A DNA stretch of 64,000 nucleotides, from contig JAIYAW010000007.1 in assembly GCA_027488835.1 (NCBI GenBank), forward strand, positions 124,001-188,000, given 5' to 3'. The position numbers and the translations under genes were made by a program. The notes under the pieces were generated by a model. The model saw only the letters and a list, made by a program, of their open reading frames with translations. It searched no databases and had not been told where the DNA came from. Positions 1 through 64,000 of this stretch are shown one piece after another. Source of the DNA: Bacteroidota bacterium (lineage in GTDB: Bacteria; Bacteroidota; Bacteroidia; NS11-12g; UBA955). Each line of letters opens with the position of its first letter. Position 1 is the first letter of the stretch.

Positions 1-332
1 TTCAAAAGTTGATCTTGAATTTCTAAGAAATGTTCACCAATTATTTTTGCAGCATCTTCGTTTGACAATCGTTTACCAAAACCCAAATATTTCACCAAAG
101 GCCTAATGCTTTGTGTAAAAACCAAAGCAGCGAAAGCACCCCACCAACCAACAAAAATCAATGTCCGTGGTGTTTTGTCTAGCCAAAAGTAATATTCCGT
201 GTAATTAATTACATAAAAAATGACGGTTAATTGAAGCAATGTAGCAAGACTGCCAAAAATCAATTTTTGCAAATAGTATTTCCGAATAAATTCGGATAAT
301 TTTTGCTTGATATGATTTTCTTGTGCTGGCAT
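1..332 (-). CDS. DUF4175 family membrane protein, N-terminal fragment
   Basis: The first 110 codons of a gene that runs off the left edge; the ATG is at 330-332. The fragment starts MPAQENHIKQKLSEF, has a hydrophobic segment around residues 25-45 and a second around 52-68, then a charged stretch with GFGKRLSNEDAAKIIGEHF. Two membrane spans followed by an 'EAAKLIGEHFPEI'-like segment is how large Bacteroidota DUF4175 proteins (over 1000 residues) begin. The biochemical role of that family is not known. It lies 50 bases downstream of the RNA methyltransferase gene on the same strand and is probably co-transcribed with it. The family call rests on the N-terminus only. Confidence 0.6.
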   Translation of the reverse strand, partial: MPAQENHIKQKLSEFIRKYYLQKLIFGSLATLLQLTVIFYVINYTEYYFWLDKTPRTLIFVGWWGAFAALVFTQSIRPLVKYLGFGKRLSNEDAAKIIGEHFLEIQDQLL

Positions 333-382
333 TCAATTTCTATTATTTACAAAAATATAAAATTTTACTTAAGTGAAATTGA

Positions 383-1099
383 TTATTTGACCATAAGTCT
401 GTCAACCATAATTGCGGTTGCAACGGCTGCATTTAGTGATTCTGCCTCTCCAATTCTTGGAATGGTTACAGCATGTGTAATCAAAGGTTGCAAATGCTCT
501 CTAATTCCATGCGATTCGCTACCAACGAGCAACACGGTTGGTTCATTCAATTTGGTTTCGTAGAGTGAATTCCCTTTTAAGTATGCACCCAAAACGAATT
601 TTCCAGCTATCATTTCTTGTAATTCTCCGTAAATACAATCGATACGAATAAAAGAACCCATACTCGCAGCAATGCACTTATTATTGTACACATCAACACA
701 ATCGTTTGAAAGCAATATTTGTTTGATACCATACCAATCTGCAATGCGAATTAAGGTACCCATATTTCCTGGATCTGAAATTCCATCTAAAGCCAATGTA
801 AGTGGCTGATTGCTATCCCACACAGGAGTTTGAGGGATATGAACAATTGCCATAATGCCCGGTGGGGTATCAAATTGAGAGAGTCGATTGCTATCTTCAT
901 CTGAAATCACATCACAAGGAAGTTCAGGGTTATTCTTATCAAAATACCACTTGGTGCACAATATTTTGTCTACTTTAAAGTGACTGTGGAATACTTCATA
1001 GACCGCTTTTCGCCCTTCTACAATGAATTGGCCATATTTTTGCCTAAACTTAGGCATGCGCAATGAAGCATATTGTTTGAGTTCAGCTTGAGATGTCAT
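383..1099 (-). CDS. TrmH/SpoU-family RNA 2'-O-methyltransferase
   Basis: A 238-residue protein with the three SPOUT motifs in order: DPGNMGTLIRIADW (about residue 110), LLVGSESHGI (about 190) and IPRIGEAESLNAAVATA (about 212). The N-terminal part (residues 1-90) resembles the substrate-binding domain of these enzymes (QFIVEGRKAVYEV). It should transfer a methyl group from S-adenosylmethionine to a ribose 2'-OH in rRNA or tRNA; the target nucleotide cannot be read from sequence. Its start codon overlaps the first bases of the divergent tamL gene, so each promoter must lie inside the other gene. The next gene downstream is the DUF4175 protein. Confidence 0.9.
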   Translation of the reverse strand: MTSQAELKQYASLRMPKFRQKYGQFIVEGRKAVYEVFHSHFKVDKILCTKWYFDKNNPELPCDVISDEDSNRLSQFDTPPGIMAIVHIPQTPVWDSNQPLTLALDGISDPGNMGTLIRIADWYGIKQILLSNDCVDVYNNKCIAASMGSFIRIDCIYGELQEMIAGKFVLGAYLKGNSLYETKLNEPTVLLVGSESHGIREHLQPLITHAVTIPRIGEAESLNAAVATAIMVDRLMVK

Positions 1100-3474
1100 A
1101 TTTTAATTACCACAAATATCTACCTTTTAAAAGCAATCTGTTCGCATGGTTGTTTCTTTCGGTGGTATTTTTTGCATGTGGTGTGAAAAAAACCATCCCT
1201 CAGAACCGACATTTGCTCAAGAAAAACATCGTTTCAATTGAAAATTTCAAGGGGAAACCCAAGAATTTTGGTGATTTAACCGCGCAAATTTTACATAGAA
1301 ATAACAAGCGTGTATTATTTAATAAGTTCCCCATATTCTTGTGGCTTTATGCCATTGGAACAGATGAAAAACATCCAGAATTAAGCGATTCTGTAGCTTG
1401 GCGAAGAAAACTAAGAAACGACTTAGGTGAACCACCGGTATTATTCGATGAACAATTGGCAAGTGTGTCAGCCGAAAACATCAAGAATTATCTGTTTAAT
1501 TTGGGATATTTTGATGCTCAGGTAAATTACACTGTGAAACTAAGCAACAGAAAAGCAAAGGTTACCTACCATGCAAAGCCTGGTGTGGCTTATAGAATTA
1601 ACTCTTTATTTAAAAAATCTGCCGACAGCGCCAATAACCATTACTTAGATTCATTTGTAGGCCTGTCTGACAAATTCAGGCTTTGGTGGCCTTGCAGCCT
1701 AAACAATTTGAACGAAGCGGAAGATGAAATTTCGAATAAATTTAGAGATGTTGGCTATTATACCATTAGCAAAGAATTTATCAGATACGAAATTGACACG
1801 TTAAACGACAAAAAAGAGGCAGCAGTTTTTGTAATGTTAGATAATTTACCAAGTGGTCAAAAGCACAAAAAATACTTTTTTGGAAATATTTTGGTAAATG
1901 TAAATACCAGTATAGAATACCTTTCAAACAATTATCCAACGTCCGTTTATAGCAAAGGAATTAAAATCAACTTAAACCATTATCCATTAGATTACAAAAT
2001 CCTAAACAAACTCATACTCATTGATTCTGGCCAACTTTTCAGCCAAACACAACTTACAAAAACATATAGGGCATTGATAGATTTGGGATTGTTTTCAGTT
2101 GTAGATTTCAAGCAAGACATTGACGAAAAAACATCTCAAATTAGGCTCACTATCAATCTAAAAACAAGCCCTAGAATGAACTATGTAATTGAGCCACAAA
2201 TGCTTTATTCGCCGCAGGGAAGCTCTGGATTAAACTTCCAAACAAGTAGTCAACGAAGCTTTGGTTTGGCTGGCATATTATCATTTGTAAATAAAAACCT
2301 CAACGGAAATGGAGAATTATTCAAACTAAGCAGCATAACTTCATTTGAAGCAATTTATAAACGCGGTGAATTTGGCAATTTTTATACAGGTTTGCAACAA
2401 GGTTTGGTAGCGAGTTTAACCTTACCTAACTTTAAGTTTTTCGATAAATTAGATGCTAACAGAAAATATGAAAAAAAGAATACAGTATTTTCACTTAGCT
2501 ACCAATATGAAAGTAATCCCAATTTCACACGAAGTTCATTACCAGCATCAGTTTCACTTCAGTTTATAAAATCAAAAATAAGTTGGTATTATACCCCAAT
2601 AGAAATCAGTTTCAATAGAAATATGATAAGTAATAATTTCTTACCATTATTGCCTAAACTGGATCAAGATTTCGTAAGAAGGGTTTTTACTGACCAAATT
2701 ATTACCGCAGCAAAATTGGGCTTGGTTTATACTAACAATCAGAGTAAACCCGGCCAAAATTCATTGTTTATGAGATTAGGTTTTGAAACTAGCGGAAATT
2801 TACATCGTTGGTTGCGACAACTTACCGAAAAGAATTTCAGGGCGGATAGCAGTTATAAAATCTTTGGTGTTAACTATTTCCAGTATGCCAAAATGGAGGT
2901 TGAATTTAGAATCAAACACAACATTGATGTTTTAAACAGCATGGCTTTCCGGGTGAATGCAGGTTGGGCTTTGCCTTATGGCAACAGCAGTATCGTGCCG
3001 TATGACAAACGTTATTTCATTGGAGGAAGTAACAGTTTGAGGGCATGGCAACCACGCCGTTTAGGACCAGGGAATACACCGCAAAGTTCACAATCTTTGA
3101 TTGACAAATCAGGGGAATTAATATTGGAGGCCAATTTTGAATATCGGTTTACATTAATTAAAAAATTCATTGAGGGTGCCTTATTTTTTGATGCAGGAAA
3201 TATTTGGAACCTAAATAAACTATCGGTTGCAAATCCCGATTACGGAATCCTGAGAAGGGAGAGTTTTGTGAGTGAAATTGCATTGAATACTGGTATCGGA
3301 ATGCGGTTCGATTTAAGCATGTTTTTATTTAGGGTTGATTGGGGAATTCCACTTCGTGACCCAAGCAAACCAGTTTTAGAAAGATGGGTATTGGCTCAGA
3401 ATTTTAGCACTAATTTTTCGAATTTCTTATTAAATCAAACTGCAATTGCAATTGGTATCGGTTACCCATTTTAA
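1093..3474 (+). CDS. tamL: TamL-like outer-membrane lipoprotein (BamA/TamA family)
   Basis: A 793-residue Omp85-family protein. Residues 10-29 form a hydrophobic leader ending in a lipobox-like VFFAC, so Cys29 is probably lipidated. POTRA-like regions follow (about 40-340; for example IKNYLFNLGYFDAQVNYTVK), and the C-terminal third is a beta barrel with the family signature YFIGGSNSLRAWQPRRLGP near residue 645 and a terminal aromatic strand (IAIGIGYPF). In Bacteroidota this lipid-anchored TamA relative is called TamL; it is expected to work with TamB in building or transporting outer-membrane components. It is often found beside a TrmH-type methyltransferase, as here. The start overlaps the divergent methyltransferase start by 7 bases; no other in-frame ATG precedes the leader. 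Confidence 0.85.
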   Translation: MSYFNYHKYLPFKSNLFAWLFLSVVFFACGVKKTIPQNRHLLKKNIVSIENFKGKPKNFGDLTAQILHRNNKRVLFNKFPIFLWLYAIGTDEKHPELSDSVAWRRKLRNDLGEPPVLFDEQLASVSAENIKNYLFNLGYFDAQVNYTVKLSNRKAKVTYHAKPGVAYRINSLFKKSADSANNHYLDSFVGLSDKFRLWWPCSLNNLNEAEDEISNKFRDVGYYTISKEFIRYEIDTLNDKKEAAVFVMLDNLPSGQKHKKYFFGNILVNVNTSIEYLSNNYPTSVYSKGIKINLNHYPLDYKILNKLILIDSGQLFSQTQLTKTYRALIDLGLFSVVDFKQDIDEKTSQIRLTINLKTSPRMNYVIEPQMLYSPQGSSGLNFQTSSQRSFGLAGILSFVNKNLNGNGELFKLSSITSFEAIYKRGEFGNFYTGLQQGLVASLTLPNFKFFDKLDANRKYEKKNTVFSLSYQYESNPNFTRSSLPASVSLQFIKSKISWYYTPIEISFNRNMISNNFLPLLPKLDQDFVRRVFTDQIITAAKLGLVYTNNQSKPGQNSLFMRLGFETSGNLHRWLRQLTEKNFRADSSYKIFGVNYFQYAKMEVEFRIKHNIDVLNSMAFRVNAGWALPYGNSSIVPYDKRYFIGGSNSLRAWQPRRLGPGNTPQSSQSLIDKSGELILEANFEYRFTLIKKFIEGALFFDAGNIWNLNKLSVANPDYGILRRESFVSEIALNTGIGMRFDLSMFLFRVDWGIPLRDPSKPVLERWVLAQNFSTNFSNFLLNQTAIAIGIGYPF

Positions 3475-3531
3475 TTAAGAAAAACATAATTAGAATAGCG
3501 TAATTGGAACAGTTTTTGCTTGTGATGGGCA

Positions 3532-4320
3532 ATGAAATTTAAGTTTTTAATTACGGTTCTTCTGATATTTAGCATGGGGGGATGCGGAAATTTTATAAAA
3601 AATGCGAATATCTTTCCTATATCTCAAGATGTAAATTTGGGTTATAAAGTTTCACAAAACTTTGACCAAGAAAACAGCAAAATAATTTTAGATTCTGCCA
3701 AAAACGTTGAAGCATACAAATATTTGTATGGACTTCGCGATAGCATTTTGAATACCCAAAGCTTAATCCATGCTAAGGACTTTACTTGGCGTTTGAGAAT
3801 TATCAAGGATGATACCACACAAAATGCTTTTTGCACCCCTGGTGGTTATATTTATGTGTATACCGGTTTAATCAAGTATCTAGAAAGCGAAGATCAATTG
3901 GCTGGCGTTATGGGGCATGAAATGGCCCATGCAGAAAAAAGACATTCAACCGATGCGATGACAAGGGAATTTGGCATTGATCTCATATTGAAAATTGCAT
4001 TTGGTGATAGTGCTAATCAACTTTTAAATATTGGAAAAGGATTGACACAACTAAAATACGGCCGAGATGCCGAAATAGAGGCAGATATGTGCAGTGTTGA
4101 ATGGCTTTATAAAACAAGTTACAATGCCGTTGGTGCTGCTGGTTTTTTTGAAAAAATTGAGAACCAAGGAAATACCCGCAGTGTTCCGGAATTTTTAAGC
4201 ACACATCCAAATTCGAATAACCGCATTGCCAACATGAAAAAAAGATGGCAAGAATTGGGAGGAAAAACTGGAAAAACCTATACTGAACGTTACATAGCAT
4301 TTCAACAATGGTTCAACTGA
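3532..4320 (+). CDS. M48-family metallopeptidase, lipoprotein
   Basis: A 262-residue protein with a lipoprotein leader (lipobox SMGGC, Cys18) and the M48 zinc site H129-E-M-A-H133. The third zinc ligand is expected in AEIEADMCS about 50 residues later, a typical M48 arrangement. The domain resembles the LoiP/YggG and BepA-like group, which trims or checks outer-membrane proteins in the periplasm. The lipid anchor places it in the envelope. It lies 57 bases after tamL on the same strand, which fits a role in outer-membrane protein quality control. Its end overlaps the next gene by 13 bases, so the two are probably translated together. Confidence 0.85.
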   Translation: MKFKFLITVLLIFSMGGCGNFIKNANIFPISQDVNLGYKVSQNFDQENSKIILDSAKNVEAYKYLYGLRDSILNTQSLIHAKDFTWRLRIIKDDTTQNAFCTPGGYIYVYTGLIKYLESEDQLAGVMGHEMAHAEKRHSTDAMTREFGIDLILKIAFGDSANQLLNIGKGLTQLKYGRDAEIEADMCSVEWLYKTSYNAVGAAGFFEKIENQGNTRSVPEFLSTHPNSNNRIANMKKRWQELGGKTGKTYTERYIAFQQWFN

Positions 4321-4808
4321 GAATAAAATTTATTGCAGTTTTATTTTTATTGCTTTGTGAAAATCTTCAAGCACAAGATACCATTACACCCGTGGCTGGA
4401 GCGAGTGCAGAATCTGTTGTCGAGTTAAATGCACTTTTAAAGGAAGCCTATACACATTTAGAAACTCCTTATCGAAGTGGCGGAAAAACTCCAGGTGGAT
4501 TTGATTGCAGTGGATTTGTAAGACATTGCTATTCCACAGTATTGGGCATTACAACCCCAGCAAGCTCGCATGAATATAACCACTATGGAATGGCGGTAAA
4601 AATAGATGATTGCCGCCCTGGCGATGTAATTTGTTTTAAGGGATCTAGAAACGGTTCACGGATTGGACACGTTGGAATTGTTACAGAAGTGAGCAAAGAG
4701 AATATCTACTTCATTCATTCTGCGAACAGAGGAGGCATTCGTTTTGATCAACTCAATGCCCCCTATTATCGCAAGAGATTTGTCGGAATTCGACGAATTA
4801 TTCTTTAA
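4308..4808 (+). CDS. NlpC/P60-family cell-wall hydrolase
   Basis: A 166-residue exported protein. The signal peptide ends near residue 22 (ENLQAQ), followed directly by one NlpC/P60 domain. The catalytic cysteine is Cys67 in GGFDCSGFV; the two histidines are His121 in RIGHVGIV and His137 in FIHSANRGG. Such proteins usually cut gamma-D-Glu-diaminopimelate or similar bonds in peptidoglycan stems. No cell-wall-binding SH3 or LysM domain is present. The start lies inside the upstream M48 gene, and the 3' end overlaps the convergent clpC gene by 11 bases, leaving no room for an intergenic terminator. Confidence 0.88.
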   Translation: MVQLRIKFIAVLFLLLCENLQAQDTITPVAGASAESVVELNALLKEAYTHLETPYRSGGKTPGGFDCSGFVRHCYSTVLGITTPASSHEYNHYGMAVKIDDCRPGDVICFKGSRNGSRIGHVGIVTEVSKENIYFIHSANRGGIRFDQLNAPYYRKRFVGIRRIIL

Positions 4809-7335
4809 TTTCTTTTTTCGGCTTAGGCAGTTTCAATGCTTTTGCTACGCCAATTGCCAATTCTTCGGCATCTTTCACGTAATCAACTTTCAATTCATCA
4901 CCTTCCTTTAAAGAACCATCTAGGACCTTCTCAGCCAAAGGTTCTTCTAAATACTTCTGAAGTGCACGTTGCAATGGTCTTGCTCCAAAATCTGGATCAA
5001 ATCCTTTTTCAGCAAGAAACTCTTTTGCACTGTCAGAAAGGGTGACATGGTAACCCAAATCTTTAATCCGGTGCAACATTTTTGCCATTCTCACATCCAA
5101 TATCTTAATTATATTTTCTTTATCGAGAGAATTAAACACAATGACATCATCAATTCTATTTAAAAACTCAGGAGAGAAAAACTTACGCAATTGCGCTTCA
5201 ATAACTTGTTTTGAATCTTTTTCTTTATCTACAACTTTTGTATTTGTACCAAATCCAACGCCTGTTCCAAACTCTTTCAACTGCCTAGATCCAATATTAG
5301 ATGTCATGATGATCACTGTATTTCTGAAGTCGATTTTTCTACCTGCAGAGTCTGTCATTTGTCCCTCATCTAATGCTTGTAACAATAAATTGAAAACATC
5401 GGGATGGGCTTTCTCAACTTCGTCAAAAAGGATAACGCTATATGGTTTACGGCGCACTTTTTCTGTAAGCATACCACCCTCTTCATAACCAACGTATCCT
5501 GGAGGGGCTCCAACCAAACGGCTCACTGCAAATTTCTCCATAAATTCGCTCATATCAACACGAATTAGCGCATCGTCAGAATCGAACAAGAATTCGGAAA
5601 GGGCTTTTGCCAATTCTGTTTTACCAACACCTGTAGGTCCTAAGAAAATGAATGACCCAATAGGTCTGTTCGGTTCTTTAAATCCAGCGCGGGTTCTTTG
5701 AATGGTTTTTGCTAGTTTGGCAACTGCTTTTTCTTGCCCAATAACACGTTTTTGGAGTGTATCGGCCATATGCAACAAACGTTTGCTTTCATCCTCTGCC
5801 ATTCTTTTCACTGGAATACCAGTAATCATAGAAATAACAGCGGCAATATCGTCTTCGGTTACAGCATATTTATTTTCTTTGGTTTGACTTTCCCACTGCG
5901 CTTTTGAAATTTCCAAATCTTCCAACAAACGTTTTTCAGTATCTCTTAATTTGGCTGCTTCTTCAAAGTTTTGACTTTTTACAACCCTATTTTTTTCGAT
6001 TTTAATCTCTTCAATTTTAGTTTCTAAATCTAAAATTTCAATAGGGACGTGAATATTGGTAATATGAACTCTTGCACCAGCTTCATCTAAAATATCGATG
6101 GCCTTATCTGGCAAATGCCTGTCGCTCATATAACGAACACTCAATTCAACACAAGCTTTAATGGCTTCGTCTGTATATTTAACACCATGATGCTCTTCGT
6201 ATTTGTCGCAAATATTATGGAGAATTTCAACAGTTTCAGCAGGAGAAGCTGGTTCTATGACCACCATTTGAAAACGGCGTTCTAGAGCTCCATCTTTTTC
6301 AATGTACTGTCTATATTCGTCTAAGGTTGTAGCGCCAATGCATTGGATTTCTCCACGGGCCAAAGCCGGTTTAAACATATTGCTTGCATCTAATGAACCA
6401 GAGGCACCACCTGCACCAACAATGGTATGGATTTCATCAATAAATAAAATTACATCTTCCGCTTTTTCAAGTTCCATCATAAGCGCTTTCATTCGCTCTT
6501 CGAACTGACCACGGTATTTGGTGCCAGCAACCATACTGGCCAAATCAAGACTCACAACACGCTTATTGAAAAGCACGCGACTTACCTTTCTTTGGATAAT
6601 GCGCAATGCAAGTCCTTCGGCTATGGCAGTTTTACCTACACCAGGTTCACCTATTAGAACTGGATTGTTCTTTTTACGGCGTGAAAGAATTTGACTCACG
6701 CGTTCTATTTCTTTTTCACGACCAACAATTGGATCTAATTTACCATCTTCAGCGGCTTTTGTTAGATCTCTGCCAAAGTTATCCAAAACAGGCGTTTTGG
6801 ATTTCACTTTCGATTTGGCAGTTTGTTGTGCCTTTTGTTCCTCGCGATAATAATCTTCGGGTGTTTCACCATCTTCGCTTGGTAATTCGGCTTTTGTATG
6901 ATCAATGCCTTCTTCAAGCGTCAATTTAAACAAATCATAGGTAACCCCGTATTGGCCTAAAACTTTGGAAGCAATATTGTCTTCATCCCTCAAAATAGAC
7001 AACAAAAGGTGTTCTGTTCCAATCAAATCGGTCTTGAAAATTTTAGCTTCCAAGTAAGTGATTTTCAAAGCTTTTTCAGCTTGTTTGGTGAGTGGAATAT
7101 TTCCCAAATTTGTTGTTTTTGTGGCTGTTCCACGAATTGCATCTTCTACGCTTTTCTTTAATCGTAGCGATTCTATATCCAATAATTTGATCGTTTGATA
7201 GGCCTTGCCCTCTCCCTCTCTAATGATTCCTAATAATAAGTGTTCACATCCAATATAATCGTGACCCAAACGAATGGCCTCTTCTCTACTGTATTGAATT
7301 ACTTCTTTAACCCTAGGTGAAAATTTTGCTTCCAT
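4798..7335 (-). CDS. clpC: ATP-dependent Clp protease ATP-binding subunit ClpC
   Basis: An 845-residue AAA+ unfoldase that feeds substrates to ClpP. In order: double Clp_N repeat (1-140), first ATPase domain with Walker A GEPGVGKT (229-236) and VILFIDE, a UVR-like middle domain around 445-475 ([15 protein letters not shown]), second ATPase domain with GPTGVGKT (566-573), and a VGF-type ClpP-docking loop (GVGFG, 692-696). The UVR motif and VGF loop mark it as ClpC rather than ClpA or ClpB. I start it at [10 protein letters not shown] (ATG 7333-7335). A longer reading to 7401 adds 22 residues unlike the family and would cross a likely promoter element at 7347-7354. Confidence 0.95.
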
Positions 7336-7346
7336 AAAAAGATTGT

Positions 7347-7354
7347 CAAATATA
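7347..7354 (-). promoter_or_regulatory. candidate -7 promoter element for clpC
   Basis: On the minus strand these bases read TATATTTG, an exact match to the Bacteroidota -7 consensus TAnnTTTG, 11 bases before the clpC ATG. I see no good TTTG -33 element at the right distance. If used, the leader would be only a few bases long. The rest of the 263-base divergent gap (7336-7598) holds no gene or repeat that I can support. Confidence 0.35.
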
Positions 7355-7598
7355 TAATAGTATTTTTTAATTGATACCCCATTAAACGAACATCCGCACA
7401 ATGTGTATCTTTTGTTAGAAATTACATTAATTGTACCAAATTCAATTCTACAATTATTTTATGACAAACTGACTACTGTTTGCCAAAATTGACAAAAAAT
7501 ACTCAAAAAAATATGCACTCTCTTTTTAAAAATGTGCACAATTATTTTGACTATGTTTATACCGAGCGTTTCACTTTTTTTCGTTACTTTGAAAGTCC

Positions 7599-9239
7599 AT
7601 GGAAAATCAACTCCAAGATAAAAAAGCAAAGAAGTCAAAAATTATCAAAGAACTTTTTGGTGACGTATTAGGTCGTGTCCCTCCAAATTCAAAAGAGCTT
7701 GAAGAAGCTGTTTTGGGAGCCATGATGCTTGAAAGAGAAAAAGTGCACCAAGTTATTGATATTTTAACTGAAAAACATTTTTACCAACCTGCAAATCAAG
7801 AAATTTTCAAGGTTATCCGCGATATGTATTTATCGGCAGACTCTGCCATCGATTTATTAACGGTTTCGAACGCCCTTAGAAATGCCGGTAGATTAGAATT
7901 CATTGGTGGACCATATTATTTGGCACAACTCACAAACAGGGTTTCTAGTGCTGCAAATATCGAGTTCCATGCACGCATACTTACCCAGAAGTTTATTCAA
8001 CGAGAATTGATATCTGTTGCTGGAGAAGTGGCATATGACGCCTATGACGATTCAAATGATGCTTTCGAATTGCTTGACCAGTCAGAAGCGAAGTTATATG
8101 AAATTAAAAATGCGGGTTTAAAAAGAAATTTCCAAGAAATCAGTGTTCTGATAAATAGTTCTTTGAAGGAAATCGAAGACCGTATGTCGGCCGATAACGA
8201 TGGTATTACAGGTGTTGCTTCAGGATTTTCTGACATTGACAGAATTAACGGTGGTTGGCAGCCTTCAGATTTGGTAATTTTGGCTGCGCGTCCTGCAATG
8301 GGTAAAACTGCATTCGCACTAAGTCTACTCAGAAATGCAGCCATTGACCACAAAAAGAGTGTCATGATTTTTTCACTTGAAATGGCCGATGTTCAGTTGG
8401 TGAATCGTTTAATCAGCGGAGAATCGGAAGTACCGGGCGATAAAATCAAGAAAAGCGAACTAACTGAAGAGGAATGGCAACGTTTGCATACCAAAACTGC
8501 AGCATTGGGTTCTTCAAAAATATTCATTGACGACACCCCTCAATTGAGCATATTTGATTTGAATGCGAAATGCAGAAGGGTCCATTCTCAACAAGGTCTT
8601 GATTTGGTGATTGTTGATTACTTGCAATTACTTAGACATGAAACCAAAGGGGGCGGAGGAAACCGCGAACAAGAAATTGCATTTATTTCTCGTTCTTTGA
8701 AAGGTTTAGCAAAAGAATTGAGCATTCCAGTAATTGCCTTGGCCCAGTTAAGTCGTGAAGTTGAAAAACGCGCAAACAAACGACCACAGCTCTCAGATTT
8801 ACGTGAATCAGGTTCAATTGAGCAAGATGCAGATATGGTGATGTTCCTGTACAGAGATGAGTACTATTCCAATATGGGTTTAGATACATCGGAGGGAAAT
8901 AAAGAAAATCAGCAGCAAGATCATGGTATCAAAGGATTAACTGAAGTAATCATTGCGAAAAATCGTCATGGTTCTGTAGGCTCAGCCTTTACGAAATTTA
9001 TTGGTGAGTATTCAAAATTTGTTGATTTATCGCCCTTTGAAAGATCCGCACTTAACAGCAAACCAGAATATGGTGGAAGTGCACCTGCCACGTATACGGC
9101 AACAATTCCTTCGAAATTAAACGACGACGATAACTTTTACAACAATTCTGCAGTAACACCCGATCCTTTTACTTCAAATAAAGGAAATGGCAACGGAAAT
9201 TGGTCAAATAATTTCAATCCAAATATTCAAGAAGATTAA
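7599..9239 (+). CDS. dnaB: replicative DNA helicase DnaB
   Basis: A 546-residue hexameric helicase that unwinds DNA at the replication fork. The N-terminal primase-interaction domain (about 28-130) begins RVPPNSKELEEAVLGAMML. The RecA-like ATPase domain has Walker A in RPAMGKTAF (231-239), Walker B LDLVIVDYLQLL, and the DnaB motif SREVEKRANKRPQLSDLRES. No intein interrupts the ATPase domain. The last 70 or so residues are a polar tail rich in Asn, Ser and Pro, making it somewhat longer than common homologues. The start (ATG 7599) gives a lysine-rich leader before the conserved domain. It is divergent from clpC and convergent with the HtrA gene. Confidence 0.96.
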   Translation: MENQLQDKKAKKSKIIKELFGDVLGRVPPNSKELEEAVLGAMMLEREKVHQVIDILTEKHFYQPANQEIFKVIRDMYLSADSAIDLLTVSNALRNAGRLEFIGGPYYLAQLTNRVSSAANIEFHARILTQKFIQRELISVAGEVAYDAYDDSNDAFELLDQSEAKLYEIKNAGLKRNFQEISVLINSSLKEIEDRMSADNDGITGVASGFSDIDRINGGWQPSDLVILAARPAMGKTAFALSLLRNAAIDHKKSVMIFSLEMADVQLVNRLISGESEVPGDKIKKSELTEEEWQRLHTKTAALGSSKIFIDDTPQLSIFDLNAKCRRVHSQQGLDLVIVDYLQLLRHETKGGGGNREQEIAFISRSLKGLAKELSIPVIALAQLSREVEKRANKRPQLSDLRESGSIEQDADMVMFLYRDEYYSNMGLDTSEGNKENQQQDHGIKGLTEVIIAKNRHGSVGSAFTKFIGEYSKFVDLSPFERSALNSKPEYGGSAPATYTATIPSKLNDDDNFYNNSAVTPDPFTSNKGNGNGNWSNNFNPNIQED

Positions 9240-9264
9240 TACCAAGATACTATTCTTTTTTTGA

Positions 9265-9308
9265 TATAAACAAAAACGGCTACCCTTGGGTAGCCGTTTT
9301 TGTTTATA
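9265..9308. terminator. bidirectional hairpin terminator between dnaB and the HtrA gene
   Basis: Arms 9265-9285 and 9288-9308 are perfect inverted complements (21 bp) around a two-base centre. The GC core GGCTACCC/GGGTAGCC is flanked by an A-run on the left and a T-run on the right, so RNA from either strand gives a stem followed by U residues. It lies between the ends of two convergent genes. Confidence 0.9.
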
Positions 9309-9318
9309 CTGTGCAAAA

Positions 9319-10824
9319 TTAATTTTCAGCCTTTGGCAGTTTTACTGCGATAATCTTTTCTTGCCCACCAGCAGTTTTGCCTTCAACCACAATGCTGCCT
9401 TTCAACGATTTCAAAACCGATACCGCACCTTGTGCTGAATAAACAGGTTCGTTATTAATCGTGGTAATGACAAAACCTTCCGGAATTCCAGCGTTTTTAA
9501 ATACCCCAGACGTTAAACTCGAAACTTTTACTCCAGCTTTGATATCCATTTTAGTTCTTTCTTCACGGGTTGTATTTTCCAACTTCATTCCCAAGTATTC
9601 TGAGCCAGCTGACTTTTCAGCAGTTTCTAATTTTGCTGTACCATTTTCGCCCAATAAGGTAGCTTGGAGCTCCTTCACTGATCCATTTCTCCGAATTGTA
9701 ATTTTCACCATATCTCCTGGCTTGTATTTCCCTACTTTTTCTTGTAAACGACTTGAACTGTTTACTTCGTCGCCATCGATTTTCAAAATCACATCGCCCT
9801 TTTCTATACCTGCTTTGTCTGCAGCACTTTTCTCTACAACTTCAGCAACATACACCCCTTTTAAGTCGGTCAAACCTTTTTCATCAACCAAATTCTGGGT
9901 AATTTCTTGGATAGATACCCCTAACAATGCACGTTGTACTTTGCCGTAATTCTTGAGATCATTGATTACTTTTTTCATCAAATTTACAGGAATGGCAAAT
10001 CCATAACCCGCATAAGATCCCGTCTCGGATGCAATTGCAGTATTGATTCCAATTAATTCTCCGGCAACGCTCACCAATGCACCACCACTGTTTCCCGGAT
10101 TGATAGCAGCATCAGTTTGAATAAAGTTCTCAATGGCATATTTATTTCCTTTCGATCGCAACAAATCAATGTTTCTGCCCATCGCACTTACAATACCCAA
10201 AGTAACGGTACTTGTTAAGTTGAAAGGATTACCTACTGCAACAACCCATTGTCCTACTTTTACATCGTCGCTATTTCCTAATTTCAAGAAGGGCAAGTTA
10301 CTTTCAGCAATGCGCAATAAAGCCAAATCCGTATTTTTGTCAGTCCCTATCAATTCAGCCAAATATGTTCTTTTATCATTCAGTACAATTTCAATTTTGG
10401 AAGCACCTTCAACAACGTGGTTATTTGAAACAATATAACCATCGTCGGAAATAATAACACCCGAACCACTCGCTTGACGTGGTCCCTGAGGTTGATCGAA
10501 TCTAAAGTTTGGGCCTTGGAAAAACTCAAATGGATCGGTTGGCATTTGACGATTACCACCCTCTTGAGGAGTAGATTGAATTGTTGTTTTGATATGCACT
10601 ACAGCAGGATTTGCAATTTCAGAAACTCCGGTAAAATCAAAAGCTGGAATTGTATTCAAACTGGCATACCTAGCCAATTGGCCAGAAGCACCTTGCTTTT
10701 GATCAATATCAAAATGACTACGTGAAGCAGCAACTGCATAAAAGCCGCCTAAACTAACTGCGCCGCCTAATAAACCGGCCAAGAAAAAAGTAAATACTTT
10801 GTGTTTTTGAAAATACTGTTTCAT
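9319..10824 (-). CDS. Do/DegP-type periplasmic serine protease (HtrA family)
   Basis: A 501-residue protease/chaperone for misfolded envelope proteins. An N-terminal hydrophobic segment (about 10-32) acts as signal or anchor. The trypsin-like domain carries the triad His136 (SNNHVVEG), Asp166 (KNTDLALL) and Ser246 (NPGNSGGAL). Two PDZ regions follow: the first contains LKGVYVAEVVEKSAADKAGI, and the second, more divergent, contains GVFKNAGIPEGFVITTI. I start it at MKQYFQKHKV (ATG 10822-10824); a longer frame to 10893 would put 23 unrelated residues before the signal sequence. It is divergent from the sigma-factor gene, which suggests but does not prove a shared stress response. Confidence 0.93.
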   Translation of the reverse strand: MKQYFQKHKVFTFFLAGLLGGAVSLGGFYAVAASRSHFDIDQKQGASGQLARYASLNTIPAFDFTGVSEIANPAVVHIKTTIQSTPQEGGNRQMPTDPFEFFQGPNFRFDQPQGPRQASGSGVIISDDGYIVSNNHVVEGASKIEIVLNDKRTYLAELIGTDKNTDLALLRIAESNLPFLKLGNSDDVKVGQWVVAVGNPFNLTSTVTLGIVSAMGRNIDLLRSKGNKYAIENFIQTDAAINPGNSGGALVSVAGELIGINTAIASETGSYAGYGFAIPVNLMKKVINDLKNYGKVQRALLGVSIQEITQNLVDEKGLTDLKGVYVAEVVEKSAADKAGIEKGDVILKIDGDEVNSSSRLQEKVGKYKPGDMVKITIRRNGSVKELQATLLGENGTAKLETAEKSAGSEYLGMKLENTTREERTKMDIKAGVKVSSLTSGVFKNAGIPEGFVITTINNEPVYSAQGAVSVLKSLKGSIVVEGKTAGGQEKIIAVKLPKAEN

Positions 10825-10941
10825 ATTTTGAAAAAAAATTAAATTTTGTTTGCAATAACAACGCAAAAATCGTGAATGTGCTTTAATTTGCATAGTAATT
10901 CATTTACCTTTTTCGATAAAAGAGTATACATAGTCCGTGAA

Positions 10942-11508
10942 ATGCAAATAAACAGCCATCCATCCGCAATTATAGTTGCCCGTCTTAGACAGGGTGATAG
11001 AGATGTATTGGTTGAATTGTATAAAGAAAACGAAGCTATGGTATATAAATATATAAAAGATCAAAAAGGAAGAGAGGAAGATGCAGAAGATTTACTTCAG
11101 GAGGCACTGATTGTTTTATGGAAAAATGCCAGGAAGCCAGAATTTACGTTAGACGCCAAACCATCAACTTATGTTTATGCAGTTGTAAAAAATCTATGGC
11201 TCAAACAAGTAGATAAAAACAAGCGAATGTCCCCCGAAGAAAACATCAACCCTCAGTTGCATGCTACCGTGCAAAATTCAGATTCAAACTTGGACCATGC
11301 CATTGTGAGAAAAATTTTAAATCAAATGGGGGAAACATGCAGACAAGTTTTGTTGATGTTTTATTTTGATGGATTTGATATGCAAACCATAGCCAAGGCA
11401 AACAGTTTTGCCAATGCCGATGTTGCAAAATCGAAAAAACATCAATGCATGAAAGAACTTGAAAGTAAAGTGAAATCACAATTTAGTTCAACCGATTTTT
11501 TTAGATAA
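10942..11508 (+). CDS. RNA polymerase sigma factor, ECF-like (sigma-70 family)
   Basis: A 188-residue protein with the two-domain ECF layout. Region 2 is about residues 10-80 (LRQGDRDVLVELYKENEAMV ... EEDAEDLLQEALIVLWKN). Region 4 is about 125-180, with MGETCRQVLLMFYFDGFDMQ matching the start of its helix-turn-helix. No region 3 is seen. The chosen ATG (10942) gives a normal N-terminus; a longer frame begins at 10876 but adds non-conserved sequence. The next gene begins 3 bases later and encodes a membrane protein with an anti-sigma-like N-terminus, so the two probably form a sigma/anti-sigma pair. The regulon is unknown. Confidence 0.88.
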   Translation: MQINSHPSAIIVARLRQGDRDVLVELYKENEAMVYKYIKDQKGREEDAEDLLQEALIVLWKNARKPEFTLDAKPSTYVYAVVKNLWLKQVDKNKRMSPEENINPQLHATVQNSDSNLDHAIVRKILNQMGETCRQVLLMFYFDGFDMQTIAKANSFANADVAKSKKHQCMKELESKVKSQFSSTDFFR

Positions 11509-11511
11509 ACC

Positions 11512-12597
11512 ATGAATTCCGAAGATCCAAGAATTGACCAGTTTATCGACAATGAAATGTCGGAAGGTGAGCGCATATTGTTTCTGCAAGAAATGGAAAA
11601 TAATTCGGAATTGAAAAGAACCGTATTATTTAAACAATTCATTATTGAGGGAATTAAGTCTGAAGGCGACGAAGAGTTAAAAGAATATATTAGAAGCAGA
11701 GTTCAAGACCAAAGTGAGGAAAATCAAACCAACTTGTGGCTGTATGCAGTTGCAACAGTTACTGTCGTTTTGATTTCTTATTTTTTTATTATTCAATATA
11801 TTAAAACGGGAAGTATTAAGGAAGCCACTGAAATTTTGGCGCTAAATAAACGGTCAAATTTAGAATCAAAAGGAAAGCAAAAATATGACCAAGAAGCTTA
11901 TGAGGCTCCAGTTTTTGTGAATGATAGTACTGCCATTTATGCAGATTCAACATTGGCTGTAATAGATCAAAGCAAACTGACCGATGATGTTACAAATTTG
12001 CAGGAATCTGACATGGCTGCGGTACCTGAAATGAGCGATTCAAAAGGGAATACTATTGAAAGTGATAAGTCTATGGCTCCAGCTATATCTAATGACAATA
12101 CTTATCAATGGACATTTGGTGATGACTCAAGAATTGCAAAAAATGTAATCTTGGTTCCCATTAAATTGACAGAAGCATATGCTGGAAATGAATCGAGGAT
12201 GGACAAACAACCGATAATGGCTAAGGCAAAAATTGCAGCCAATTATAAATCCAAAAAAGAAGCGATTAACAACGAACAAGGGAGTTCAGTTCAATATGAT
12301 AGCGTAACATCAGCCGAGTCCAAACCTAAATCGGTAGCCAATATATCAAAATTCAGCGTCTTGTTTATCGAAACCAAATCACCAAAACAATCACTAGAAA
12401 TTTCAGATAAAAAAGGAAATTACACCATTGTTTTATCAAATTTCTCTAGCGAGAATCCTCTCATATACCAGTTAAATGGCAAATATTTTATTGAACTAGG
12501 ACCTAAAATTATTTATTCAATACCACTAAGTTCAATCAAAATTGATAGTCCAAAACCCATTACTGACAAGGCGATAATTAAAGCCATTCAAAATTAA
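11512..12597 (+). CDS. probable membrane anti-sigma factor
   Basis: A 361-residue protein. Residues 1-65 (DPRIDQFIDNEMSEGERILF ... NNSELKRTV) look like the short helical anti-sigma domain of Bacteroidota: 'hhDxEMSxxExxxF' followed by a second helix. One membrane span follows at about 75-97 (WLYAVATVTVVLISYFFIIQ). The remaining 260 residues are outside the membrane, low in recognisable motifs and rich in Ser, Lys and Asp, with a short beta-rich end (NYTIVLSNFSSENPLIYQLN). The layout suggests an inner-membrane protein holding the sigma factor and sensing something in the periplasm. The role is inferred from position and the N-terminus. Confidence 0.65.
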   Translation: MNSEDPRIDQFIDNEMSEGERILFLQEMENNSELKRTVLFKQFIIEGIKSEGDEELKEYIRSRVQDQSEENQTNLWLYAVATVTVVLISYFFIIQYIKTGSIKEATEILALNKRSNLESKGKQKYDQEAYEAPVFVNDSTAIYADSTLAVIDQSKLTDDVTNLQESDMAAVPEMSDSKGNTIESDKSMAPAISNDNTYQWTFGDDSRIAKNVILVPIKLTEAYAGNESRMDKQPIMAKAKIAANYKSKKEAINNEQGSSVQYDSVTSAESKPKSVANISKFSVLFIETKSPKQSLEISDKKGNYTIVLSNFSSENPLIYQLNGKYFIELGPKIIYSIPLSSIKIDSPKPITDKAIIKAIQN

Positions 12598-12599
12598 AC

Positions 12600-13388
12600 A
12601 TGGTCAATTTTGTTAAATTCCAAGGTACTGGAAACGACTTTATTTTAATTGACGGCAGAACAAATTCTATTTTAAACACACTTCCTATAAAACAAATGTG
12701 TGACAGGAATTTTGGGATTGGTGCCGACGGTTTAATGATATTGCAAAATAAAGTTGGCTACGACTTTGAAATGATTTACTACAATTCCGATGGTAATTTA
12801 AGTAGTATGTGTGGCAACGGTGGACGTTGTATTGCCCAATGGGCACATCAATTGGGAATTGGAAATAATAACAAACTCAAATTCTGGGCTCCAGATGGAG
12901 AACACATTGCAATAATAGATAAAGATCAAGTAAACTTAAAAATGAACAATGTTTCATCTTGGAAAATCATTGATGAAAATACAATTGAAATCAACACAGG
13001 CTCTCCGCATTATGTTCATTTTACAAAAAATCCAATAGAAGACCATCCCCTATTTTCATGGGCACAATCTATTCGCTATAACGAACAGTATTCCAAAGAG
13101 GGAATCAATGTAAATATTTCGAGGGTGATTACTCCGGAGCAATTACAAATGAGGACCTATGAACGCGGTGTTGAAGACGAAACACTTAGCTGTGGCACAG
13201 GCGTTACAGCTACGGTATTGGCTCATGCCATTCTTCAAGCATCTATTTTGAGGGATACTAAGCAAATCGTTCACATGGAAACGCCAGGAGGAAATTTGGC
13301 CATTGAATTTAGTAAAACAGAAAATGGATTTGAGAATATTTGGTTAATTGGCCCTGCTAAAGAAGTTTTTTCAGGTCAATGGAAATAA
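12600..13388 (+). CDS. dapF: diaminopimelate epimerase
   Basis: A 262-residue enzyme converting LL- to meso-diaminopimelate, for lysine and peptidoglycan synthesis. The two catalytic cysteines are Cys71 in MCGNGGRC and Cys198 in ETLSCGTGVTA. The N-terminal FQGTGNDFILID is the family's opening signature. It starts 2 bases after the anti-sigma gene, so it is probably transcribed with it, which is an unusual partner. A strong terminator follows. The product feeds MurE, encoded at 22-23.5 kb, whose DNPR motif selects meso-diaminopimelate. Confidence 0.96.
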   Translation: MVNFVKFQGTGNDFILIDGRTNSILNTLPIKQMCDRNFGIGADGLMILQNKVGYDFEMIYYNSDGNLSSMCGNGGRCIAQWAHQLGIGNNNKLKFWAPDGEHIAIIDKDQVNLKMNNVSSWKIIDENTIEINTGSPHYVHFTKNPIEDHPLFSWAQSIRYNEQYSKEGINVNISRVITPEQLQMRTYERGVEDETLSCGTGVTATVLAHAILQASILRDTKQIVHMETPGGNLAIEFSKTENGFENIWLIGPAKEVFSGQWK

Positions 13389-13410
13389 GTAATTTTTTTA
13401 TCCAAACAAT

Positions 13411-13455
13411 TTTAAAACAAAAATGGCTGCCAAAGGCAGCCATTTTTGTTTTAAA
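13411..13455. terminator. bidirectional hairpin terminator after dapF
   Basis: Arms 13411-13431 and 13435-13455 are perfect complements (21 bp) with a three-base loop. The core TGGCTGCC/GGCAGCCA is flanked by an A-run and a T-run, so it can stop transcription from both dapF (+) and the secreted propeller gene (-). Confidence 0.9.
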
Positions 13456-13471
13456 AGGGTATAATCCTTAA

Positions 13472-16090
13472 TTATTTCACCAATATTTTAACAGCTTGGG
13501 TATTCACAACACCGTTGATAGATGCCAAGTAATAACCAGTTGTCAAATGAGCAACATTAACTGAAATAGCATTTGAGCCATTTGTAATTTGAATATTTTT
13601 AGTAATCACTGCCTTACCTGTTAAATCGTAGATGGTAACAGTTGCAGCACCAGATTTAGCAGCAGTGAACGAGAAGTTTGTGATATCAGAAGTTGGGTTA
13701 GGATATGCATTCAAAGACACTTTTGTATTTTGGATGTTTTTGTTTCCAGTTAACAAAGTTGATGAACGGAAATATCCACGGCCATGAGTACCAATGTACA
13801 TTGACATCCCTTCCCAAGGTTTCCATTCGTAACCACGAATTTCAAATACCGCTACACGTGCCATACCTTGGTTCGCTTCTTCCCATTTAACACCGCCATT
13901 TTCAGTTACCCAAATTCCCAAATCAGTACCTAAAATGATTCTGCTTGGATTGTCGATATCTACAACCGCATCATAAACAGGCATAGAAGGCAAGTTGCCA
14001 GTAATGTTTGTCCATGTTGGATTCAAATCAAGTGCATTTTTAGATTCCATTACATATATATTTGAAGAACTACCATAATTACCTAAGGTAATTACCACGT
14101 GGTTAGAATCAGCCATATCCACATTCACCGATGTGATAGTTCTACTAGAAGAAATCCCGGGAACCGTTAATTGTTTTGTTACAACACCATCTGGAATATC
14201 ATTCACACCAGGATTTGCTTTCACAGAAAAATCAGCATCTTTCAAACCTGAAGTTCGGAACAATGCACCTTGTTTACAAGAAAACAAATGGTTACCGTCT
14301 GGAGTGTAGTCCATTTCAATAATTCTTCCATTTCCTAAACCTCCTGCAACACGAATCCATACTACGTCGTTTGCAAAATCAGTAGGATTTACAGCAGCCC
14401 AAATTTCAGAATTCTTAGCTAAATATAATTTGGATGTTTTTGCATCTTGCTCCCACAAACTGAAAGTGGTATTAAAGTCAGATTGTATAGTTCCTGTTTG
14501 ACGTTTATCAAAGAAAGTTGAACTTGATTGACCTTGGTTACCTGAACGCACAACAGTTCCGTAATAAGTACACATGAAAGTAATGTTAGGATTGAATCTT
14601 GAGAATTCAACATCAAACCCATCACCACCATAAATACTCACTCCTGTTTTTGACTGCTCACCTGCAGGCGCATTTCCTTTGAAATTGACCAAAAATGTAC
14701 CATTGTCTTGAGCTCCACCCATAACATGACCTAACTCATTTGAAGCCACATTGTATAATTGCAATGTTGTATATCCTCTATTGATTGATGTCCATGTACC
14801 TAAATTAGTAGAAGAGTAAAGACCACCATCACTACCCACAATACAAGTTGCAGGTTTGGTGTTCATATTCCACATAATAAGATGTTTATCGGCATGAACA
14901 TAACCACTGTTCCATGGCGCACCGAAAGTGCTACCAATTTGGGTATACCCATTTACTTCATCCCAAGTAGCCAAATCAACACCACCCATTAATACTTTAT
15001 TTTTATTGCCTGGAACAACTCCAACCACGTTATCGTACCATCCTTGGGTGTTCGGTCCAAAAATATCGGTTACAGAATTACCATAAACCAATTGTGTCCA
15101 TGTAGTTCCACCATCTGTAGTTCTATACAAACCATCCATCTTACCCCCGTTTGTTGCAACTAGCAAATAAACGTAGTTCACATCATCAGGTGAAATAGCA
15201 ATTGCTATACGTCCACCAGCTGGAAATGATTTATTCAATTTCATTGCACCTGTTGCGTCTGATTTGTATACAGCACCCCCATTATTTGATGCCCAAATGG
15301 TTCCGGCATTGTCAATTTTAACTTCTTTGATTGAAGATCCATTGATTTTTTTCGGAGAAACAACACCTTCTGTAAATTCATACAAGCCAGCATCAGTTCC
15401 TACGTAATATTTATTTAACGTTGGATGTGCAACCATACTGTTACAAACATCAAACGTTCCATTGTTGGTACCGGGCATTAAAGAAAATTTTGTACCGCTT
15501 AAATTATCACTTTTGAAGATACCATTACCAATGAACGCCGGGGAACCATTTCTGGTACCAGAAAGATTTGTAAACCCACCTTCACCGGTGCCATAATAAA
15601 TGTTACCGCTTGGAGTTTGAGCCATACAAGTAACGTTTAGATTTTCTTGCATGTCGTTTACGGGTTTCCAACTTTGGCCATAAGTAGTAGATCTAAATAA
15701 CCCACCACTCACAGAACCTACAAACCATATGTTTGCAGAATCTTTGTGAATTACCAAAGCACGGGTTCTGCCACCAACGTTGTCTGGACCCATATTCTGC
15801 CAAACAATATTTTTATTCAATCGGCTTTTGATTTGAAGTGCATCTGCCTGGGCAATTGCCTGCTTGATCCATTCCGGTTCAAGTGTTCCCGTTTTTTCGT
15901 TCAGTCTCATACTGTACATCGAACGCAATGCACCCTCAATTTCCTCAGTAGGATTTTCCTCTGATTCATTTTCGAAAGAAAACAATTCAGTAAAATTAGG
16001 AGCTTTGATGGTGTTATTAAATCCAAGTAAACCAATTCCTAAACAGATTCCCGCAGAAAGTGCGATGGGTAAATATGACTTTATCTTCAT
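13472..16090 (-). CDS. T9SS-secreted beta-propeller (sortilin/BNR-repeat) protein
   Basis: An 872-residue secreted protein. An N-terminal signal or anchor segment (about 5-25) precedes repeated propeller blades with 'SxDxGxTW'-like turns (FRSTTYGQSWKPVND, LYRTTDGGTTWTQL, YSSTNLGTWTSIN). The last 80 or so residues are a type A T9SS sorting domain (NAYPNPTSDITNFSF ... YDLTGKAVITKNI ... LTTGYYLASI), so it should cross the outer membrane through the T9SS and be anchored or released. The start is MKIKSYLPIAL (ATG 16088-16090). It is a paralogue of the protein at 53115-55820; both share NIGGRTRA/NVGGRTRA and GSVSGG motifs. The ligand or substrate is unknown; peptidase activity cannot be claimed. 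Confidence 0.88.
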   Translation of the reverse strand: MKIKSYLPIALSAGICLGIGLLGFNNTIKAPNFTELFSFENESEENPTEEIEGALRSMYSMRLNEKTGTLEPEWIKQAIAQADALQIKSRLNKNIVWQNMGPDNVGGRTRALVIHKDSANIWFVGSVSGGLFRSTTYGQSWKPVNDMQENLNVTCMAQTPSGNIYYGTGEGGFTNLSGTRNGSPAFIGNGIFKSDNLSGTKFSLMPGTNNGTFDVCNSMVAHPTLNKYYVGTDAGLYEFTEGVVSPKKINGSSIKEVKIDNAGTIWASNNGGAVYKSDATGAMKLNKSFPAGGRIAIAISPDDVNYVYLLVATNGGKMDGLYRTTDGGTTWTQLVYGNSVTDIFGPNTQGWYDNVVGVVPGNKNKVLMGGVDLATWDEVNGYTQIGSTFGAPWNSGYVHADKHLIMWNMNTKPATCIVGSDGGLYSSTNLGTWTSINRGYTTLQLYNVASNELGHVMGGAQDNGTFLVNFKGNAPAGEQSKTGVSIYGGDGFDVEFSRFNPNITFMCTYYGTVVRSGNQGQSSSTFFDKRQTGTIQSDFNTTFSLWEQDAKTSKLYLAKNSEIWAAVNPTDFANDVVWIRVAGGLGNGRIIEMDYTPDGNHLFSCKQGALFRTSGLKDADFSVKANPGVNDIPDGVVTKQLTVPGISSSRTITSVNVDMADSNHVVITLGNYGSSSNIYVMESKNALDLNPTWTNITGNLPSMPVYDAVVDIDNPSRIILGTDLGIWVTENGGVKWEEANQGMARVAVFEIRGYEWKPWEGMSMYIGTHGRGYFRSSTLLTGNKNIQNTKVSLNAYPNPTSDITNFSFTAAKSGAATVTIYDLTGKAVITKNIQITNGSNAISVNVAHLTTGYYLASINGVVNTQAVKILVK

Positions 16091-16135
16091 AAAATATCTT
16101 TTTTTCTTTTTTAAATAGAGAAAACTCTCGAATCG

Positions 16136-16166
16136 CAAATTAATGCAAAAAGAGGGTCTTTTCCAA
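16136..16166 (-). promoter_or_regulatory. candidate promoter for the secreted propeller gene
   Basis: On the minus strand TTG (16164-16166), a 20-base spacer and TTAATTTG (16136-16143) approximate the Bacteroidota pattern TTTG-N20-TAnnTTTG. The ATG lies about 45 bases downstream. The match is imperfect. The same TTAATTTG octamer precedes the metalloprotease gene (63896-63903, minus strand). Confidence 0.35.
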
Positions 16167-16247
16167 TTCTAACGTGATAGATGTTCTTCAATTAATGTAA
16201 TTTTTTCATCATAATTTGCATTTACTGCAAAACACAATCGAATTATC

Positions 16248-17123
16248 CTATAAAACATGCTTTTCAGCATGGTATGAACTCCTAACCAATGGACCGCTTT
16301 CAACAAATCTAAAGCCCAATTTCAATCCATATTCTTCCCAATATTTGAACTTATCAGGATGAACATATTCTGAAACGGGCAAATGCAACTTAGTTGGTTG
16401 AAGGTATTGACCTAATGTCAATACATCGCAGCCGTGTTCGCGCAAATCGTGGATGAGTTTTTTCACCTGATCGTCGGATTCACCGCAACCCAACATTGCA
16501 CCACTTTTGGTTCTTGCACCATATTCATGGGTGCGTTTGATTTGCTCCAAACTTCTTGCATATTTTGCCTGTGGACGAACCAATCTGTACAATTCCTCAA
16601 CCGTTTCCATGTTGTGACTCACAACTTCTGGTTTTGCATCCAAAACCATGTAAAGCATATCCCACTGAGATTTGAAATCGGGGATTAATGTTTCAATGGT
16701 GGTTTGTGGACTAGATAACTTTACAGCTTTGATTGTTTCAGCCCAAACGGTAGCGCCTTTGTCTTTTAATTCATCGCGGTTTACAGAAGTAATCACGCAA
16801 TGCTTGACATTCATCAATTTTACTGCTTCGGCAACGCGCTTTGGCTCATCGAGATCATATTCACCTGGGCGACCTGTTGCAACTGCACAAAATGAACAAC
16901 TTCGGGTACAAACGTTTCCCAAAATCATAAAGGTTGCTGTACCAGCACCCCAACATTCTCCCATGTTGGGACATTTACCATCTTCACAAATGGTATGGAG
17001 TTTATGTTCCTTAACAATTTTTTTTACGTTGGTGTAATTTTCACCAAATGGAATTTCTATTTTTAACCAAGATGGTTTAGATGGTCCACGCTTTTCTTTT
17101 GAAACTACTGGTAATTCAATCAC
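16248..17123 (-). CDS. lipA: lipoyl synthase
   Basis: A 291-residue radical-SAM enzyme that inserts two sulfurs into protein-bound octanoyl groups to make lipoate. It has both iron-sulfur cluster sites: the auxiliary cluster Cys46, Cys51 and Cys57 ([12 protein letters not shown]) and the radical-SAM cluster Cys72-x3-Cys76-x2-Cys79 (CTRSCSFC). Normal length for the family. It serves lipoate-dependent complexes such as 2-oxoglutarate dehydrogenase, whose E2 subunit is at 45.7-46.9 kb. It lies 7 bases after an outer-membrane-like gene on the same strand, so the two share a transcript. Confidence 0.97.
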
Positions 17124-17130
17124 GTTTAAA

Positions 17131-17850
17131 TTAATTTATTTCGCCAAATCCAAATGCAAAGTTAACAAATAGTGCCGGGAAGATGTTCTTATTTGTAGTT
17201 TGTGTATATAATAGTGGTATTTTCTCTACAAAAATATCGTTTGAGAGCCCAATCGACATTGAATTCGATAGAGATCTATAACTTCCCCATTCAATTTGCA
17301 AACCTGCTGAAAGGCCAAATCCAGGGACAATTTTACCTTTTGTTATACCTTTTGTAAATGGAGCTGGACCTCCTATTAGAGAAACATTTTGATTTGCCGG
17401 ATCATATTGCACATCGGCATAACCATCAAATGGTGGCGTACCTTGATAATATGCAATAAAAACTGGCCATGAATAAACGATTGGTAAACTGGCATTGGCG
17501 AAAATTTTGCAGCCCACATCCATTCTCGATTTTCTTTGTCCCAATGCATATGCAACTCCATAAAATGGTTTAAAGGCCCAGGCATAATTTATTTTTTCTA
17601 GCTTGAAAGATTGTGATCCGGGTAAACTATAATTAATGACAAATACTTCTTTGGGATCTACCAAATTTCCAACTTTGAATCCCACTTGATTTCCCCATTT
17701 ATCACCTTTTATTTGGGTGTATTTATATCCCCCAAAATCAAAACCGAAATTTCGAATTTGGGCGTCAATGTTCCAAATCACGCTTTTTTGAGCCTGAGTT
17801 ATCCCCATTATCGAGGTTAAGGTTATGCACAATAGGGTGAATTTTCTCAT
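17131..17850 (-). CDS. conserved outer-membrane-like protein of unknown function
   Basis: A 239-residue protein with a clear signal peptide (residues 1-20, ending GITQAQ). The rest alternates hydrophobic and polar residues with many aromatics and glycines, as expected of a small beta barrel ([33 protein letters not shown]), and the end [14 protein letters not shown] resembles a terminal strand. It is co-transcribed with lipA. I do not recognise a named family. No catalytic motif is visible, so I give no function beyond a probable outer-membrane location. Confidence 0.55.
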
Positions 17851-17863
17851 TTTAGGAACAATT

Positions 17864-17894
17864 CAAAATTAGGTATTCCACATTTATTAAAAAA
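17864..17894 (-). promoter_or_regulatory. candidate promoter for the outer-membrane-protein/lipA pair
   Basis: The minus strand reads TTTT (17891-17894), 19 bases, then TAATTTTG (17864-17871), an exact match to the -7 consensus TAnnTTTG with a weak -33. The ATG (17848-17850) is 13 bases downstream of the -7 element. Confidence 0.4.
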
Positions 17895-17945
17895 GAGGCA
17901 TTATTTGGTATTTTTATTCCACTTTCTCCCACGATTAGCAAACCC

Positions 17946-17976
17946 CTTGTATTTACAATAGTTTTTACTATTTTTG
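17946..17976 (+). promoter_or_regulatory. candidate promoter for the mraZ/dcw cluster
   Basis: CTTG (17946-17949), a 19-base spacer and TATTTTTG (17969-17976) fit the Bacteroidota promoter pattern. Transcription would start near 17983, leaving a leader of about 140 bases that contains the MraZ boxes. A second -7-like octamer, TAATTTTG at 18056-18063, overlaps the boxes themselves but has no clear -33 partner. Either could be the regulated promoter. Confidence 0.45.
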
Positions 17977-18030
17977 CATTGTCTAAAACAAGAAAAGATG
18001 ACCCTATATCCTTTCAAAATTAGCATCATG

Positions 18031-18086
18031 TGGGCGAATGTGGAAAAGAAGTGGCTAATTTTGGGAAATTGTGGGAAATTGTGGGA
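18031..18086 (+). promoter_or_regulatory. MraZ operator: ladder of TGG-type boxes with about 10-bp spacing
   Basis: Three perfect TGGGA boxes at 18062-18066, 18072-18076 and 18082-18086 are each separated by five bases, the arrangement known for MraZ binding sites. Upstream, TGGGC (18031), TGGAA (18041) and TGGCT (18052) continue the same 10-11 bp rhythm as weaker copies, giving up to six sites. The array ends 39 bases before the mraZ ATG, consistent with autoregulation of the whole cluster. Confidence 0.8.
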
Positions 18087-18125
18087 AATTCTTTTTTTAT
18101 TTAGCAGACAGAAATCCAGCACAAA

Positions 18126-18596
18126 ATGTCGGGACTAATCGGAGAATATAATTGCAAGCTAGACGGCAAGGGAAGACTATCCCTTCCATCGAAGTTAAGG
18201 GCCCAGTTTCCTGAGTCTGCAGAGAATACTTTGGTTATAAACCGCGGTTTTGAAAAATGCTTGGTTTTGTACACAAAAGAAGATTGGTTAATAGAAACTG
18301 CCAAGCTTAACGCCGTTGATGATTTTATGAGTCCCGAAATTCGCCGATTCAAACGTATCTTCACTAACGGTGCCAATTTGATACAAATCGACAATGCAAT
18401 GCGTATTCTTATTCCTAAAAAGCTATTGGAATATGCAGACCTATCTGACGATGTTGTGCTTAGTGCCAACGGTAGCAAAGTGGAAATTTGGAGTCAACAC
18501 TTATACGATACTGAGTTATCGGTTGATTCTGATGAGTTAAGCAACTTAGCGCAGCATTTCCACAAACAAAGATCTTCTTCTACTGAACAAGACTAA
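18126..18596 (+). CDS. mraZ: transcriptional regulator MraZ
   Basis: A 156-residue protein made of two SpoVT-AbrB-like halves, each with the MraZ DxxxR signature: LDGKGRLSLPSKLR near residue 13 and IDNAMRILIPKKLL near residue 89. MraZ forms ring oligomers that bind repeated TGGGN boxes upstream of its own gene and represses the dcw cluster. The matching boxes are directly upstream (18031-18086). First gene of the cluster; rsmH follows after 25 bases. Confidence 0.96.
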   Translation: MSGLIGEYNCKLDGKGRLSLPSKLRAQFPESAENTLVINRGFEKCLVLYTKEDWLIETAKLNAVDDFMSPEIRRFKRIFTNGANLIQIDNAMRILIPKKLLEYADLSDDVVLSANGSKVEIWSQHLYDTELSVDSDELSNLAQHFHKQRSSSTEQD

Positions 18597-18621
18597 ACAT
18601 GCTGGCAAACCTGTTTGCTAC

Positions 18622-19536
18622 ATGAACTACGAATATCACGACCCCGTATTGCTTAAAGAAAGCATCGACGCCCTGTTAACCAACCCAGACGGCACTTATG
18701 TTGATGTTACCTTCGGTGGCGGAGGTCACAGTAAATATATTCTTAGCAAGCTTAGTGCAAATGGCAAACTCATTGCCTTTGATCGAGATCTAGATGCACA
18801 AGAAAGAATTCCAAACGACTCTCGCATCACCTTTGTTCAACATAATTTTCAATACGCCAAGCAATTTCTAGAATACGCCGACAACATTCCAGTTGATGGA
18901 ATTTTGGGGGACTTAGGCATTTCATCGCATCAAATAGATGTTGACGGTAGAGGCTTTGCACACCGTTTAGACGGACCACTCGACATGAGAATGGACGTTA
19001 ATGCCAAATTATCAGCAGAAACAGTAGTAAACGATTACAATGAAACCCAGTTGTTGAATATCTTTAACAATTATGGTGAAATTAAAAACGCCTATAAATT
19101 GACCAAAACAATTTTGGATCAAAGAAAAGGTCGTAGAATTCAAACCATTGAATTATTCAAAGAGGCAATTTCTGGTTGCACTCCAAAAGACACCCCGGCC
19201 AAATATTTGTCGCAAGTTTTTCAAGCCATTCGCATTGAAGTTAATGGAGAATTAAGGGCATTGGAGCAGTTGTTAATTGACTCAGAATCGCTCATTAAAG
19301 AAGGCGGCAGATTGGTTATTATTAGCTATCATTCTTTGGAAGATAGACTCGTAAAAAACTATTTAAATAGTGGAAACCTTGACGGGAAAAGACATACCGA
19401 CATGTATGGATGGAGCTCTCAACCTTTTGAAAGCAAACCAAATAAAGCAATCATTCCTTCAGATGAGGAAATAAGCAGAAATAAGCGCGCTAGAAGTGCA
19501 AAAATGAGAATTGGCATTAGACAAGCATGGAAATAA
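18622..19536 (+). CDS. rsmH: 16S rRNA (cytosine-1402-N4)-methyltransferase
   Basis: A 304-residue methyltransferase modifying C1402 in the ribosomal decoding centre. The S-adenosylmethionine-binding motif is YVDVTFGGGGHSKYIL (about residues 28-43), followed by DGILGDLGISSHQID and the C-terminal ISYHSLEDRLVKNYL. Full length for the family. It occupies the usual second place in the dcw cluster; its last 10 bases overlap ftsL. Confidence 0.96.
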   Translation: MNYEYHDPVLLKESIDALLTNPDGTYVDVTFGGGGHSKYILSKLSANGKLIAFDRDLDAQERIPNDSRITFVQHNFQYAKQFLEYADNIPVDGILGDLGISSHQIDVDGRGFAHRLDGPLDMRMDVNAKLSAETVVNDYNETQLLNIFNNYGEIKNAYKLTKTILDQRKGRRIQTIELFKEAISGCTPKDTPAKYLSQVFQAIRIEVNGELRALEQLLIDSESLIKEGGRLVIISYHSLEDRLVKNYLNSGNLDGKRHTDMYGWSSQPFESKPNKAIIPSDEEISRNKRARSAKMRIGIRQAWK

Positions 19537-19895
19537 ACAACGAAAATATCGAACAAGAGAACATTGAAAATGTAAAATCTCCATTCGCGGAAGAAACTCC
19601 AAATGGTGCCAATTTGACTTTTCAACTAACCACGAAACGGACTCTCAAGATCATCGCAATCTTGTTCTTTACCATGTTGTTTTATATCTATAATTCCCTT
19701 CACGCTACCAAAGCAATCAAGAAAAAAGAAGAGCTTAAAACTACATTAAAAGAACTACACAGTGAAAGAATAAGCTTAGAAAGTGAAATCACAAATTCGA
19801 GCAAACAAACTGAAATAGCAGAGAAATTAAAATCAACTGGATTAAAAGAGCTTACATCACCTCCAATAAAATTAACCCGTGACGCAATCCAATAA
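19527..19895 (+). CDS. ftsL: FtsL-like division protein
   Basis: A 122-residue bitopic membrane protein: a cytoplasmic head of about 38 residues, one membrane span (about 46-63, IIAILFFTMLFYIYNS) and a periplasmic coiled-coil region (KKKEELKTTLKELHSERISL). Size, topology and position between rsmH and ftsI identify it as FtsL although the sequence is poorly conserved. FtsL joins FtsQ in activating septal peptidoglycan synthesis by FtsW and FtsI. It overlaps rsmH by 10 bases and ftsI by 17. Confidence 0.8.
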   Translation: MEINNENIEQENIENVKSPFAEETPNGANLTFQLTTKRTLKIIAILFFTMLFYIYNSLHATKAIKKKEELKTTLKELHSERISLESEITNSSKQTEIAEKLKSTGLKELTSPPIKLTRDAIQ

Positions 19896-21999
19896 AGTAA
19901 ATACGAGGAAGGAAATTCTAAAGCGCGCCTATGTGATTTTCATATTGGTGGGGAGTTTTTCTGCATTTCTCATTTATTCAATGATTAAACTTCAAAACGG
20001 ATTTGATAAAGAATTCAGCATTGAATTAAAGAAGAAAAATACCCGAATAAGAGATGTTGCTGGCATTAGAGGGAATATTTACGCAGACGATGGAAGTTTG
20101 CTTGCAACCTCCATTCCTACTTACGATTTGATTTGGGACGCCAATGCTGATGGTTTAACCACCAAAATATTCAATGCCAAAATAGATAGCTTATCAATGA
20201 TGTTCGCAAGGATATTCCCTGAAAAAAGCAAATCTACATGGAAGTCGAAATTCACGTCCCTCAAAAAGAAAAAATCAAGATATACCATTGTTGGCAAAGA
20301 TCTAAGCTTTGACATGGTGCGAAGCATCAAAACATTTCCTTTAATCTGGACTGGGAAATTTAAAAGTGGTTTTTGGTTTGAAGAAAAGGGGAAACGCATG
20401 TATTTCATGGGTGACCTTGCGAAAAGAGCGATTGGTTATACCAAGAACGGTGTAAATGTTGGTCTTGAGGGATCATTCGATAGCCTACTTCGCGGCAAAA
20501 ATGGCAAAATCATGGAACAACGCATGCCGGGCAGAATTTGGCGTCCTGTTAATGTTGGAAACAACCAACTAGCCGAAAACGGATTCGATATTGTTACCAC
20601 ATTGGATGTAGGATTCCAAGATGTAACCCAATATGCGTTGAGCCAAGCACTGATTACAAATGAAGCAGATCACGGTTGCGCCATGGTTATGGAAGTAAAA
20701 ACTGGTGCCATCAAAGCAATTGCAAACTTAAAAAGAGGTACAGATGGAAAATATTACGAGTCACAAAACTATGCAGTGAGTGAATTTTCTGAGCCAGGTT
20801 CAACATTTAAACTGATTTCTGTTTTGTCTCTTTTGGAAGATGAGTACGCAAAACCAAATGATAGTATTGCCCTGCACAATGGTTCAGTAAAGTATTACGA
20901 TAAAACATTTACAGACGGTGATCACTTTGATTCAAGAAATAAATTCTACACCCTACAAGAAAGTTTTGAAAAATCGAGCAACGTGGGCATTAGTCAATTT
21001 GTATGGAAATACTACCAAAAGAAACCACAAAAATTCATTGATCACATTATAGAATTGGGATTAAATGTTAAACCAAATTTCGACATTCCTAGCGCTAACT
21101 ATCCTGTTATAAAAACTACCAAAAGTTCTGATTGGAATGGAGTTACTCTTCCATCAATGAGCATAGGATATACCAGTCAAATTTCTCCGTTACAAACTTT
21201 GATGCTTTACAATTCGGTGGCAAATGGAGGTAAAATGATGAATCCATATTTGGTTAAGGAAATTTTACAAGACGGAAAATCGGTATCAAAAATTGAACCT
21301 AAAGTACTCAATGAAAAAATATGTTCTCCTCAAACACTTGTTGCATTGCAACAACTTTTAAAAGGAGTAGTTGAAAGAGGCACTGCAGAAGAAATAACGA
21401 AAAAATGTCCTTTCACCGCTGCTGGAAAAACAGGAACAGTAAGAATCAGTGAAAATGGCAAATATATCGACAAACACATGGCGTCATTTGTTGGGTACTT
21501 TCCAGCTGAAGCGCCTCAATACACCATCATTGTAATAATCAATAAACCAAACAAAGAAGAGTATTACGGTGCAAAGGTAGCGGTACCGGTATTTATTGAC
21601 ATTGCAAACAAAATATACAGTTCGCATATCAAAATCCAACCTACATTGGTTACTGCCAGAATTACGGAGGCACCATCGGTTTTAAACGGAAATCAATATG
21701 CATTGAAAACTGTACTTAATGAACTAAGTATTAATTCGAGGTCATCAATGCCCGCTGCGCAGTATTGCGAAGCGAGTGCCAAAGGATATTCAATTAACAT
21801 AAACCCTGCAACAATTGAACCGAATAAAGTTCCCGATTTCAAGGGAATGGGTTTACGCGATGCATTACAATTGGCGAAGAAAATTCCAATCAAAATCACT
21901 TTTGAGGGATATGGAAGCGTAGTAGCCCAATCGCTCAACAAAGGAACAATAGTTAGTCCAAACAATTCAATCCACCTAAAATTAAGTCCTTCAAAATGA
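19879..21999 (+). CDS. ftsI: septal transpeptidase, penicillin-binding protein (FtsI/PBP3 type) with PASTA domain
   Basis: A 706-residue class B penicillin-binding protein. One N-terminal membrane span (about 17-36) is followed by a dimerisation region (about 55-215) and the transpeptidase domain with active-site Ser308 in STFK (308-311), SSN (366-368) and KTG (517-519). A single PASTA-like domain ends the protein (VPDFKGMGLRDALQLAKK, from about 652). It cross-links septal peptidoglycan with FtsW. Translation starts at a GTG (19879) inside the end of ftsL, and its stop overlaps murE by 4 bases. Confidence 0.94.
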   Translation: MTQSNKVNTRKEILKRAYVIFILVGSFSAFLIYSMIKLQNGFDKEFSIELKKKNTRIRDVAGIRGNIYADDGSLLATSIPTYDLIWDANADGLTTKIFNAKIDSLSMMFARIFPEKSKSTWKSKFTSLKKKKSRYTIVGKDLSFDMVRSIKTFPLIWTGKFKSGFWFEEKGKRMYFMGDLAKRAIGYTKNGVNVGLEGSFDSLLRGKNGKIMEQRMPGRIWRPVNVGNNQLAENGFDIVTTLDVGFQDVTQYALSQALITNEADHGCAMVMEVKTGAIKAIANLKRGTDGKYYESQNYAVSEFSEPGSTFKLISVLSLLEDEYAKPNDSIALHNGSVKYYDKTFTDGDHFDSRNKFYTLQESFEKSSNVGISQFVWKYYQKKPQKFIDHIIELGLNVKPNFDIPSANYPVIKTTKSSDWNGVTLPSMSIGYTSQISPLQTLMLYNSVANGGKMMNPYLVKEILQDGKSVSKIEPKVLNEKICSPQTLVALQQLLKGVVERGTAEEITKKCPFTAAGKTGTVRISENGKYIDKHMASFVGYFPAEAPQYTIIVIINKPNKEEYYGAKVAVPVFIDIANKIYSSHIKIQPTLVTARITEAPSVLNGNQYALKTVLNELSINSRSSMPAAQYCEASAKGYSININPATIEPNKVPDFKGMGLRDALQLAKKIPIKITFEGYGSVVAQSLNKGTIVSPNNSIHLKLSPSK

Positions 22000-23453
22000 A
22001 AAACTTAAATCAACTGTTAACGTCGGTAAAAAATGCCAAAGTTCATGGCAACGGGGAATTGCAAATTCAAGGATTAACAATTGATAGCAGAACTGTAAAG
22101 AGTAATTACTTGTATGCTGCCATGCCTGGAACTCAAGTTGATGGTCATGATTTCATTGAAAAGGCAGTTGAATTGGGGGCGAAAGCCATCTTGCATACCA
22201 AAGAAATTGCACATATCGAAGGAATTTCGTATATTAAGGTTGAAGATGTTTCTGAAGCATTGGGACAAATTTCGCTTCATTTTCATGATGAAGCGGCCGA
22301 TAATTTAATCATCGTTGGAACCACTGGAACCAACGGAAAAACCACAATTTCAACCTTATTATTTGAGCTTTTCACAAAACTTGGCTATGTATGCGGATTG
22401 GTTTCGACCGTTGAAAACAGAATTGCTAACAAAATCATTCCAAGCACCCATACCACTCCAAATGTAATTGCACTGCATGCTCTTTTTGCACAAATGTTGG
22501 AAGAGGGCTGTACGCATTGCTTTATGGAAGTGAGTTCACATGCCATTGATCAAAATAGAATTGCGGGCATCAAGTTTGCCGGTGGAATATTTTCAAACAT
22601 CACACATGATCACTTAGATTACCACATCACATTCGATAACTACATCAAAGCAAAAAAACGCTTTTTTGACCAATTGCCTTCAGATGCATTTGCAATAACA
22701 AACAAAGACGACAAAAACGGTTCTGTGATGTTGCAAAATTGCAAAGCAACAAAATATACATACGGATTAAAAGGGAACGCTGATTTTCGTTTAAGAATTT
22801 TGGAAAGTGATTTCAACGGAATGCTTTTGCAAATTAATGGCAAAGACATTTGGACATCGTTGGTTGGTGATTTCAATGCTTATAATTTTTTAGCAGTATA
22901 TGGTGCAGCCTTTTTATTGACCGAAGGTGAAGAAGAAATTGATATTCCATTAAGTGCGCTAGGCAGGGTAAATGGCAGATTTGAAGCCATTGCAGGAACC
23001 GAAAATAAGACTGCCATTGTTGATTATGCGCACACGCCGGATGCACTTGAAAATGTAATCAAAACCATCAATAACATCCGTCAAAACGGAGTAAATCTGA
23101 TTACGGTTGTTGGTTGTGGTGGCAATAGAGATAAGGGCAAACGTCCTGAAATGGGACAGATTGCGAGCAAATTAAGCGATAGGGTAATTTTCACTAGCGA
23201 CAATCCACGAAACGAAGATCCAAATGCAATTATTGATGCAATGGATGGTGGAGTTGAAATTCAATACAAGAAAAAAGTATTAAAAATAACCGATAGAAAG
23301 GAAGCAATTAAAACTGCCATTCTTTTATCCAACCCTGGCGATGTGATTTTAGTTGCAGGCAAGGGACATGAAACATATCAAGAAGTTAACGGAGTAAAAC
23401 ATCCATTTGACGACAAACAAATCATTTCAGAATTATTTAACGAATTAGGATAA
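21996..23453 (+). CDS. murE: UDP-MurNAc-L-Ala-D-Glu:meso-diaminopimelate ligase
   Basis: A 485-residue Mur ligase adding the third amino acid to the peptidoglycan precursor. The ATP site is GTTGTNGKTT (108-117). DNPR at 402-405 is the signature that selects meso-diaminopimelate over lysine. C-terminal AGKGHETYQ is also conserved. It overlaps ftsI by 4 bases (ATGA) and mraY by 1 base. The DNPR motif agrees with a dapF gene in the same window. Confidence 0.97.
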   Translation: MKNLNQLLTSVKNAKVHGNGELQIQGLTIDSRTVKSNYLYAAMPGTQVDGHDFIEKAVELGAKAILHTKEIAHIEGISYIKVEDVSEALGQISLHFHDEAADNLIIVGTTGTNGKTTISTLLFELFTKLGYVCGLVSTVENRIANKIIPSTHTTPNVIALHALFAQMLEEGCTHCFMEVSSHAIDQNRIAGIKFAGGIFSNITHDHLDYHITFDNYIKAKKRFFDQLPSDAFAITNKDDKNGSVMLQNCKATKYTYGLKGNADFRLRILESDFNGMLLQINGKDIWTSLVGDFNAYNFLAVYGAAFLLTEGEEEIDIPLSALGRVNGRFEAIAGTENKTAIVDYAHTPDALENVIKTINNIRQNGVNLITVVGCGGNRDKGKRPEMGQIASKLSDRVIFTSDNPRNEDPNAIIDAMDGGVEIQYKKKVLKITDRKEAIKTAILLSNPGDVILVAGKGHETYQEVNGVKHPFDDKQIISELFNELG

Positions 23454-24586
23454 TGTTATATTACATTTTTAAGTATTTAGACAAATCAGGAATTTCCGGA
23501 GCTGGGGTATTTAATTATATCACTTTTAGGGCTGCACTTGCTGGAATTTTGAGTTTACTTATTGCACTTTGGGCAGGTAAAGGAATTATTCATTGGCTCC
23601 AGAAAAAGCAAATTGGTGAAACCATCAGAAACCTTGGGCTAGAAGGTCAAATGCAGAAGAAAGGTACGCCTACTATGGGTGGTATTATCATCATTTTAGC
23701 AATTATAGTTCCTACATTGCTTTTAGCAAAACTGAACAATATTTATGTAATACTCATGATTATCAGCACCATTTGGATGGGAACCATTGGTGCAATTGAC
23801 GATTACATCAAGGTATTTAAAAAAGACAAGGAAGGCATGAAGGCCGGTACCAAATTGATTGGTCAATTAATGTTGGGCGTAATCATTGCTGTTGCCATTG
23901 ACTATACGCACAACATCAACCACATTCCATTAGAAACGAATCTTCCCATTTCAAAATTAAAATTCAGCTATACCGATTTATTGCCGGGAGAAGGAAATGC
24001 GTGGTTGGTATTTGTACCAGTCATTATTTTCATCTGCATGGCGGTTACAAATGCAGTAAATTTAACTGATGGCATAGATGGATTGGCGGCAGGTACCACT
24101 GCTATCGTGGGCACGGGTTTGGGTATTTTGGCTTATGCAACAGGGAACATCAAAGTATCACAGTATTTGAATATCATTTATGTCCCAAACAGCGGTGAGG
24201 TTGTCGTATTCTTAGCTGCTGTTATTGGCGCTTGTTTGGGATTTCTTTGGTACAATGGTTATCCAGCTCAGGTTTTCATGGGAGATACGGGAAGTATGGC
24301 ATTAGGCGGCGCAATTGCGGCTGTTTCAATCATCATTAAAATGGAATTATTACTTCCTATTTTATGTGGGATATTCTTTGCTGAAAGCTTTTCAGTAATT
24401 CTTCAGGTTGGATATTTTAAATATACAAAAAAACGCTTTGGTGAAGGCAAACGCATTTTCTTGATGTCGCCATTGCACCACCACTATCAAAAGAAACTTA
24501 TTCCCGAAAGCAAAATCACATTGCGCTTTTGGTTAATCACTGTAATGCTTGTATTGGCAACTTTTGCCCTAATAAAACTACGTTGA
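23453..24586 (+). CDS. mraY: phospho-MurNAc-pentapeptide transferase
   Basis: A 377-residue polytopic membrane enzyme that attaches the MurNAc-pentapeptide phosphate to undecaprenyl phosphate, making lipid I. Conserved catalytic segments are visible: GTIGAIDDYIKVFKKDKEGM (about 110-130), AVNLTDGIDGLAAG (about 200-215) and FMGDTGSMALGG (about 276-287), plus MSPLHHHYQ near the C-terminus. About ten membrane spans. It shares one base with murE, and its stop codon overlaps the murD start. Confidence 0.97.
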   Translation: MLYYIFKYLDKSGISGAGVFNYITFRAALAGILSLLIALWAGKGIIHWLQKKQIGETIRNLGLEGQMQKKGTPTMGGIIIILAIIVPTLLLAKLNNIYVILMIISTIWMGTIGAIDDYIKVFKKDKEGMKAGTKLIGQLMLGVIIAVAIDYTHNINHIPLETNLPISKLKFSYTDLLPGEGNAWLVFVPVIIFICMAVTNAVNLTDGIDGLAAGTTAIVGTGLGILAYATGNIKVSQYLNIIYVPNSGEVVVFLAAVIGACLGFLWYNGYPAQVFMGDTGSMALGGAIAAVSIIIKMELLLPILCGIFFAESFSVILQVGYFKYTKKRFGEGKRIFLMSPLHHHYQKKLIPESKITLRFWLITVMLVLATFALIKLR

Positions 24587-25917
24587 ACAAAAATCTCATC
24601 ATATTAGGCGCTGGTGAAAGCGGAACAGGTGCAGCTATTCTTGGGGTAACCCAAGGGTGGAATGTATTTGTGTCGGATAAGGGCCAAATTGGTGAGAAAT
24701 ACAAAGCTGAAATGTTACAATACAATATCGAGTGGGAAGAGGGTTCACACGATATTGAGAGAATTTTAAATGCCAATTTGGTAATTAAAAGTCCTGGAAT
24801 TCCCGATAAAATTGAACTCATACAAAATATAAAAGCAAAAGGAATTTCTATTATTTCCGAAATTGAATTTGCTGGATGGTATAGCAACGCCACAATGATT
24901 GGCATTTCTGGAACCAATGGCAAAACTACCACCACCCTATTAACCTATCAAATTTTAAAAGATGCGGGATTAAATGTGGGTTTGGGTGGAAACATAGGCC
25001 AATCGCTTGCCCGTCAAGTAGCATTAAACAATTTCGATATTTACGTACTTGAACTGAGCAGTTTCCAATTAGATGGAAATGAGAAATTCAAACTCCATAT
25101 AGCTTGCTTAACAAATATTACCCCTGATCATTTAGATCGCTACGATTATAAAATTGAAAACTATATCGCAAGTAAAATGCGATTAACGCTAAATCAAACA
25201 AATGAAGATTATTTCATTTATTGTCAAGACGATGCATTAACTCAAGAAGGAATAAAAAATACGAATATTCCTTCAAAAATGATTCCATTTAGCTTAAACA
25301 AAACTGTTGAATACGGCGCTTATGCCGTTGCCAATCTCATCCACATCCAATTAGAAAAAAAATACACCATAGATATGCAAGAAATTAACTTAAGAGGCAA
25401 ACACAACGCCTACAACACCATGGCTGCTGCCGTTATTTCAAATTTAATTGACGTTAGAAAAGATAGTATCCGTGAAAGTTTATCGAATTTTCAAAACGTT
25501 GAACACCGTTTAGAAGTTGTAGCTAAAACCAATGGTATTGAATATATCAACGATAGCAAAGCAACCAATGTAAATTCAACGTGGTATGCACTTGAAAGCA
25601 TGGACAAACCAGTAATTTGGATTGCCGGTGGTGTTGACAAAGGAAACAATTATGCCGATTTAAAGGCTTTGGTTAAAGACAAAGTAAAAATGATCATTTG
25701 CATGGGACTTGACAACATGAAAATACACCAAGCTTTCCAAAGCGATGTGGATTTAATCATTAACACTTTAAGCGCAAAAGAGGCAGTGCATGTAGCTTCA
25801 AGAATGGCAGCGAATGGTGATGCTGTATTATTGTCTCCAGCTTGTGCCAGCTTTGATTTGTTTGAAAACTACGAAGACCGTGGCCGCCAATTTAAAGCAG
25901 CAGTAAGAAATCTCTAA
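24583..25917 (+). CDS. murD: UDP-N-acetylmuramoyl-L-alanine:D-glutamate ligase
   Basis: A 444-residue Mur ligase adding D-glutamate. The N-terminal dinucleotide-fold motif is ILGAGESGTGAAIL (7-20) and the ATP site is GTNGKTTT (110-117). I place the start at TTG 24583-24585, which gives MNKNLIILGAGES as in homologues and overlaps the mraY stop as TTGA, a re-initiation arrangement. The nearest upstream in-frame ATG (24529) would add 18 residues from within mraY and looks unlikely. ftsW follows after 6 bases. Confidence 0.93.
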   Translation: MNKNLIILGAGESGTGAAILGVTQGWNVFVSDKGQIGEKYKAEMLQYNIEWEEGSHDIERILNANLVIKSPGIPDKIELIQNIKAKGISIISEIEFAGWYSNATMIGISGTNGKTTTTLLTYQILKDAGLNVGLGGNIGQSLARQVALNNFDIYVLELSSFQLDGNEKFKLHIACLTNITPDHLDRYDYKIENYIASKMRLTLNQTNEDYFIYCQDDALTQEGIKNTNIPSKMIPFSLNKTVEYGAYAVANLIHIQLEKKYTIDMQEINLRGKHNAYNTMAAAVISNLIDVRKDSIRESLSNFQNVEHRLEVVAKTNGIEYINDSKATNVNSTWYALESMDKPVIWIAGGVDKGNNYADLKALVKDKVKMIICMGLDNMKIHQAFQSDVDLIINTLSAKEAVHVASRMAANGDAVLLSPACASFDLFENYEDRGRQFKAAVRNL

Positions 25918-25923
25918 AGTACA

Positions 25924-27108
25924 ATGCGTAAATTAAGTGACGTCTTCAAAGGCGATAGGTTCATTTGGTATATTGTTATCATTCTATCCTGTGCAGGGGT
26001 ACTTGCTGTATACAGCTCTACGGGTACGTTGGCATTTGCAAAGCAAAAAGGGAATACTGAATTCTATTTTTTTCGTCATTTAATCTTTTTGGCCATTGGT
26101 TGGGGATGTATGTATTTTATTCACCTAATACCATTTAAATTTTATTCTCGCATATCTCAAATATTTTTTTGGCTTTCGGTAATACTTCTCTACATCACGT
26201 TATTTATAGGTGCCAACATCAACAATGCCCAGAGGGTCATTGCCATTGGCCCAATTACATTTCAACCATCGGATATGGCCAAGGTTTTCTTGGTTATGTT
26301 TATTGCCCGGTACCTAAGTAAAAACCAGGATACAATTGACCAATTTAAAACTTTTAGGAAAATTCTAGGAATGATAGCAATCGTTGTATTGCCTATTTTA
26401 CCGGAAAACTTAAGTACGGCATTGGTTGTGATGACAACCAGCACTTTTCTTCTTGTGATGGGCCGAATTAAACTAAAATTTATTTTTGGCTTGATTGGAC
26501 TCGGAATTTTGACATTTAGCTTATTTGTGGCATTTTTATTATCCGTAGACATGTCGAACTTTGAAAGTAATCGACTTCCTACATGGAAAAAAAGAATTGA
26601 AACATACATTGGAAAAGACGAAGATGGAAACAGTGGATACCAGCAAATGCAATCTAAAATTGCCATTGCAACTGGTGGAATTATTGGCAAGGGTCCGGGA
26701 AACAGCACCCAACGAAATTTCTTACCTCACCCCTATTCAGATTTCATCTTTGCAATCATAGTTGAAGAATATGGATTAATCGGAGGCTTCATTATTATAG
26801 GCTGCTATATAGTTTTAATTTTTAGATGCCTCAAAATTGTAGTCGAAAGCCAGCGATCTTTTGCTGCCCTGGCTGTTTTGGGGATTGGATTTAGTATGAG
26901 CTTCCAAGCATTTATTCATATGGGGGTTTCAATTGGCAAATTACCCGTAACCGGACTAACATTGCCTTTGGTAAGTATGGGTGGCACGAGTTTGATATTA
27001 AACAGCATAGCATTCGGATTTATATTAGGAATTAGCCGCCATATCCAAATTGAAAAAGAAACCGAAATTAAAACAACAGTTGATTCAAATGGAGGAGCCA
27101 ATGAGTAA
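25924..27108 (+). CDS. ftsW: septal peptidoglycan polymerase FtsW (SEDS family)
   Basis: A 394-residue membrane protein with about ten spans. SEDS-family landmarks include an early YSSTGTLAF loop, PSDMAKVFLVMFIARYL (about 118-134), LPEN...STALVV and the C-terminal PLVSMGGTSLILNSIAFG. FtsW polymerises glycan strands from lipid II at the septum, paired with FtsI encoded upstream. The last codons contain GGAGGA, which also serves as ribosome-binding site for murG; the two genes overlap by 8 bases. Confidence 0.95.
   Translation: MRKLSDVFKGDRFIWYIVIILSCAGVLAVYSSTGTLAFAKQKGNTEFYFFRHLIFLAIGWGCMYFIHLIPFKFYSRISQIFFWLSVILLYITLFIGANINNAQRVIAIGPITFQPSDMAKVFLVMFIARYLSKNQDTIDQFKTFRKILGMIAIVVLPILPENLSTALVVMTTSTFLLVMGRIKLKFIFGLIGLGILTFSLFVAFLLSVDMSNFESNRLPTWKKRIETYIGKDEDGNSGYQQMQSKIAIATGGIIGKGPGNSTQRNFLPHPYSDFIFAIIVEEYGLIGGFIIIGCYIVLIFRCLKIVVESQRSFAALAVLGIGFSMSFQAFIHMGVSIGKLPVTGLTLPLVSMGGTSLILNSIAFGFILGISRHIQIEKETEIKTTVDSNGGANE
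27091..27096 (+). promoter_or_regulatory. Shine-Dalgarno-like site for murG
   Basis: GGAGGA lies 4 bases before the ATG at 27101. Strong Shine-Dalgarno sites are uncommon in Bacteroidota, so this supports the ATG at 27101 (MSNFRFIFSGGGTGG) over the in-frame ATGs at 27089 and 27050. Confidence 0.6.
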
Positions 27109-28177
27109 TTTCAGATTCATTTTCTCTGGTGGAGGAACGGGTGGACATATTTTCCCGGCTGTTGCTATTGCCAATGCATTAAAGGAAAAACATCCCTCAG
27201 CGGAATTTTTATTTGTTGGGGCATTGGGAAAAATGGAAATGGAAAAAGTTCCATTGGAAGGATATAAAATTATTGGTTTGCCGATAGCAGGACTAAAAAG
27301 AAGTTTTTCCATTCAAAATTTCAAAGTGCTCTATCTATCATTAAAAAGTTATTTCATGGCAAAAAAGATTATCAAAGATTTTAAGCCAAGTGCTGTAATT
27401 GGCACGGGTGGATTTGCGTCTTTGCCAATTTGTTATGCCGCAAGCAAAATGAATTATCCTGTTTTTATTTGGGAGGGAAACGGCTACGCCGGACTGACAA
27501 ATAAAATCATGAGCAAATCTGCTAAAAAAATATTTTGTGGTTTTGACGGCATGGATCCTTATTTCAAATATGGAAATTGGATTCATTCTGGAAATCCTAT
27601 TCGCAAAGAAGTGATCCAAAAAGTTAACAGAGAAGAAGCTTGTAAATTTTTTAATCTAGATGCAAACAAGCCCATTTTGTTTATAACTGGTGGAAGTTTG
27701 GGCGCTAGGGTTTTAAATGAAAGTATTCAAAACAACATCAAATTAATTGAAGAGAAAGGTATCCAATTGATTTGGCAAACCGGACAACATTACAAATTTG
27801 AAGGTGAAATACCATCAAATGTGTACTTAAGGCCTTTTTTAAGAGAAATGAACCTAGCATATTCCTGCGCAGATGTGGTGATTTCTAGATCTGGTGCTTT
27901 GAGTTGTTCAGAAATTGCAGCAGCCGGGGTTCCTGCCATTTTTGTTCCCTCAGCAAATGTTACCGATGATCACCAAACTAAAAACGCCAATCATATTTGC
28001 AAAAACGGAGGTGCTATTTTAGTATCTGATAAAGACGCAAAAAATATATTGGTTGATACAGCCATCTCTCTTTTGTCAAATAAAAGTGAGCAAGATAAAA
28101 TGAGAACTGCCTTAAAAGAGTCGGCAAGACCTCATGCAACAGAAACAATTGTTAACGAAATTGAGAAATTCATATGA
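27101..28177 (+). CDS. murG: UDP-GlcNAc:lipid I N-acetylglucosaminyltransferase
   Basis: A 358-residue GT-B enzyme making lipid II from lipid I on the inner face of the membrane. It has the N-terminal glycine loop SGGGTGGHIFPAVAIA and the C-terminal donor-site segments GGSLGARVLNES and SRSGALSCSEIAAAGVPAIF. The start at 27101 is chosen from the ribosome-binding site and from the family N-terminus. It overlaps ftsW by 8 bases and murC by 4. Confidence 0.96.
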   Translation: MSNFRFIFSGGGTGGHIFPAVAIANALKEKHPSAEFLFVGALGKMEMEKVPLEGYKIIGLPIAGLKRSFSIQNFKVLYLSLKSYFMAKKIIKDFKPSAVIGTGGFASLPICYAASKMNYPVFIWEGNGYAGLTNKIMSKSAKKIFCGFDGMDPYFKYGNWIHSGNPIRKEVIQKVNREEACKFFNLDANKPILFITGGSLGARVLNESIQNNIKLIEEKGIQLIWQTGQHYKFEGEIPSNVYLRPFLREMNLAYSCADVVISRSGALSCSEIAAAGVPAIFVPSANVTDDHQTKNANHICKNGGAILVSDKDAKNILVDTAISLLSNKSEQDKMRTALKESARPHATETIVNEIEKFI

Positions 28178-29610
28178 CAAATAGAGACATTTCAAAATAC
28201 GAATACGCCTATTTTTTAGGCATTGGTGGAATTGGCATGAGTGCAATTTGCCGTTATTTCATTTCTATTGGAATCAAAGTGTTTGGATATGACAAAACAG
28301 AAAGTGTCTTAACCAAATCACTCATAAGTGAAGGTGCGCATATAACATTCATCGATTCAATTTCTAGCTTTCCTGAAGTTATTCACCAAAATATTACCAA
28401 AACTATTTTCATATTAACTCCTGCTGTTCCCGAAAAACATAGCCATTTGGTTTACCTTAAAGAAAACGACATCAACATATTCAAACGTGCTGAAGTTTTG
28501 GGTATGATATCAAATTCAATGTTCAGTATTTGTGTAGCTGGGACACATGGAAAAACCACAACTTCAACACTTATTGCCCATTTGTTTGAAAGTGCAAATA
28601 TCAATTATACAGCATTTTTAGGCGGTATTTCTGCAAATTACAATACAAACTACCTGAGAAAAACCAATGGTGAATCACTTGCAACCAATGGAAAGGAGAT
28701 TGTTGTATTAGAAGCCGATGAATTTGACCGCAGCTTTCATCAGCTCCAACCAGACCTCGCAATTATTACAGCAATAGATCCAGACCATTTAGACATTTAC
28801 GACACACACAGGGCGTTTGAAGATGCATTCAATCATTTTGCTAACTTGATTCGCACAAGCGAAAACGCAACCAACTCAGTAAAAAGTGGCCAACTCATTA
28901 TTGAAGAAAAATTAACCCTTGAGCTTATCCATAACATTGGGGTAAATTCATACGGGAATAGCCCACTTTCAAAATATTCTTGCCAGAACATACATATTGA
29001 AAACGGTAAATTTCATTTTGATTTTTATGAGGGACAATCATTCGTTTCAAATTTTGTTTGTGGCTTACCAGGATTTCACAACGTTAGCAATGCAACCGCG
29101 GCATTGGCAATATGCTATGGAATGTTAGATATGGATATTGAAAAATTAAAATTAGGCATTGCAACTTATAAAGGCGCAAAACGCAGATTTGAATATGTGG
29201 TTGACAATGCAGATTTTGTGGTTATTGACGATTATGCCCATCACCCCGAAGAACTAAATGCAATTATTGGTTCGGTAAAATCCCTTTATCCCTCAAAAAA
29301 GATAACGGGAATTTTTCAGCCACATCTATTTTCAAGAACAAAAGATTTTGTAGAAGGATTTGCGGATAGCTTATCAAAACTAGATGAACTATGGTTGATG
29401 GAGATCTATCCGGCAAGAGAAGAACCAATACCAAATATAGATTCAACATGGTTGCTTGAAAAAGTGAATTTAGCACAAAAATCACTTGTAACCCCAGACT
29501 CAATTTTAGAAAAATTGAAGATCAACAAACCAGAAGTTCTTTTGATTTTGGGAGCTGGAGATATTGACAGAATTGTTTCACCAATAGGTAAATTGTATGC
29601 AGAAATTTAA
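28174..29610 (+). CDS. murC: UDP-N-acetylmuramate:L-alanine ligase
   Basis: A 478-residue Mur ligase adding L-alanine, the first committed peptide step. The N-terminal dinucleotide fold is FLGIGGIGMSAIC (14-26); the ATP site is GTHGKTTT (123-130), and later motifs include EADEFDRSFHQL and DDYAHHPEELNA. It starts inside murG (ATGA overlap) and its end overlaps ftsQ by 14 bases. Confidence 0.97.
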   Translation: MTNRDISKYEYAYFLGIGGIGMSAICRYFISIGIKVFGYDKTESVLTKSLISEGAHITFIDSISSFPEVIHQNITKTIFILTPAVPEKHSHLVYLKENDINIFKRAEVLGMISNSMFSICVAGTHGKTTTSTLIAHLFESANINYTAFLGGISANYNTNYLRKTNGESLATNGKEIVVLEADEFDRSFHQLQPDLAIITAIDPDHLDIYDTHRAFEDAFNHFANLIRTSENATNSVKSGQLIIEEKLTLELIHNIGVNSYGNSPLSKYSCQNIHIENGKFHFDFYEGQSFVSNFVCGLPGFHNVSNATAALAICYGMLDMDIEKLKLGIATYKGAKRRFEYVVDNADFVVIDDYAHHPEELNAIIGSVKSLYPSKKITGIFQPHLFSRTKDFVEGFADSLSKLDELWLMEIYPAREEPIPNIDSTWLLEKVNLAQKSLVTPDSILEKLKINKPEVLLILGAGDIDRIVSPIGKLYAEI

Positions 29611-30430
29611 AATTGCTTTGAATAAACGCCAATCGATGGTTACCATCATCTTGGTATTGTTGGTATTATTGGTTTTTTTATGGAGTAAACTAAACTTCAC
29701 CGGCAAAAACAGAATCATTTCTGGTATTACTATTCAAATTGAAGCAGATTCAAGTGCAGTTTTTATCAATGAACAAGAAATAACCAATTTTATTCAAGAT
29801 AAAGTTGGCAGTCCCATAGGTAAATCTGCCTCAGAAATATCTTTAACCAAAATAGAGAATACATTAAATACATCCCCGTATATTGAAAAATCAACTGCGT
29901 ATATCGGATTTGACGGGGTATTAAAAATAAAAGTTAAAGAGCGCAAACCAATCATAAAAATTGTAACACTGATTGGGGAAGAGTTTTACTTAGATAGTTT
30001 GGGATATCAAATTCCCGAGAAAGAGAATATCCAACCTGATGTAATTATTGCAAGTGGAAAAATCAACATCAAACACAAGGCTGGATTTATATCAAAAATT
30101 CCAATTGCAAATGAAATTCTTGAATTAGGCAAATTTTTATATTACAACAAATTCTGGGACCTCCAATTTGAACAATGCTATGTCGATAACTATAACCGCC
30201 TTTTATTGATTCCTAGGGTAGGAAGTCATAGCATTGTGATAGACAACACTCATGACATGAACAGAAAGTTCGAAAACCTACGTCTTTTCTACAAGAAAGG
30301 TCTCCAAACAGTGGGTTGGAACAAGTACGTTCAAATAGATCTTTCTATCAACAATCAGGTGATTGGAAGAATGAGTGAAGTCGAAATAGAACACGCAACA
30401 ACCAAAACTGTCCAAAAAGCAAAACACTAG
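29597..30430 (+). CDS. ftsQ: cell-division protein FtsQ/DivIB
   Basis: A 277-residue bitopic protein: a short cytoplasmic start, one membrane span (about 14-31, VTIILVLLVLLVFLWS), then a POTRA-like domain (about 42-115) and a beta-rich region ending near residue 255. The sequence is poorly conserved but position between murC and ftsA, size and topology fit FtsQ. It would link FtsL and the septal synthases in the periplasm. Confidence 0.85.
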   Translation: MQKFKIALNKRQSMVTIILVLLVLLVFLWSKLNFTGKNRIISGITIQIEADSSAVFINEQEITNFIQDKVGSPIGKSASEISLTKIENTLNTSPYIEKSTAYIGFDGVLKIKVKERKPIIKIVTLIGEEFYLDSLGYQIPEKENIQPDVIIASGKINIKHKAGFISKIPIANEILELGKFLYYNKFWDLQFEQCYVDNYNRLLLIPRVGSHSIVIDNTHDMNRKFENLRLFYKKGLQTVGWNKYVQIDLSINNQVIGRMSEVEIEHATTKTVQKAKH

Positions 30431-30447
30431 TATATTTCATCCACATT

Positions 30448-31818
30448 ATGTCACAAAGTAACAATTTTATCGTAGGGTTAGACATCGGAACAACCAAAAT
30501 TTGCGCCATCGTAGGCCAGTTGGCCGAAAATGGCAAATTCAATATCTTGGGAATGGGCAAAGCTGCCAGCCAAGGCGGAGTTTCAAGAGGAATGGTAGCC
30601 AACGTAAGCAAAGCGGTTATCGCCATTGAAGAGGCCATTAAAGATGCAGAAAAGCATAGCCAAGTAAACATTAAAACTGTTTATGTAGGTATCGCTGGAC
30701 ACCATATTAAAAGCTTACAACACAGAGGAACTTTATCTCGCCGACATGGAGATGAAGAAATTGAACAATCTGAATTGGATAAATTAGAAAATGAAATGCA
30801 AAATTTGGCGCTTACGCCAGGTTTGGAGATTTTGCATGTTTTGCCACAAGATTATAAAATTGATGGAGAAGATGGCATTCGCGACCCAGTTGGAAGAATT
30901 GGAGTGCGCTTAGAATGCAATTATCATATCATTACAGGTGAAACAGCCGCGGCAAAAACTATTTTCAAAGCGGTTTCTAAAGCTGGACTAAAAGTTGCAG
31001 ATTTAATGGTTGAGCCGGTTGCTTCTGCCAGAGCAGTACTTTCTGATGCTGAATTAGAAGCAGGAGTTGCCTTGGTTGACATTGGAGGAGGTACAACAGA
31101 TATTTGCATTTTTGAAAATGGATTTATTTCACATACCGCAATTATTCCGATTGGGGGAGATAGAATTACACGCGATTTACAGGAAGCATTCGGAATTCTG
31201 AAAGAACAAGCAGAAGATGTAAAAGTAAAATACGGAAGCTGCTACCCAACCGAGAATATGAAAAATGAAGTGGTTGTAATTCCTGGTTTACCCGGACGCT
31301 TATCCAAAGAAATTTCTGTTTTCGCAATTTCACAAGTAATTCGAGCAAGGATGGAAGACATTATTCAAAAAGTTGATTTTGAAATTCAAGTTTCAGGAAT
31401 TCATCATAAACTAAGCGGTGGTGTTGTTTTAACAGGTGGCGGTTCTTCAATGAAAGATGTTAGTCAGCTTTTCAATTACCAACTTGGATTGGAAGTTCAC
31501 TTGGGAAGTCCTGGACAACATTTAGGAAAAGGTTTAATTGATGAGGTGAGAAACCCAATGTATTCTACAGCCATTGGATTGGTAATGATGGGATTTGATT
31601 CATCAGAAAAAGTGGGTACAGAGTTCGAACCTAATGTAAAAATCAACAAAACTGAAATCCCTCAAAACAAAGAAGTTGAACAAGAACCAGTACCAACTGA
31701 ACCTATTCCAGAAAAATCAAAGTTATCAGGGAAAAAAATATTTGGTACATACGGTAATATATGGGGAGACTTTACCAACTGGCTCTCAGAAGGTAAAGAC
31801 GACTTTAAAGAAAACTAA
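30448..31818 (+). CDS. ftsA: cell-division actin homologue FtsA
   Basis: A 456-residue actin-fold ATPase that tethers FtsZ to the membrane. Phosphate-binding loops are IVGLDIGTTKICAIVG near the start and ALVDIGGGTTDICIFEN around residue 210, with the adenosine motif LTGGGSSMKD near 330. The C-terminal amphipathic membrane-targeting helix is probably within the last 20 residues (WGDFTNWLSEGKDDF), after a proline- and glutamate-rich linker. It sits directly before ftsZ, with 15 bases between. Confidence 0.96.
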   Translation: MSQSNNFIVGLDIGTTKICAIVGQLAENGKFNILGMGKAASQGGVSRGMVANVSKAVIAIEEAIKDAEKHSQVNIKTVYVGIAGHHIKSLQHRGTLSRRHGDEEIEQSELDKLENEMQNLALTPGLEILHVLPQDYKIDGEDGIRDPVGRIGVRLECNYHIITGETAAAKTIFKAVSKAGLKVADLMVEPVASARAVLSDAELEAGVALVDIGGGTTDICIFENGFISHTAIIPIGGDRITRDLQEAFGILKEQAEDVKVKYGSCYPTENMKNEVVVIPGLPGRLSKEISVFAISQVIRARMEDIIQKVDFEIQVSGIHHKLSGGVVLTGGGSSMKDVSQLFNYQLGLEVHLGSPGQHLGKGLIDEVRNPMYSTAIGLVMMGFDSSEKVGTEFEPNVKINKTEIPQNKEVEQEPVPTEPIPEKSKLSGKKIFGTYGNIWGDFTNWLSEGKDDFKEN

Positions 31819-31833
31819 ACACACACGAACAGA

Positions 31834-33282
31834 ATGACAAATAACATGAATTTTCAACCGGACTTTAATAAGCCTCAGGCTAATTTGATTAAAGTTATTG
31901 GTGTAGGTGGAGGCGGCAGCAATGCCGTGAACCACATGTTTAAGCATGGAATTGAAGGTGTAGACTTTTACATCTGTAATACCGATATACAAGCGCTTCG
32001 AAATAGCAGCGTTCCACACAGATACCAACTTGGAGAAACAGGCCTTGGTGCAGGATCTTTGCCAGAAATTGGCGAATTGGCTGCGGTGGAAAGTGCAAGC
32101 CAAATTGAAGATCTTTTAAAGGATGGAACCAGAATGGTATTTATCACCGCAGGAATGGGTGGTGGAACCGGAACTGGTGCGGCTCCAGTTATAGCTAAAA
32201 TTGCCCGCGATTTAGGCATATTAACAGTTGGAATTGTTACCATGCCTTTTGTAGATGAAGGACCAAAAAGAAACAAACAAGCCCAAGAAGGACTCAATAA
32301 ACTCCGACCTAATGTAGATGCGTTGCTTACCATTTGCAATGACCGCATAGTTGATATGTATGAAGATTTAACAATTACTGAAGCTTTTTCAGAAGCTGAT
32401 GAAATTCTCTGTACAGCAGCGAAAGGAATTGCAGAAATTATATTCAAACCAGGACTAATCAACGTTGATTTTATGGATGTGAAAACAGCCATGGAAAACA
32501 GCGGACATGCCTTAATGGGCACTGGAATAGCAAATGGCATAGATCGTGCGATTGAAGCCTCTAAGAAGGCATTAAATAGTCCATTGTTAGATAACACAAC
32601 AATTGATGGTGCGAGTCATTTGCTAATTAATTTAACTTATGGTACCAATCAGCCAACTATGAAGGAAACGAGGGTAATTACCAGTTACCTTCAAGAACAG
32701 GCTGGCAATGAAGCACACCTTAAAATGGGGGTAACCCACGATGATAATTTAGGCGACAATTTATCTGTCACCGTAATTGCAACTGGTTTTCACGGCAATA
32801 AAAAAACCTATGTATTAAACGAAATTCAAGCGCAAACAATTGTTCAAACAACTGAAATTCCTCAAAAGATTCAAATTGAAACAATTGTAGATAACAATAC
32901 TTACGTAAATATCCCTAATCATGTGCAGCCAATTGAACCCATTGGACAACAGCCAACTTTCAATCCAGCGCCTGTGCATGCGCCAACAGTAACCGATATT
33001 TTTAATTCGAATCCAGTTCCTCAAGAGCAACCCGTTTCTCAAGTATCTATGCCAAATAATTATGGCCAACAACCTCGTCATGAAGTTCATCGTCATGAAA
33101 GAGAATCACTGCTAACCGATGAAAATATTCCTTCATATATTACCAAAAATATACCTTTACATCAAGCACCTCCCAGTACTGATGCAAATGTATCGAAATA
33201 CTCATTAAATGCAGATACGTCAAATGATGATCGTGATTTCACAATTCGTCCTAACAGGCATCTGCATGATAATGTAGATTAA
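31834..33282 (+). CDS. ftsZ: cell-division tubulin homologue FtsZ
   Basis: A 482-residue GTPase forming the Z ring. The nucleotide-binding loop is GVGGGGSNAVNHM, the tubulin signature GGGTGTG is at 109-115, and the T7 catalytic loop is GLINVDFMDVKTAM. After the core (to about 325) comes a long Pro/Gln/Val-rich linker, then IPSYITKNIP and a terminal HLHDNVD. A C-terminal LHDNVD is the usual Bacteroidota ending and probably binds FtsA. Last gene of the dcw cluster; a terminator follows. Confidence 0.97.
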   Translation: MTNNMNFQPDFNKPQANLIKVIGVGGGGSNAVNHMFKHGIEGVDFYICNTDIQALRNSSVPHRYQLGETGLGAGSLPEIGELAAVESASQIEDLLKDGTRMVFITAGMGGGTGTGAAPVIAKIARDLGILTVGIVTMPFVDEGPKRNKQAQEGLNKLRPNVDALLTICNDRIVDMYEDLTITEAFSEADEILCTAAKGIAEIIFKPGLINVDFMDVKTAMENSGHALMGTGIANGIDRAIEASKKALNSPLLDNTTIDGASHLLINLTYGTNQPTMKETRVITSYLQEQAGNEAHLKMGVTHDDNLGDNLSVTVIATGFHGNKKTYVLNEIQAQTIVQTTEIPQKIQIETIVDNNTYVNIPNHVQPIEPIGQQPTFNPAPVHAPTVTDIFNSNPVPQEQPVSQVSMPNNYGQQPRHEVHRHERESLLTDENIPSYITKNIPLHQAPPSTDANVSKYSLNADTSNDDRDFTIRPNRHLHDNVD

Positions 33283-33309
33283 ATAGTTGTCTAACGTTGT
33301 TTGTGTTAA

Positions 33310-33339
33310 AATGGTCGCTCTAGGGCGACTATTTTTTTT
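33310..33339 (+). terminator. terminator after ftsZ
   Basis: A stem of AATGGTCGC (33310-33318) with GCGACTATT (33325-33333), nine pairs including one G-T, has a six-base loop and runs into a tract of T. It closes the dcw transcript 28 bases after the ftsZ stop and lies just before the end of the convergent glycosyltransferase gene. Confidence 0.8.
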
Positions 33340-33342
33340 ATT

Positions 33343-34614
33343 TTACTTTTGCGAGTAAAACTCCAAATATTGATTGGCAACCAAGTCAGATGCATAATGC
33401 GCTGTGGCAAATAAATTGCAGTTTTTGCAAATATTTTTTAAAGTTTCTTCATTGAGCGACAAATGCTTAGCAATAGAATTCGCTAAATTTGTAGAATCTA
33501 ATTTTTCAGCCAAATAACCCGTTTCGTTTTCTACTATCATTTCCGGAATACCACCTACAGCAAAAGCAGCTACAGGAATACCACAAGCCAAACTTTCCAT
33601 AATGGTGGTTGGTAAATTTTCTTCGTGAGAAGTAGTAACATACATACTGGAACTCCAATATGCTTTTCGCAAAATGGTTAAATCGGAAACAAATCCCAAA
33701 TGTACTGTAGAAACATCCAACTCTAATTCTATGGAACGGGAATCACCTATAACCAACACTTGAATTTCTTTACCTTGATTCTTTAGTAATTTACAAATCT
33801 CTTTAAACTCTTTAAATCCTTTGGCATGATTCGTTAAATTGGCAGCGGAAAACATGAGAGTGGGTAAATTTGAATTTAAACCAAAACCATTTAAGGCCTC
33901 TAATCTTTCGTTTGCATTTGCAGGTCTGAAATAATTCACATCTATAGGATTAGGAATCACCCTCATTTTCGATTTTTGATATTCATCTACTACCCCAGAT
34001 AAATTTGCACGTTCCAATAGCCAATGACTTGGCAAGGCAAATTTTATTTCACCATTTCCCCACACAAGATGCTTTTTAGCAAAGACAATTCTAGACAAAT
34101 CATTTTCACTTGGAAATTTTAAATATTGACAGTTTCCACAACCAATTGCATAGTTTTCACAGCCTCTTGGGTGATAACATCCCCCGGTAAAAGCCCACAT
34201 ATCGTGGCTTGTCCAAATAATTGTTTTATTGGTTTTAATTAATGCAGAAATTCCTTCCAAAGACAAAAAACCTTTATTTACCCAATGCAAATGAATGATA
34301 TCGGCATTCTGTATTTGAGGGATTTTCGTAATATCAATTCCAAAAGGAGCATGACTAAACGCAAATCGAATGGATTTGCTTTTTTCAAACCTTAAAAAAT
34401 CCAATTTTTCTAAGGCATGCATTGCAAATGCAATCTTACGTTTTAGCCAACTATTGGCCCATAGCAAATAATCGCCTGTTCGTCCCTCAAAAACAAGATG
34501 AACAGAATTTACTCCCGCTATTTTATTCAGTGATTCAGAAAGTCGCTGCGCTGCCACAAAGGCACCTCCAGCTGGAGACGCATTTAAATGAACTATTCGC
34601 AACGTTTTTGTCAT
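33343..34614 (-). CDS. GT4-family glycosyltransferase (WcaC-like)
   Basis: A 423-residue GT-B enzyme. The N-terminal RIVHLNASPAGGAFVAAQRL and WTSHDMWAFTGGCYHPRGCE, with a cysteine cluster CENYAIGCGNCQYL, match the colanic-acid-type GT4 enzymes. The C-terminal donor-binding half has the EX7E-like region ESLACGIPVAAFAVGGIPEMI (about 345-365). It should transfer a sugar from a nucleotide donor to a surface glycan; donor and acceptor are unknown. Its start overlaps the MFS gene stop by 4 bases, making it the last gene of a four-gene minus-strand operon. Confidence 0.88.
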   Translation of the reverse strand: MTKTLRIVHLNASPAGGAFVAAQRLSESLNKIAGVNSVHLVFEGRTGDYLLWANSWLKRKIAFAMHALEKLDFLRFEKSKSIRFAFSHAPFGIDITKIPQIQNADIIHLHWVNKGFLSLEGISALIKTNKTIIWTSHDMWAFTGGCYHPRGCENYAIGCGNCQYLKFPSENDLSRIVFAKKHLVWGNGEIKFALPSHWLLERANLSGVVDEYQKSKMRVIPNPIDVNYFRPANANERLEALNGFGLNSNLPTLMFSAANLTNHAKGFKEFKEICKLLKNQGKEIQVLVIGDSRSIELELDVSTVHLGFVSDLTILRKAYWSSSMYVTTSHEENLPTTIMESLACGIPVAAFAVGGIPEMIVENETGYLAEKLDSTNLANSIAKHLSLNEETLKNICKNCNLFATAHYASDLVANQYLEFYSQK

Positions 34615-35837
34615 GAATGAGTAACGCCGTGAGAAGTATTCTCAGCTTTCAATTTTTTAGACAATTTTAAGGCCAAGAAAAGCAGTCCGAACACGAGAGA
34701 TCCAGCTACAACGAAAGGTAATTCTTTTGAATTGGCATATAAATAAGAAGCAAACAAAGGCCCTACCACTCTAGATAATGATGACAAACTTTGCAATGAC
34801 CCGAGCATGGTTCCTTGTGCCTGCGGCGGAGTATTGATAGATACCAATGCATTTATTGATGTCATTAGAAGGCCATTTCCTACCGAAATCAATAAAATCG
34901 CAATTCCTTGATTTACATAAAACCATTCAAGATTTGGTGGCAAAGGAATCATAGCCAATCCAACACCTACCATTGGACAACCGATTAGCAACATTTTTTT
35001 AAGTCCTAATTTTTTTGAGAAAACGCCTATCAACAAACCTTGAACAACGGCACCTGTAATACCAATGGCACCAAATATTTGACCCACTTGCATTTCATTG
35101 AGGCCATATTTTTCTTTCCAAAGTACGCTGCCGTTTACTTGCATCATACTAAATGCCATAATGTAAATGAAGTTAATTAAAAATAGTTCACCTATTACTT
35201 CCATATCCCAAACCTGGAACATTCCCTTAAATGTGTCAGATGCTTTGCGTCTGTGTCCAGATCGATTGGTATTGCTTTCTGGTAAAAAAAGGAAAGCTAG
35301 AATAAAATTCAGCACACACAAAGCGGCGGTAAACATACCCACATAGTATAGTCCTCCTTTGCTAAATAAAAGCCCACCAATTGGAGGTCCAAACACAAAT
35401 CCAAGTCCAAAAGCGGCCCCAATGATACCCATTTTCTTGGCTCGTTCGGCGGGTTCAGTAATATCAGCAATATAGGCTTGTGCTGCAGAAATATTGGCAC
35501 TTCCAAATCCTGAAATTATTCGAGAAACGAGTAAAATCATAAAGTTGCCAGCAAACCCAAAGATGTAATACCCTACAGCATTTACCAAGATACTACCCAA
35601 AATAATAGGTCTTCTACCTATTCTATCTGATAGCGACCCAAATAATGGCGCAAACAAAAATTGAATGATTGAAAAGGCGGCAGCAATAATCCCAACGGCA
35701 TAATCCGGGTTAAAAGACAGGTGGCTAGAAATTGCCATTGATTTAGCCAAATTTGGCAAAATAGGAATCACAATTCCAAATCCTAGAAGGTCAATGAAAA
35801 TCGTTAAAAATAATGTGGCAATCCGTTTATCTTTCAT
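34611..35837 (-). CDS. MFS transporter, TetA-like drug exporter family
   Basis: A 408-residue protein with about twelve hydrophobic spans. Motif A of the major facilitator superfamily is GSLSDRIGRRPIIL (about 69-82), and IISGFGSANISAAQAYIADI resembles motif C-region sequence of the TetA/DHA1 group. The start MKDKRIATLFLTIFIDLLGFGI is typical of that group. It probably exports a small molecule by proton exchange; resistance to tetracycline should not be assumed. It overlaps the upstream conserved gene by 11 bases and the glycosyltransferase by 4. Confidence 0.85.
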   Translation of the reverse strand: MKDKRIATLFLTIFIDLLGFGIVIPILPNLAKSMAISSHLSFNPDYAVGIIAAAFSIIQFLFAPLFGSLSDRIGRRPIILGSILVNAVGYYIFGFAGNFMILLVSRIISGFGSANISAAQAYIADITEPAERAKKMGIIGAAFGLGFVFGPPIGGLLFSKGGLYYVGMFTAALCVLNFILAFLFLPESNTNRSGHRRKASDTFKGMFQVWDMEVIGELFLINFIYIMAFSMMQVNGSVLWKEKYGLNEMQVGQIFGAIGITGAVVQGLLIGVFSKKLGLKKMLLIGCPMVGVGLAMIPLPPNLEWFYVNQGIAILLISVGNGLLMTSINALVSINTPPQAQGTMLGSLQSLSSLSRVVGPLFASYLYANSKELPFVVAGSLVFGLLFLALKLSKKLKAENTSHGVTHS

Positions 35838-36315
35838 ACTGAGAATATCTTTCTAATTTTTGATTGATCCAACTTTCAGAAATTGGTATATATAATTGGT
35901 TTCTGGCTTGATCTAAAGTTTCCACCAATGTATTAATTACCAAACTCTCATTGGTCAATTCGCCAATTTTAAATTGCGAAATAGCTTGTTCTTGGGTAAT
36001 TACTTTTGAAGAATTACAAAATGGAATCCATAGCAACATTCTCTGAAAAAAATCGATATTGGTTTGGCTCAACAAGCGAAATACCTTGTCAATACTGCAA
36101 CCAGAAGGGGCCTCTTTCGATTCATCAACTGCAACAATAACAATACTTTCGTGCATAATTTCAAAACCAGCAGTTAGTTCCGAACCGTGTGATTTCCATT
36201 GTTCGGTGAAAGAACGCATTAGAAACGTAATATCATGGATTTCGTTTTCTGTCAACAGCCTATTGGCTGCAAATACCCAAACACGTGAAGACCCGGGTAA
36301 GTTAGAAATCAGCAT
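35827..36315 (-). CDS. conserved Bacteroidota protein of unknown function
   Basis: A 162-residue soluble protein with no signal peptide or membrane span. It has a compact alpha/beta look (VWVFAANRLLTENEIHDITF, then HESIVIVAVDES with a central beta strand, then GCSIDKVFRLLSQ). The GCSID turn with a conserved-looking cysteine is the most distinctive point. Homologues are sometimes labelled 'ABC transporter ATPase', but no Walker motif is present, so I reject that label. It starts 2 bases after the iron-sulfur gene and overlaps the MFS gene by 11, so it belongs to that operon. Confidence 0.65.
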   Translation of the reverse strand: MLISNLPGSSRVWVFAANRLLTENEIHDITFLMRSFTEQWKSHGSELTAGFEIMHESIVIVAVDESKEAPSGCSIDKVFRLLSQTNIDFFQRMLLWIPFCNSSKVITQEQAISQFKIGELTNESLVINTLVETLDQARNQLYIPISESWINQKLERYSQYER

Positions 36316-36317
36316 GA

Positions 36318-37094
36318 TTAATTATTTGCATTGAGTAACTCTGCAATATCCATTACTTGAATATCATTTTCTTTTTCAAAGTGTTTGGTTCCATCGCGCA
36401 TCATTGTCATGCAGAAGGGACAATTCACTGCAATAATTTCTGCACCTGTTTGAATTGCTTCCTCTACCCTTTCAATATTCACTTCTTTTTTACCATTTTC
36501 AGCTTCTTTAAACATTTGAGCACCACCAGCACCGCAACAAAACCCATTGGTTTTGCAACGTTTCATTTCAACCAGATCAGCATCAAGACGCTCCATTACC
36601 ATTCTTGGGGCTTCATAAATTCCATTTGCTCTACCTAAATAACAGCTGTCATGGTAAGTTATTTTTTTACCTTTGAAAGCACCTCCTTCAATAGACAATC
36701 TTCCACTATCTAACAATTCATTGATAAATTGAGTATGATGTACTACATCGTAATTACCACCTAAATTGGGATACTCATTTTTTAATGTGTTATAACAATG
36801 TGGACAAGCAGTTACAATTCTTTTCACACTGTAGCCATTGAGTATTTCAATATTCTGCATTGCTTGCATTTGAAATAGGAATTCATTTCCGGCTCGTTTT
36901 GCAGGATCACCTGTGCACCCTTCTTCTGCTCCCAAAATAGCAAAACTAACATTGGCTTTATTCAAAATTTCAGCAAAAGCTTTGCTCACTCTTTGTGCAC
37001 GCTCATCATAACTACCGGCACATCCCACCCAAAATAATATTTCTGGAGTTGTGCCTTCTTGAATATAAGATTGTAGGGTTTTAATTACTGCCAT
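36318..37094 (-). CDS. CCG-domain iron-sulfur oxidoreductase (heterodisulfide-reductase-like)
   Basis: A 258-residue protein with two CCG (cysteine-rich) domains. In the first, WVGCAGSYDERA and VTACPHCYNTLKNEYP are the cysteine clusters; in the second, YHDSCYLGR and NGFCCGAGGAQM, followed by VNCPFCMTMM. Such domains hold an unusual iron-sulfur cluster in subunits of heterodisulfide reductase, lactate (LutA) and glycerol-3-phosphate (GlpC) oxidoreductases. The N-terminal ferredoxin half found in GlpC is absent and no partner is encoded next to it, so the electron donor is unknown. I start at MAVIKTLQSYIQEG (ATG 37092-37094) rather than ten codons earlier. First gene of a four-gene operon. Confidence 0.82.
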   Translation of the reverse strand: MAVIKTLQSYIQEGTTPEILFWVGCAGSYDERAQRVSKAFAEILNKANVSFAILGAEEGCTGDPAKRAGNEFLFQMQAMQNIEILNGYSVKRIVTACPHCYNTLKNEYPNLGGNYDVVHHTQFINELLDSGRLSIEGGAFKGKKITYHDSCYLGRANGIYEAPRMVMERLDADLVEMKRCKTNGFCCGAGGAQMFKEAENGKKEVNIERVEEAIQTGAEIIAVNCPFCMTMMRDGTKHFEKENDIQVMDIAELLNANN

Positions 37095-37172
37095 AATTCT
37101 TGCAATTTCGTAAATAACATCCAACCTTCATAATCAATTTTCCCATATGTGTGGATAGTTTTAAAAATCCAT

Positions 37173-37198
37173 AAAAAAAGGCCCTTTGAGAGGCCTTT
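37173..37198 (-). terminator. terminator after the stress-protein-like gene
   Basis: AAAGGCC (37177-37183) pairs with GGCCTTT (37192-37198) around an eight-base loop. On the minus strand the stem is followed by a run of U from the complement of 37173-37179. It ends the gene at 37218-38018, 19 bases after its stop, and separates it from the iron-sulfur operon. Confidence 0.75.
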
Positions 37199-37217
37199 CT
37201 GAATTCGACAAAATTCT

Positions 37218-38018
37218 TTAATATCCAGATCCACCCAAACCAATTGGTTCACGGTATGGTACTACCAACAAAGGACAAGTAGCGTCTTCACAAATTGTTT
37301 GTATTGCGCTTACTCTTAACATTCCTTCGCTATTTCCCATTACAGTAATCCATTTACTGCGCAAATCCTTTGAATGATTTAAAATTGACTTAACAACTTC
37401 TGTTGTAACTCCTAAATCTACAACCTTTGTTCTCAACCCTTTCTCAACCATGTAATTGTTGCCTTGAATAGCATAAACATGGCTCATTTTTGCATCTTCA
37501 CCTTTGTCAGATTTTTTAACTTCCAATATGGTCACATTGGCATAAAATAATTTGGCCCAATGTGAAGCCGGTGAAAATTTCTGACGGGTTTCAGAACTAG
37601 AATCTACAGGAACTACCAAATCAATTGGCGTTTGCCATTTGGTATTTGGATTCAAGAAAAGCATATTACAATCAAGTTTATCAATTTTAGCGCTCATACC
37701 TCCACCAAGAAGTCCAGCTTTGGCAGGAGAAGCTCCAATAACAATAAGAGTTGCTTTCAACTTTTCAACAGCACTAGAAAGTCCTTTCCAAAAATTACCA
37801 GGAAAATTTGAAATTTCTAATTGAACACCATGCTTCAACTTAAAACTCTTTACTACATCCTCTTCACTACCGCTTTCTAATGAAGCAGATTCCTCGGTCA
37901 AAATGTAGTGTAACGTAGAGTTGCTTTTACGTGCAATAGCAACAGCGGCCTGTAAAGTTTCCTCTGAATTAACAGTTTTGTCGAATGAAAATAAAATTTT
38001 TGTAGTAGTTTTATCCAT
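37218..38018 (-). CDS. universal-stress-protein-like tandem-domain protein
   Basis: A 266-residue cytoplasmic protein. The first half opens with KILFSFDKTVNSEETLQAAV and ends a domain with ATLIVIGASPAKAGLLGGGM; the second opens PIDLVVPVDSSSETRQKFSP and ends CPLLVVPYREP. Strand-start, long helix, and 'hVhGxxxxxG' followed by 'CPhLhVP' is the layout of two UspA domains, though the classical ATP-binding residues are only partly kept. Role is probably in stress or starvation response. It stands alone, with its own promoter and terminator. Confidence 0.6.
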   Translation of the reverse strand: MDKTTTKILFSFDKTVNSEETLQAAVAIARKSNSTLHYILTEESASLESGSEEDVVKSFKLKHGVQLEISNFPGNFWKGLSSAVEKLKATLIVIGASPAKAGLLGGGMSAKIDKLDCNMLFLNPNTKWQTPIDLVVPVDSSSETRQKFSPASHWAKLFYANVTILEVKKSDKGEDAKMSHVYAIQGNNYMVEKGLRTKVVDLGVTTEVVKSILNHSKDLRSKWITVMGNSEGMLRVSAIQTICEDATCPLLVVPYREPIGLGGSGY

Positions 38019-38036
38019 AGGCTATTTAATTTGTAA

Positions 38037-38068
38037 CAAAGTAAGGAACTTTTTCTAATTAAATCAAA
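38037..38068 (-). promoter_or_regulatory. promoter for the stress-protein-like gene
   Basis: The minus strand reads TTTG (38065-38068), exactly 20 bases, then TTACTTTG (38037-38044), one mismatch from TAnnTTTG. The ATG is 18 bases downstream. This is one of the clearest -33/-7 pairs in the window. Confidence 0.55.
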
Positions 38069-38078
38069 TTAATATTTC

Positions 38079-39299
38079 ATGAACAGAATATTGTATATCA
38101 ACAAATTAAAGATTAATGTTATCTTAATGTTCTTTTTGAGTGTCAATTTTACACTTGCCCAATCTTATAGAGGATTATCTGTGCTATCAGAAAATGAAAT
38201 ATGGGCCTCTGGATCAAAGGGAACTGTTGTATTCACTTCTAACGGTGGAGTAACCTACGATACATTGTCGCCAAAAGGATTTGAGAGCAAAGATTTTAGA
38301 GATATTCAAGCATTTAATTCCAATTCTGCCTTAATAATGAGCGCTGGCGATAGCGCAATTTTTTTAAAAACAGACAATCATGGAAAAAGTTGGAAAAAGG
38401 TATATGTAGACAATAGACCTGGCATTTTTTTTGACGTAATTGAAATTAATCCAAAATCTGGTGTCGGAATTGCAATGGGTGATCCCCTTCCCGATTCACT
38501 TTTTAATCCCTCATTGAAAAACTCAACCGCAAAACATTTTGTTGCCATGTATACTATTGATTTTGGCAATCATTGGGGACCATTACCCAATGGAACATGG
38601 AATTTAGCAACCGATAACTTATCATCCATGTATGCCGCCAGTGGAACTTCATTGGCATACAACATTCTAGATGGCCCCAAGGACCAACTAGAACCTACCA
38701 TTACCATGGATTTTTATTTTGGTGGAGGTGGCATACTTGCAGGTCAAATTAGACATGTAATTCTTTCATTTAAAACTAAAAATATTGCGAAAACATTTGA
38801 ATACCTGTCATTCCCTTACCAACTCAAATTTCCACCAGGCGATGGTTGGGGAATTTATGGCATGTATTTAACAAACAACCAATTATTTTGCGCTGGAGGA
38901 CATTGGAAATACCCCAATACGAAAGATTCATTTTCTTATGTTATTGATTTAACCAAAGTAACTTATTCCCTAAAAAATAAAAAAATCGAATCGAAAATCG
39001 CGTTTAATAATCAACTCATTCCACAAAATGGGTACCGCAGTGGCATTTATATGATTCAACCTGCTGCATCCAATAAATATAAATTCCGAGGTATTTCAGT
39101 GGGATCAAATGGAATTGATAAATTAGAAATCCCTCAAAATGGTCCTTCAAAAATGACAACAACTTCTTTAAAGAATCATCCATATAAAGATTTGAAAGGC
39201 GTAAATGCTTGCAAAGGCATCGGCAAATCAATTTGGTTAGTTGGAAATAAAGGACTGATATTCCGATTAAATACAAACCAATTATTTGATTCGCTTTAG
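38079..39299 (+). CDS. secreted Ycf48/sortilin-like beta-propeller protein
   Basis: A 406-residue protein with a signal peptide (about residues 1-28, ending FTLAQS). Propeller repeats are clear in the first half: SENEIWASGSKGTVVFTSNG, ALIMSAGDSAIFLKTDNHGK, and at the end GIGKSIWLVGNKGLIFRL, which closes the ring. The family includes the plant and cyanobacterial photosystem assembly factor Ycf48/HCF136, but in Bacteroidota the function is unknown and no T9SS sorting domain is present. Its last 18 bases overlap the convergent membrane glycosyltransferase gene. Confidence 0.7.
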   Translation: MNRILYINKLKINVILMFFLSVNFTLAQSYRGLSVLSENEIWASGSKGTVVFTSNGGVTYDTLSPKGFESKDFRDIQAFNSNSALIMSAGDSAIFLKTDNHGKSWKKVYVDNRPGIFFDVIEINPKSGVGIAMGDPLPDSLFNPSLKNSTAKHFVAMYTIDFGNHWGPLPNGTWNLATDNLSSMYAASGTSLAYNILDGPKDQLEPTITMDFYFGGGGILAGQIRHVILSFKTKNIAKTFEYLSFPYQLKFPPGDGWGIYGMYLTNNQLFCAGGHWKYPNTKDSFSYVIDLTKVTYSLKNKKIESKIAFNNQLIPQNGYRSGIYMIQPAASNKYKFRGISVGSNGIDKLEIPQNGPSKMTTTSLKNHPYKDLKGVNACKGIGKSIWLVGNKGLIFRLNTNQLFDSL

Positions 39300-40739
39300 A
39301 TCATTTCGGCGATACAATGTAAAATCAGCATTTCCGTATATTGAATCCAAACGATTATCCGTTTTCTTGTTGTTACTTCCGCTATAAATATTCTTATTTG
39401 TAACCAACCAATAACTTGCTGAAGACTTAAAGAAGCTTGAATCTGATTGTTTTCGAATTGCTTTTTTGTCAGTTACCAAATGAAGCCATCTTGGTTTATC
39501 AAAAGCAATGATATCATTATCATCTACAATCAACTTCACTTTATCGTAAATATCAGTTTGAAGTGAACCTATTACCTTGTTGGCATTGAAAAAAAACCTA
39601 CAAAACGTCATTGTAGCTAAAGATTGAAGAACTAGGAGGCATATACAGATTAAAGATATCCACCGATTGAGTTTTTGATTCTCAATCCAATCATTAAATC
39701 CCACTACTGCTATCCAAATTACAAATGGAATGATTGGCAATAGAAATCTTGTGCCTTGTGCAATTGGCCATAAAACAATGAGTATAAAATCAAATGCAAT
39801 CCAAACAAGCACGGGCGCGAATACTTTCAATCTTTCAATGCTTTTCAATGCAAAACCGAAATAAAACAGCAAAATAAATGCGAATACATATCCGGTCGTT
39901 TTCACAAACCCCAAATGCCAAATTGCATATTGACCAATTTGCTGAAAGTACATGACAATATTCGACCAAATAGACGAAAATGTTACGCTTGACATTAAAT
40001 CGACATGATTTGACTCATATTGATTATCTATTTTCCTAAAGGCAAATACAACCAAAACAAATGGAATTGACTTCATAAAATCTCTAAATTTTAGTTTATT
40101 ATCATCTTGATCCACCAATATGTGTATCCACCATGACCCAACAAGTATAAATCCATTAACCCTTGTAAAAGCGGCGAGAATCAATGATAATCCGATCAGA
40201 AAAAGTTTGGAAATTTTAGAGAATTCTGTGGTATACAGAAAATAAAAAAATAAATAAACAGTAACTATAAACCACAAATCACTCATTAATCTGTCAGAAA
40301 ATTCAACAATTTTCGGATGGATCAGCACAATTGCCAGAACATAAAACACCCAATTAGGGGGCAATTTCACTTTGAACGAAGAAATCAAATAATAGAAAGC
40401 AACACCGCCAAGCAAATAAAATATCCATTGAAAAATTTTAATACCCACCCAATTAAATGGGAATATTTTCAAATATATTGTAAGAAATAATGGATAACCT
40501 GGAGGATACAAATAAGGTCCAATTGTTCCATCGGAGTGCTGCATTGACCATGTATTGTATTTGGCCAACTCACCTGTATTTCCCTTTAAAATTGCATTGG
40601 CTTGCGACAAATACAAGGCAAAATCATCACCCCATTCATGCCCATTTCTAATGCAAAATAATCCTCCAATAAAAGCAAATAAACCGAGGAAAATTAACCA
40701 CTTTTTGTTTTTGCTCAATTGGAGAAATGATTGAATCAT
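39282..40739 (-). CDS. GT-C-type membrane glycosyltransferase (family 39-like)
   Basis: A 485-residue protein with about ten membrane spans. An acidic pair in the first outer loop, RNGHEWGDDFALYLSQANAI (about 32-51), followed by LYPPGYPLFLTIYLKIFP, is the hallmark of GT-C enzymes that use polyprenyl-phosphate sugars (PMT/ArnT group). The C-terminal 90 residues are soluble. The next upstream gene is a DPM1-like GT2 enzyme, which makes such polyprenyl-phosphate sugars, so the two form a likely donor-transferase pair. The genes abut with no gap. The sugar and acceptor are unknown. Confidence 0.75.
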   Translation of the reverse strand: MIQSFLQLSKNKKWLIFLGLFAFIGGLFCIRNGHEWGDDFALYLSQANAILKGNTGELAKYNTWSMQHSDGTIGPYLYPPGYPLFLTIYLKIFPFNWVGIKIFQWIFYLLGGVAFYYLISSFKVKLPPNWVFYVLAIVLIHPKIVEFSDRLMSDLWFIVTVYLFFYFLYTTEFSKISKLFLIGLSLILAAFTRVNGFILVGSWWIHILVDQDDNKLKFRDFMKSIPFVLVVFAFRKIDNQYESNHVDLMSSVTFSSIWSNIVMYFQQIGQYAIWHLGFVKTTGYVFAFILLFYFGFALKSIERLKVFAPVLVWIAFDFILIVLWPIAQGTRFLLPIIPFVIWIAVVGFNDWIENQKLNRWISLICICLLVLQSLATMTFCRFFFNANKVIGSLQTDIYDKVKLIVDDNDIIAFDKPRWLHLVTDKKAIRKQSDSSFFKSSASYWLVTNKNIYSGSNNKKTDNRLDSIYGNADFTLYRRNDLKRIK

Positions 40740-41456
40740 TTATTTAGAAAACAAATTATATTTCAAAATGCAATAAATGGCACGAAATCCGTCTTTGGCT
40801 CCAATTTTCTTACCTTCTTCGAAAGTCCGGCCATAATAACTGATTCCAACTTCGTAAATTCTCACTTTCGGAATTCGCGAAACTTTTGCTGTAACCTCTG
40901 GTTCAAATCCGAAACGTTTTTCCTTTAAATGCAAACTTTGAACTATTTCCCTACGAAACATTTTGTAACATGTTTCCATGTCCGTTAAATTCAAATTGGT
41001 AAACATATTGCTTAAGAATGTTAGAAATTTGTTTCCTATGCTATGCCAGAAAAACAATATTCTGTGCGGTTTTCCACCCATAAATCTACTACCAAAAACA
41101 ACATCGGCTACCCCTTCTTCTATCGGCTTTAACAGGATGTTAAATTCATTCGGGTCATATTCTAAATCGGCATCTTGAATTACAACTACATCACCAGTAG
41201 CTTTTTTAATGCCAGTGTGCAATGCTGCTCCTTTTCCTTGATTCACTTCATGCTGAAACAGCTGAATATTCACAGCAGGATTGTTGTTTTTATAAGCGTT
41301 TAAGATTTCCCAAGTATTGTCTTTGGAACAATCATTTACAACAATGATTTCTTTATCATATCCCCCAATCAATTGAACAGTTTGAATTTTGTCCAAAATA
41401 TGATGGATTGTTGGACCTTCATTGTAGGCAGGAATAACGATAGAAAGTGTTTTCAT
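40740..41456 (-). CDS. GT2-family glycosyltransferase (DPM1-like polyprenyl-phosphate sugar synthase)
   Basis: A 238-residue GT-A enzyme beginning [20 protein letters not shown]. The metal-binding DAD is in [15 protein letters not shown], and [14 protein letters not shown] and [18 protein letters not shown] are family segments. It lacks C-terminal membrane spans, so it resembles the soluble dolichol-phosphate mannose synthase group. A promoter (41463-41494) lies just upstream, so translation must start at 41456 and not at the in-frame ATG at 41486. It is followed directly by the membrane GT-C gene that probably uses its product. Confidence 0.88.
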
Positions 41457-41462
41457 AAAATA

Positions 41463-41494
41463 CAAAAGTAAAGCACTTTCGCTCAAACTTCAAA
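41463..41494 (-). promoter_or_regulatory. promoter for the GT2/GT-C gene pair
   Basis: The minus strand reads TTTG (41491-41494), exactly 20 bases, then TACTTTTG (41463-41470): a perfect match to TTTG-N20-TAnnTTTG. The -7 element ends 6 bases before the ATG, so the transcript would be leaderless or nearly so. Confidence 0.65.
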
Positions 41495-41538
41495 TTTGTG
41501 ATTAAATTAACAGACCAAAGAGTTGCGATTTTCGTAAA

Positions 41539-42156
41539 TCAAATTACAATTTCAACTTCTAAGAGTCCAGGAACCAAATAAATTTTGCCAGTTTGATTTT
41601 CAACACAGCGATAACGGCTTCTCATTTTTTCGAGTTTTGTAAAAACTCTACCGTCTTTGGTCTTGAATAATGTTTGCAAGGGTATTGATTCTACCAAGAC
41701 CATATGATCTGGGCGATCATCATAGGATCTCAGGGTTTTAAATAAAAATGGATCCGTGCAACTACTAGCTTTGGGGTTCTTTAAATATCGGTGTAACGCA
41801 ATTTGAACATCATTGGGGAGAATGGTTTCTTGCAACATGGGTTTTGTAACCACTTGAAATTCTTGTTTCCATTCCAACCCATGAGGCTGAACTTTAAATC
41901 CCCTTTTTTCGAAATTAATCAAATGCGCAGTTTCATGTAAAAAAGTTACTAAGAACGCAAACTTATTTAAATCTTTATTAATTGAAATTCTATGGGCCTC
42001 ACCGGGTTGTGGCGGACGGTAATCACCTAGTTTCGTGGCCCTTGGTTTTTTAATTCGGAGCTGAATGCCATACTTCCATAAAATATCATGGGCATAATCA
42101 GCGCTTCCCTCAGGAAGATATTTTTTTAAAATAACCAAGAGTTCAGAATGCGCCAC
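41539..42156 (-). CDS. SprT-like zinc metallopeptidase-domain protein
   Basis: A 205-residue protein with the SprT-type zinc motif H74-E-T-A-H78 in LVTFLHETAHLINFEKRG, preceded by HRISINKDLNKFAF, and a nearby HGLEWKQEF that may supply the third ligand. The C-terminal part (residues 130-205) is beta-rich but I see no clear zinc ribbon. SprT relatives include the DNA-protein crosslink protease Spartan; bacterial members are little studied. It starts 4 bases after the L-2-hydroxyglutarate oxidase stop, so it is probably on that transcript. Confidence 0.78.
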   Translation of the reverse strand: MAHSELLVILKKYLPEGSADYAHDILWKYGIQLRIKKPRATKLGDYRPPQPGEAHRISINKDLNKFAFLVTFLHETAHLINFEKRGFKVQPHGLEWKQEFQVVTKPMLQETILPNDVQIALHRYLKNPKASSCTDPFLFKTLRSYDDRPDHMVLVESIPLQTLFKTKDGRVFTKLEKMRSRYRCVENQTGKIYLVPGLLEVEIVI

Positions 42157-42160
42157 TTGA

Positions 42161-43369
42161 TTATTTAATTAGTTTTTTTTCAATAATTGAGGCTATATGC
42201 TTTCCAATTGATAGAGAACTGGTAGCTGCAGGACTGGGAGCATTCAATACATGAACAAACAAATTGCTTTCTTGGATATAAAAATCATCAATTAAACCTC
42301 CGTCTTTGTCGCACGCTTGGGCCCTAACTCCAGCTCCTGCTGGTTCCAAATCATCTATATGAACCAATGGAACCAATCCTTGCAAAGCTTTGGTAAAAGC
42401 TCTTTTTGAGAACGATCGGTAATACTCACCCAATCCGGTTTTGTAATATTTCATGACTACCTTTCTAAATCCGCGCCAGAAAATACTCTCCCAAAATTCT
42501 GACCAATTAAAATCAGTTTTCTTATACCCTTCCCGCTTAAAAGCAAATACGGCATTCGGTCCTGCTTCAATTTCACCAGAAATTCTGCGTGTAAAATGAA
42601 CACCTAAAAATGGAAAATTAGCGTCGGGAACCGGATAAATCAAGTTCTTCACCAACCCTGCTTTTTCATGTTTTAAGCTGAAATACTCTCCCCTAAAAGG
42701 AATAATTTTTAAATTTAATTTCTCACCTGCCATTTCGGCAATTTTGTCGCAGTACAAGCCAGCACAGTTTACAATTAGGTTACCTATGTATTCATTTTTA
42801 TTCTCGGTTAGAATTGTTGCAGAAGTTTCATCTTTATCAATACCGACAACTTTTGCATTGAAAACAATTTTTGCATTTCCAAAAGAGAGAATTTTCTCTT
42901 TTAATCTCAAACTTACCAATTTGTAATCCACAATGCCCGTCTGAGGAACAAAAATTCCTTTGATTCCAATGCAATTGGGCTCATATGTTTTAATTTCATT
43001 GGCAGTTAAATATTTCAATCCCGACAATCCATTTTGGATACCGCGTTGATATAAATTTTCTAGTGCTGGAATTTCAGAAGGTTTTGTTGCTACTATAATT
43101 TTACCACAGAGATCATAAGGTATGTCCTCTTGTTTGCAAAAATTGATCAGCATATGATATCCCTCAATACAATTTAAAGCTTTCAAACTTCCTGGTTTAT
43201 AATAAATTCCAGAGTGAATTACGCCACTATTATTACCCGTTTGATGAACAGCCTCATGTGATTCTTTTTCTAGTAATGTCAAATGCAAAATCGGATTATT
43301 CTGCAGCAATGTATATGCCGTGGCCAAACCTACAATTCCACCGCCAATAATAATTACATCGCTTTTCAT
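42161..43369 (-). CDS. lhgO: L-2-hydroxyglutarate oxidase
   Basis: A 402-residue FAD-dependent oxidoreductase of the DAO family. The N-terminal dinucleotide fold is VIIIGGGIVGLATAYTLL, and HQTGNNSGVIHSGIYYKPGS is a strong LhgO signature. The C-terminal FVHVLNAPSPAATSSLSIG is also typical. It should oxidise L-2-hydroxyglutarate to 2-oxoglutarate, repairing a side product of metabolism. I start it at MKSDVIIIGGG (ATG 43367-43369); the long frame to 43462 passes through a likely promoter. Confidence 0.92.
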   Translation of the reverse strand: MKSDVIIIGGGIVGLATAYTLLQNNPILHLTLLEKESHEAVHQTGNNSGVIHSGIYYKPGSLKALNCIEGYHMLINFCKQEDIPYDLCGKIIVATKPSEIPALENLYQRGIQNGLSGLKYLTANEIKTYEPNCIGIKGIFVPQTGIVDYKLVSLRLKEKILSFGNAKIVFNAKVVGIDKDETSATILTENKNEYIGNLIVNCAGLYCDKIAEMAGEKLNLKIIPFRGEYFSLKHEKAGLVKNLIYPVPDANFPFLGVHFTRRISGEIEAGPNAVFAFKREGYKKTDFNWSEFWESIFWRGFRKVVMKYYKTGLGEYYRSFSKRAFTKALQGLVPLVHIDDLEPAGAGVRAQACDKDGGLIDDFYIQESNLFVHVLNAPSPAATSSLSIGKHIASIIEKKLIK

Positions 43370-43374
43370 CAATA

Positions 43375-43408
43375 CAAAAATAGTTTGATTCAGGTATTTT
43401 ACAGCAAA
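43375..43408 (-). promoter_or_regulatory. candidate promoter for lhgO
   Basis: The minus strand has TTTG (43405-43408), a 22-base spacer and TATTTTTG (43375-43382), an exact -7 match with a slightly long spacer. Only 5 bases separate it from the ATG, so the mRNA would be leaderless. Nothing else is evident in the gap 43370-43536. Confidence 0.4.
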
Positions 43409-43536
43409 GTTGAATGATGTTTTTATGCTTTTGAGGGACATTTTTTCAACTTCCAAATTCATTTATGTGAGTAACTTGCTCATTGCTTTTTGCAAAAATA
43501 TTCACGACATTAGAATGACAATAGAAAAAAGACACC

Positions 43537-44781
43537 GTGAAAGAGCTAGTAATTCAACAATTCTGGGATGCCAAAATGGTATTTGGCAAACAACTAAAAA
43601 CCACCGAAAACCAAACCATTATTATTTTAAATTTCGGCAAACTCAACCATGCCCAAGGCCCTGATTTTATGGAGGCTGAGGTAGAAATTGACGGGATTAG
43701 AAATTACGGAGCAATTGAAATTCATGTCAATGCCAGCGATTGGTTTAAACACAAACATGAAAGTGATGAAAAATACAATTCCGTCATTTTACATGTGGTA
43801 TGGGAAAACGACAAAAATGCAATTGACAAATCGGGCAGAAAACTGCCTGTTTTGGAATTGCAAAATTATTTTTCCAAAAAAGAATTGCAAAATTCACAAA
43901 TAATTACCACGCTTAATGGAGAATTTCCTTGCCAACAATTTCAAAACAAAGTACTGTTGTCTGATAAATATCAGCAACTCACATTTGCCCAATCGGAGCG
44001 TTGGAACCGCAAAGCGGAAGATGTGATTATCAATCACCACAAGTTTAAGGGAGATTGGCAAAAGGCAATTATGTCACAATTCGCCAAATATTGGGTTGAT
44101 GCTCAAAACAGAAATTCTATGATTTGGTTGGCAGAACATTCCGAAATTAGTCGAATGCAACGCTTTTCTCGCCATGAAATGTTGGCATATTGGCTAGGAA
44201 GAAGCCAACTTAAATTGGATAATCAAGTTATCAAATCCAAGGAAGCCAAATTCATAGAAACGTACGTATTTCTTCAACGGAAATTTGACATTGAAACACC
44301 AAAACTAAATTGGTATTTCGGCAAAATAAGACCCAATGCGTTTCCAAATATTCGATTATGGCAATGGGCACAATGGCTGAGTAAAAATGAATGTAACTTA
44401 TCAAATTGGTTAGAATTAACTTCTTATGAAGAGTTGGTTGAGGCATTGAGTACTTCGAGTGAATGGATTAATCCCAATACCCAAGAAACAGAAATCATTA
44501 TCAATGGAATGCAACACATACAACAACTCATAATCAATGCCGTTGTTCCAATTTGGTTGGCTTATGGAAAATTACACCACAATCAAAGTTTTGCAGAACA
44601 TGGTATTTCTATACTCGAACGTATTTCACCTGAATCAAATAATATAACGCGTAAAATGAATTGGTTAAATATCATGAATTACTCAGCAAAAAATAGCCAA
44701 CAACTGATGGCTCAATACGAACACTATTGTAAACCAAAGAAATGCTTAGAATGTATGATAGGACAAACTATTTTAAGGTAA
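43537..44781 (+). CDS. DUF2851 family protein
   Basis: A 414-residue soluble protein matching the Bacteroidota DUF2851 family: an opening QFWDAKMVFG, then LNHAQGPDFMEAEVEIDGI, GAIEIHVNASDWFKHKHESD and SVILHVVWENDKNA. The rest is helical, with a C-terminal cysteine pair region (CKPKKCLECMIG). The family's function is unknown, though the start resembles nuclease-like folds. Translation must begin at GTG 43537, because an in-frame TAG lies five codons upstream and the conserved domain starts at once. It is convergent with the CDF transporter, 11 bases apart. Confidence 0.85.
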   Translation: MKELVIQQFWDAKMVFGKQLKTTENQTIIILNFGKLNHAQGPDFMEAEVEIDGIRNYGAIEIHVNASDWFKHKHESDEKYNSVILHVVWENDKNAIDKSGRKLPVLELQNYFSKKELQNSQIITTLNGEFPCQQFQNKVLLSDKYQQLTFAQSERWNRKAEDVIINHHKFKGDWQKAIMSQFAKYWVDAQNRNSMIWLAEHSEISRMQRFSRHEMLAYWLGRSQLKLDNQVIKSKEAKFIETYVFLQRKFDIETPKLNWYFGKIRPNAFPNIRLWQWAQWLSKNECNLSNWLELTSYEELVEALSTSSEWINPNTQETEIIINGMQHIQQLIINAVVPIWLAYGKLHHNQSFAEHGISILERISPESNNITRKMNWLNIMNYSAKNSQQLMAQYEHYCKPKKCLECMIGQTILR

Positions 44782-44792
44782 ATGCATTACTA

Positions 44793-45662
44793 TCAAGTTG
44801 AAAAGACTTCTGTTTCGAGCGTAGTGTGTTGAATACGATGTTTTTTAAGCATTGCCCGGATTTTCTCTTTTATATCTTCCTGTTTAGAAAGCGTTTGCTC
44901 ATTTTCTAAAACAATTGTGGCAGTAAGTGCATTTCGTGTTGTACTTATTGCCCATAAATGGAAATTCCGAATATGTCTCACTCCTTCTATCGATTCAATC
45001 TCCTCCTGAATTGAAATGGTATCCAATCCCCCAGGAACTCCGTCTAAACTCAGTTTTAGACTACTTCCAAACAACGACAACGTACCCCAAAGAATTACGA
45101 AACATATACCTAATCCCAAAACTGGGTCTATCCATTGCCATCCCCATAAATTCATTGCCAATCCACCAAAAACAACCGCTACCGAAACCAATGCGTCGGC
45201 CGCCATATGCAAAAATGCGGCTCTGTTATTTAACTCATTGCTTCTAACAAACATCAATGCAGTTACCGTGTTGATGATAACGCCAATACCAGCAACAATA
45301 CTCACAACCATTCCATCCGGATGATTAGGGACTTTTAAACTCGCAATAGCATCAACTCCCATAGAACCAATGGCAACAAAGAGTAATACGCAATTTGCCA
45401 ATGAAGCCAAAATGGTTCCTTTACTAAAACCATAGGTGTATTGTGAGGAGGGACTTTTGGTAGCCATTTTAAAGGCAAACCAACTAATTATCAAACCGGC
45501 AACATCGCCGAGATTATGCCAAGCATCTGCCAATAAGGAAAGTGAATTTATTTGATACCCAAAACCAAGTTCAATCAAAACAAAAACGAAATTGAGAATA
45601 ATTCCTATTAAGAATTTCCTCCCCATTTCCAAGTGGTGATCGTGATGGTCGTGGTTATGCAT
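44793..45662 (-). CDS. cation diffusion facilitator (zinc/cobalt/cadmium exporter)
   Basis: A 289-residue CDF transporter with six membrane spans. A histidine-rich N-terminus ([14 protein letters not shown]) probably gathers metal. Metal-site motifs HxxxD are in span 2 (H49-NLG-D53 of LADAWHNLGD) and span 5 (HMAADALVSV). The C-terminal cytoplasmic domain begins about residue 210. It exports divalent metal, most likely Zn2+, by proton exchange, resembling CzcD and ZitB. Its ATG overlaps the sucB stop by one base (TAATG), so it is translated after sucB. Confidence 0.92.
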   Translation of the reverse strand: MHNHDHHDHHLEMGRKFLIGIILNFVFVLIELGFGYQINSLSLLADAWHNLGDVAGLIISWFAFKMATKSPSSQYTYGFSKGTILASLANCVLLFVAIGSMGVDAIASLKVPNHPDGMVVSIVAGIGVIINTVTALMFVRSNELNNRAAFLHMAADALVSVAVVFGGLAMNLWGWQWIDPVLGLGICFVILWGTLSLFGSSLKLSLDGVPGGLDTISIQEEIESIEGVRHIRNFHLWAISTTRNALTATIVLENEQTLSKQEDIKEKIRAMLKKHRIQHTTLETEVFST

Positions 45663-46915
45663 TAAAGCCCAAGAACTTTTTCTTGAGGGTTTTTACCGTC
45701 GAGCATCATTTCAGGGTTTTCAAGTAAAGTTTTTACTCTTACCAAGAAACTCACACTTTCACGACCATCAATAATACGGTGATCGTATGAAAGAGCCAAA
45801 TACATCATCGGACGAATTACAACTTGTCCATTTTCAGCGATTGGGCGTTCGATAATATTATGCATTCCCAAAATACCAGATTGAGGTTGGTTAATAATAG
45901 GGGTAGACATCATTGAGCCAAATACACCACCATTGGTAATAGTAAATGTACCGCCGGTCATTTCGTCTATGGTTAATTTATTGTCACGTGCTTTTCCTGC
46001 AAGGCGTTTCACTTCCTTTTCAATTTCATCAAGCGACATATTTTCGGCAGAACGAATAACTGGCACTACCAGACCTTTGGGTGCGCTTACTGCAATCGAA
46101 ATATCGCAATAATCGTGGTATACAATTTCTTCCCCCTCAATTGAAGCATTAACTGCTGGCCATTCTTGAAGCGCAATACAAACGGCACGGGTAAATAAGC
46201 TCATAAAGCCCAAACCAACACCAAATTGCTCTTCGAAACGTTTTTTATATTTTGCACGTAAATCCATCACTGGCTTCATGTTTACTTCGTTAAATGTAGT
46301 TAACATGGCTGTTTCATTTTTGGCAGCAACCAAACGTTTAGAAACAGTTTTACGCAAATTGCTCATTTTTTCTCTACGTGCATTTCTGCCGGTAGATTTT
46401 GATCCTGATTGCTTAACTCCACCAATTTTAACAATGGATTCAAGAGCATCTAACTTGGTGATTTTACCATTAGAACCAGTGCCTTTTACTTGAGAAGCGT
46501 CAATTCCATACTCTTGTAATAATTGCAAAGCCATTGGAGACGCAAGAATATCTGATGCAACTACCATTGATGGTTTGGCCTCAGCAACAGGAGCCGCTGA
46601 TTTTGGTGTTGTAACTTTTTCTTCTTTGGTTTCAGCTACAGGAGCAGCAGTTGGTGTTGCAGAAGCAGGTCTAGCAGCCTCAGTGTTAATAACAGCAATT
46701 ACAGTATTAATGGCAATGGTATCGCCAATATTACCAATTAGTTTTTCAACAACGCCAGCTTTTTCAGCATTCACTTCAAAAGTAGCTTTATCACTTTCAA
46801 ATTCAGCAATTGGGGCATCCATTTCAACCCAATCACCTTCTTTCACTAACCAATTAGCAATGGTTACTTCACTTACGGATTCGCCCGGTGCGGGCACGAT
46901 AATTTCAATGGCCAT
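45662..46915 (-). CDS. sucB: 2-oxoglutarate dehydrogenase E2, dihydrolipoyl succinyltransferase
   Basis: A 417-residue enzyme of the TCA cycle. One lipoyl domain (1-78) carries the lipoylated Lys43 in ESDKATFEV. After an Ala/Pro linker comes the peripheral-subunit-binding domain (about 130-165, [20 protein letters not shown]), then the catalytic domain with His379 and Asp383 in [10 protein letters not shown]. The lipoate is made by LipA (16.2-17.1 kb). I start at [13 protein letters not shown] (ATG 46913-46915). No E1 (sucA) gene is adjacent; a CDF transporter gene follows instead. Confidence 0.94.
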
Positions 46916-46937
46916 AGTTTGAGGCAAAAAATATTTG

Positions 46938-46969
46938 CAAAGTTAAGGTATTTAAGTTGTGATTGCAGA
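46938..46969 (-). promoter_or_regulatory. candidate promoter for sucB
   Basis: The minus strand reads TCTG (46966-46969), 20 bases, then TAACTTTG (46938-46945), an exact -7 match with one mismatch in the -33. The ATG lies 22 bases downstream. Confidence 0.45.
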
Positions 46970-47020
46970 AATATCTCAACAAAAGCAATGACAATATATA
47001 TTCTTGATGTAATTGAAACA

Positions 47021-47045
47021 AAAAAGGGGCTTATAGCCCCTTTTT
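47021..47045 (-). terminator. terminator after the GldLM-like operon
   Basis: AAAAAGGGGCT (47021-47031) pairs with AGCCCCTTTTT (47035-47045) around a three-base loop; 11 perfect pairs. On the minus strand it gives a GC stem followed by a U-run, 24 bases after the stop of the PorG-like gene. Confidence 0.88.
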
Positions 47046-47068
47046 GAAAATTATTCAAAACTTTTGTT

Positions 47069-49210
47069 TTACTTAAAAAGCATAAAGCTCATTCCTAAGT
47101 GAAACTGATAATACCAATCGTTTAAGCCATCCGTTGAACGCGGAATACTCACACCAATTTTATCCTTTAAATCAGAACCAGATATTTTAATCATATCGGA
47201 TTGTGAAATATTATCATATTTACTGAATGCCGTTTCAACCATTTTGTCATAATTGCCACCAAACCAAACTCCGGGACCAAAATCATCCAAATAATCGGTA
47301 GATGTATAGACGACTTTCATTTCTCCTTTCAGTGCAAATCGTTTCCTTAAATAAGTCAAACTAAATGACGATCCTAAATTAAATGCAATCGTACTATAAG
47401 GGGATTTCCCAGGTAAGAAATTTTGCCCTTCTGAACCCAACAAACGCAAGTTCCATAAATGTTCATTATTCATCCTGTCCAAATACTGACTCTGAGTTTC
47501 TTTATTTTTGCCAGAATATCTCCTTCTTGTGTAGGCATATCTGTATGGCGTGAAGTACAAAATACCCAAACTTAAACCTAATGATGGAATAAGTTTAGAT
47601 TTTTTACCTTTATCAATTTCGTATGATCGCAAATGCCACAATCCTTCTAACTCTAAAACACCCATTTTGGTTAAAAAATGTACTGGATAAGAGGTTTTTG
47701 ATACCCTTAATGGATTATAAGAACTATCATAAGATTGCAATGGTTTGGTTCCAGAAAATAAACCAGCAGCATATAAATTGTGCGTAGAGATTGAACTATA
47801 ATAACCACTAATTTTCATGCTAAATCTTGTATTAACATTGAACTGTTGATATAATCCAAAACTCGTTTCAATTGTAGACGGCAATAATTTTTCTCCAAAT
47901 TTAGCCTTGATATCACCACCGCCATAAATGGCACCTCCACCCCACAAACCCAACTCCCACGTATGTAATTTTTTAACGATTTCACCTTTACTTTTGAATA
48001 CTGGCAACTTAAAATTCATACCAATTACATCTGATTGTTCTTTTATCGCTATCAAAATCTTTTTCTCATTTAAAAATTTATTGTACTCAGCAGTATCAAT
48101 TTTTGATAATTCTAATAGTTTATCATTGGTAACATTTGGTGTGGGTATTTTTACTTTTTGACCATTTGCCAAAACCCCGATTGTTGGTTTTCCTTGAATA
48201 TAATTTAAATTTATGGTGTCTCCATTTCTTAAAGTGGTATAGTCTACGCTATTACCTGATGAATCAAGCATTTTTACAAATGATGCACTTCCAATCATGT
48301 TTAATGAAACTTGTCCGAAATTATGAGAAATACTTTTGATTACATCTGATGAACCGTTCTCATTCAATGATAACTTTTTATCTACCAAAAGAGTAGGTAT
48401 TCTATTGTCGATATGTTTGTCATAAATAAGATCTTCCGTTGTATTTGATTGATAGATTTTATCAATATTCAGTGTCAAAGCTCCATTACCTGCAATAGAA
48501 ACACCTACAGGATTATTTCCAGAATAGTTTCGAGTAAAACTCAATGATCCCACCTTAATATTAGAAGATTTGTATATCGATGCTAAATCAAAATGAATCA
48601 ACCCCATTGAATTTAAATTACCCATCAAATTGTTGTCTAAAAAATTCAAATTATCCAATTGATATTGAATCCCATCAGAGCCAACATTTTCTAGTAAAAT
48701 ACCTGCACTATTGTTAATGAAATTTCCATTATCAATTGTGAATTCGATTTTGTTTCCATCACGCAAATCAGTCAAAGATGTTGCAACATAAATCAAAGGT
48801 TCACCAGAATTTGAATTCCAAATATCTATATTCTTTAACTCAACTTGTTTTCTATACCAGAATGGGTCGAATCTGAGAGGTTGAATTAAACCATCGAACT
48901 TAACATTATTCAATTCAACTTTAGATTTGAGGTTAGATCCAGAAATCACAATACCCAAACCACTCATGTTTTGATCAATATTTTTAAAAATTACCGGGTT
49001 TGATGCAGTTCCATTCACGATCAAAGAACCTTCTACTTGCAGCAATGCACCAGAACCAAATTCAACCACCGAACCGGCAGGAATTGTTAACGTTTCACCA
49101 ACGGGTACAAACTTAAAATCTGTAATTTTCACAACAGACTGACCGAACAAATGATTGGCAGCAAAAGCCAACATGAAAAAGAATATTTTATTTAGACTTA
49201 AGGTCTTCAT
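47069..49210 (-). CDS. outer-membrane protein: beta-helix-like region joined to a PorG-like barrel
   Basis: A 713-residue exported protein (signal peptide 1-23, ending LFG). Residues 30-310 repeat short strands in the manner of a parallel beta-helix (LTIPAGSVVEFGSGALLQVE, GSLIVNGTASNPVIFKNI). A helical linker at about 360-395 follows. Residues 418-713 resemble PorG/DUF6089, a small T9SS outer-membrane barrel: WELGLWGGGAIYGGGDI, LRLLGSEGQNFLPGKSPYST, STDYLDDFGPGVW and a terminal LNDWYYQFHLGMSFMLF. PorG itself lacks the N-terminal domain. Last gene of the motor operon, overlapping the upstream GldM-like gene by 4 bases. I infer that it is the outer-membrane partner of the motor. Confidence 0.7.
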   Translation of the reverse strand: MKTLSLNKIFFFMLAFAANHLFGQSVVKITDFKFVPVGETLTIPAGSVVEFGSGALLQVEGSLIVNGTASNPVIFKNIDQNMSGLGIVISGSNLKSKVELNNVKFDGLIQPLRFDPFWYRKQVELKNIDIWNSNSGEPLIYVATSLTDLRDGNKIEFTIDNGNFINNSAGILLENVGSDGIQYQLDNLNFLDNNLMGNLNSMGLIHFDLASIYKSSNIKVGSLSFTRNYSGNNPVGVSIAGNGALTLNIDKIYQSNTTEDLIYDKHIDNRIPTLLVDKKLSLNENGSSDVIKSISHNFGQVSLNMIGSASFVKMLDSSGNSVDYTTLRNGDTINLNYIQGKPTIGVLANGQKVKIPTPNVTNDKLLELSKIDTAEYNKFLNEKKILIAIKEQSDVIGMNFKLPVFKSKGEIVKKLHTWELGLWGGGAIYGGGDIKAKFGEKLLPSTIETSFGLYQQFNVNTRFSMKISGYYSSISTHNLYAAGLFSGTKPLQSYDSSYNPLRVSKTSYPVHFLTKMGVLELEGLWHLRSYEIDKGKKSKLIPSLGLSLGILYFTPYRYAYTRRRYSGKNKETQSQYLDRMNNEHLWNLRLLGSEGQNFLPGKSPYSTIAFNLGSSFSLTYLRKRFALKGEMKVVYTSTDYLDDFGPGVWFGGNYDKMVETAFSKYDNISQSDMIKISGSDLKDKIGVSIPRSTDGLNDWYYQFHLGMSFMLFK

Positions 49211-50586
49211 GATTTTATAATTTCAATTAATAATGGTTGAGTTAATTTGATTTCTTTAAAAGTAGTTTTGATTTCTACTTCATTGATTAATATATATTTC
49301 AATTTTGCAATATCGATTCCACTTAAATCAATTTTCCCAGACTGTGTAGATTTAGTTTCACGATTCAGTCCAATCAAAGTATAACTCACTTTGGAAATAT
49401 TATATCCAAAATTATTCACATCCGGATGAAAGGGAACGATTGAAATGGATTTGGTTTGAGAAATCCTGTTGTAAGATATTTTATTTCCAGAGGCTCCGTT
49501 TACAATAATTTGTGGTGTCGGTATATCTTGTACGAATAAAGAATCCAACAACAACAATTGTCCATTTGAACTTGAAACTTGAAATGCACACCAACCGGGA
49601 CTTTGCGGTGTAAAATCAATAGTTGCATTAGACTGTGAAATTTGTGTTCCTTCAGCGCACGTGCAATAAACTTTTTCCGCTTTCAAAACGTTGGTGTATT
49701 TTACGGATGCTTTTTTGCCTACAAAGAAAGTTTGCAACGCATCTTTTTTGTCATCAGAAAAACCAGCAGGTATCACTGTAATAGAGAGTTTGTCTGTAAC
49801 ACCTTTGGAATTGAATTCAATATTGTATTGACCCGTAGTTTTTGGAATGAAGAACAAAGTGTCTCCTTTCCATTTATAATCGTTGACCACAGTTCCATTT
49901 AAATCAAAATTAACTTTGGTTTCTGATTTTTTTGCGATAACAAAAGTTGCAGTATCCCCCGGTTTCAAAACATCCAAATTATACGCCATCATTATAATTT
50001 TATCTGTTTTGTCTCCGATACTTCCTAATTCTACTGCCCCATTTAGCAAATTTAGACGCAATCTCAATTCGGCGAGTAATGTTTTAACCACAGTGGCAGG
50101 AGTGTGTTTGAATTTCCATTCAGACCACAAAAATGATTTGTTATTCTTCAAGCCATTTTGTAAATCTTGACTAAATAATTTTTCAAATTCTTTTCTTTTC
50201 AGATTAGTTTGAGGCAAACTTTCAAAATAATTTTTTAAGTCAACTAACTTTTTAAACAAAAAATCTGCTTTTTTCTCGATAATAAAAAAGTTATCCGTAA
50301 CTGCATATCCTGTAGGCTCATTGATGGTTTTGGTTTTCTCATTAATTCCGAGCTGCTGAGTGTATTCTGCGTCAATTTGATCAACAGCATCCAAAGCAGA
50401 CTTAATTTGTATTACAGAAACTGTTTTCGAGGTGGTTGAATTCAAATATTCAGTAAATTTTGGATTAATTCTTAACCATTCAATTGGAATTTGAATAATT
50501 GATAAAGAAACAAACAACAAGTATAACAAACTTATTAATCGAAAACGCAAATTCTTACTATTGGAAATTCTTACTAATTTTGCCAT
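49207..50586 (-). CDS. GldM-like motor shaft protein, copy B
   Basis: A 459-residue protein with one N-terminal membrane span (about 17-34) and a large periplasmic part, as in GldM/PorM (about 515 residues). Its start, SNSKNLRFRLISLLYLLF, aligns without gaps with the GldM opening 'LTPRQKMINLMYLVF'; Arg14 falls on GldM Arg9, the residue that meets the GldL glutamate. The helical region HTPATVVKTLLAELRLRLN matches the GldM segment before its immunoglobulin-like domains, and beta-rich domains follow (from about 215). A CxC (KVYCTCAEG) sits in the periplasmic part. It lies one base after copy A and overlaps the PorG-like gene by 4. Confidence 0.7.
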   Translation of the reverse strand: MAKLVRISNSKNLRFRLISLLYLLFVSLSIIQIPIEWLRINPKFTEYLNSTTSKTVSVIQIKSALDAVDQIDAEYTQQLGINEKTKTINEPTGYAVTDNFFIIEKKADFLFKKLVDLKNYFESLPQTNLKRKEFEKLFSQDLQNGLKNNKSFLWSEWKFKHTPATVVKTLLAELRLRLNLLNGAVELGSIGDKTDKIIMMAYNLDVLKPGDTATFVIAKKSETKVNFDLNGTVVNDYKWKGDTLFFIPKTTGQYNIEFNSKGVTDKLSITVIPAGFSDDKKDALQTFFVGKKASVKYTNVLKAEKVYCTCAEGTQISQSNATIDFTPQSPGWCAFQVSSSNGQLLLLDSLFVQDIPTPQIIVNGASGNKISYNRISQTKSISIVPFHPDVNNFGYNISKVSYTLIGLNRETKSTQSGKIDLSGIDIAKLKYILINEVEIKTTFKEIKLTQPLLIEIIKS

Positions 50587-50587
50587 C

Positions 50588-51991
50588 TTATTTCACTAAA
50601 ATTATTGGCTGACCTACCTGAGCAGACCCGCTTTGTTGTCCAACTAATTTAATATTGTCAAAAATGACAGTACTACCGCTAGGCGCCTTGGCTTCCAAAT
50701 CTCTCAACTCATTTCTCAAATAACGTGTCGCACTTTTCAATGTTTGTTTGTTACCTTGTGGATCCACAACTGTCATGTTGAAATTCACAACCTGCCAATA
50801 GGTGCTTGTGGACTCAAGTCTGTTCGCTTTATCAAGGCTTGCCAACTGACCTCCCATATCCATCAATCCAACTGGTATTGCACCTGGTTCTCGGGCATAC
50901 ATATTTACTTTATCCACCAATTGATTATCCACTTTCATTTGAATTTCAAAGACACCTGACTCCGTTGGAGTTATGTACAAGGCGTTTTTTATTCTTACAA
51001 TCGAAGCTTTGTTTGAAAAAAATGTTACCCCTTTTTTAGGAATAAATTGTGAATCAATACTCAAAATACACTTAGATCCAACAACTACATCAAGATTCGA
51101 ACGCTCCATGGAAAATCGAAATTCTGGTTTCAACACATTAAATCCGCTTAACAAGCGTTTTTCACCCAAAATTACCTCAAGTGCATAATTACCCGAACTT
51201 AGTGGGTTATAACTCACGGTATAAATTGTATTCGATGTTTGTTTAACTTCAACCAATTTGCCATTGATTTTAACAGATGGTATGACACCCGTTTTATCTG
51301 TTTTGATAGATAATACCAATGTTTCGCCCAAAACCAATGAGCGTCTAAATTTTTCAATAAAATTAGCATCATTTATGGTAATTAATTCAAACTTGGGTAA
51401 GTCAATAATTTGGTGTGTTAGCTCGACTACCGAATTATACAACAAAACTGTTTTGAAGTGTTCAAAAATAGAATTCACAACGCCATTGGGTGTTTCTTTA
51501 AAGAAAAATTCTATTTGTTGAAAGTCATGTTGACTAAAATCTTTCAGACTTATCAGATCATTGGATAAATCTTTTTTAGAACATTTTGTAAAGGAGGATA
51601 AATAATTATTCAAAATACTTCGAAAAGTAGGCGACAATGGACCATTTCTCACTATTTTTTCAGCGAAATAGTTTTCCTTAATTTTATCACCTTTGACCAA
51701 GTTGTTATCAGCATATTTGACATACTCCGATTCCAAATTGGTTAAACTGTTGATGCACGCTATAGTCGTATTCTTCAATTCTAATTCTTGAGGGATCTCA
51801 GAATTAAATGAATTTAGCTTGCTCAACAACCGTTGGTTCAATTCAATTTGCGTGGTTGCAAGATTGGTATAGTGAATAACATATTGTCCTGGGCTCGAGA
51901 AAAATAAAAACAAAATAAAAACCAAATACAAGAGAGATAATTTCTTGAAAGAAAGGTTTTTAGAATGTGATATTTGTATGGTAGATCCCAT
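50588..51991 (-). CDS. GldM-like motor shaft protein, copy A
   Basis: A 467-residue paralogue of the next gene: SHSKNLSFKKLSLLYLVF aligns residue by residue with copy B. One membrane span (about 18-34), a helical first periplasmic domain (ETPNGVVNSIFEHFKTVLLY), then beta-rich domains. The C-terminus GSTVIFDNIKLVGQQSG and the preceding NFNMTVVDPQGNKQTLKS resemble the last GldM domain ('GDKIYFEDIKAKGPDG'). At the position of GldM Arg9 it has Ser14, with Lys16 and Lys17 nearby. The pair may form a heterodimer in place of the GldM homodimer. It starts 8 bases after the GldL-like gene. Confidence 0.72.
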   Translation of the reverse strand: MGSTIQISHSKNLSFKKLSLLYLVFILFLFFSSPGQYVIHYTNLATTQIELNQRLLSKLNSFNSEIPQELELKNTTIACINSLTNLESEYVKYADNNLVKGDKIKENYFAEKIVRNGPLSPTFRSILNNYLSSFTKCSKKDLSNDLISLKDFSQHDFQQIEFFFKETPNGVVNSIFEHFKTVLLYNSVVELTHQIIDLPKFELITINDANFIEKFRRSLVLGETLVLSIKTDKTGVIPSVKINGKLVEVKQTSNTIYTVSYNPLSSGNYALEVILGEKRLLSGFNVLKPEFRFSMERSNLDVVVGSKCILSIDSQFIPKKGVTFFSNKASIVRIKNALYITPTESGVFEIQMKVDNQLVDKVNMYAREPGAIPVGLMDMGGQLASLDKANRLESTSTYWQVVNFNMTVVDPQGNKQTLKSATRYLRNELRDLEAKAPSGSTVIFDNIKLVGQQSGSAQVGQPIILVK

Positions 51992-51999
51992 TGAAAATA

Positions 52000-52488
52000 C
52001 TATTTTCCGCCTAAAATATTGTTGTATTTATCGTTAATTTGACGCAAATTGCCGTTGTATGTCGACATTAACTCATTAAATTCCGACATTCTATTTTGCA
52101 TTTCAGCTGAATTTTTGGCATTGGCTTCCATTTCAGCTTTGATTTGTTGAACACTAACGCTCATTGATTTCATTTGAGCATTTAATTCAGTAATTGTTGC
52201 ACTGAACTGTGTCATTGCATCATTGTAGACATTTGTATCAGGAGATGCAGTGCCTTGGTTTTGCAATTGAGGAAACACATTTTCCCAATTATACTCTTTA
52301 TCTTCAGTTTTTCTTTCAAATGCTGAGATTAAGAATACAATGGCCTCAATACTCAAACCTATGATAAATAATTCGTTAGCAAACTGCCAACCCAAGAATT
52401 TAAACATGGCACCAACGAGCACCACCGCAGCACCAAATCCATAGACAAAGGTGATTGCATCTAATTTTCCTTTCGGTTTATTATTCAT
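52000..52488 (-). CDS. GldL-like stator protein of a proton-driven motor
   Basis: A 162-residue protein with two membrane spans (about 12-31 and 37-56). FVYGFGAAVVLVGAMFKFLG and IIGLSIEAIVFLISAFE match GldL/PorL closely; Glu48 aligns with GldL Glu49, the protonatable residue of the motor, and Lys30 with GldL Lys27. After the second span comes YNWENVFPQL, as in GldL, then a cytoplasmic coiled coil (about 85-160) ending STYNGNLRQINDKYNNIL, like the GldL C-terminus. It is shorter than GldL (about 215) because the middle linker is reduced. GldL forms a pentamer around the GldM span and is powered by proton flow. Genes for two GldM-like proteins follow. Confidence 0.85.
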   Translation of the reverse strand: MNNKPKGKLDAITFVYGFGAAVVLVGAMFKFLGWQFANELFIIGLSIEAIVFLISAFERKTEDKEYNWENVFPQLQNQGTASPDTNVYNDAMTQFSATITELNAQMKSMSVSVQQIKAEMEANAKNSAEMQNRMSEFNELMSTYNGNLRQINDKYNNILGGK

Positions 52489-52518
52489 AACTTATAATTT
52501 TCTTTTTTGTAAATGGTA

Positions 52519-52998
52519 TTATTTTTTTAACAAATGAGTTTGAAAGTCATTCCAATTTGCAATGTTCTGATTTAATGCCTTTTTGGTAGATGAACGCATG
52601 ATTGTTATTGCAACAACCACCACACCAATCAATGCTAAAACGAAGTAAATCAATTGATTATTGAATTTAGAATCTAAAGTATCTTGCACTCCTTTGACCG
52701 TTTCGTTTTGCTTTTCAAACTTCTTTGCAAACTCATCCAATGCCAAATTCATTGCGCGCTCATTTTGTGCTTGCAATTCTTGAGATTTGGTAATTTCCGT
52801 TTGCAATTTATCGGTCATTCCGGATAATGTATTTTCCAACTTTCGATTACTCTCCTTTACCGACTTTAACTCATTAGATAACTTTTGATTACGAGATTCA
52901 AGGATTCTGATTCTCTTATCAAAATCATTGTCTCTTTCTCCTTGACTATAAGCGAATATAGGAGCAATTAATAACAATATAGTAGTTAAAAATTTCAT
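52519..52998 (-). CDS. exported coiled-coil protein with C-terminal membrane anchor
   Basis: A 159-residue protein not recognised as any named family. A signal peptide (1-19, ending FAYSQ) is followed by a long coiled coil (about 26-105; KRIRILESRNQKLSNELKS) and one membrane span (115-134, LIYFVLALIGVVVVAITIM), then a short basic tail (RSSTKKALNQNIANWNDFQ). The predicted topology is a periplasmic coiled coil with the tail in the cytoplasm. First gene of the motor operon, 30 bases before the GldL-like gene, so it is probably a motor part or assembly factor. No equivalent is known to me in the GldKLMN set. Confidence 0.6.
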   Translation of the reverse strand: MKFLTTILLLIAPIFAYSQGERDNDFDKRIRILESRNQKLSNELKSVKESNRKLENTLSGMTDKLQTEITKSQELQAQNERAMNLALDEFAKKFEKQNETVKGVQDTLDSKFNNQLIYFVLALIGVVVVAITIMRSSTKKALNQNIANWNDFQTHLLKK

Positions 52999-53020
52999 AT
53001 TTATTTTTTAATTTGTCACA

Positions 53021-53028
53021 CAAAGATA
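53021..53028 (-). promoter_or_regulatory. candidate -7 promoter element for the motor operon
   Basis: The minus strand reads TATCTTTG, an exact match to TAnnTTTG, 22 bases before the ATG of the coiled-coil gene and inside the 116-base gap after the secreted propeller gene. I see no TTTG at the -33 position. It suggests the operon can be expressed separately from the upstream gene. Confidence 0.4.
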
Positions 53029-53114
53029 AGTATAATTCTCTTTGTAAATTTATTGAAACGTATTCAACTTGTTATGAAATTATTAAAAACAATATTCATG
53101 CAAGCAAAAACACC

Positions 53115-55820
53115 TTATCGAATCACTTGTAAAACCTTTGTGATATTTATGCCATTTGCCAAATGAATCTTCACATAATAAACTCCATTCGCGAATAAAT
53201 TACAATGATATTGATTTTTATCAATGTCAGATTGATTCATCTTTTTCACCAACCTACCACATTCATCTAAAATTTCAACAGCACTGATTTTCAAAAACGC
53301 ACTTGATTTGATAGAAAACCACCCAATCGATGGATTGGGATAAATACTCAAATCAAATTTAGTGAGGTCATTTGCTTTTAAAATATCTGTTGTATTGAAT
53401 AGCCTTGCTGAGTATATTCCATTTCCATGTGTTGCCAATGCAACCGTTCCATCTTTTAACCGAACATCAAACATATCACAAACCATATTCCCTATCTCCC
53501 CGCTGGCTTGTTGAACCCAAACAGTTGAAGTCCCTTTCAACGTATCCGTTGCAAAAAAGCCAGTGCTCGTTGCAGCTAGATAAATTCTCCCATTTTCCAC
53601 AGGCACAATTGACAACCAACGAACAGATGGACCATTTCCTGAACCATTTGCGTTTTGTTCTAAATTACCAGCCGCTTTCGTCCAAGTTTTGCCAGCATCT
53701 GTGGAGCTGAAGATACTGTAAATTCCATAATTAGAATACGATACCATCACATGATTTCCATTGTTTGGATCGGCGGTAATACAACTGACGTTACCTATTG
53801 GTAAAACTACATTGCTCGTGATATCAACTGCCAACATTTGACCTTTATTTGCACTATCAACCCGGTACACTTTTTTGTTAGAAGCGCCATAGTAAACTCT
53901 GTTCGCAGGTGTTTTACAAACATGCAACGCCGTTATTGTTGCATTTGCCAACGACACCGAATCTTTTGCTTTTATCCATCCAAATGAAATTGAATCATTT
54001 TTATTGTCTAAAACAATTTCATTCAATTTATCGTTTCTCCATAAATATTTACCTCCAGCCAAATACATGATATTATTGTTGTTCGGATCCAATGCAAATG
54101 GATTGATAAATTGATATTTTTCAGCACCAATGGGATCAATTCTTCGATAAGCAATCCTATTCATTGAATTATCGATTTGCGCTTTTATCATTTTACCTTG
54201 TTGTTTTGACAAATAAAAATTCTTTGCGCCATCGTCAATCGCATTGTACGCCCCATCTCCAAAGTAAACAGACTTCCAAGGTGATTTCAAGTCAAATGAA
54301 TTTGTCATGAGGGAATTGTTATCTTGGGCACCAGCTATTAAAAGATTGCTCATTTCAGTTCCATGATCCAATGTGACTGAATAGAATTGGGTGGTTAAAT
54401 ATCCGTTATTTAATGACTCCCATACCATAGAATCCATAGTATTGTCATTGCTTCTGTATACTCCTCCGTCGTTTGCGTTTATCATTTTATTTGGATTTGA
54501 GGGATAAAAAACCAAATTATGTTGGTCGGGATGATGATTTGGATAAGTTCCAACATCTGGAAAAGCTGCTCCAATTTTATATCCACCAATCATTCTCGTT
54601 TTCAATGAATCTGCAAAGGCCGATTTGGATCGAAACACATTCGTCCCTCCAATAAAAACAACGTTTGAATCAGCAGGATGAACCCTTACAAACATGTCAT
54701 ATGATCCCTGAACATTCCAACGTTCAAAAGGCCCTCCACTGGGTAGATTCAAAGACAAATCTGTCCATTTCCCTGTATCTCCACCACCGGATTTGTTTGA
54801 AAATTCACATTTCAAAAGTGCATTCCATTCAATATCGCCTTTATAATTTGCGGTTTTTTTACCCCAACCAGAAGTATTGGCTAAGAAGTAAACTTTATTT
54901 TCATTTTGTGGATCAACACCAATTACAACCCTTTGATATTTTTGTGATTGCATAAACTGCGGAGTAATATTTACAAAATCAACTCCATTTGTAGATCGCC
55001 AAATTCCTTTGTTACTTCCTTCCGAACTCATTGTAAAATAAACGGTTCCATTTTGAGTAACAAAAACGTCGGTAAAATAAGATCCCCCCGTTTTTATAGA
55101 TTTCCAAGTTTTACCGCCGTCGGATGATTTCAATAAGTTATTATAGGTTGCTGCATAAATTACAGTTTCCATATCCGGTGCTGATGGATCTAAAACTACA
55201 TTCCAAATCAATTGCCAGTTGGTGGAAAAAGCTGTTGGAACACCACCAGAGGTTGAAGTGATTTGTGACCAAGATTTTGCACTATCTGTAGAAATGAATA
55301 ATCCGTCGCCCAAGTAATATGCACCAGGAGCCCCGGCAGACTGTCCGTATGCTTCCCCCGAACCCATAATCCAAACATTTCTATGATTCTGGCGCGTATC
55401 CTGAGCAACACAGGTAGCTGTTCTTAGTTCATTTGTTCCTTGCGTTGGCATCCAAGTATTGCCATTGTCTTGGCTCAGCCACATACCTCCTGAAACTGAC
55501 CCCGCTATTAATCTATTTTCATTTGCAACGTCTATTCCAAATGCCCTGGTTCTACCACCAATATTAAAAGGTCCACGGTGATACCAGGGTGTTCCTCTCA
55601 AAGCAATACCATCGGCATCGGATGATTTTGGCAAAGTTTGTGCAAAAGCCAATTCTTTCAATCGAATATTCATTGGAATTTTGCCAGTTGCCGGATCATT
55701 TAATCGGCTTAATTCATATCCAGATCTAGTTGAAGCCCCATGCTGTTGGGCATTGGTTGGGAAACAAAGTAAATTGATGAATAAGAAACTAAGAAAAATC
55801 TTTTGAGGGTACAATTTCAT
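53115..55820 (-). CDS. T9SS-secreted beta-propeller (sortilin/BNR-repeat) protein next to the motor operon
   Basis: A 901-residue secreted protein. The signal peptide (about 1-24) ends FPTNAQQ. Propeller blades carry 'SxDxGxTW' turns (LSQDNGNTWMP, KSSDGGKTWKSI, SSTDAGKTWTKA). The end is a type A T9SS sorting domain (IYPNPSIGWFSIKS ... ILDECGRLVKKM ... FANGVYYVKIHL). It is a paralogue of the protein at 13472-16090 (shared GGRTRA and GSVSGG blades). I start at MKLYPQKIFLSFL (ATG 55818-55820); a longer frame reaches 55928 but would precede the signal peptide. It is upstream of and on the same strand as the GldLM-like operon; a functional link is only suggested. Confidence 0.85.
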   Translation of the reverse strand: MKLYPQKIFLSFLFINLLCFPTNAQQHGASTRSGYELSRLNDPATGKIPMNIRLKELAFAQTLPKSSDADGIALRGTPWYHRGPFNIGGRTRAFGIDVANENRLIAGSVSGGMWLSQDNGNTWMPTQGTNELRTATCVAQDTRQNHRNVWIMGSGEAYGQSAGAPGAYYLGDGLFISTDSAKSWSQITSTSGGVPTAFSTNWQLIWNVVLDPSAPDMETVIYAATYNNLLKSSDGGKTWKSIKTGGSYFTDVFVTQNGTVYFTMSSEGSNKGIWRSTNGVDFVNITPQFMQSQKYQRVVIGVDPQNENKVYFLANTSGWGKKTANYKGDIEWNALLKCEFSNKSGGGDTGKWTDLSLNLPSGGPFERWNVQGSYDMFVRVHPADSNVVFIGGTNVFRSKSAFADSLKTRMIGGYKIGAAFPDVGTYPNHHPDQHNLVFYPSNPNKMINANDGGVYRSNDNTMDSMVWESLNNGYLTTQFYSVTLDHGTEMSNLLIAGAQDNNSLMTNSFDLKSPWKSVYFGDGAYNAIDDGAKNFYLSKQQGKMIKAQIDNSMNRIAYRRIDPIGAEKYQFINPFALDPNNNNIMYLAGGKYLWRNDKLNEIVLDNKNDSISFGWIKAKDSVSLANATITALHVCKTPANRVYYGASNKKVYRVDSANKGQMLAVDITSNVVLPIGNVSCITADPNNGNHVMVSYSNYGIYSIFSSTDAGKTWTKAAGNLEQNANGSGNGPSVRWLSIVPVENGRIYLAATSTGFFATDTLKGTSTVWVQQASGEIGNMVCDMFDVRLKDGTVALATHGNGIYSARLFNTTDILKANDLTKFDLSIYPNPSIGWFSIKSSAFLKISAVEILDECGRLVKKMNQSDIDKNQYHCNLFANGVYYVKIHLANGINITKVLQVIR

Positions 55821-55958
55821 TCCGTGAAATTGGCACATTCTTTTCACTTTCGCAAAAAAGTAGAAATAATTTGCAAAAAATGCAAAACATTTATGTCCAA
55901 AAAAATGCGCAATCATAAAAATTAACATATCAAAATAACAATAAATATGAGAATGTAC

Positions 55959-55966
55959 TATTTTTG
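55959..55966 (+). promoter_or_regulatory. candidate -7 promoter element for the DUF5686 gene
   Basis: TATTTTTG matches TAnnTTTG exactly, within TACTATTTTTG, the same 11-mer seen at the mraZ promoter (17966-17976). It lies 11 bases before the ATG at 55978. No -33 element is visible. Confidence 0.35.
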
Positions 55967-55977
55967 AAATCTATCTA

Positions 55978-58500
55978 ATGAATTTGAAACGAATTTTCAT
56001 CTGTATTGTTGCATTTTTTTCATTTCAATTTTCAACCGCCCAAATTCAAATTTCGGGAGTAATTGTAGAAAATGAAACAAATGAACCGGTACCCTTTGCT
56101 TCGGTATTTTGGGGAAACACAACCAAAGGATTTTATACAAATTTTGAGGGAAAATTTAGTGTTAACGTATCTGAAATCATTTCCGATACAATCAATATTT
56201 CATTTGGAGGGTATGAAAAGAAATCTATATTCCTGTCAAAAGAAAAAGACTTAAAAAACATAGCCGTTTTCTTGGATCGAGAAGTGTTGAAAACGGAGAA
56301 AGTAGAAATTGTTTTGGGAATAAATCCCGCATTAAAATGGGTTGAACTTGCACAAAAAAATGCTGAAAAAAACAATCCAGAAAATACTGAAAATTACGAC
56401 TGTGAAGTTTTTAGCAAATCCATATTGTCGTTGAACAACATTGGCAAAGGACTAAAAGGCAGTAAAATAGGAAAAGAAATTGGTCCGTTGTTTGACACCA
56501 TGACTTTTCTAACGGGTGATTCAACCAAAGCCATTTTACCCATATTTTTCAGCGAGGTTTTATCAAATTACGCCCATCAAAAAGAACCTCAAAGAAACAA
56601 AGAAACAATTTTGGCTTCACGCGTTAAGGGTGTTGGGGTTGCTGACGGCACTTTGATTTCGCAGTTAGTTGGTTCGGCTCTTATCAAATACAACGTATAC
56701 AACCCTACACTAATTGTACTTGGAAAAGGGATTGTTTCTCCAATAAATTCCCTATCGAAACTCATTTATAATTTCAAACTCATTGGGGTTGACAAATTTG
56801 GTCCGAGGAGATTGTTTATGATCAAGGTTAGCCCAAAAAACGAGAAAGATTTGGCGTTTTCAGGAATGATTTGGGTGGAAGATACTACAGGTGCTATTGT
56901 TAGATTATCTTTAGAAATTGACGGTAACTCTAACCTAAATTTCATTGACAAATTAAGAGTTTCACAAGAATATATTCCCTCACCAATTGGCAACGGATAC
57001 ATTTGTAATAACTCTAGAACATTATTGGATGTTGCTGAGCTAAACACAAACGCAAGCGGAATGCTTGCTTCCAATATTATTAGTTGCCGAAATTTTAAAA
57101 CAAATATTATCCATAATGATGATTATTTCAGAGAGCGCATCCAAATTGGCGATGGTGGATTAGGACAATCGGATACCTTTTGGGAAAACCACAGTCATTT
57201 CCAACAAACTGCAACTGAAAAACGCATTTACGCTAGAATAGATTCTGTTAAAAAATTACCCACTATTACCAAATGGATTGATATTGTTACATTCTTGGCC
57301 GACGGGTATTACCAACACAAAGATTTTGATTTTGGTCCGTATTTTTTATTCGCCAGCTTTAATAAACTTGAGGGATTTAGAAATAGAGTTGGCTTTAGAA
57401 CTTCTCAGGAATTTTCGAAAACCTTTATTTTTGAAACATTTTTGGGATATGGCTACGGCGATAAAAAATTCAAATACGGAGCCAAGTTAGATTGGTATTT
57501 GAATAAAATGACAGGAACCAAAATTGGGTTGTCTCATTCTAAAGATGTTGAGTTAATTGGATTCTCAGACAACGATGCTGTTGCATCTGAAGATGCATTG
57601 ATCAATGCAGTAAATATGATTGGCAGCAGAAGTTTAACTTATTGCACAAGCAATAAAATTGAATTCAACACAGATCTTGCGAAGGGACTAAGAACCAAAG
57701 TTTCATTGTCGCATAGGCAATTTGATTACCCAAGAAACAATGAATTTAATCTTGGATGGTACAAAGAAGGCACGCAAGATATTGAAAATAAATTAACTAA
57801 CGCAACCGTAACTGTAAAACTAGAATATGAGCCCAAGGCATTTCATTTACTCAGTTCCACCAAAAGAAGAACAGTTCATGTTCCAGGACCAGTTTATACA
57901 TTTACCTTTTTAAAAGGCTTGAGTGGCATTTTGGGCAGCCAATTTGATTATCAGCGCGTTGGTTTTGGGGTGAGCACCCGAAAAATTTGGTCAGGAATTG
58001 GTCGTACCTTGTTTTCTGTTGATGCCTCAAAGGTTTTCGGTAAAATTCCATTTCCGTTGCTGAATATTCCTCTTGGAAATCGCGCTCCATTTTTCAATAA
58101 ACGGGCATTCAACCAAATGGATTTATTTGAATTTGTCTCAGATCAAAATATACAAATTTCGATAGAACATCACTTTAATGGATTGTTTTTAAATAAAATC
58201 CCATTCATCAAAAAGTTTAATTTAAGAGAGATTATTTCTTCAAAAGCTATTTACGGAACCTTGAGTAGTGAAAACAGAAGTCTTATCCCTCAAAATTTAC
58301 CAGGTGGTCCAAAATTCGAACCGATACATTCCTTCGACAATGTTCCATATTGGGAAACTGCCTTTGGCATTGAAAATATTTTTAAAGTGCTCAGAATTGA
58401 TGCCATTTGGAGAATGACGCACAGATTAAGTCCTAGTTTAGAAAAACCAAATCCAAGAGGAAATTTCGCAATTAAAGCAAGCTTGGTCTTTGGATTCTAA
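55978..58500 (+). CDS. DUF5686 outer-membrane protein with carboxypeptidase-regulatory-like domain
   Basis: An 840-residue exported protein. The signal peptide ends about residue 21 (FSTAQI). Residues 22-110 form a carboxypeptidase-D-regulatory-like fold (QISGVIVENETNEPVPFASV ... FWGNTTKGFYTNFEGKFSV). DUF5686 follows: NPALKWVELAQKNAEKNNPE, then a beta-rich outer-membrane region with many aromatic strands and a final IKASLVFGF. These proteins look like TonB-receptor relatives without a plug; the function is unknown. It is divergent from the secreted propeller gene and convergent with the SixA-like gene, 5 bases apart. Confidence 0.85.
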   Translation: MNLKRIFICIVAFFSFQFSTAQIQISGVIVENETNEPVPFASVFWGNTTKGFYTNFEGKFSVNVSEIISDTINISFGGYEKKSIFLSKEKDLKNIAVFLDREVLKTEKVEIVLGINPALKWVELAQKNAEKNNPENTENYDCEVFSKSILSLNNIGKGLKGSKIGKEIGPLFDTMTFLTGDSTKAILPIFFSEVLSNYAHQKEPQRNKETILASRVKGVGVADGTLISQLVGSALIKYNVYNPTLIVLGKGIVSPINSLSKLIYNFKLIGVDKFGPRRLFMIKVSPKNEKDLAFSGMIWVEDTTGAIVRLSLEIDGNSNLNFIDKLRVSQEYIPSPIGNGYICNNSRTLLDVAELNTNASGMLASNIISCRNFKTNIIHNDDYFRERIQIGDGGLGQSDTFWENHSHFQQTATEKRIYARIDSVKKLPTITKWIDIVTFLADGYYQHKDFDFGPYFLFASFNKLEGFRNRVGFRTSQEFSKTFIFETFLGYGYGDKKFKYGAKLDWYLNKMTGTKIGLSHSKDVELIGFSDNDAVASEDALINAVNMIGSRSLTYCTSNKIEFNTDLAKGLRTKVSLSHRQFDYPRNNEFNLGWYKEGTQDIENKLTNATVTVKLEYEPKAFHLLSSTKRRTVHVPGPVYTFTFLKGLSGILGSQFDYQRVGFGVSTRKIWSGIGRTLFSVDASKVFGKIPFPLLNIPLGNRAPFFNKRAFNQMDLFEFVSDQNIQISIEHHFNGLFLNKIPFIKKFNLREIISSKAIYGTLSSENRSLIPQNLPGGPKFEPIHSFDNVPYWETAFGIENIFKVLRIDAIWRMTHRLSPSLEKPNPRGNFAIKASLVFGF

Positions 58501-58505
58501 CAAAT

Positions 58506-59006
58506 CTAAGCCAATTCAAACTCTAGCATATCGATTGCTTGGTGATCTGCAACAGAAAATCTATCAATGGGTAAATTATATTGAACGACCATGAAGCTAC
58601 CAGGATTGAATCTAACAGTAGTATTACTTAACATATTTCCCAGAGCCCCCATGATTGGATTGTGACCCACAATTAAAATGCATTTTGCTGATTTGTTTTC
58701 TTCTAAAACAGCAACGATTGGATCAAAATCCCAGCATTCATTTAATTCAGGAACTTCAGATTGGGTAATTTCACCCAAGTTTAAATTTCCCTTTTTACAA
58801 AGACTATTTAACACAATTTCTTTGGTTTCTTTGGCGCGAATGGCATTGCTAAAAACACATAAATCAGGAACGTAATTGTGATCAAACAAATATTCCCCTA
58901 CAGCTTTTGAAGTTTCTTCACCAAATGTAGTTAAAGAACCAGGTTTAGCGGTTGCAGCCATACGGTCATATTCACCATGTCGCATATATATCACAGTTTG
59001 TCTCAT
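58506..59006 (-). CDS. SixA-like histidine phosphatase
   Basis: A 166-residue protein of the histidine phosphatase (phosphoglycerate mutase-like) superfamily. The phospho-acceptor is His10 in the RHG motif (YMRHGEYDR); Arg57 (SNAIRAKET) and His115 (IVGHNP) complete the active site. The small size matches SixA, which removes phosphate from phosphohistidine proteins in E. coli; the target here is unknown. Its start overlaps the DUF423 gene stop by 4 bases. Confidence 0.85.
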   Translation of the reverse strand: MRQTVIYMRHGEYDRMAATAKPGSLTTFGEETSKAVGEYLFDHNYVPDLCVFSNAIRAKETKEIVLNSLCKKGNLNLGEITQSEVPELNECWDFDPIVAVLEENKSAKCILIVGHNPIMGALGNMLSNTTVRFNPGSFMVVQYNLPIDRFSVADHQAIDMLEFELA

Positions 59007-59422
59007 GATTTTTGTTTTTTATGCATTACAAAATGATAACCAAGTCCAACCCAACCAAAAGCCATTAAAACACCTCCAATTGGAGCTATCATTCCCATTT
59101 TTTTAAAACTTTCTCCTATTAATTGATTCAATGCAACCAAATATAAACTTACTGAAAAAATAAACACACCTAAAATGATTGAGAAAATAGAAATTCTAAA
59201 GTGCTTATTATCAGTATAATCTACATCCCCATCATTAAATGCTGCAAAAGCCATTAATCCCAATGCATTATATACCAAATACTCCGAGGCTGTTTTCCAT
59301 GTCCCCAAATAATGCAAAGAAATTTTATTTTCTAATCCATGGGCACCAAAGGCACCCAAAACAACTGCTGTCGCTAACATGAATGCGCCAAGTGCAAAAT
59401 AATTATGTCGGTTTCGTATCAT
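59003..59422 (-). CDS. DUF423 small membrane protein
   Basis: A 139-residue protein with four membrane spans. The start FALGAFMLATAVVLGAFGAHGL and WKTASEYLVYNALGLMAF are the DUF423 (YgdD-like) signatures; APIGGVLMAFGWVGLGY forms the last span. The function is unknown. It is 5 bases from the TonB-receptor stop and overlaps the phosphatase gene by 4, so all three are on one transcript. Confidence 0.85.
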   Translation of the reverse strand: MIRNRHNYFALGAFMLATAVVLGAFGAHGLENKISLHYLGTWKTASEYLVYNALGLMAFAAFNDGDVDYTDNKHFRISIFSIILGVFIFSVSLYLVALNQLIGESFKKMGMIAPIGGVLMAFGWVGLGYHFVMHKKQKS

Positions 59423-59427
59423 TTAAT

Positions 59428-61302
59428 TTATAATTTGTATGCAACGCCAAACATTGTCCACCTACTTGGCAACGGAACAGTAGAAATCTCGGCAAATTGT
59501 ATATTGTTGATATTTTGAAAATTCAAATAAGCATTCATTTTCTGGTTCACCGCATAAGTCAACTTTCCACTAAAAATCTTGTAGGTTGTTTGACCAACAT
59601 TCCGATCAAAAATCCTACACTGAAAATTGGCATTTAACCCTCTAATAATTTTAAAGTCTAACCCAATGACCGCCTGATTTCGTAAATAGTTCAGCGCATT
59701 TTTAGAAATAAGCTGATCATTGCCGAAGTTCTGCGCATTTAATTGGCAAAAGCTACCATGGACGTTAATTTCAAAAGGCTTGTATATAGGAAAATCAATT
59801 TTTGCTTCCCATCCCAAAAATGTATTCTTGTTATAATTAATAGGCGACCATGCACTATCAACGCTCGGTCTTACCCAATCAATCAAATTATCTGTATTGC
59901 GGTTAAATGCACTCAAAGAGAATAAAGTTTGATTAAACCCATATTTGAAACCGAGTTCGGAACTTACCGCATTTTCAGGCAATAAATTTGGATTACTCAC
60001 ATTCGTTCTTCCTATGTAGTACAAATCAGTAAAAGTTGGTAGTCGCTGACCCGTCCCTACATTTCCAAAAAACTGAATGCGATTGTTCAGTTTGTAATTC
60101 ATTTCTATTCCTGGATAGATTTTCTTACCTAAAATGCTGTTTTGTAAAAAATACAATCCACCTGAAACGACGAAATCTTTGCCAAAAACCTTTTTTACAT
60201 CAATAAACGCACCTAAAAATGACCTATCTCTATTTCCCAAATTGGAGCTTTGAATCGATTCATACCTGCCTTCAATTCCAAGAGCAAAATTCGTATTCCA
60301 CTTTTTTCCTGAAATCCCTAATTCTGGCATATATGTTTGTGCACGATGAATGTTCTGTGAAAAAGATGGATTTTCCTAACGGTAGATATAATGATCATAA
60401 TTCATTCTAGAACCCAAACCCACATAATAATTTATACCTAATTTGGATGATAAACCTGTCAATTTTATATTCCCCAATGATGTATTCACCGTTTCGGTTG
60501 AATTTGAGTCCCCCGGTGCCGCATAAAATCCATTGGCACCAAATTTATTATTTACAACACCACCCAAAAGATTGAGTTTTGCTTTCCCTTTAAACAAAGA
60601 AAAATTTATCTCTCCGATATTTCGGTATGTCAAATAATCTGAATTATGACGATAGCCATTGCTTTGATCAATACCAGAAGAAAACCAACTTGAAATGGTA
60701 TTACTTTTATTTGAAATTGAAGCAAAAATTCTTGCCCCTTGATTTGAATAGAATTCATTATTTCTATTTTTTTCAAAGTTAGAACCGCTAAACACATTTA
60801 CCAGAACTTGATTCTTTTGAAGGGTATTCGTGATAATGTTAATTACCCCCGCCATTGCATTTAAACCATAGCGCCTGGCATTTGCACCTTTCATAACTTC
60901 AATGTGATCAATTGCCTCAAGCGGAATAGGCAAATTTAATGAATTATGACCGGTTTGTGCATCTGTAACCCTTACCCCATTCACCAAAATTAAAACCTGA
61001 TCGAAACCACTGCCTTGAATGCCAATATCTGCTTGAACACCACCAATTCCCCTTTGCCTCAAATCAATTCCAATTGCGTATGCCAGAACATCATTGATTG
61101 TTTGACCTGGAATTTTTTTAATGTCGCTTTGAGTAATTATCGTAGTATTGTAACCTGTTTCCCTCAACAACAATGGAACTCTATTCGACTGAATACTTAC
61201 TGAAGTTTCCTCTATCTTTAAAAAGTCTACATTAAGACTATCTTGTGAATATAACAGCGCAGAAGCACTCAAAGAGAATAAAGAAAGAAATACTTTTTTC
61301 AT
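59428..61302 (-). pseudogene. TonB-dependent outer-membrane receptor interrupted by an in-frame TAG
   Basis: One reading frame from ATG 61300-61302 to 59428 would give a receptor of about 624 residues, normal for BtuB-type receptors, but codon 309 (60376-60378) is TAG. Before it: signal peptide (1-19), a plug with TIITQSDIKKIPGQTINDVL, LILVNGVRVTDAQTGHNSL and IDHIEVMKGANARRYGLNAM, and the first barrel strands. After it the frame continues as ENPSFSQNIHRAQTYMPELG with further strands to a normal terminus (WTMFGVAYKL). There is no frameshift. An internal ATG (60328) could make a C-terminal piece without a plug. It may be a recent pseudogene, a sequencing error, or a read-through site. The substrate is unknown. 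Confidence 0.85.
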
Positions 61303-61333
61303 GTTATAAAACTAATTCGCAAATGCTAAAAAA

Positions 61334-63886
61334 TTAATTTTTTTGTGACTTTTCAATTAAGCTCAATACGTAAGCCCTGTGCACAATAGTTTCAGCATCG
61401 GTACCAGGATTTAATTTAATCATTTTTTGGATAGACATCAGTTGTTGATGCAATGAAGCCCTACTAATTGGATCATACCCAATTTTAGATTGGTCCATCA
61501 ATGAAATTAATCTTTCGGTATATAAAGTTTGCAAAATTCTGCGGTGCGTATTTACAATTTTAGTCAAATCTTCTGCAAATATTGACTTGGTTAGGTCTGT
61601 CAACATTTCATTTACAGAATACATATTTCCCAAATATTTACTGTCTGTCAAACGAAGCAATACTGAAGGGCTTAATAAATGCGACAACACTGTAAACTGC
61701 ATTTTAGAAACCCTGTTGTGTAATTTAGGATCTTCCCCAGAGCCCGAAAAGCCAAAACCTCTTCTTTGCTGTTGCAATCTGCTCGCCAATTCCTCCGGAA
61801 ATTTCATAGCATCAGGTGCAAATGCATATTTTGCCAACGCTTCCATAGCTCTTTTTTGATCTTTGTATGGAACCGCTGACATTGGTATTGGTGCATTTAC
61901 TTGTCCTGCGGCACTTCTTTGAACATATACACCGCCAATATATCTTGAAATAATTTCAACATTATTTGCGTAAGTTCCACTCAATGAGTTAAATGACGTT
62001 ACCAAAGCTTGGTAACTTTCTTGGTCATTTCCAAAACGATTCATTAAATTCGGCATTAAACTTTGTGACAATTCAATTCTATCAACACTAAATTTAATAC
62101 CGTCGCTACTTAAATCATTGATCATTACCCTTGGGTCAATCGCTTTGCCCGGTGAACGCATGTCATCAGCATCATTTCCAAAGGCCAAAGTTTTATCAAT
62201 GCTTCTTTCCGCAATTGCATTCAAACGTAATTCTTCTTCAGATTCATTGCTAACACCTATGCTATATCCATATTCAATTGCCCAATAATCGTATGGACCT
62301 GGTTCAACTTGACAATATTGTACTTTTCGTTTTTCGTCTTTTGAGGGAAGGTTAATCGCTGGGTAATCCATAACAGAACCAATTAAACCTGTTTTCATGG
62401 TCAATTCTCTATTTTGCAATTCTTCAGGTGTATGAAGTTGAGACGCTTTCATGTTGTGCATCAACCCCATTGTATGTCCCATTTCATGTAAAATCAAATA
62501 ATGGATAGACTCTTGTAATAATCTTGAAATTTCAGACTCATCGTTATTCGAAATTTGCAATAAGTTTTTAGCTAGCAACTGCTGGTGATGTAAATACAAG
62601 CCTGCATCGCAACCGCTGTGGTCGTTGGCTAATGCACTTCCTTCTGGTTGAAATAAATTCTCCAATTTCACACGGTTGGTTAAAAAGACATATTCCAACA
62701 TGATATCCGCACCCAATATTTCACCCGTTCTCGGATTTACAAAGCTCGGTCCATATCCCCCAAAAGGAGGTTGTGGAGAAGATGTCCAACGCAACACATT
62801 ATAGCGAACATCTCCCGCGTCCCAAGTTGCAGTATCCGCTTGTTCAAATATTTGAACGGCATTAATGAATCCCAATGGCTCAAAAGCTTTGTTCCATTCC
62901 AACGCGGCATGCTTTATTATTGATTTAATAGCCTTAGGAGTGGTTTTTTCAATCCACCATGTAATTGGTTTTACAGGTTCAGATTTCGCTTGGTTTGGAT
63001 CTTTTTTCTCCAAGTTCCAACGATGAATCAAGTCTCTGTAATTGGTAACACCAATGCCTGTCATATCGTTCACTTGCTCAGAAAAATAACCAATTCGGGC
63101 ATCATCTTTACGGGGTTTAAAGTTGTTATTAGGCACTGCAATAAAACTGTGCTGCAATTCAATACTCACAGAACGTGCATCTGTTACTTCGTCAGAACCA
63201 CCATCTGTTGGAGCAGGATTGTCGTATACATAACGAACCAAAATATCGGCATTTTCGGGATAATCTTTTACTGAAACATATTGCGTTTTCCCTTTTGCCA
63301 ATCCGCCAAGTTTGAATCCCTCAGAATTAGGTCGACCTGTACTTTTTACCTGATGTAATTTTTCAGTCAAAAACAGTTCATCGGCATCAATGAGTAAATC
63401 ACCCGTTTTTTTATCTTCTGCAATTATTTTTTCAAATGCCAAAGGAGAATTTGAAATATTTGCATTCGCACTTTTTGAAATTGGATTGGTCGCATCAAAA
63501 TAGAAACCTGTATTCTGTTGTTCGAATTCCAAATTGTTATAAGACTTTTTAATCTTAATAATTCGGCTACCTCTATATGATCCTCGGTTATGACCGGCAT
63601 CCACTACCCCATTTTCGGTGTAAGTGAAGTGAATAAATTCTTGGTTAAGTTGAGATTTATTCACAGCCATAAACAATTGACCTGAATTTGTATCTCTATA
63701 AAAGTTAAAAATCCCCTTTAATTTGATGCAATTTTTTGTTTTAGAGTCAATTGACTCTAATTTGTTTTTATTTGAATTTTCAGCAACTGTTGCAACTTGA
63801 ACGGGTTTCGCTTTTTTAAACCACTGGGCGGTTGCAGTTTGTGAAATAAAAACTGCCGCAATTAAAACATAATTTCTTTGTTTCAT
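61334..63886 (-). CDS. zinc-dependent metalloprotease with DUF5117/DUF5118 domains
   Basis: An 850-residue exported protein. The signal peptide ends about residue 20 (TATAQW). A DUF5118-like segment (about 40-85) and DUF5117 region (about 90-290) come before a metzincin-type catalytic domain with H467-E-x-x-H471-x-x-G474-x-x-H477 (LHEMGHTMGLMHNMK) and a Met-turn-like VMDYPAINL some 30 residues on. The C-terminal 300 residues are mainly helical. The family is common in Bacteroidota and its targets are unknown. I start at MKQRNYVLIA (ATG 63884-63886). The broken TonB receptor gene follows after 31 bases. Confidence 0.88.
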   Translation of the reverse strand: MKQRNYVLIAAVFISQTATAQWFKKAKPVQVATVAENSNKNKLESIDSKTKNCIKLKGIFNFYRDTNSGQLFMAVNKSQLNQEFIHFTYTENGVVDAGHNRGSYRGSRIIKIKKSYNNLEFEQQNTGFYFDATNPISKSANANISNSPLAFEKIIAEDKKTGDLLIDADELFLTEKLHQVKSTGRPNSEGFKLGGLAKGKTQYVSVKDYPENADILVRYVYDNPAPTDGGSDEVTDARSVSIELQHSFIAVPNNNFKPRKDDARIGYFSEQVNDMTGIGVTNYRDLIHRWNLEKKDPNQAKSEPVKPITWWIEKTTPKAIKSIIKHAALEWNKAFEPLGFINAVQIFEQADTATWDAGDVRYNVLRWTSSPQPPFGGYGPSFVNPRTGEILGADIMLEYVFLTNRVKLENLFQPEGSALANDHSGCDAGLYLHHQQLLAKNLLQISNNDESEISRLLQESIHYLILHEMGHTMGLMHNMKASQLHTPEELQNRELTMKTGLIGSVMDYPAINLPSKDEKRKVQYCQVEPGPYDYWAIEYGYSIGVSNESEEELRLNAIAERSIDKTLAFGNDADDMRSPGKAIDPRVMINDLSSDGIKFSVDRIELSQSLMPNLMNRFGNDQESYQALVTSFNSLSGTYANNVEIISRYIGGVYVQRSAAGQVNAPIPMSAVPYKDQKRAMEALAKYAFAPDAMKFPEELASRLQQQRRGFGFSGSGEDPKLHNRVSKMQFTVLSHLLSPSVLLRLTDSKYLGNMYSVNEMLTDLTKSIFAEDLTKIVNTHRRILQTLYTERLISLMDQSKIGYDPISRASLHQQLMSIQKMIKLNPGTDAETIVHRAYVLSLIEKSQKN

Positions 63887-64000
63887 AAAAGGCCGCAAAT
63901 TAAAACTTTTAAATTAGGAATCTTATATTTCTTTCGAAATAAAGATTGATTCAGAAATTGACCCTTCTAATTTGCAAGTGTTCGATTTGAATAATATCAA
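63887..64000. other. upstream region of the metalloprotease gene, right edge
   Basis: No gene is visible in these 114 bases. On the minus strand TTAATTTG at 63896-63903 lies 9 bases before the metalloprotease ATG and repeats the octamer found before the secreted propeller gene (16136-16143), so it may be part of its promoter; no -33 element is clear. Confidence 0.3.

Follow-up and report, generated by a model that had tools for sequence, protein, structure and literature searches.

The closest described relatives of the system reported here are the motors formed by GldL/PorL and GldM/PorM in a 5:2 ratio in type IX secretion (T9SS) and gliding. In F. johnsoniae GldL, the motor does not function without E49, and gliding requires E59 (PMC8986121). 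A second paper states that rotation of GldM requires GldL to be anchored; the anchor is unidentified there, and an unidentified cytoskeletal partner is proposed for the role (PMC9389320). PorG, an outer-membrane partner, is joined to GldK by a cysteine in its C-terminal tail (PMC12635249). In AglRQS of Myxococcus, as in the locus below, a single ring protein goes with a pair of axle paralogues (there AglQ and AglS), but AglRQS consists of MotAB/TolQR-type proteins; the likeness is one of architecture, and homology is not claimed. Whether AglQ and AglS form a heterodimer is an open question (PMC9389320).

Here we describe an operon from a Bacteroidota genome, found in a window of 64,000 nucleotides (the whole stretch of DNA analyzed). 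Its five genes, called CC, L, M1, M2 and OM, and the motif that precedes them are:

53021..53028, minus strand: promoter motif TATCTTTG (TAnnTTTG, −7-type), starting 30 bp upstream of CC
52519..52998, minus strand: CC, predicted coiled-coil inner-membrane protein of 159 aa, operon gene 1
52000..52488, minus strand: L, GldL/PorL homologue of 162 aa, with matches to PF22827, TIGR03513 and GldL structures in the PDB
50588..51991, minus strand: M1, putative diverged GldM paralogue of 467 aa, without the TM-flanking Arg (Ser14) and acid (Gln36)
49207..50586, minus strand: M2, putative diverged GldM paralogue of 459 aa, with Arg14 and Glu36 kept
47069..49210, minus strand: OM, with a signal-peptide-like N-terminus, a predicted right-handed beta-helix (residues ∼25–250) and a PorG-like barrel (∼415–713)

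The genes are closely packed, with gaps of 30 bp (CC-L), 8 bp (L-M1), 1 bp (M1-M2) and −4 bp (M2-OM), and 141 bp separate OM from the next gene, which encodes 2-oxoglutarate dehydrogenase E2. TAnnTTTG, which we take to be a −7-type promoter consensus, occurs no more than 150 bp upstream of CC at 9 of 13 loci, compared to 0.12 expected per shuffled upstream sequence, and in five of these nine it is at −30/−31. Values of dN/dS against locus L026 range from 0.06 to 0.14 for all five genes, indicating purifying selection. Neither GldK nor GldN is present among the five genes and their two neighbors. The gldK and gldN genes stand with canonical gldL and gldM elsewhere (G000:C5), and GldK, GldL, GldM, GldN, PorP and PorG are all found above cut-offs elsewhere in the source genome. 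Among the open-licence PMC papers listed for GldL/GldM homologues, none describes an accessory operon of such make-up in its title or the beginning of its abstract.

An accessory GldL, two unequal M proteins and a PorG-like partner

L scores well above the cut-offs for GldL_N (PF22827; 88.3 bits versus 24) and TIGR03513 (96.5 bits versus 68.3), and its E48 and E58 sit at the positions of the TMH2 glutamates E49 and E59 of GldL. Both glutamates are present in 10/10 CC-type L rows aligned, out of 14 CC-type L copies in all. In a tree of GldL sequences from this order, 24 accessory GldLs separate from 30 canonical ones at 100/100 support. Because this tree has long branches, unsettled bootstrap values and a midpoint root, only the canonical/accessory split was used. 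Small membrane proteins with weak similarity to GldL_N (36–45 bits) were also seen at L106 (5811–6305, 164 aa) and L107 (5555–5944, 129 aa); they share an LFKxxHWP motif, and no neighbor matched the M1 or M2 profiles.

M1 and M2 are harder to place. A filamin-like domain is found in 9/10 M1 members and GldM_4th in 2/10, with M1 of the window at 17.8 bits, under the GldM_4th cut-off of 24.6; NCBIfam gave no GldM match for M1, nor did a PDB search with the M1 profile. M2 of the window reaches 14.9 bits against GldM_1st (cut-off 25), and 8/9 M2 members match this domain at E≤0.1 (best 6.6e-8); a PDB search with the M2 profile gave no GldM match. What the PDB searches with these two profiles did return was filamins (E of 0.08 or worse) or nothing, and these matches were not used. 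When aligned directly to two canonical GldMs with hhalign, M1 and M2 gave only 0.2% and 4.3%. Related clusters, described below, encode a single GldM of ∼560 aa, and to this protein M1 aligns at 96.8% (E 2.5e-10) and M2 at 94.3% (E 1e-7), while M1 and M2 align to each other at 94.8% (E 5e-8). The single GldM profile in turn aligns to canonical GldM at 97% (E 9e-11) and matches GldM/PorM structures (7cmg, 7saz, 6ys8, 6ey5), and the three GldM Pfam domains are present in 8, 10 and 10 of 10 single-GldM members. On these comparisons, M1 and M2 are probable GldM paralogues, linked to the family indirectly, through the single GldM of the related clusters.

The Arg that flanks the TM helix of GldM has a mechanistic role. 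An Arg at this site, eight positions ahead of the TM tyrosine, occurs in 10/10 single GldMs, 9/9 M2 proteins and 0/10 M1 proteins, and an acidic residue 14 positions after this tyrosine in 9/10, 9/9 and 0/10, respectively. M2 has thus kept both residues and M1 has lost both, which suggests an asymmetric, M1:M2 heterodimeric axle. As GldM E31A of F. johnsoniae shows no gliding phenotype (PMC8986121), loss of the acid in M1 may mean little, and loss of the Arg is more telling.

OM combines two parts. The PorG model NF052316 is matched by 7/7 CC-type OM members (best E 2.1e-9) and also by 8/8 members from the simpler clusters (best 3.9e-23). Bit scores for two members, 19.3 (OM of the window) and 55.4, are both below the equivalog cut-off of 130, compared to 151.9 for the canonical PorG of the same genome. 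OM is thus like PorG in its barrel part, but differs in scoring under the cut-off, in its N-terminal beta-helix and in its cysteines: the C-tail cysteine of PorG has no counterpart in the CC-type OM proteins, 7/7 of which have no cysteine at all. An AlphaFold2 model built from two sequences has block means of 64–83 for residues 31–130 and lower values beyond, with a whole-model pLDDT of 42. Since the model is poor outside the beta-helix, it is the PorG profile that carries the assignment of the barrel. VIA comparisons of the modeled beta-helix gave Z values up to 18.5, including pectate lyase 3t9g (Z 16.3, rmsd 3.1 over 180 residues), and Pfam Beta_helix is found in 1/8 members of the OM alignment. 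On the model, the N-terminal half of OM is a right-handed parallel beta-helix. The top Foldseek matches (lyases, tailspikes) were read as evidence of fold, not function.

The OM profiles of the CC-type and simpler clusters align with a probability of 99.9% (E 7e-32); PDB sequence searches with both profiles gave nothing useful. Across the phylum, the OM profile matches 132/395 genomes, through the barrel part (ORFs mostly 260–380 aa) or the beta-helix part. With two candidates scored per genome, none of the matches listed from outside the source genome spans both halves. Two side observations concern related genes. The OM gene of G007 is split into two ORFs (L038, 4238–6379), representing a pseudogene or an assembly error. 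At G000:C1:260384 (L130) there is a tandem pair of PorG genes, one above the PorG cut-off and the other just under it; both products bear a cysteine near the C-terminus, unlike OM of the operon.

The CC protein

CC is encoded by an ORF with an ATG start. Full-length identity to CC is 83% in two other genomes and 40–67% in the remaining aligned homologues, and dN/dS is 0.10 for the closest homologue; comparison with another, for which dS is saturated, gave 0.05. The ORF is coding, and CC is a real gene under purifying selection. Its parts are predicted as follows:

52945..52998, minus strand: signal peptide, residues 1–18, by the −3/−1 rule, with the predicted cut before Q19
52672..52791, minus strand: membrane-proximal coiled coil, residues 70–109, the best-conserved part of the protein
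52591..52659, minus strand: TM helix, residues ∼114–136, in a hydropathy stretch of ∼111–139
52522..52590, minus strand: basic tail with a conserved NWNxFQxHLLKK-like end, presumably cytoplasmic

Ahead of Q19, which is invariant, positions −3 and −1 carry small residues in all 13 aligned homologues (background 4.5%), which argues for a signal peptide cleavable by SPase I. Between residues 21 and 110, hydrophobic periodicity in the 3.4–3.74 range beats the shuffle mean in 13/13 rows, although this range also fits ordinary amphipathic helices as well as coiled coils. The best period is 3.52–3.56, and the fraction of 500 shuffles with a value as high was 0.000 for the protein of the window, ≤0.034 in 12 rows and 0.078 in the remaining row. 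Five of the 13 aligned sequences differ from the others by a gap of seven residues, precisely one heptad. AlphaFold2, given four sequences, modeled CC as a single unbroken helix from residue 2 to 158 (pLDDT 85.5, pTM 0.31). The net charge of the tail is +1 to +3. From these features we infer a periplasmic coil of ∼90 residues, one TM helix and a cytoplasmic C-terminus. The original prediction had read a signal peptide, a coiled coil of ∼80 residues and a C-terminal membrane anchor with a basic tail in the ORF at 52519–52998; all three hold up across the homologues, the coil being closer to 90 residues.

Conservation is distributed unevenly along the protein. Only 1/50 positions of the distal coil is invariant, compared to 17/40 in the membrane-proximal coil (9 in the heptad core and 8 on the surface, in a register that we assigned) and 8/26 in the tail. 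Conservation thus clusters near the membrane, where the proximal coil and the tail form two spots resembling binding sites. The distal coil, variable yet heptad-regular and with a one-heptad indel, appears spacer-like, and a role as periplasmic spacer or scaffold would fit these properties.

Pfam and NCBIfam contain no family that matches CC above cut-off. The generic coiled coils and partial, sub-threshold hits returned from Pfam, NCBIfam and the PDB were not accepted as homology. No peptidoglycan-binding or wall-binding domain was recognized in CC by the Pfam and NCBIfam scans. Mature CC is without cysteine in 13/13 sequences and hence has no lipid-anchor residue. FliL, which stabilizes the 5:2 flagellar stator motor, is also small, crosses the inner membrane once and extends into the periplasm, and in these respects CC is similar. 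Unlike CC, however, FliL has an N-terminal TM helix and a stomatin-like domain, and FliL was not among the Pfam or NCBIfam matches of CC. We know of no CC-like partner of AglRQS.

Distribution of the operon and its simpler relatives

Within the order of the source organism, CC occurs in 14/108 genomes, in 15 copies altogether (G024, with a 20-bit partial match, is left out of this count). In all 14 copies with a continuing contig, that of the window included, CC is followed by L; the contig of the 15th copy stops inside CC. Further downstream, wherever contigs reach, the order is the same: M1 in 13/13, M2 in 11/11 and OM in 10/10 (two OMs partial and one split). M2 occurs in 13/108 genomes of the order, leaving out G062, where a 34-residue match lies in M1. 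Eleven genomes have both CC and M2, and the five mismatches (CC only in G052, G062 and G064; M2 only in G012 and G043) are contigs that end within the operon. That CC leads a tightly spaced motor operon, next to a GldL-like gene, had been proposed from the window itself, and the GldL/GldM context proves right; the operon also includes OM and a further GldM paralogue.

Among the candidates scored from the phylum as a whole, full-length CC and M2 were each found in 1/395 genomes, namely that of the source. One caveat here is that these alignment searches scored part of the first-look candidates, and hence absence is not absolute. More than one strong GldL (E 1e-15 or better) was likewise found in 1/326 genomes, again the source, compared to 74 with any strong GldL. 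Weak matches to CC with partial cover and <30 bits were dropped (G009, G070, G121, G138, G024, G013:C87, G400, G175 and G266); the last three, partial coiled-coil matches, are the only ones seen besides the source genome among the 395. No full-length copy of CC was found away from the operon in the 108 genomes of the order or among the candidates scored from the 395 phylum-wide. Thus, CC is present at homologous loci of the M1/M2 type and is not common elsewhere in the genomes searched, and the accessory GldLM motor is so far seen only in the source's order.

The operon is patchily distributed in the genus, with no match in G001 (98% complete) or G006 (96%). In both genomes an OmpA-family gene with TSP3 repeats is found instead, directly upstream of the E2 gene (L147, 2066–3250; L148, 6717–7823). 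G088, a member of another family, carries a CC-type operon including CC, suggesting joint transfer as a unit. G013 has two different CC-type operons (C74 and C108), with L identities to the window of 98% and 63%; the second may be on a contaminant contig.

Simpler clusters were found at 11 loci in another family of the order (L095–L104, L108). These resemble the operon in having an accessory GldL, a GldM and an OM with beta-helix and PorG-like parts, but contain one full-length GldM with the conserved Arg. OM adjoins L-M at nine of the 11 loci (in one case split into two ORFs) and lies apart at two. No ORF of at least 80 aa matched the CC profile at any of the 11, and there is no CC-like gene in the neighborhood of the source's canonical gldL. 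These loci rule out CC as a general GldL partner and indicate that CC accompanies the duplicated GldM. For the suggestion that CC is a fifth motor part, the genomic evidence (14/14 adjacency, no full-length stray copy) is favorable where GldM is duplicated, but the suggestion does not extend to the 11 single-GldM clusters.

Possible roles of CC, and flanking genes

We propose that CC is a dedicated subunit of an accessory motor, acting as an anchor or scaffold, and put the probability of this reading as a whole at about 0.5. Its two parts differ in strength. It is highly probable that CC belongs, as a dedicated additional subunit, to a GldLM-type motor encoded by CC-L-M1-M2-OM, given its adjacency to L, its co-occurrence with M2, purifying selection and the joint occurrence in G088. 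That it anchors or scaffolds the L ring and a split axle is a tentative reading, to which we would give somewhat less than even odds; it draws on the conservation of the proximal coil and tail, at the level expected for the L ring and the foot of the M proteins, and on the stated need for GldL to be anchored (PMC9389320).

The resemblance to the GldL-GldM motor is in L, with scores above GldL cut-offs and both conserved glutamates, and in the single-M relatives, which match GldM/PorM structures and to which M1 and M2 align. The differences are the two unequal GldMs, CC, the missing GldK and GldN, and the beta-helix-PorG fusion. From homology, we infer that 5:2 (L5:M2) stoichiometry, rotation and proton flow would apply to this motor as well. 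Five L subunits would form a ring, driven by protons, that surrounds an M1:M2 heterodimer, in which M2 alone would supply the conserved Arg. Proton flow would move the M1:M2 arm, and the beta-helix of OM, in the periplasm, would replace the GldKN ring in taking the push of this arm directly. CC would oligomerize via its coiled coil alongside the axle. The L ring would be gripped by the TM helix and cytoplasmic tail of CC, and the stalk of CC, ∼14 nm long (93 residues × 0.15 nm), would extend in the direction of the wall or the outer membrane. As an anchor or scaffold, CC would stop the L ring from idling and align, or collar, the split axle. The full scheme of a self-contained, track-less GldLM motor, in which the beta-helix-PorG protein replaces GldKN, an asymmetric M1:M2 heterodimer is the axle and CC anchors the GldL ring, is speculative, and we regard it as less likely than not.

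Because the single-GldM clusters and canonical GldLM manage without CC, such an anchor is not required by every motor of this kind, and CC is a candidate GldL anchor for the variant motor only. Against this role, CC has no recognized wall-binding domain or lipid-anchor cysteine to hold its distal end, and the conservation of the tail and proximal coil is just as compatible with a collar, a gate or an assembly factor.

As a gate or regulator, CC would use its periplasmic coil or cytoplasmic tail to plug or sense, switching proton flow through L-M1-M2. The MotB plug, and FliL at the flagellar stator, provide parallels. The strong conservation beside the membrane and in the short tail, the position of CC as first gene and the lack of a visible CC in the simpler L-M-OM clusters, as possible for a regulator, would all agree with such a role. 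A heptad-regular stalk of ∼90 residues with a one-heptad indel, however, exceeds the needs of a plug, and the Pfam and NCBIfam scans gave no sensory domain; we allow gating a minor chance. CC might instead help to assemble or stabilize the motor, bringing M1 and M2 together as a heterodimer and handing them over to the L ring, with no role in torque. The association of CC with the M1/M2 duplication, CC being unseen with the single GldM, speaks for this idea, but that correlation comes from few lineages and the conserved tail and TM helix suggest permanent residence; its chance is about as small as that of gating.

In a further alternative, the operon encodes another stator for the canonical T9SS/gliding machinery: L, M1 and M2 would drive the GldKN ring encoded elsewhere, with CC as an adaptor. 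The complete canonical set in the same genome, all above cut-offs, and the GldM kinship of M1 and M2 are compatible with this. Yet the operon has a PorG-like partner of its own, fused to a beta-helix and without the cysteine by which PorG joins GldK (PMC12635249), and M1 and M2 fail direct alignment to canonical GldM; we consider such a stator distinctly improbable. CC as a passenger gene, functionally unlinked to the motor, agrees with its variability outside the C-terminal half but is very hard to reconcile with the 14/14 adjacency, the joint presence and absence, the joint occurrence in another family and purifying selection.

Some uncultured bacteria carry a second, altered copy of the gliding/protein-export membrane motor, with CC as its constant and probably functional extra part. 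If CC is an anchor subunit, then it would be the kind of GldL-ring anchor sought in the canonical motor. The operon also suggests a way to energize an outer-membrane PorG-like protein without a GldKN track. Two open questions are touched, as posed in PMC9389320: what stops the GldL ring from idling, and whether or not the AglRQS axle is a heterodimer. A split-axle motor with a candidate anchor and a related lineage with a single GldM and no CC make both testable by comparison.

The T9SS-sorted protein encoded upstream of the operon (53115–55928, minus strand) was considered as a cargo of the motor and rejected; a homologue is present in the operon-less G006, and none was seen beside the operon in L031, L032 or L038. 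This protein has a T9SS C-terminal sorting domain, and the product of 13472–16138 (minus strand) looks alike by eye; the two are similarly built, with BNR/sortilin-like repeats. The frame of a TonB-dependent-receptor-like gene at 59428–61302 (minus strand), 625 codons long, is broken by a stop at codon 309, and intact orthologues of 626 and 623 aa are found in the same neighborhood in L031 and L032.
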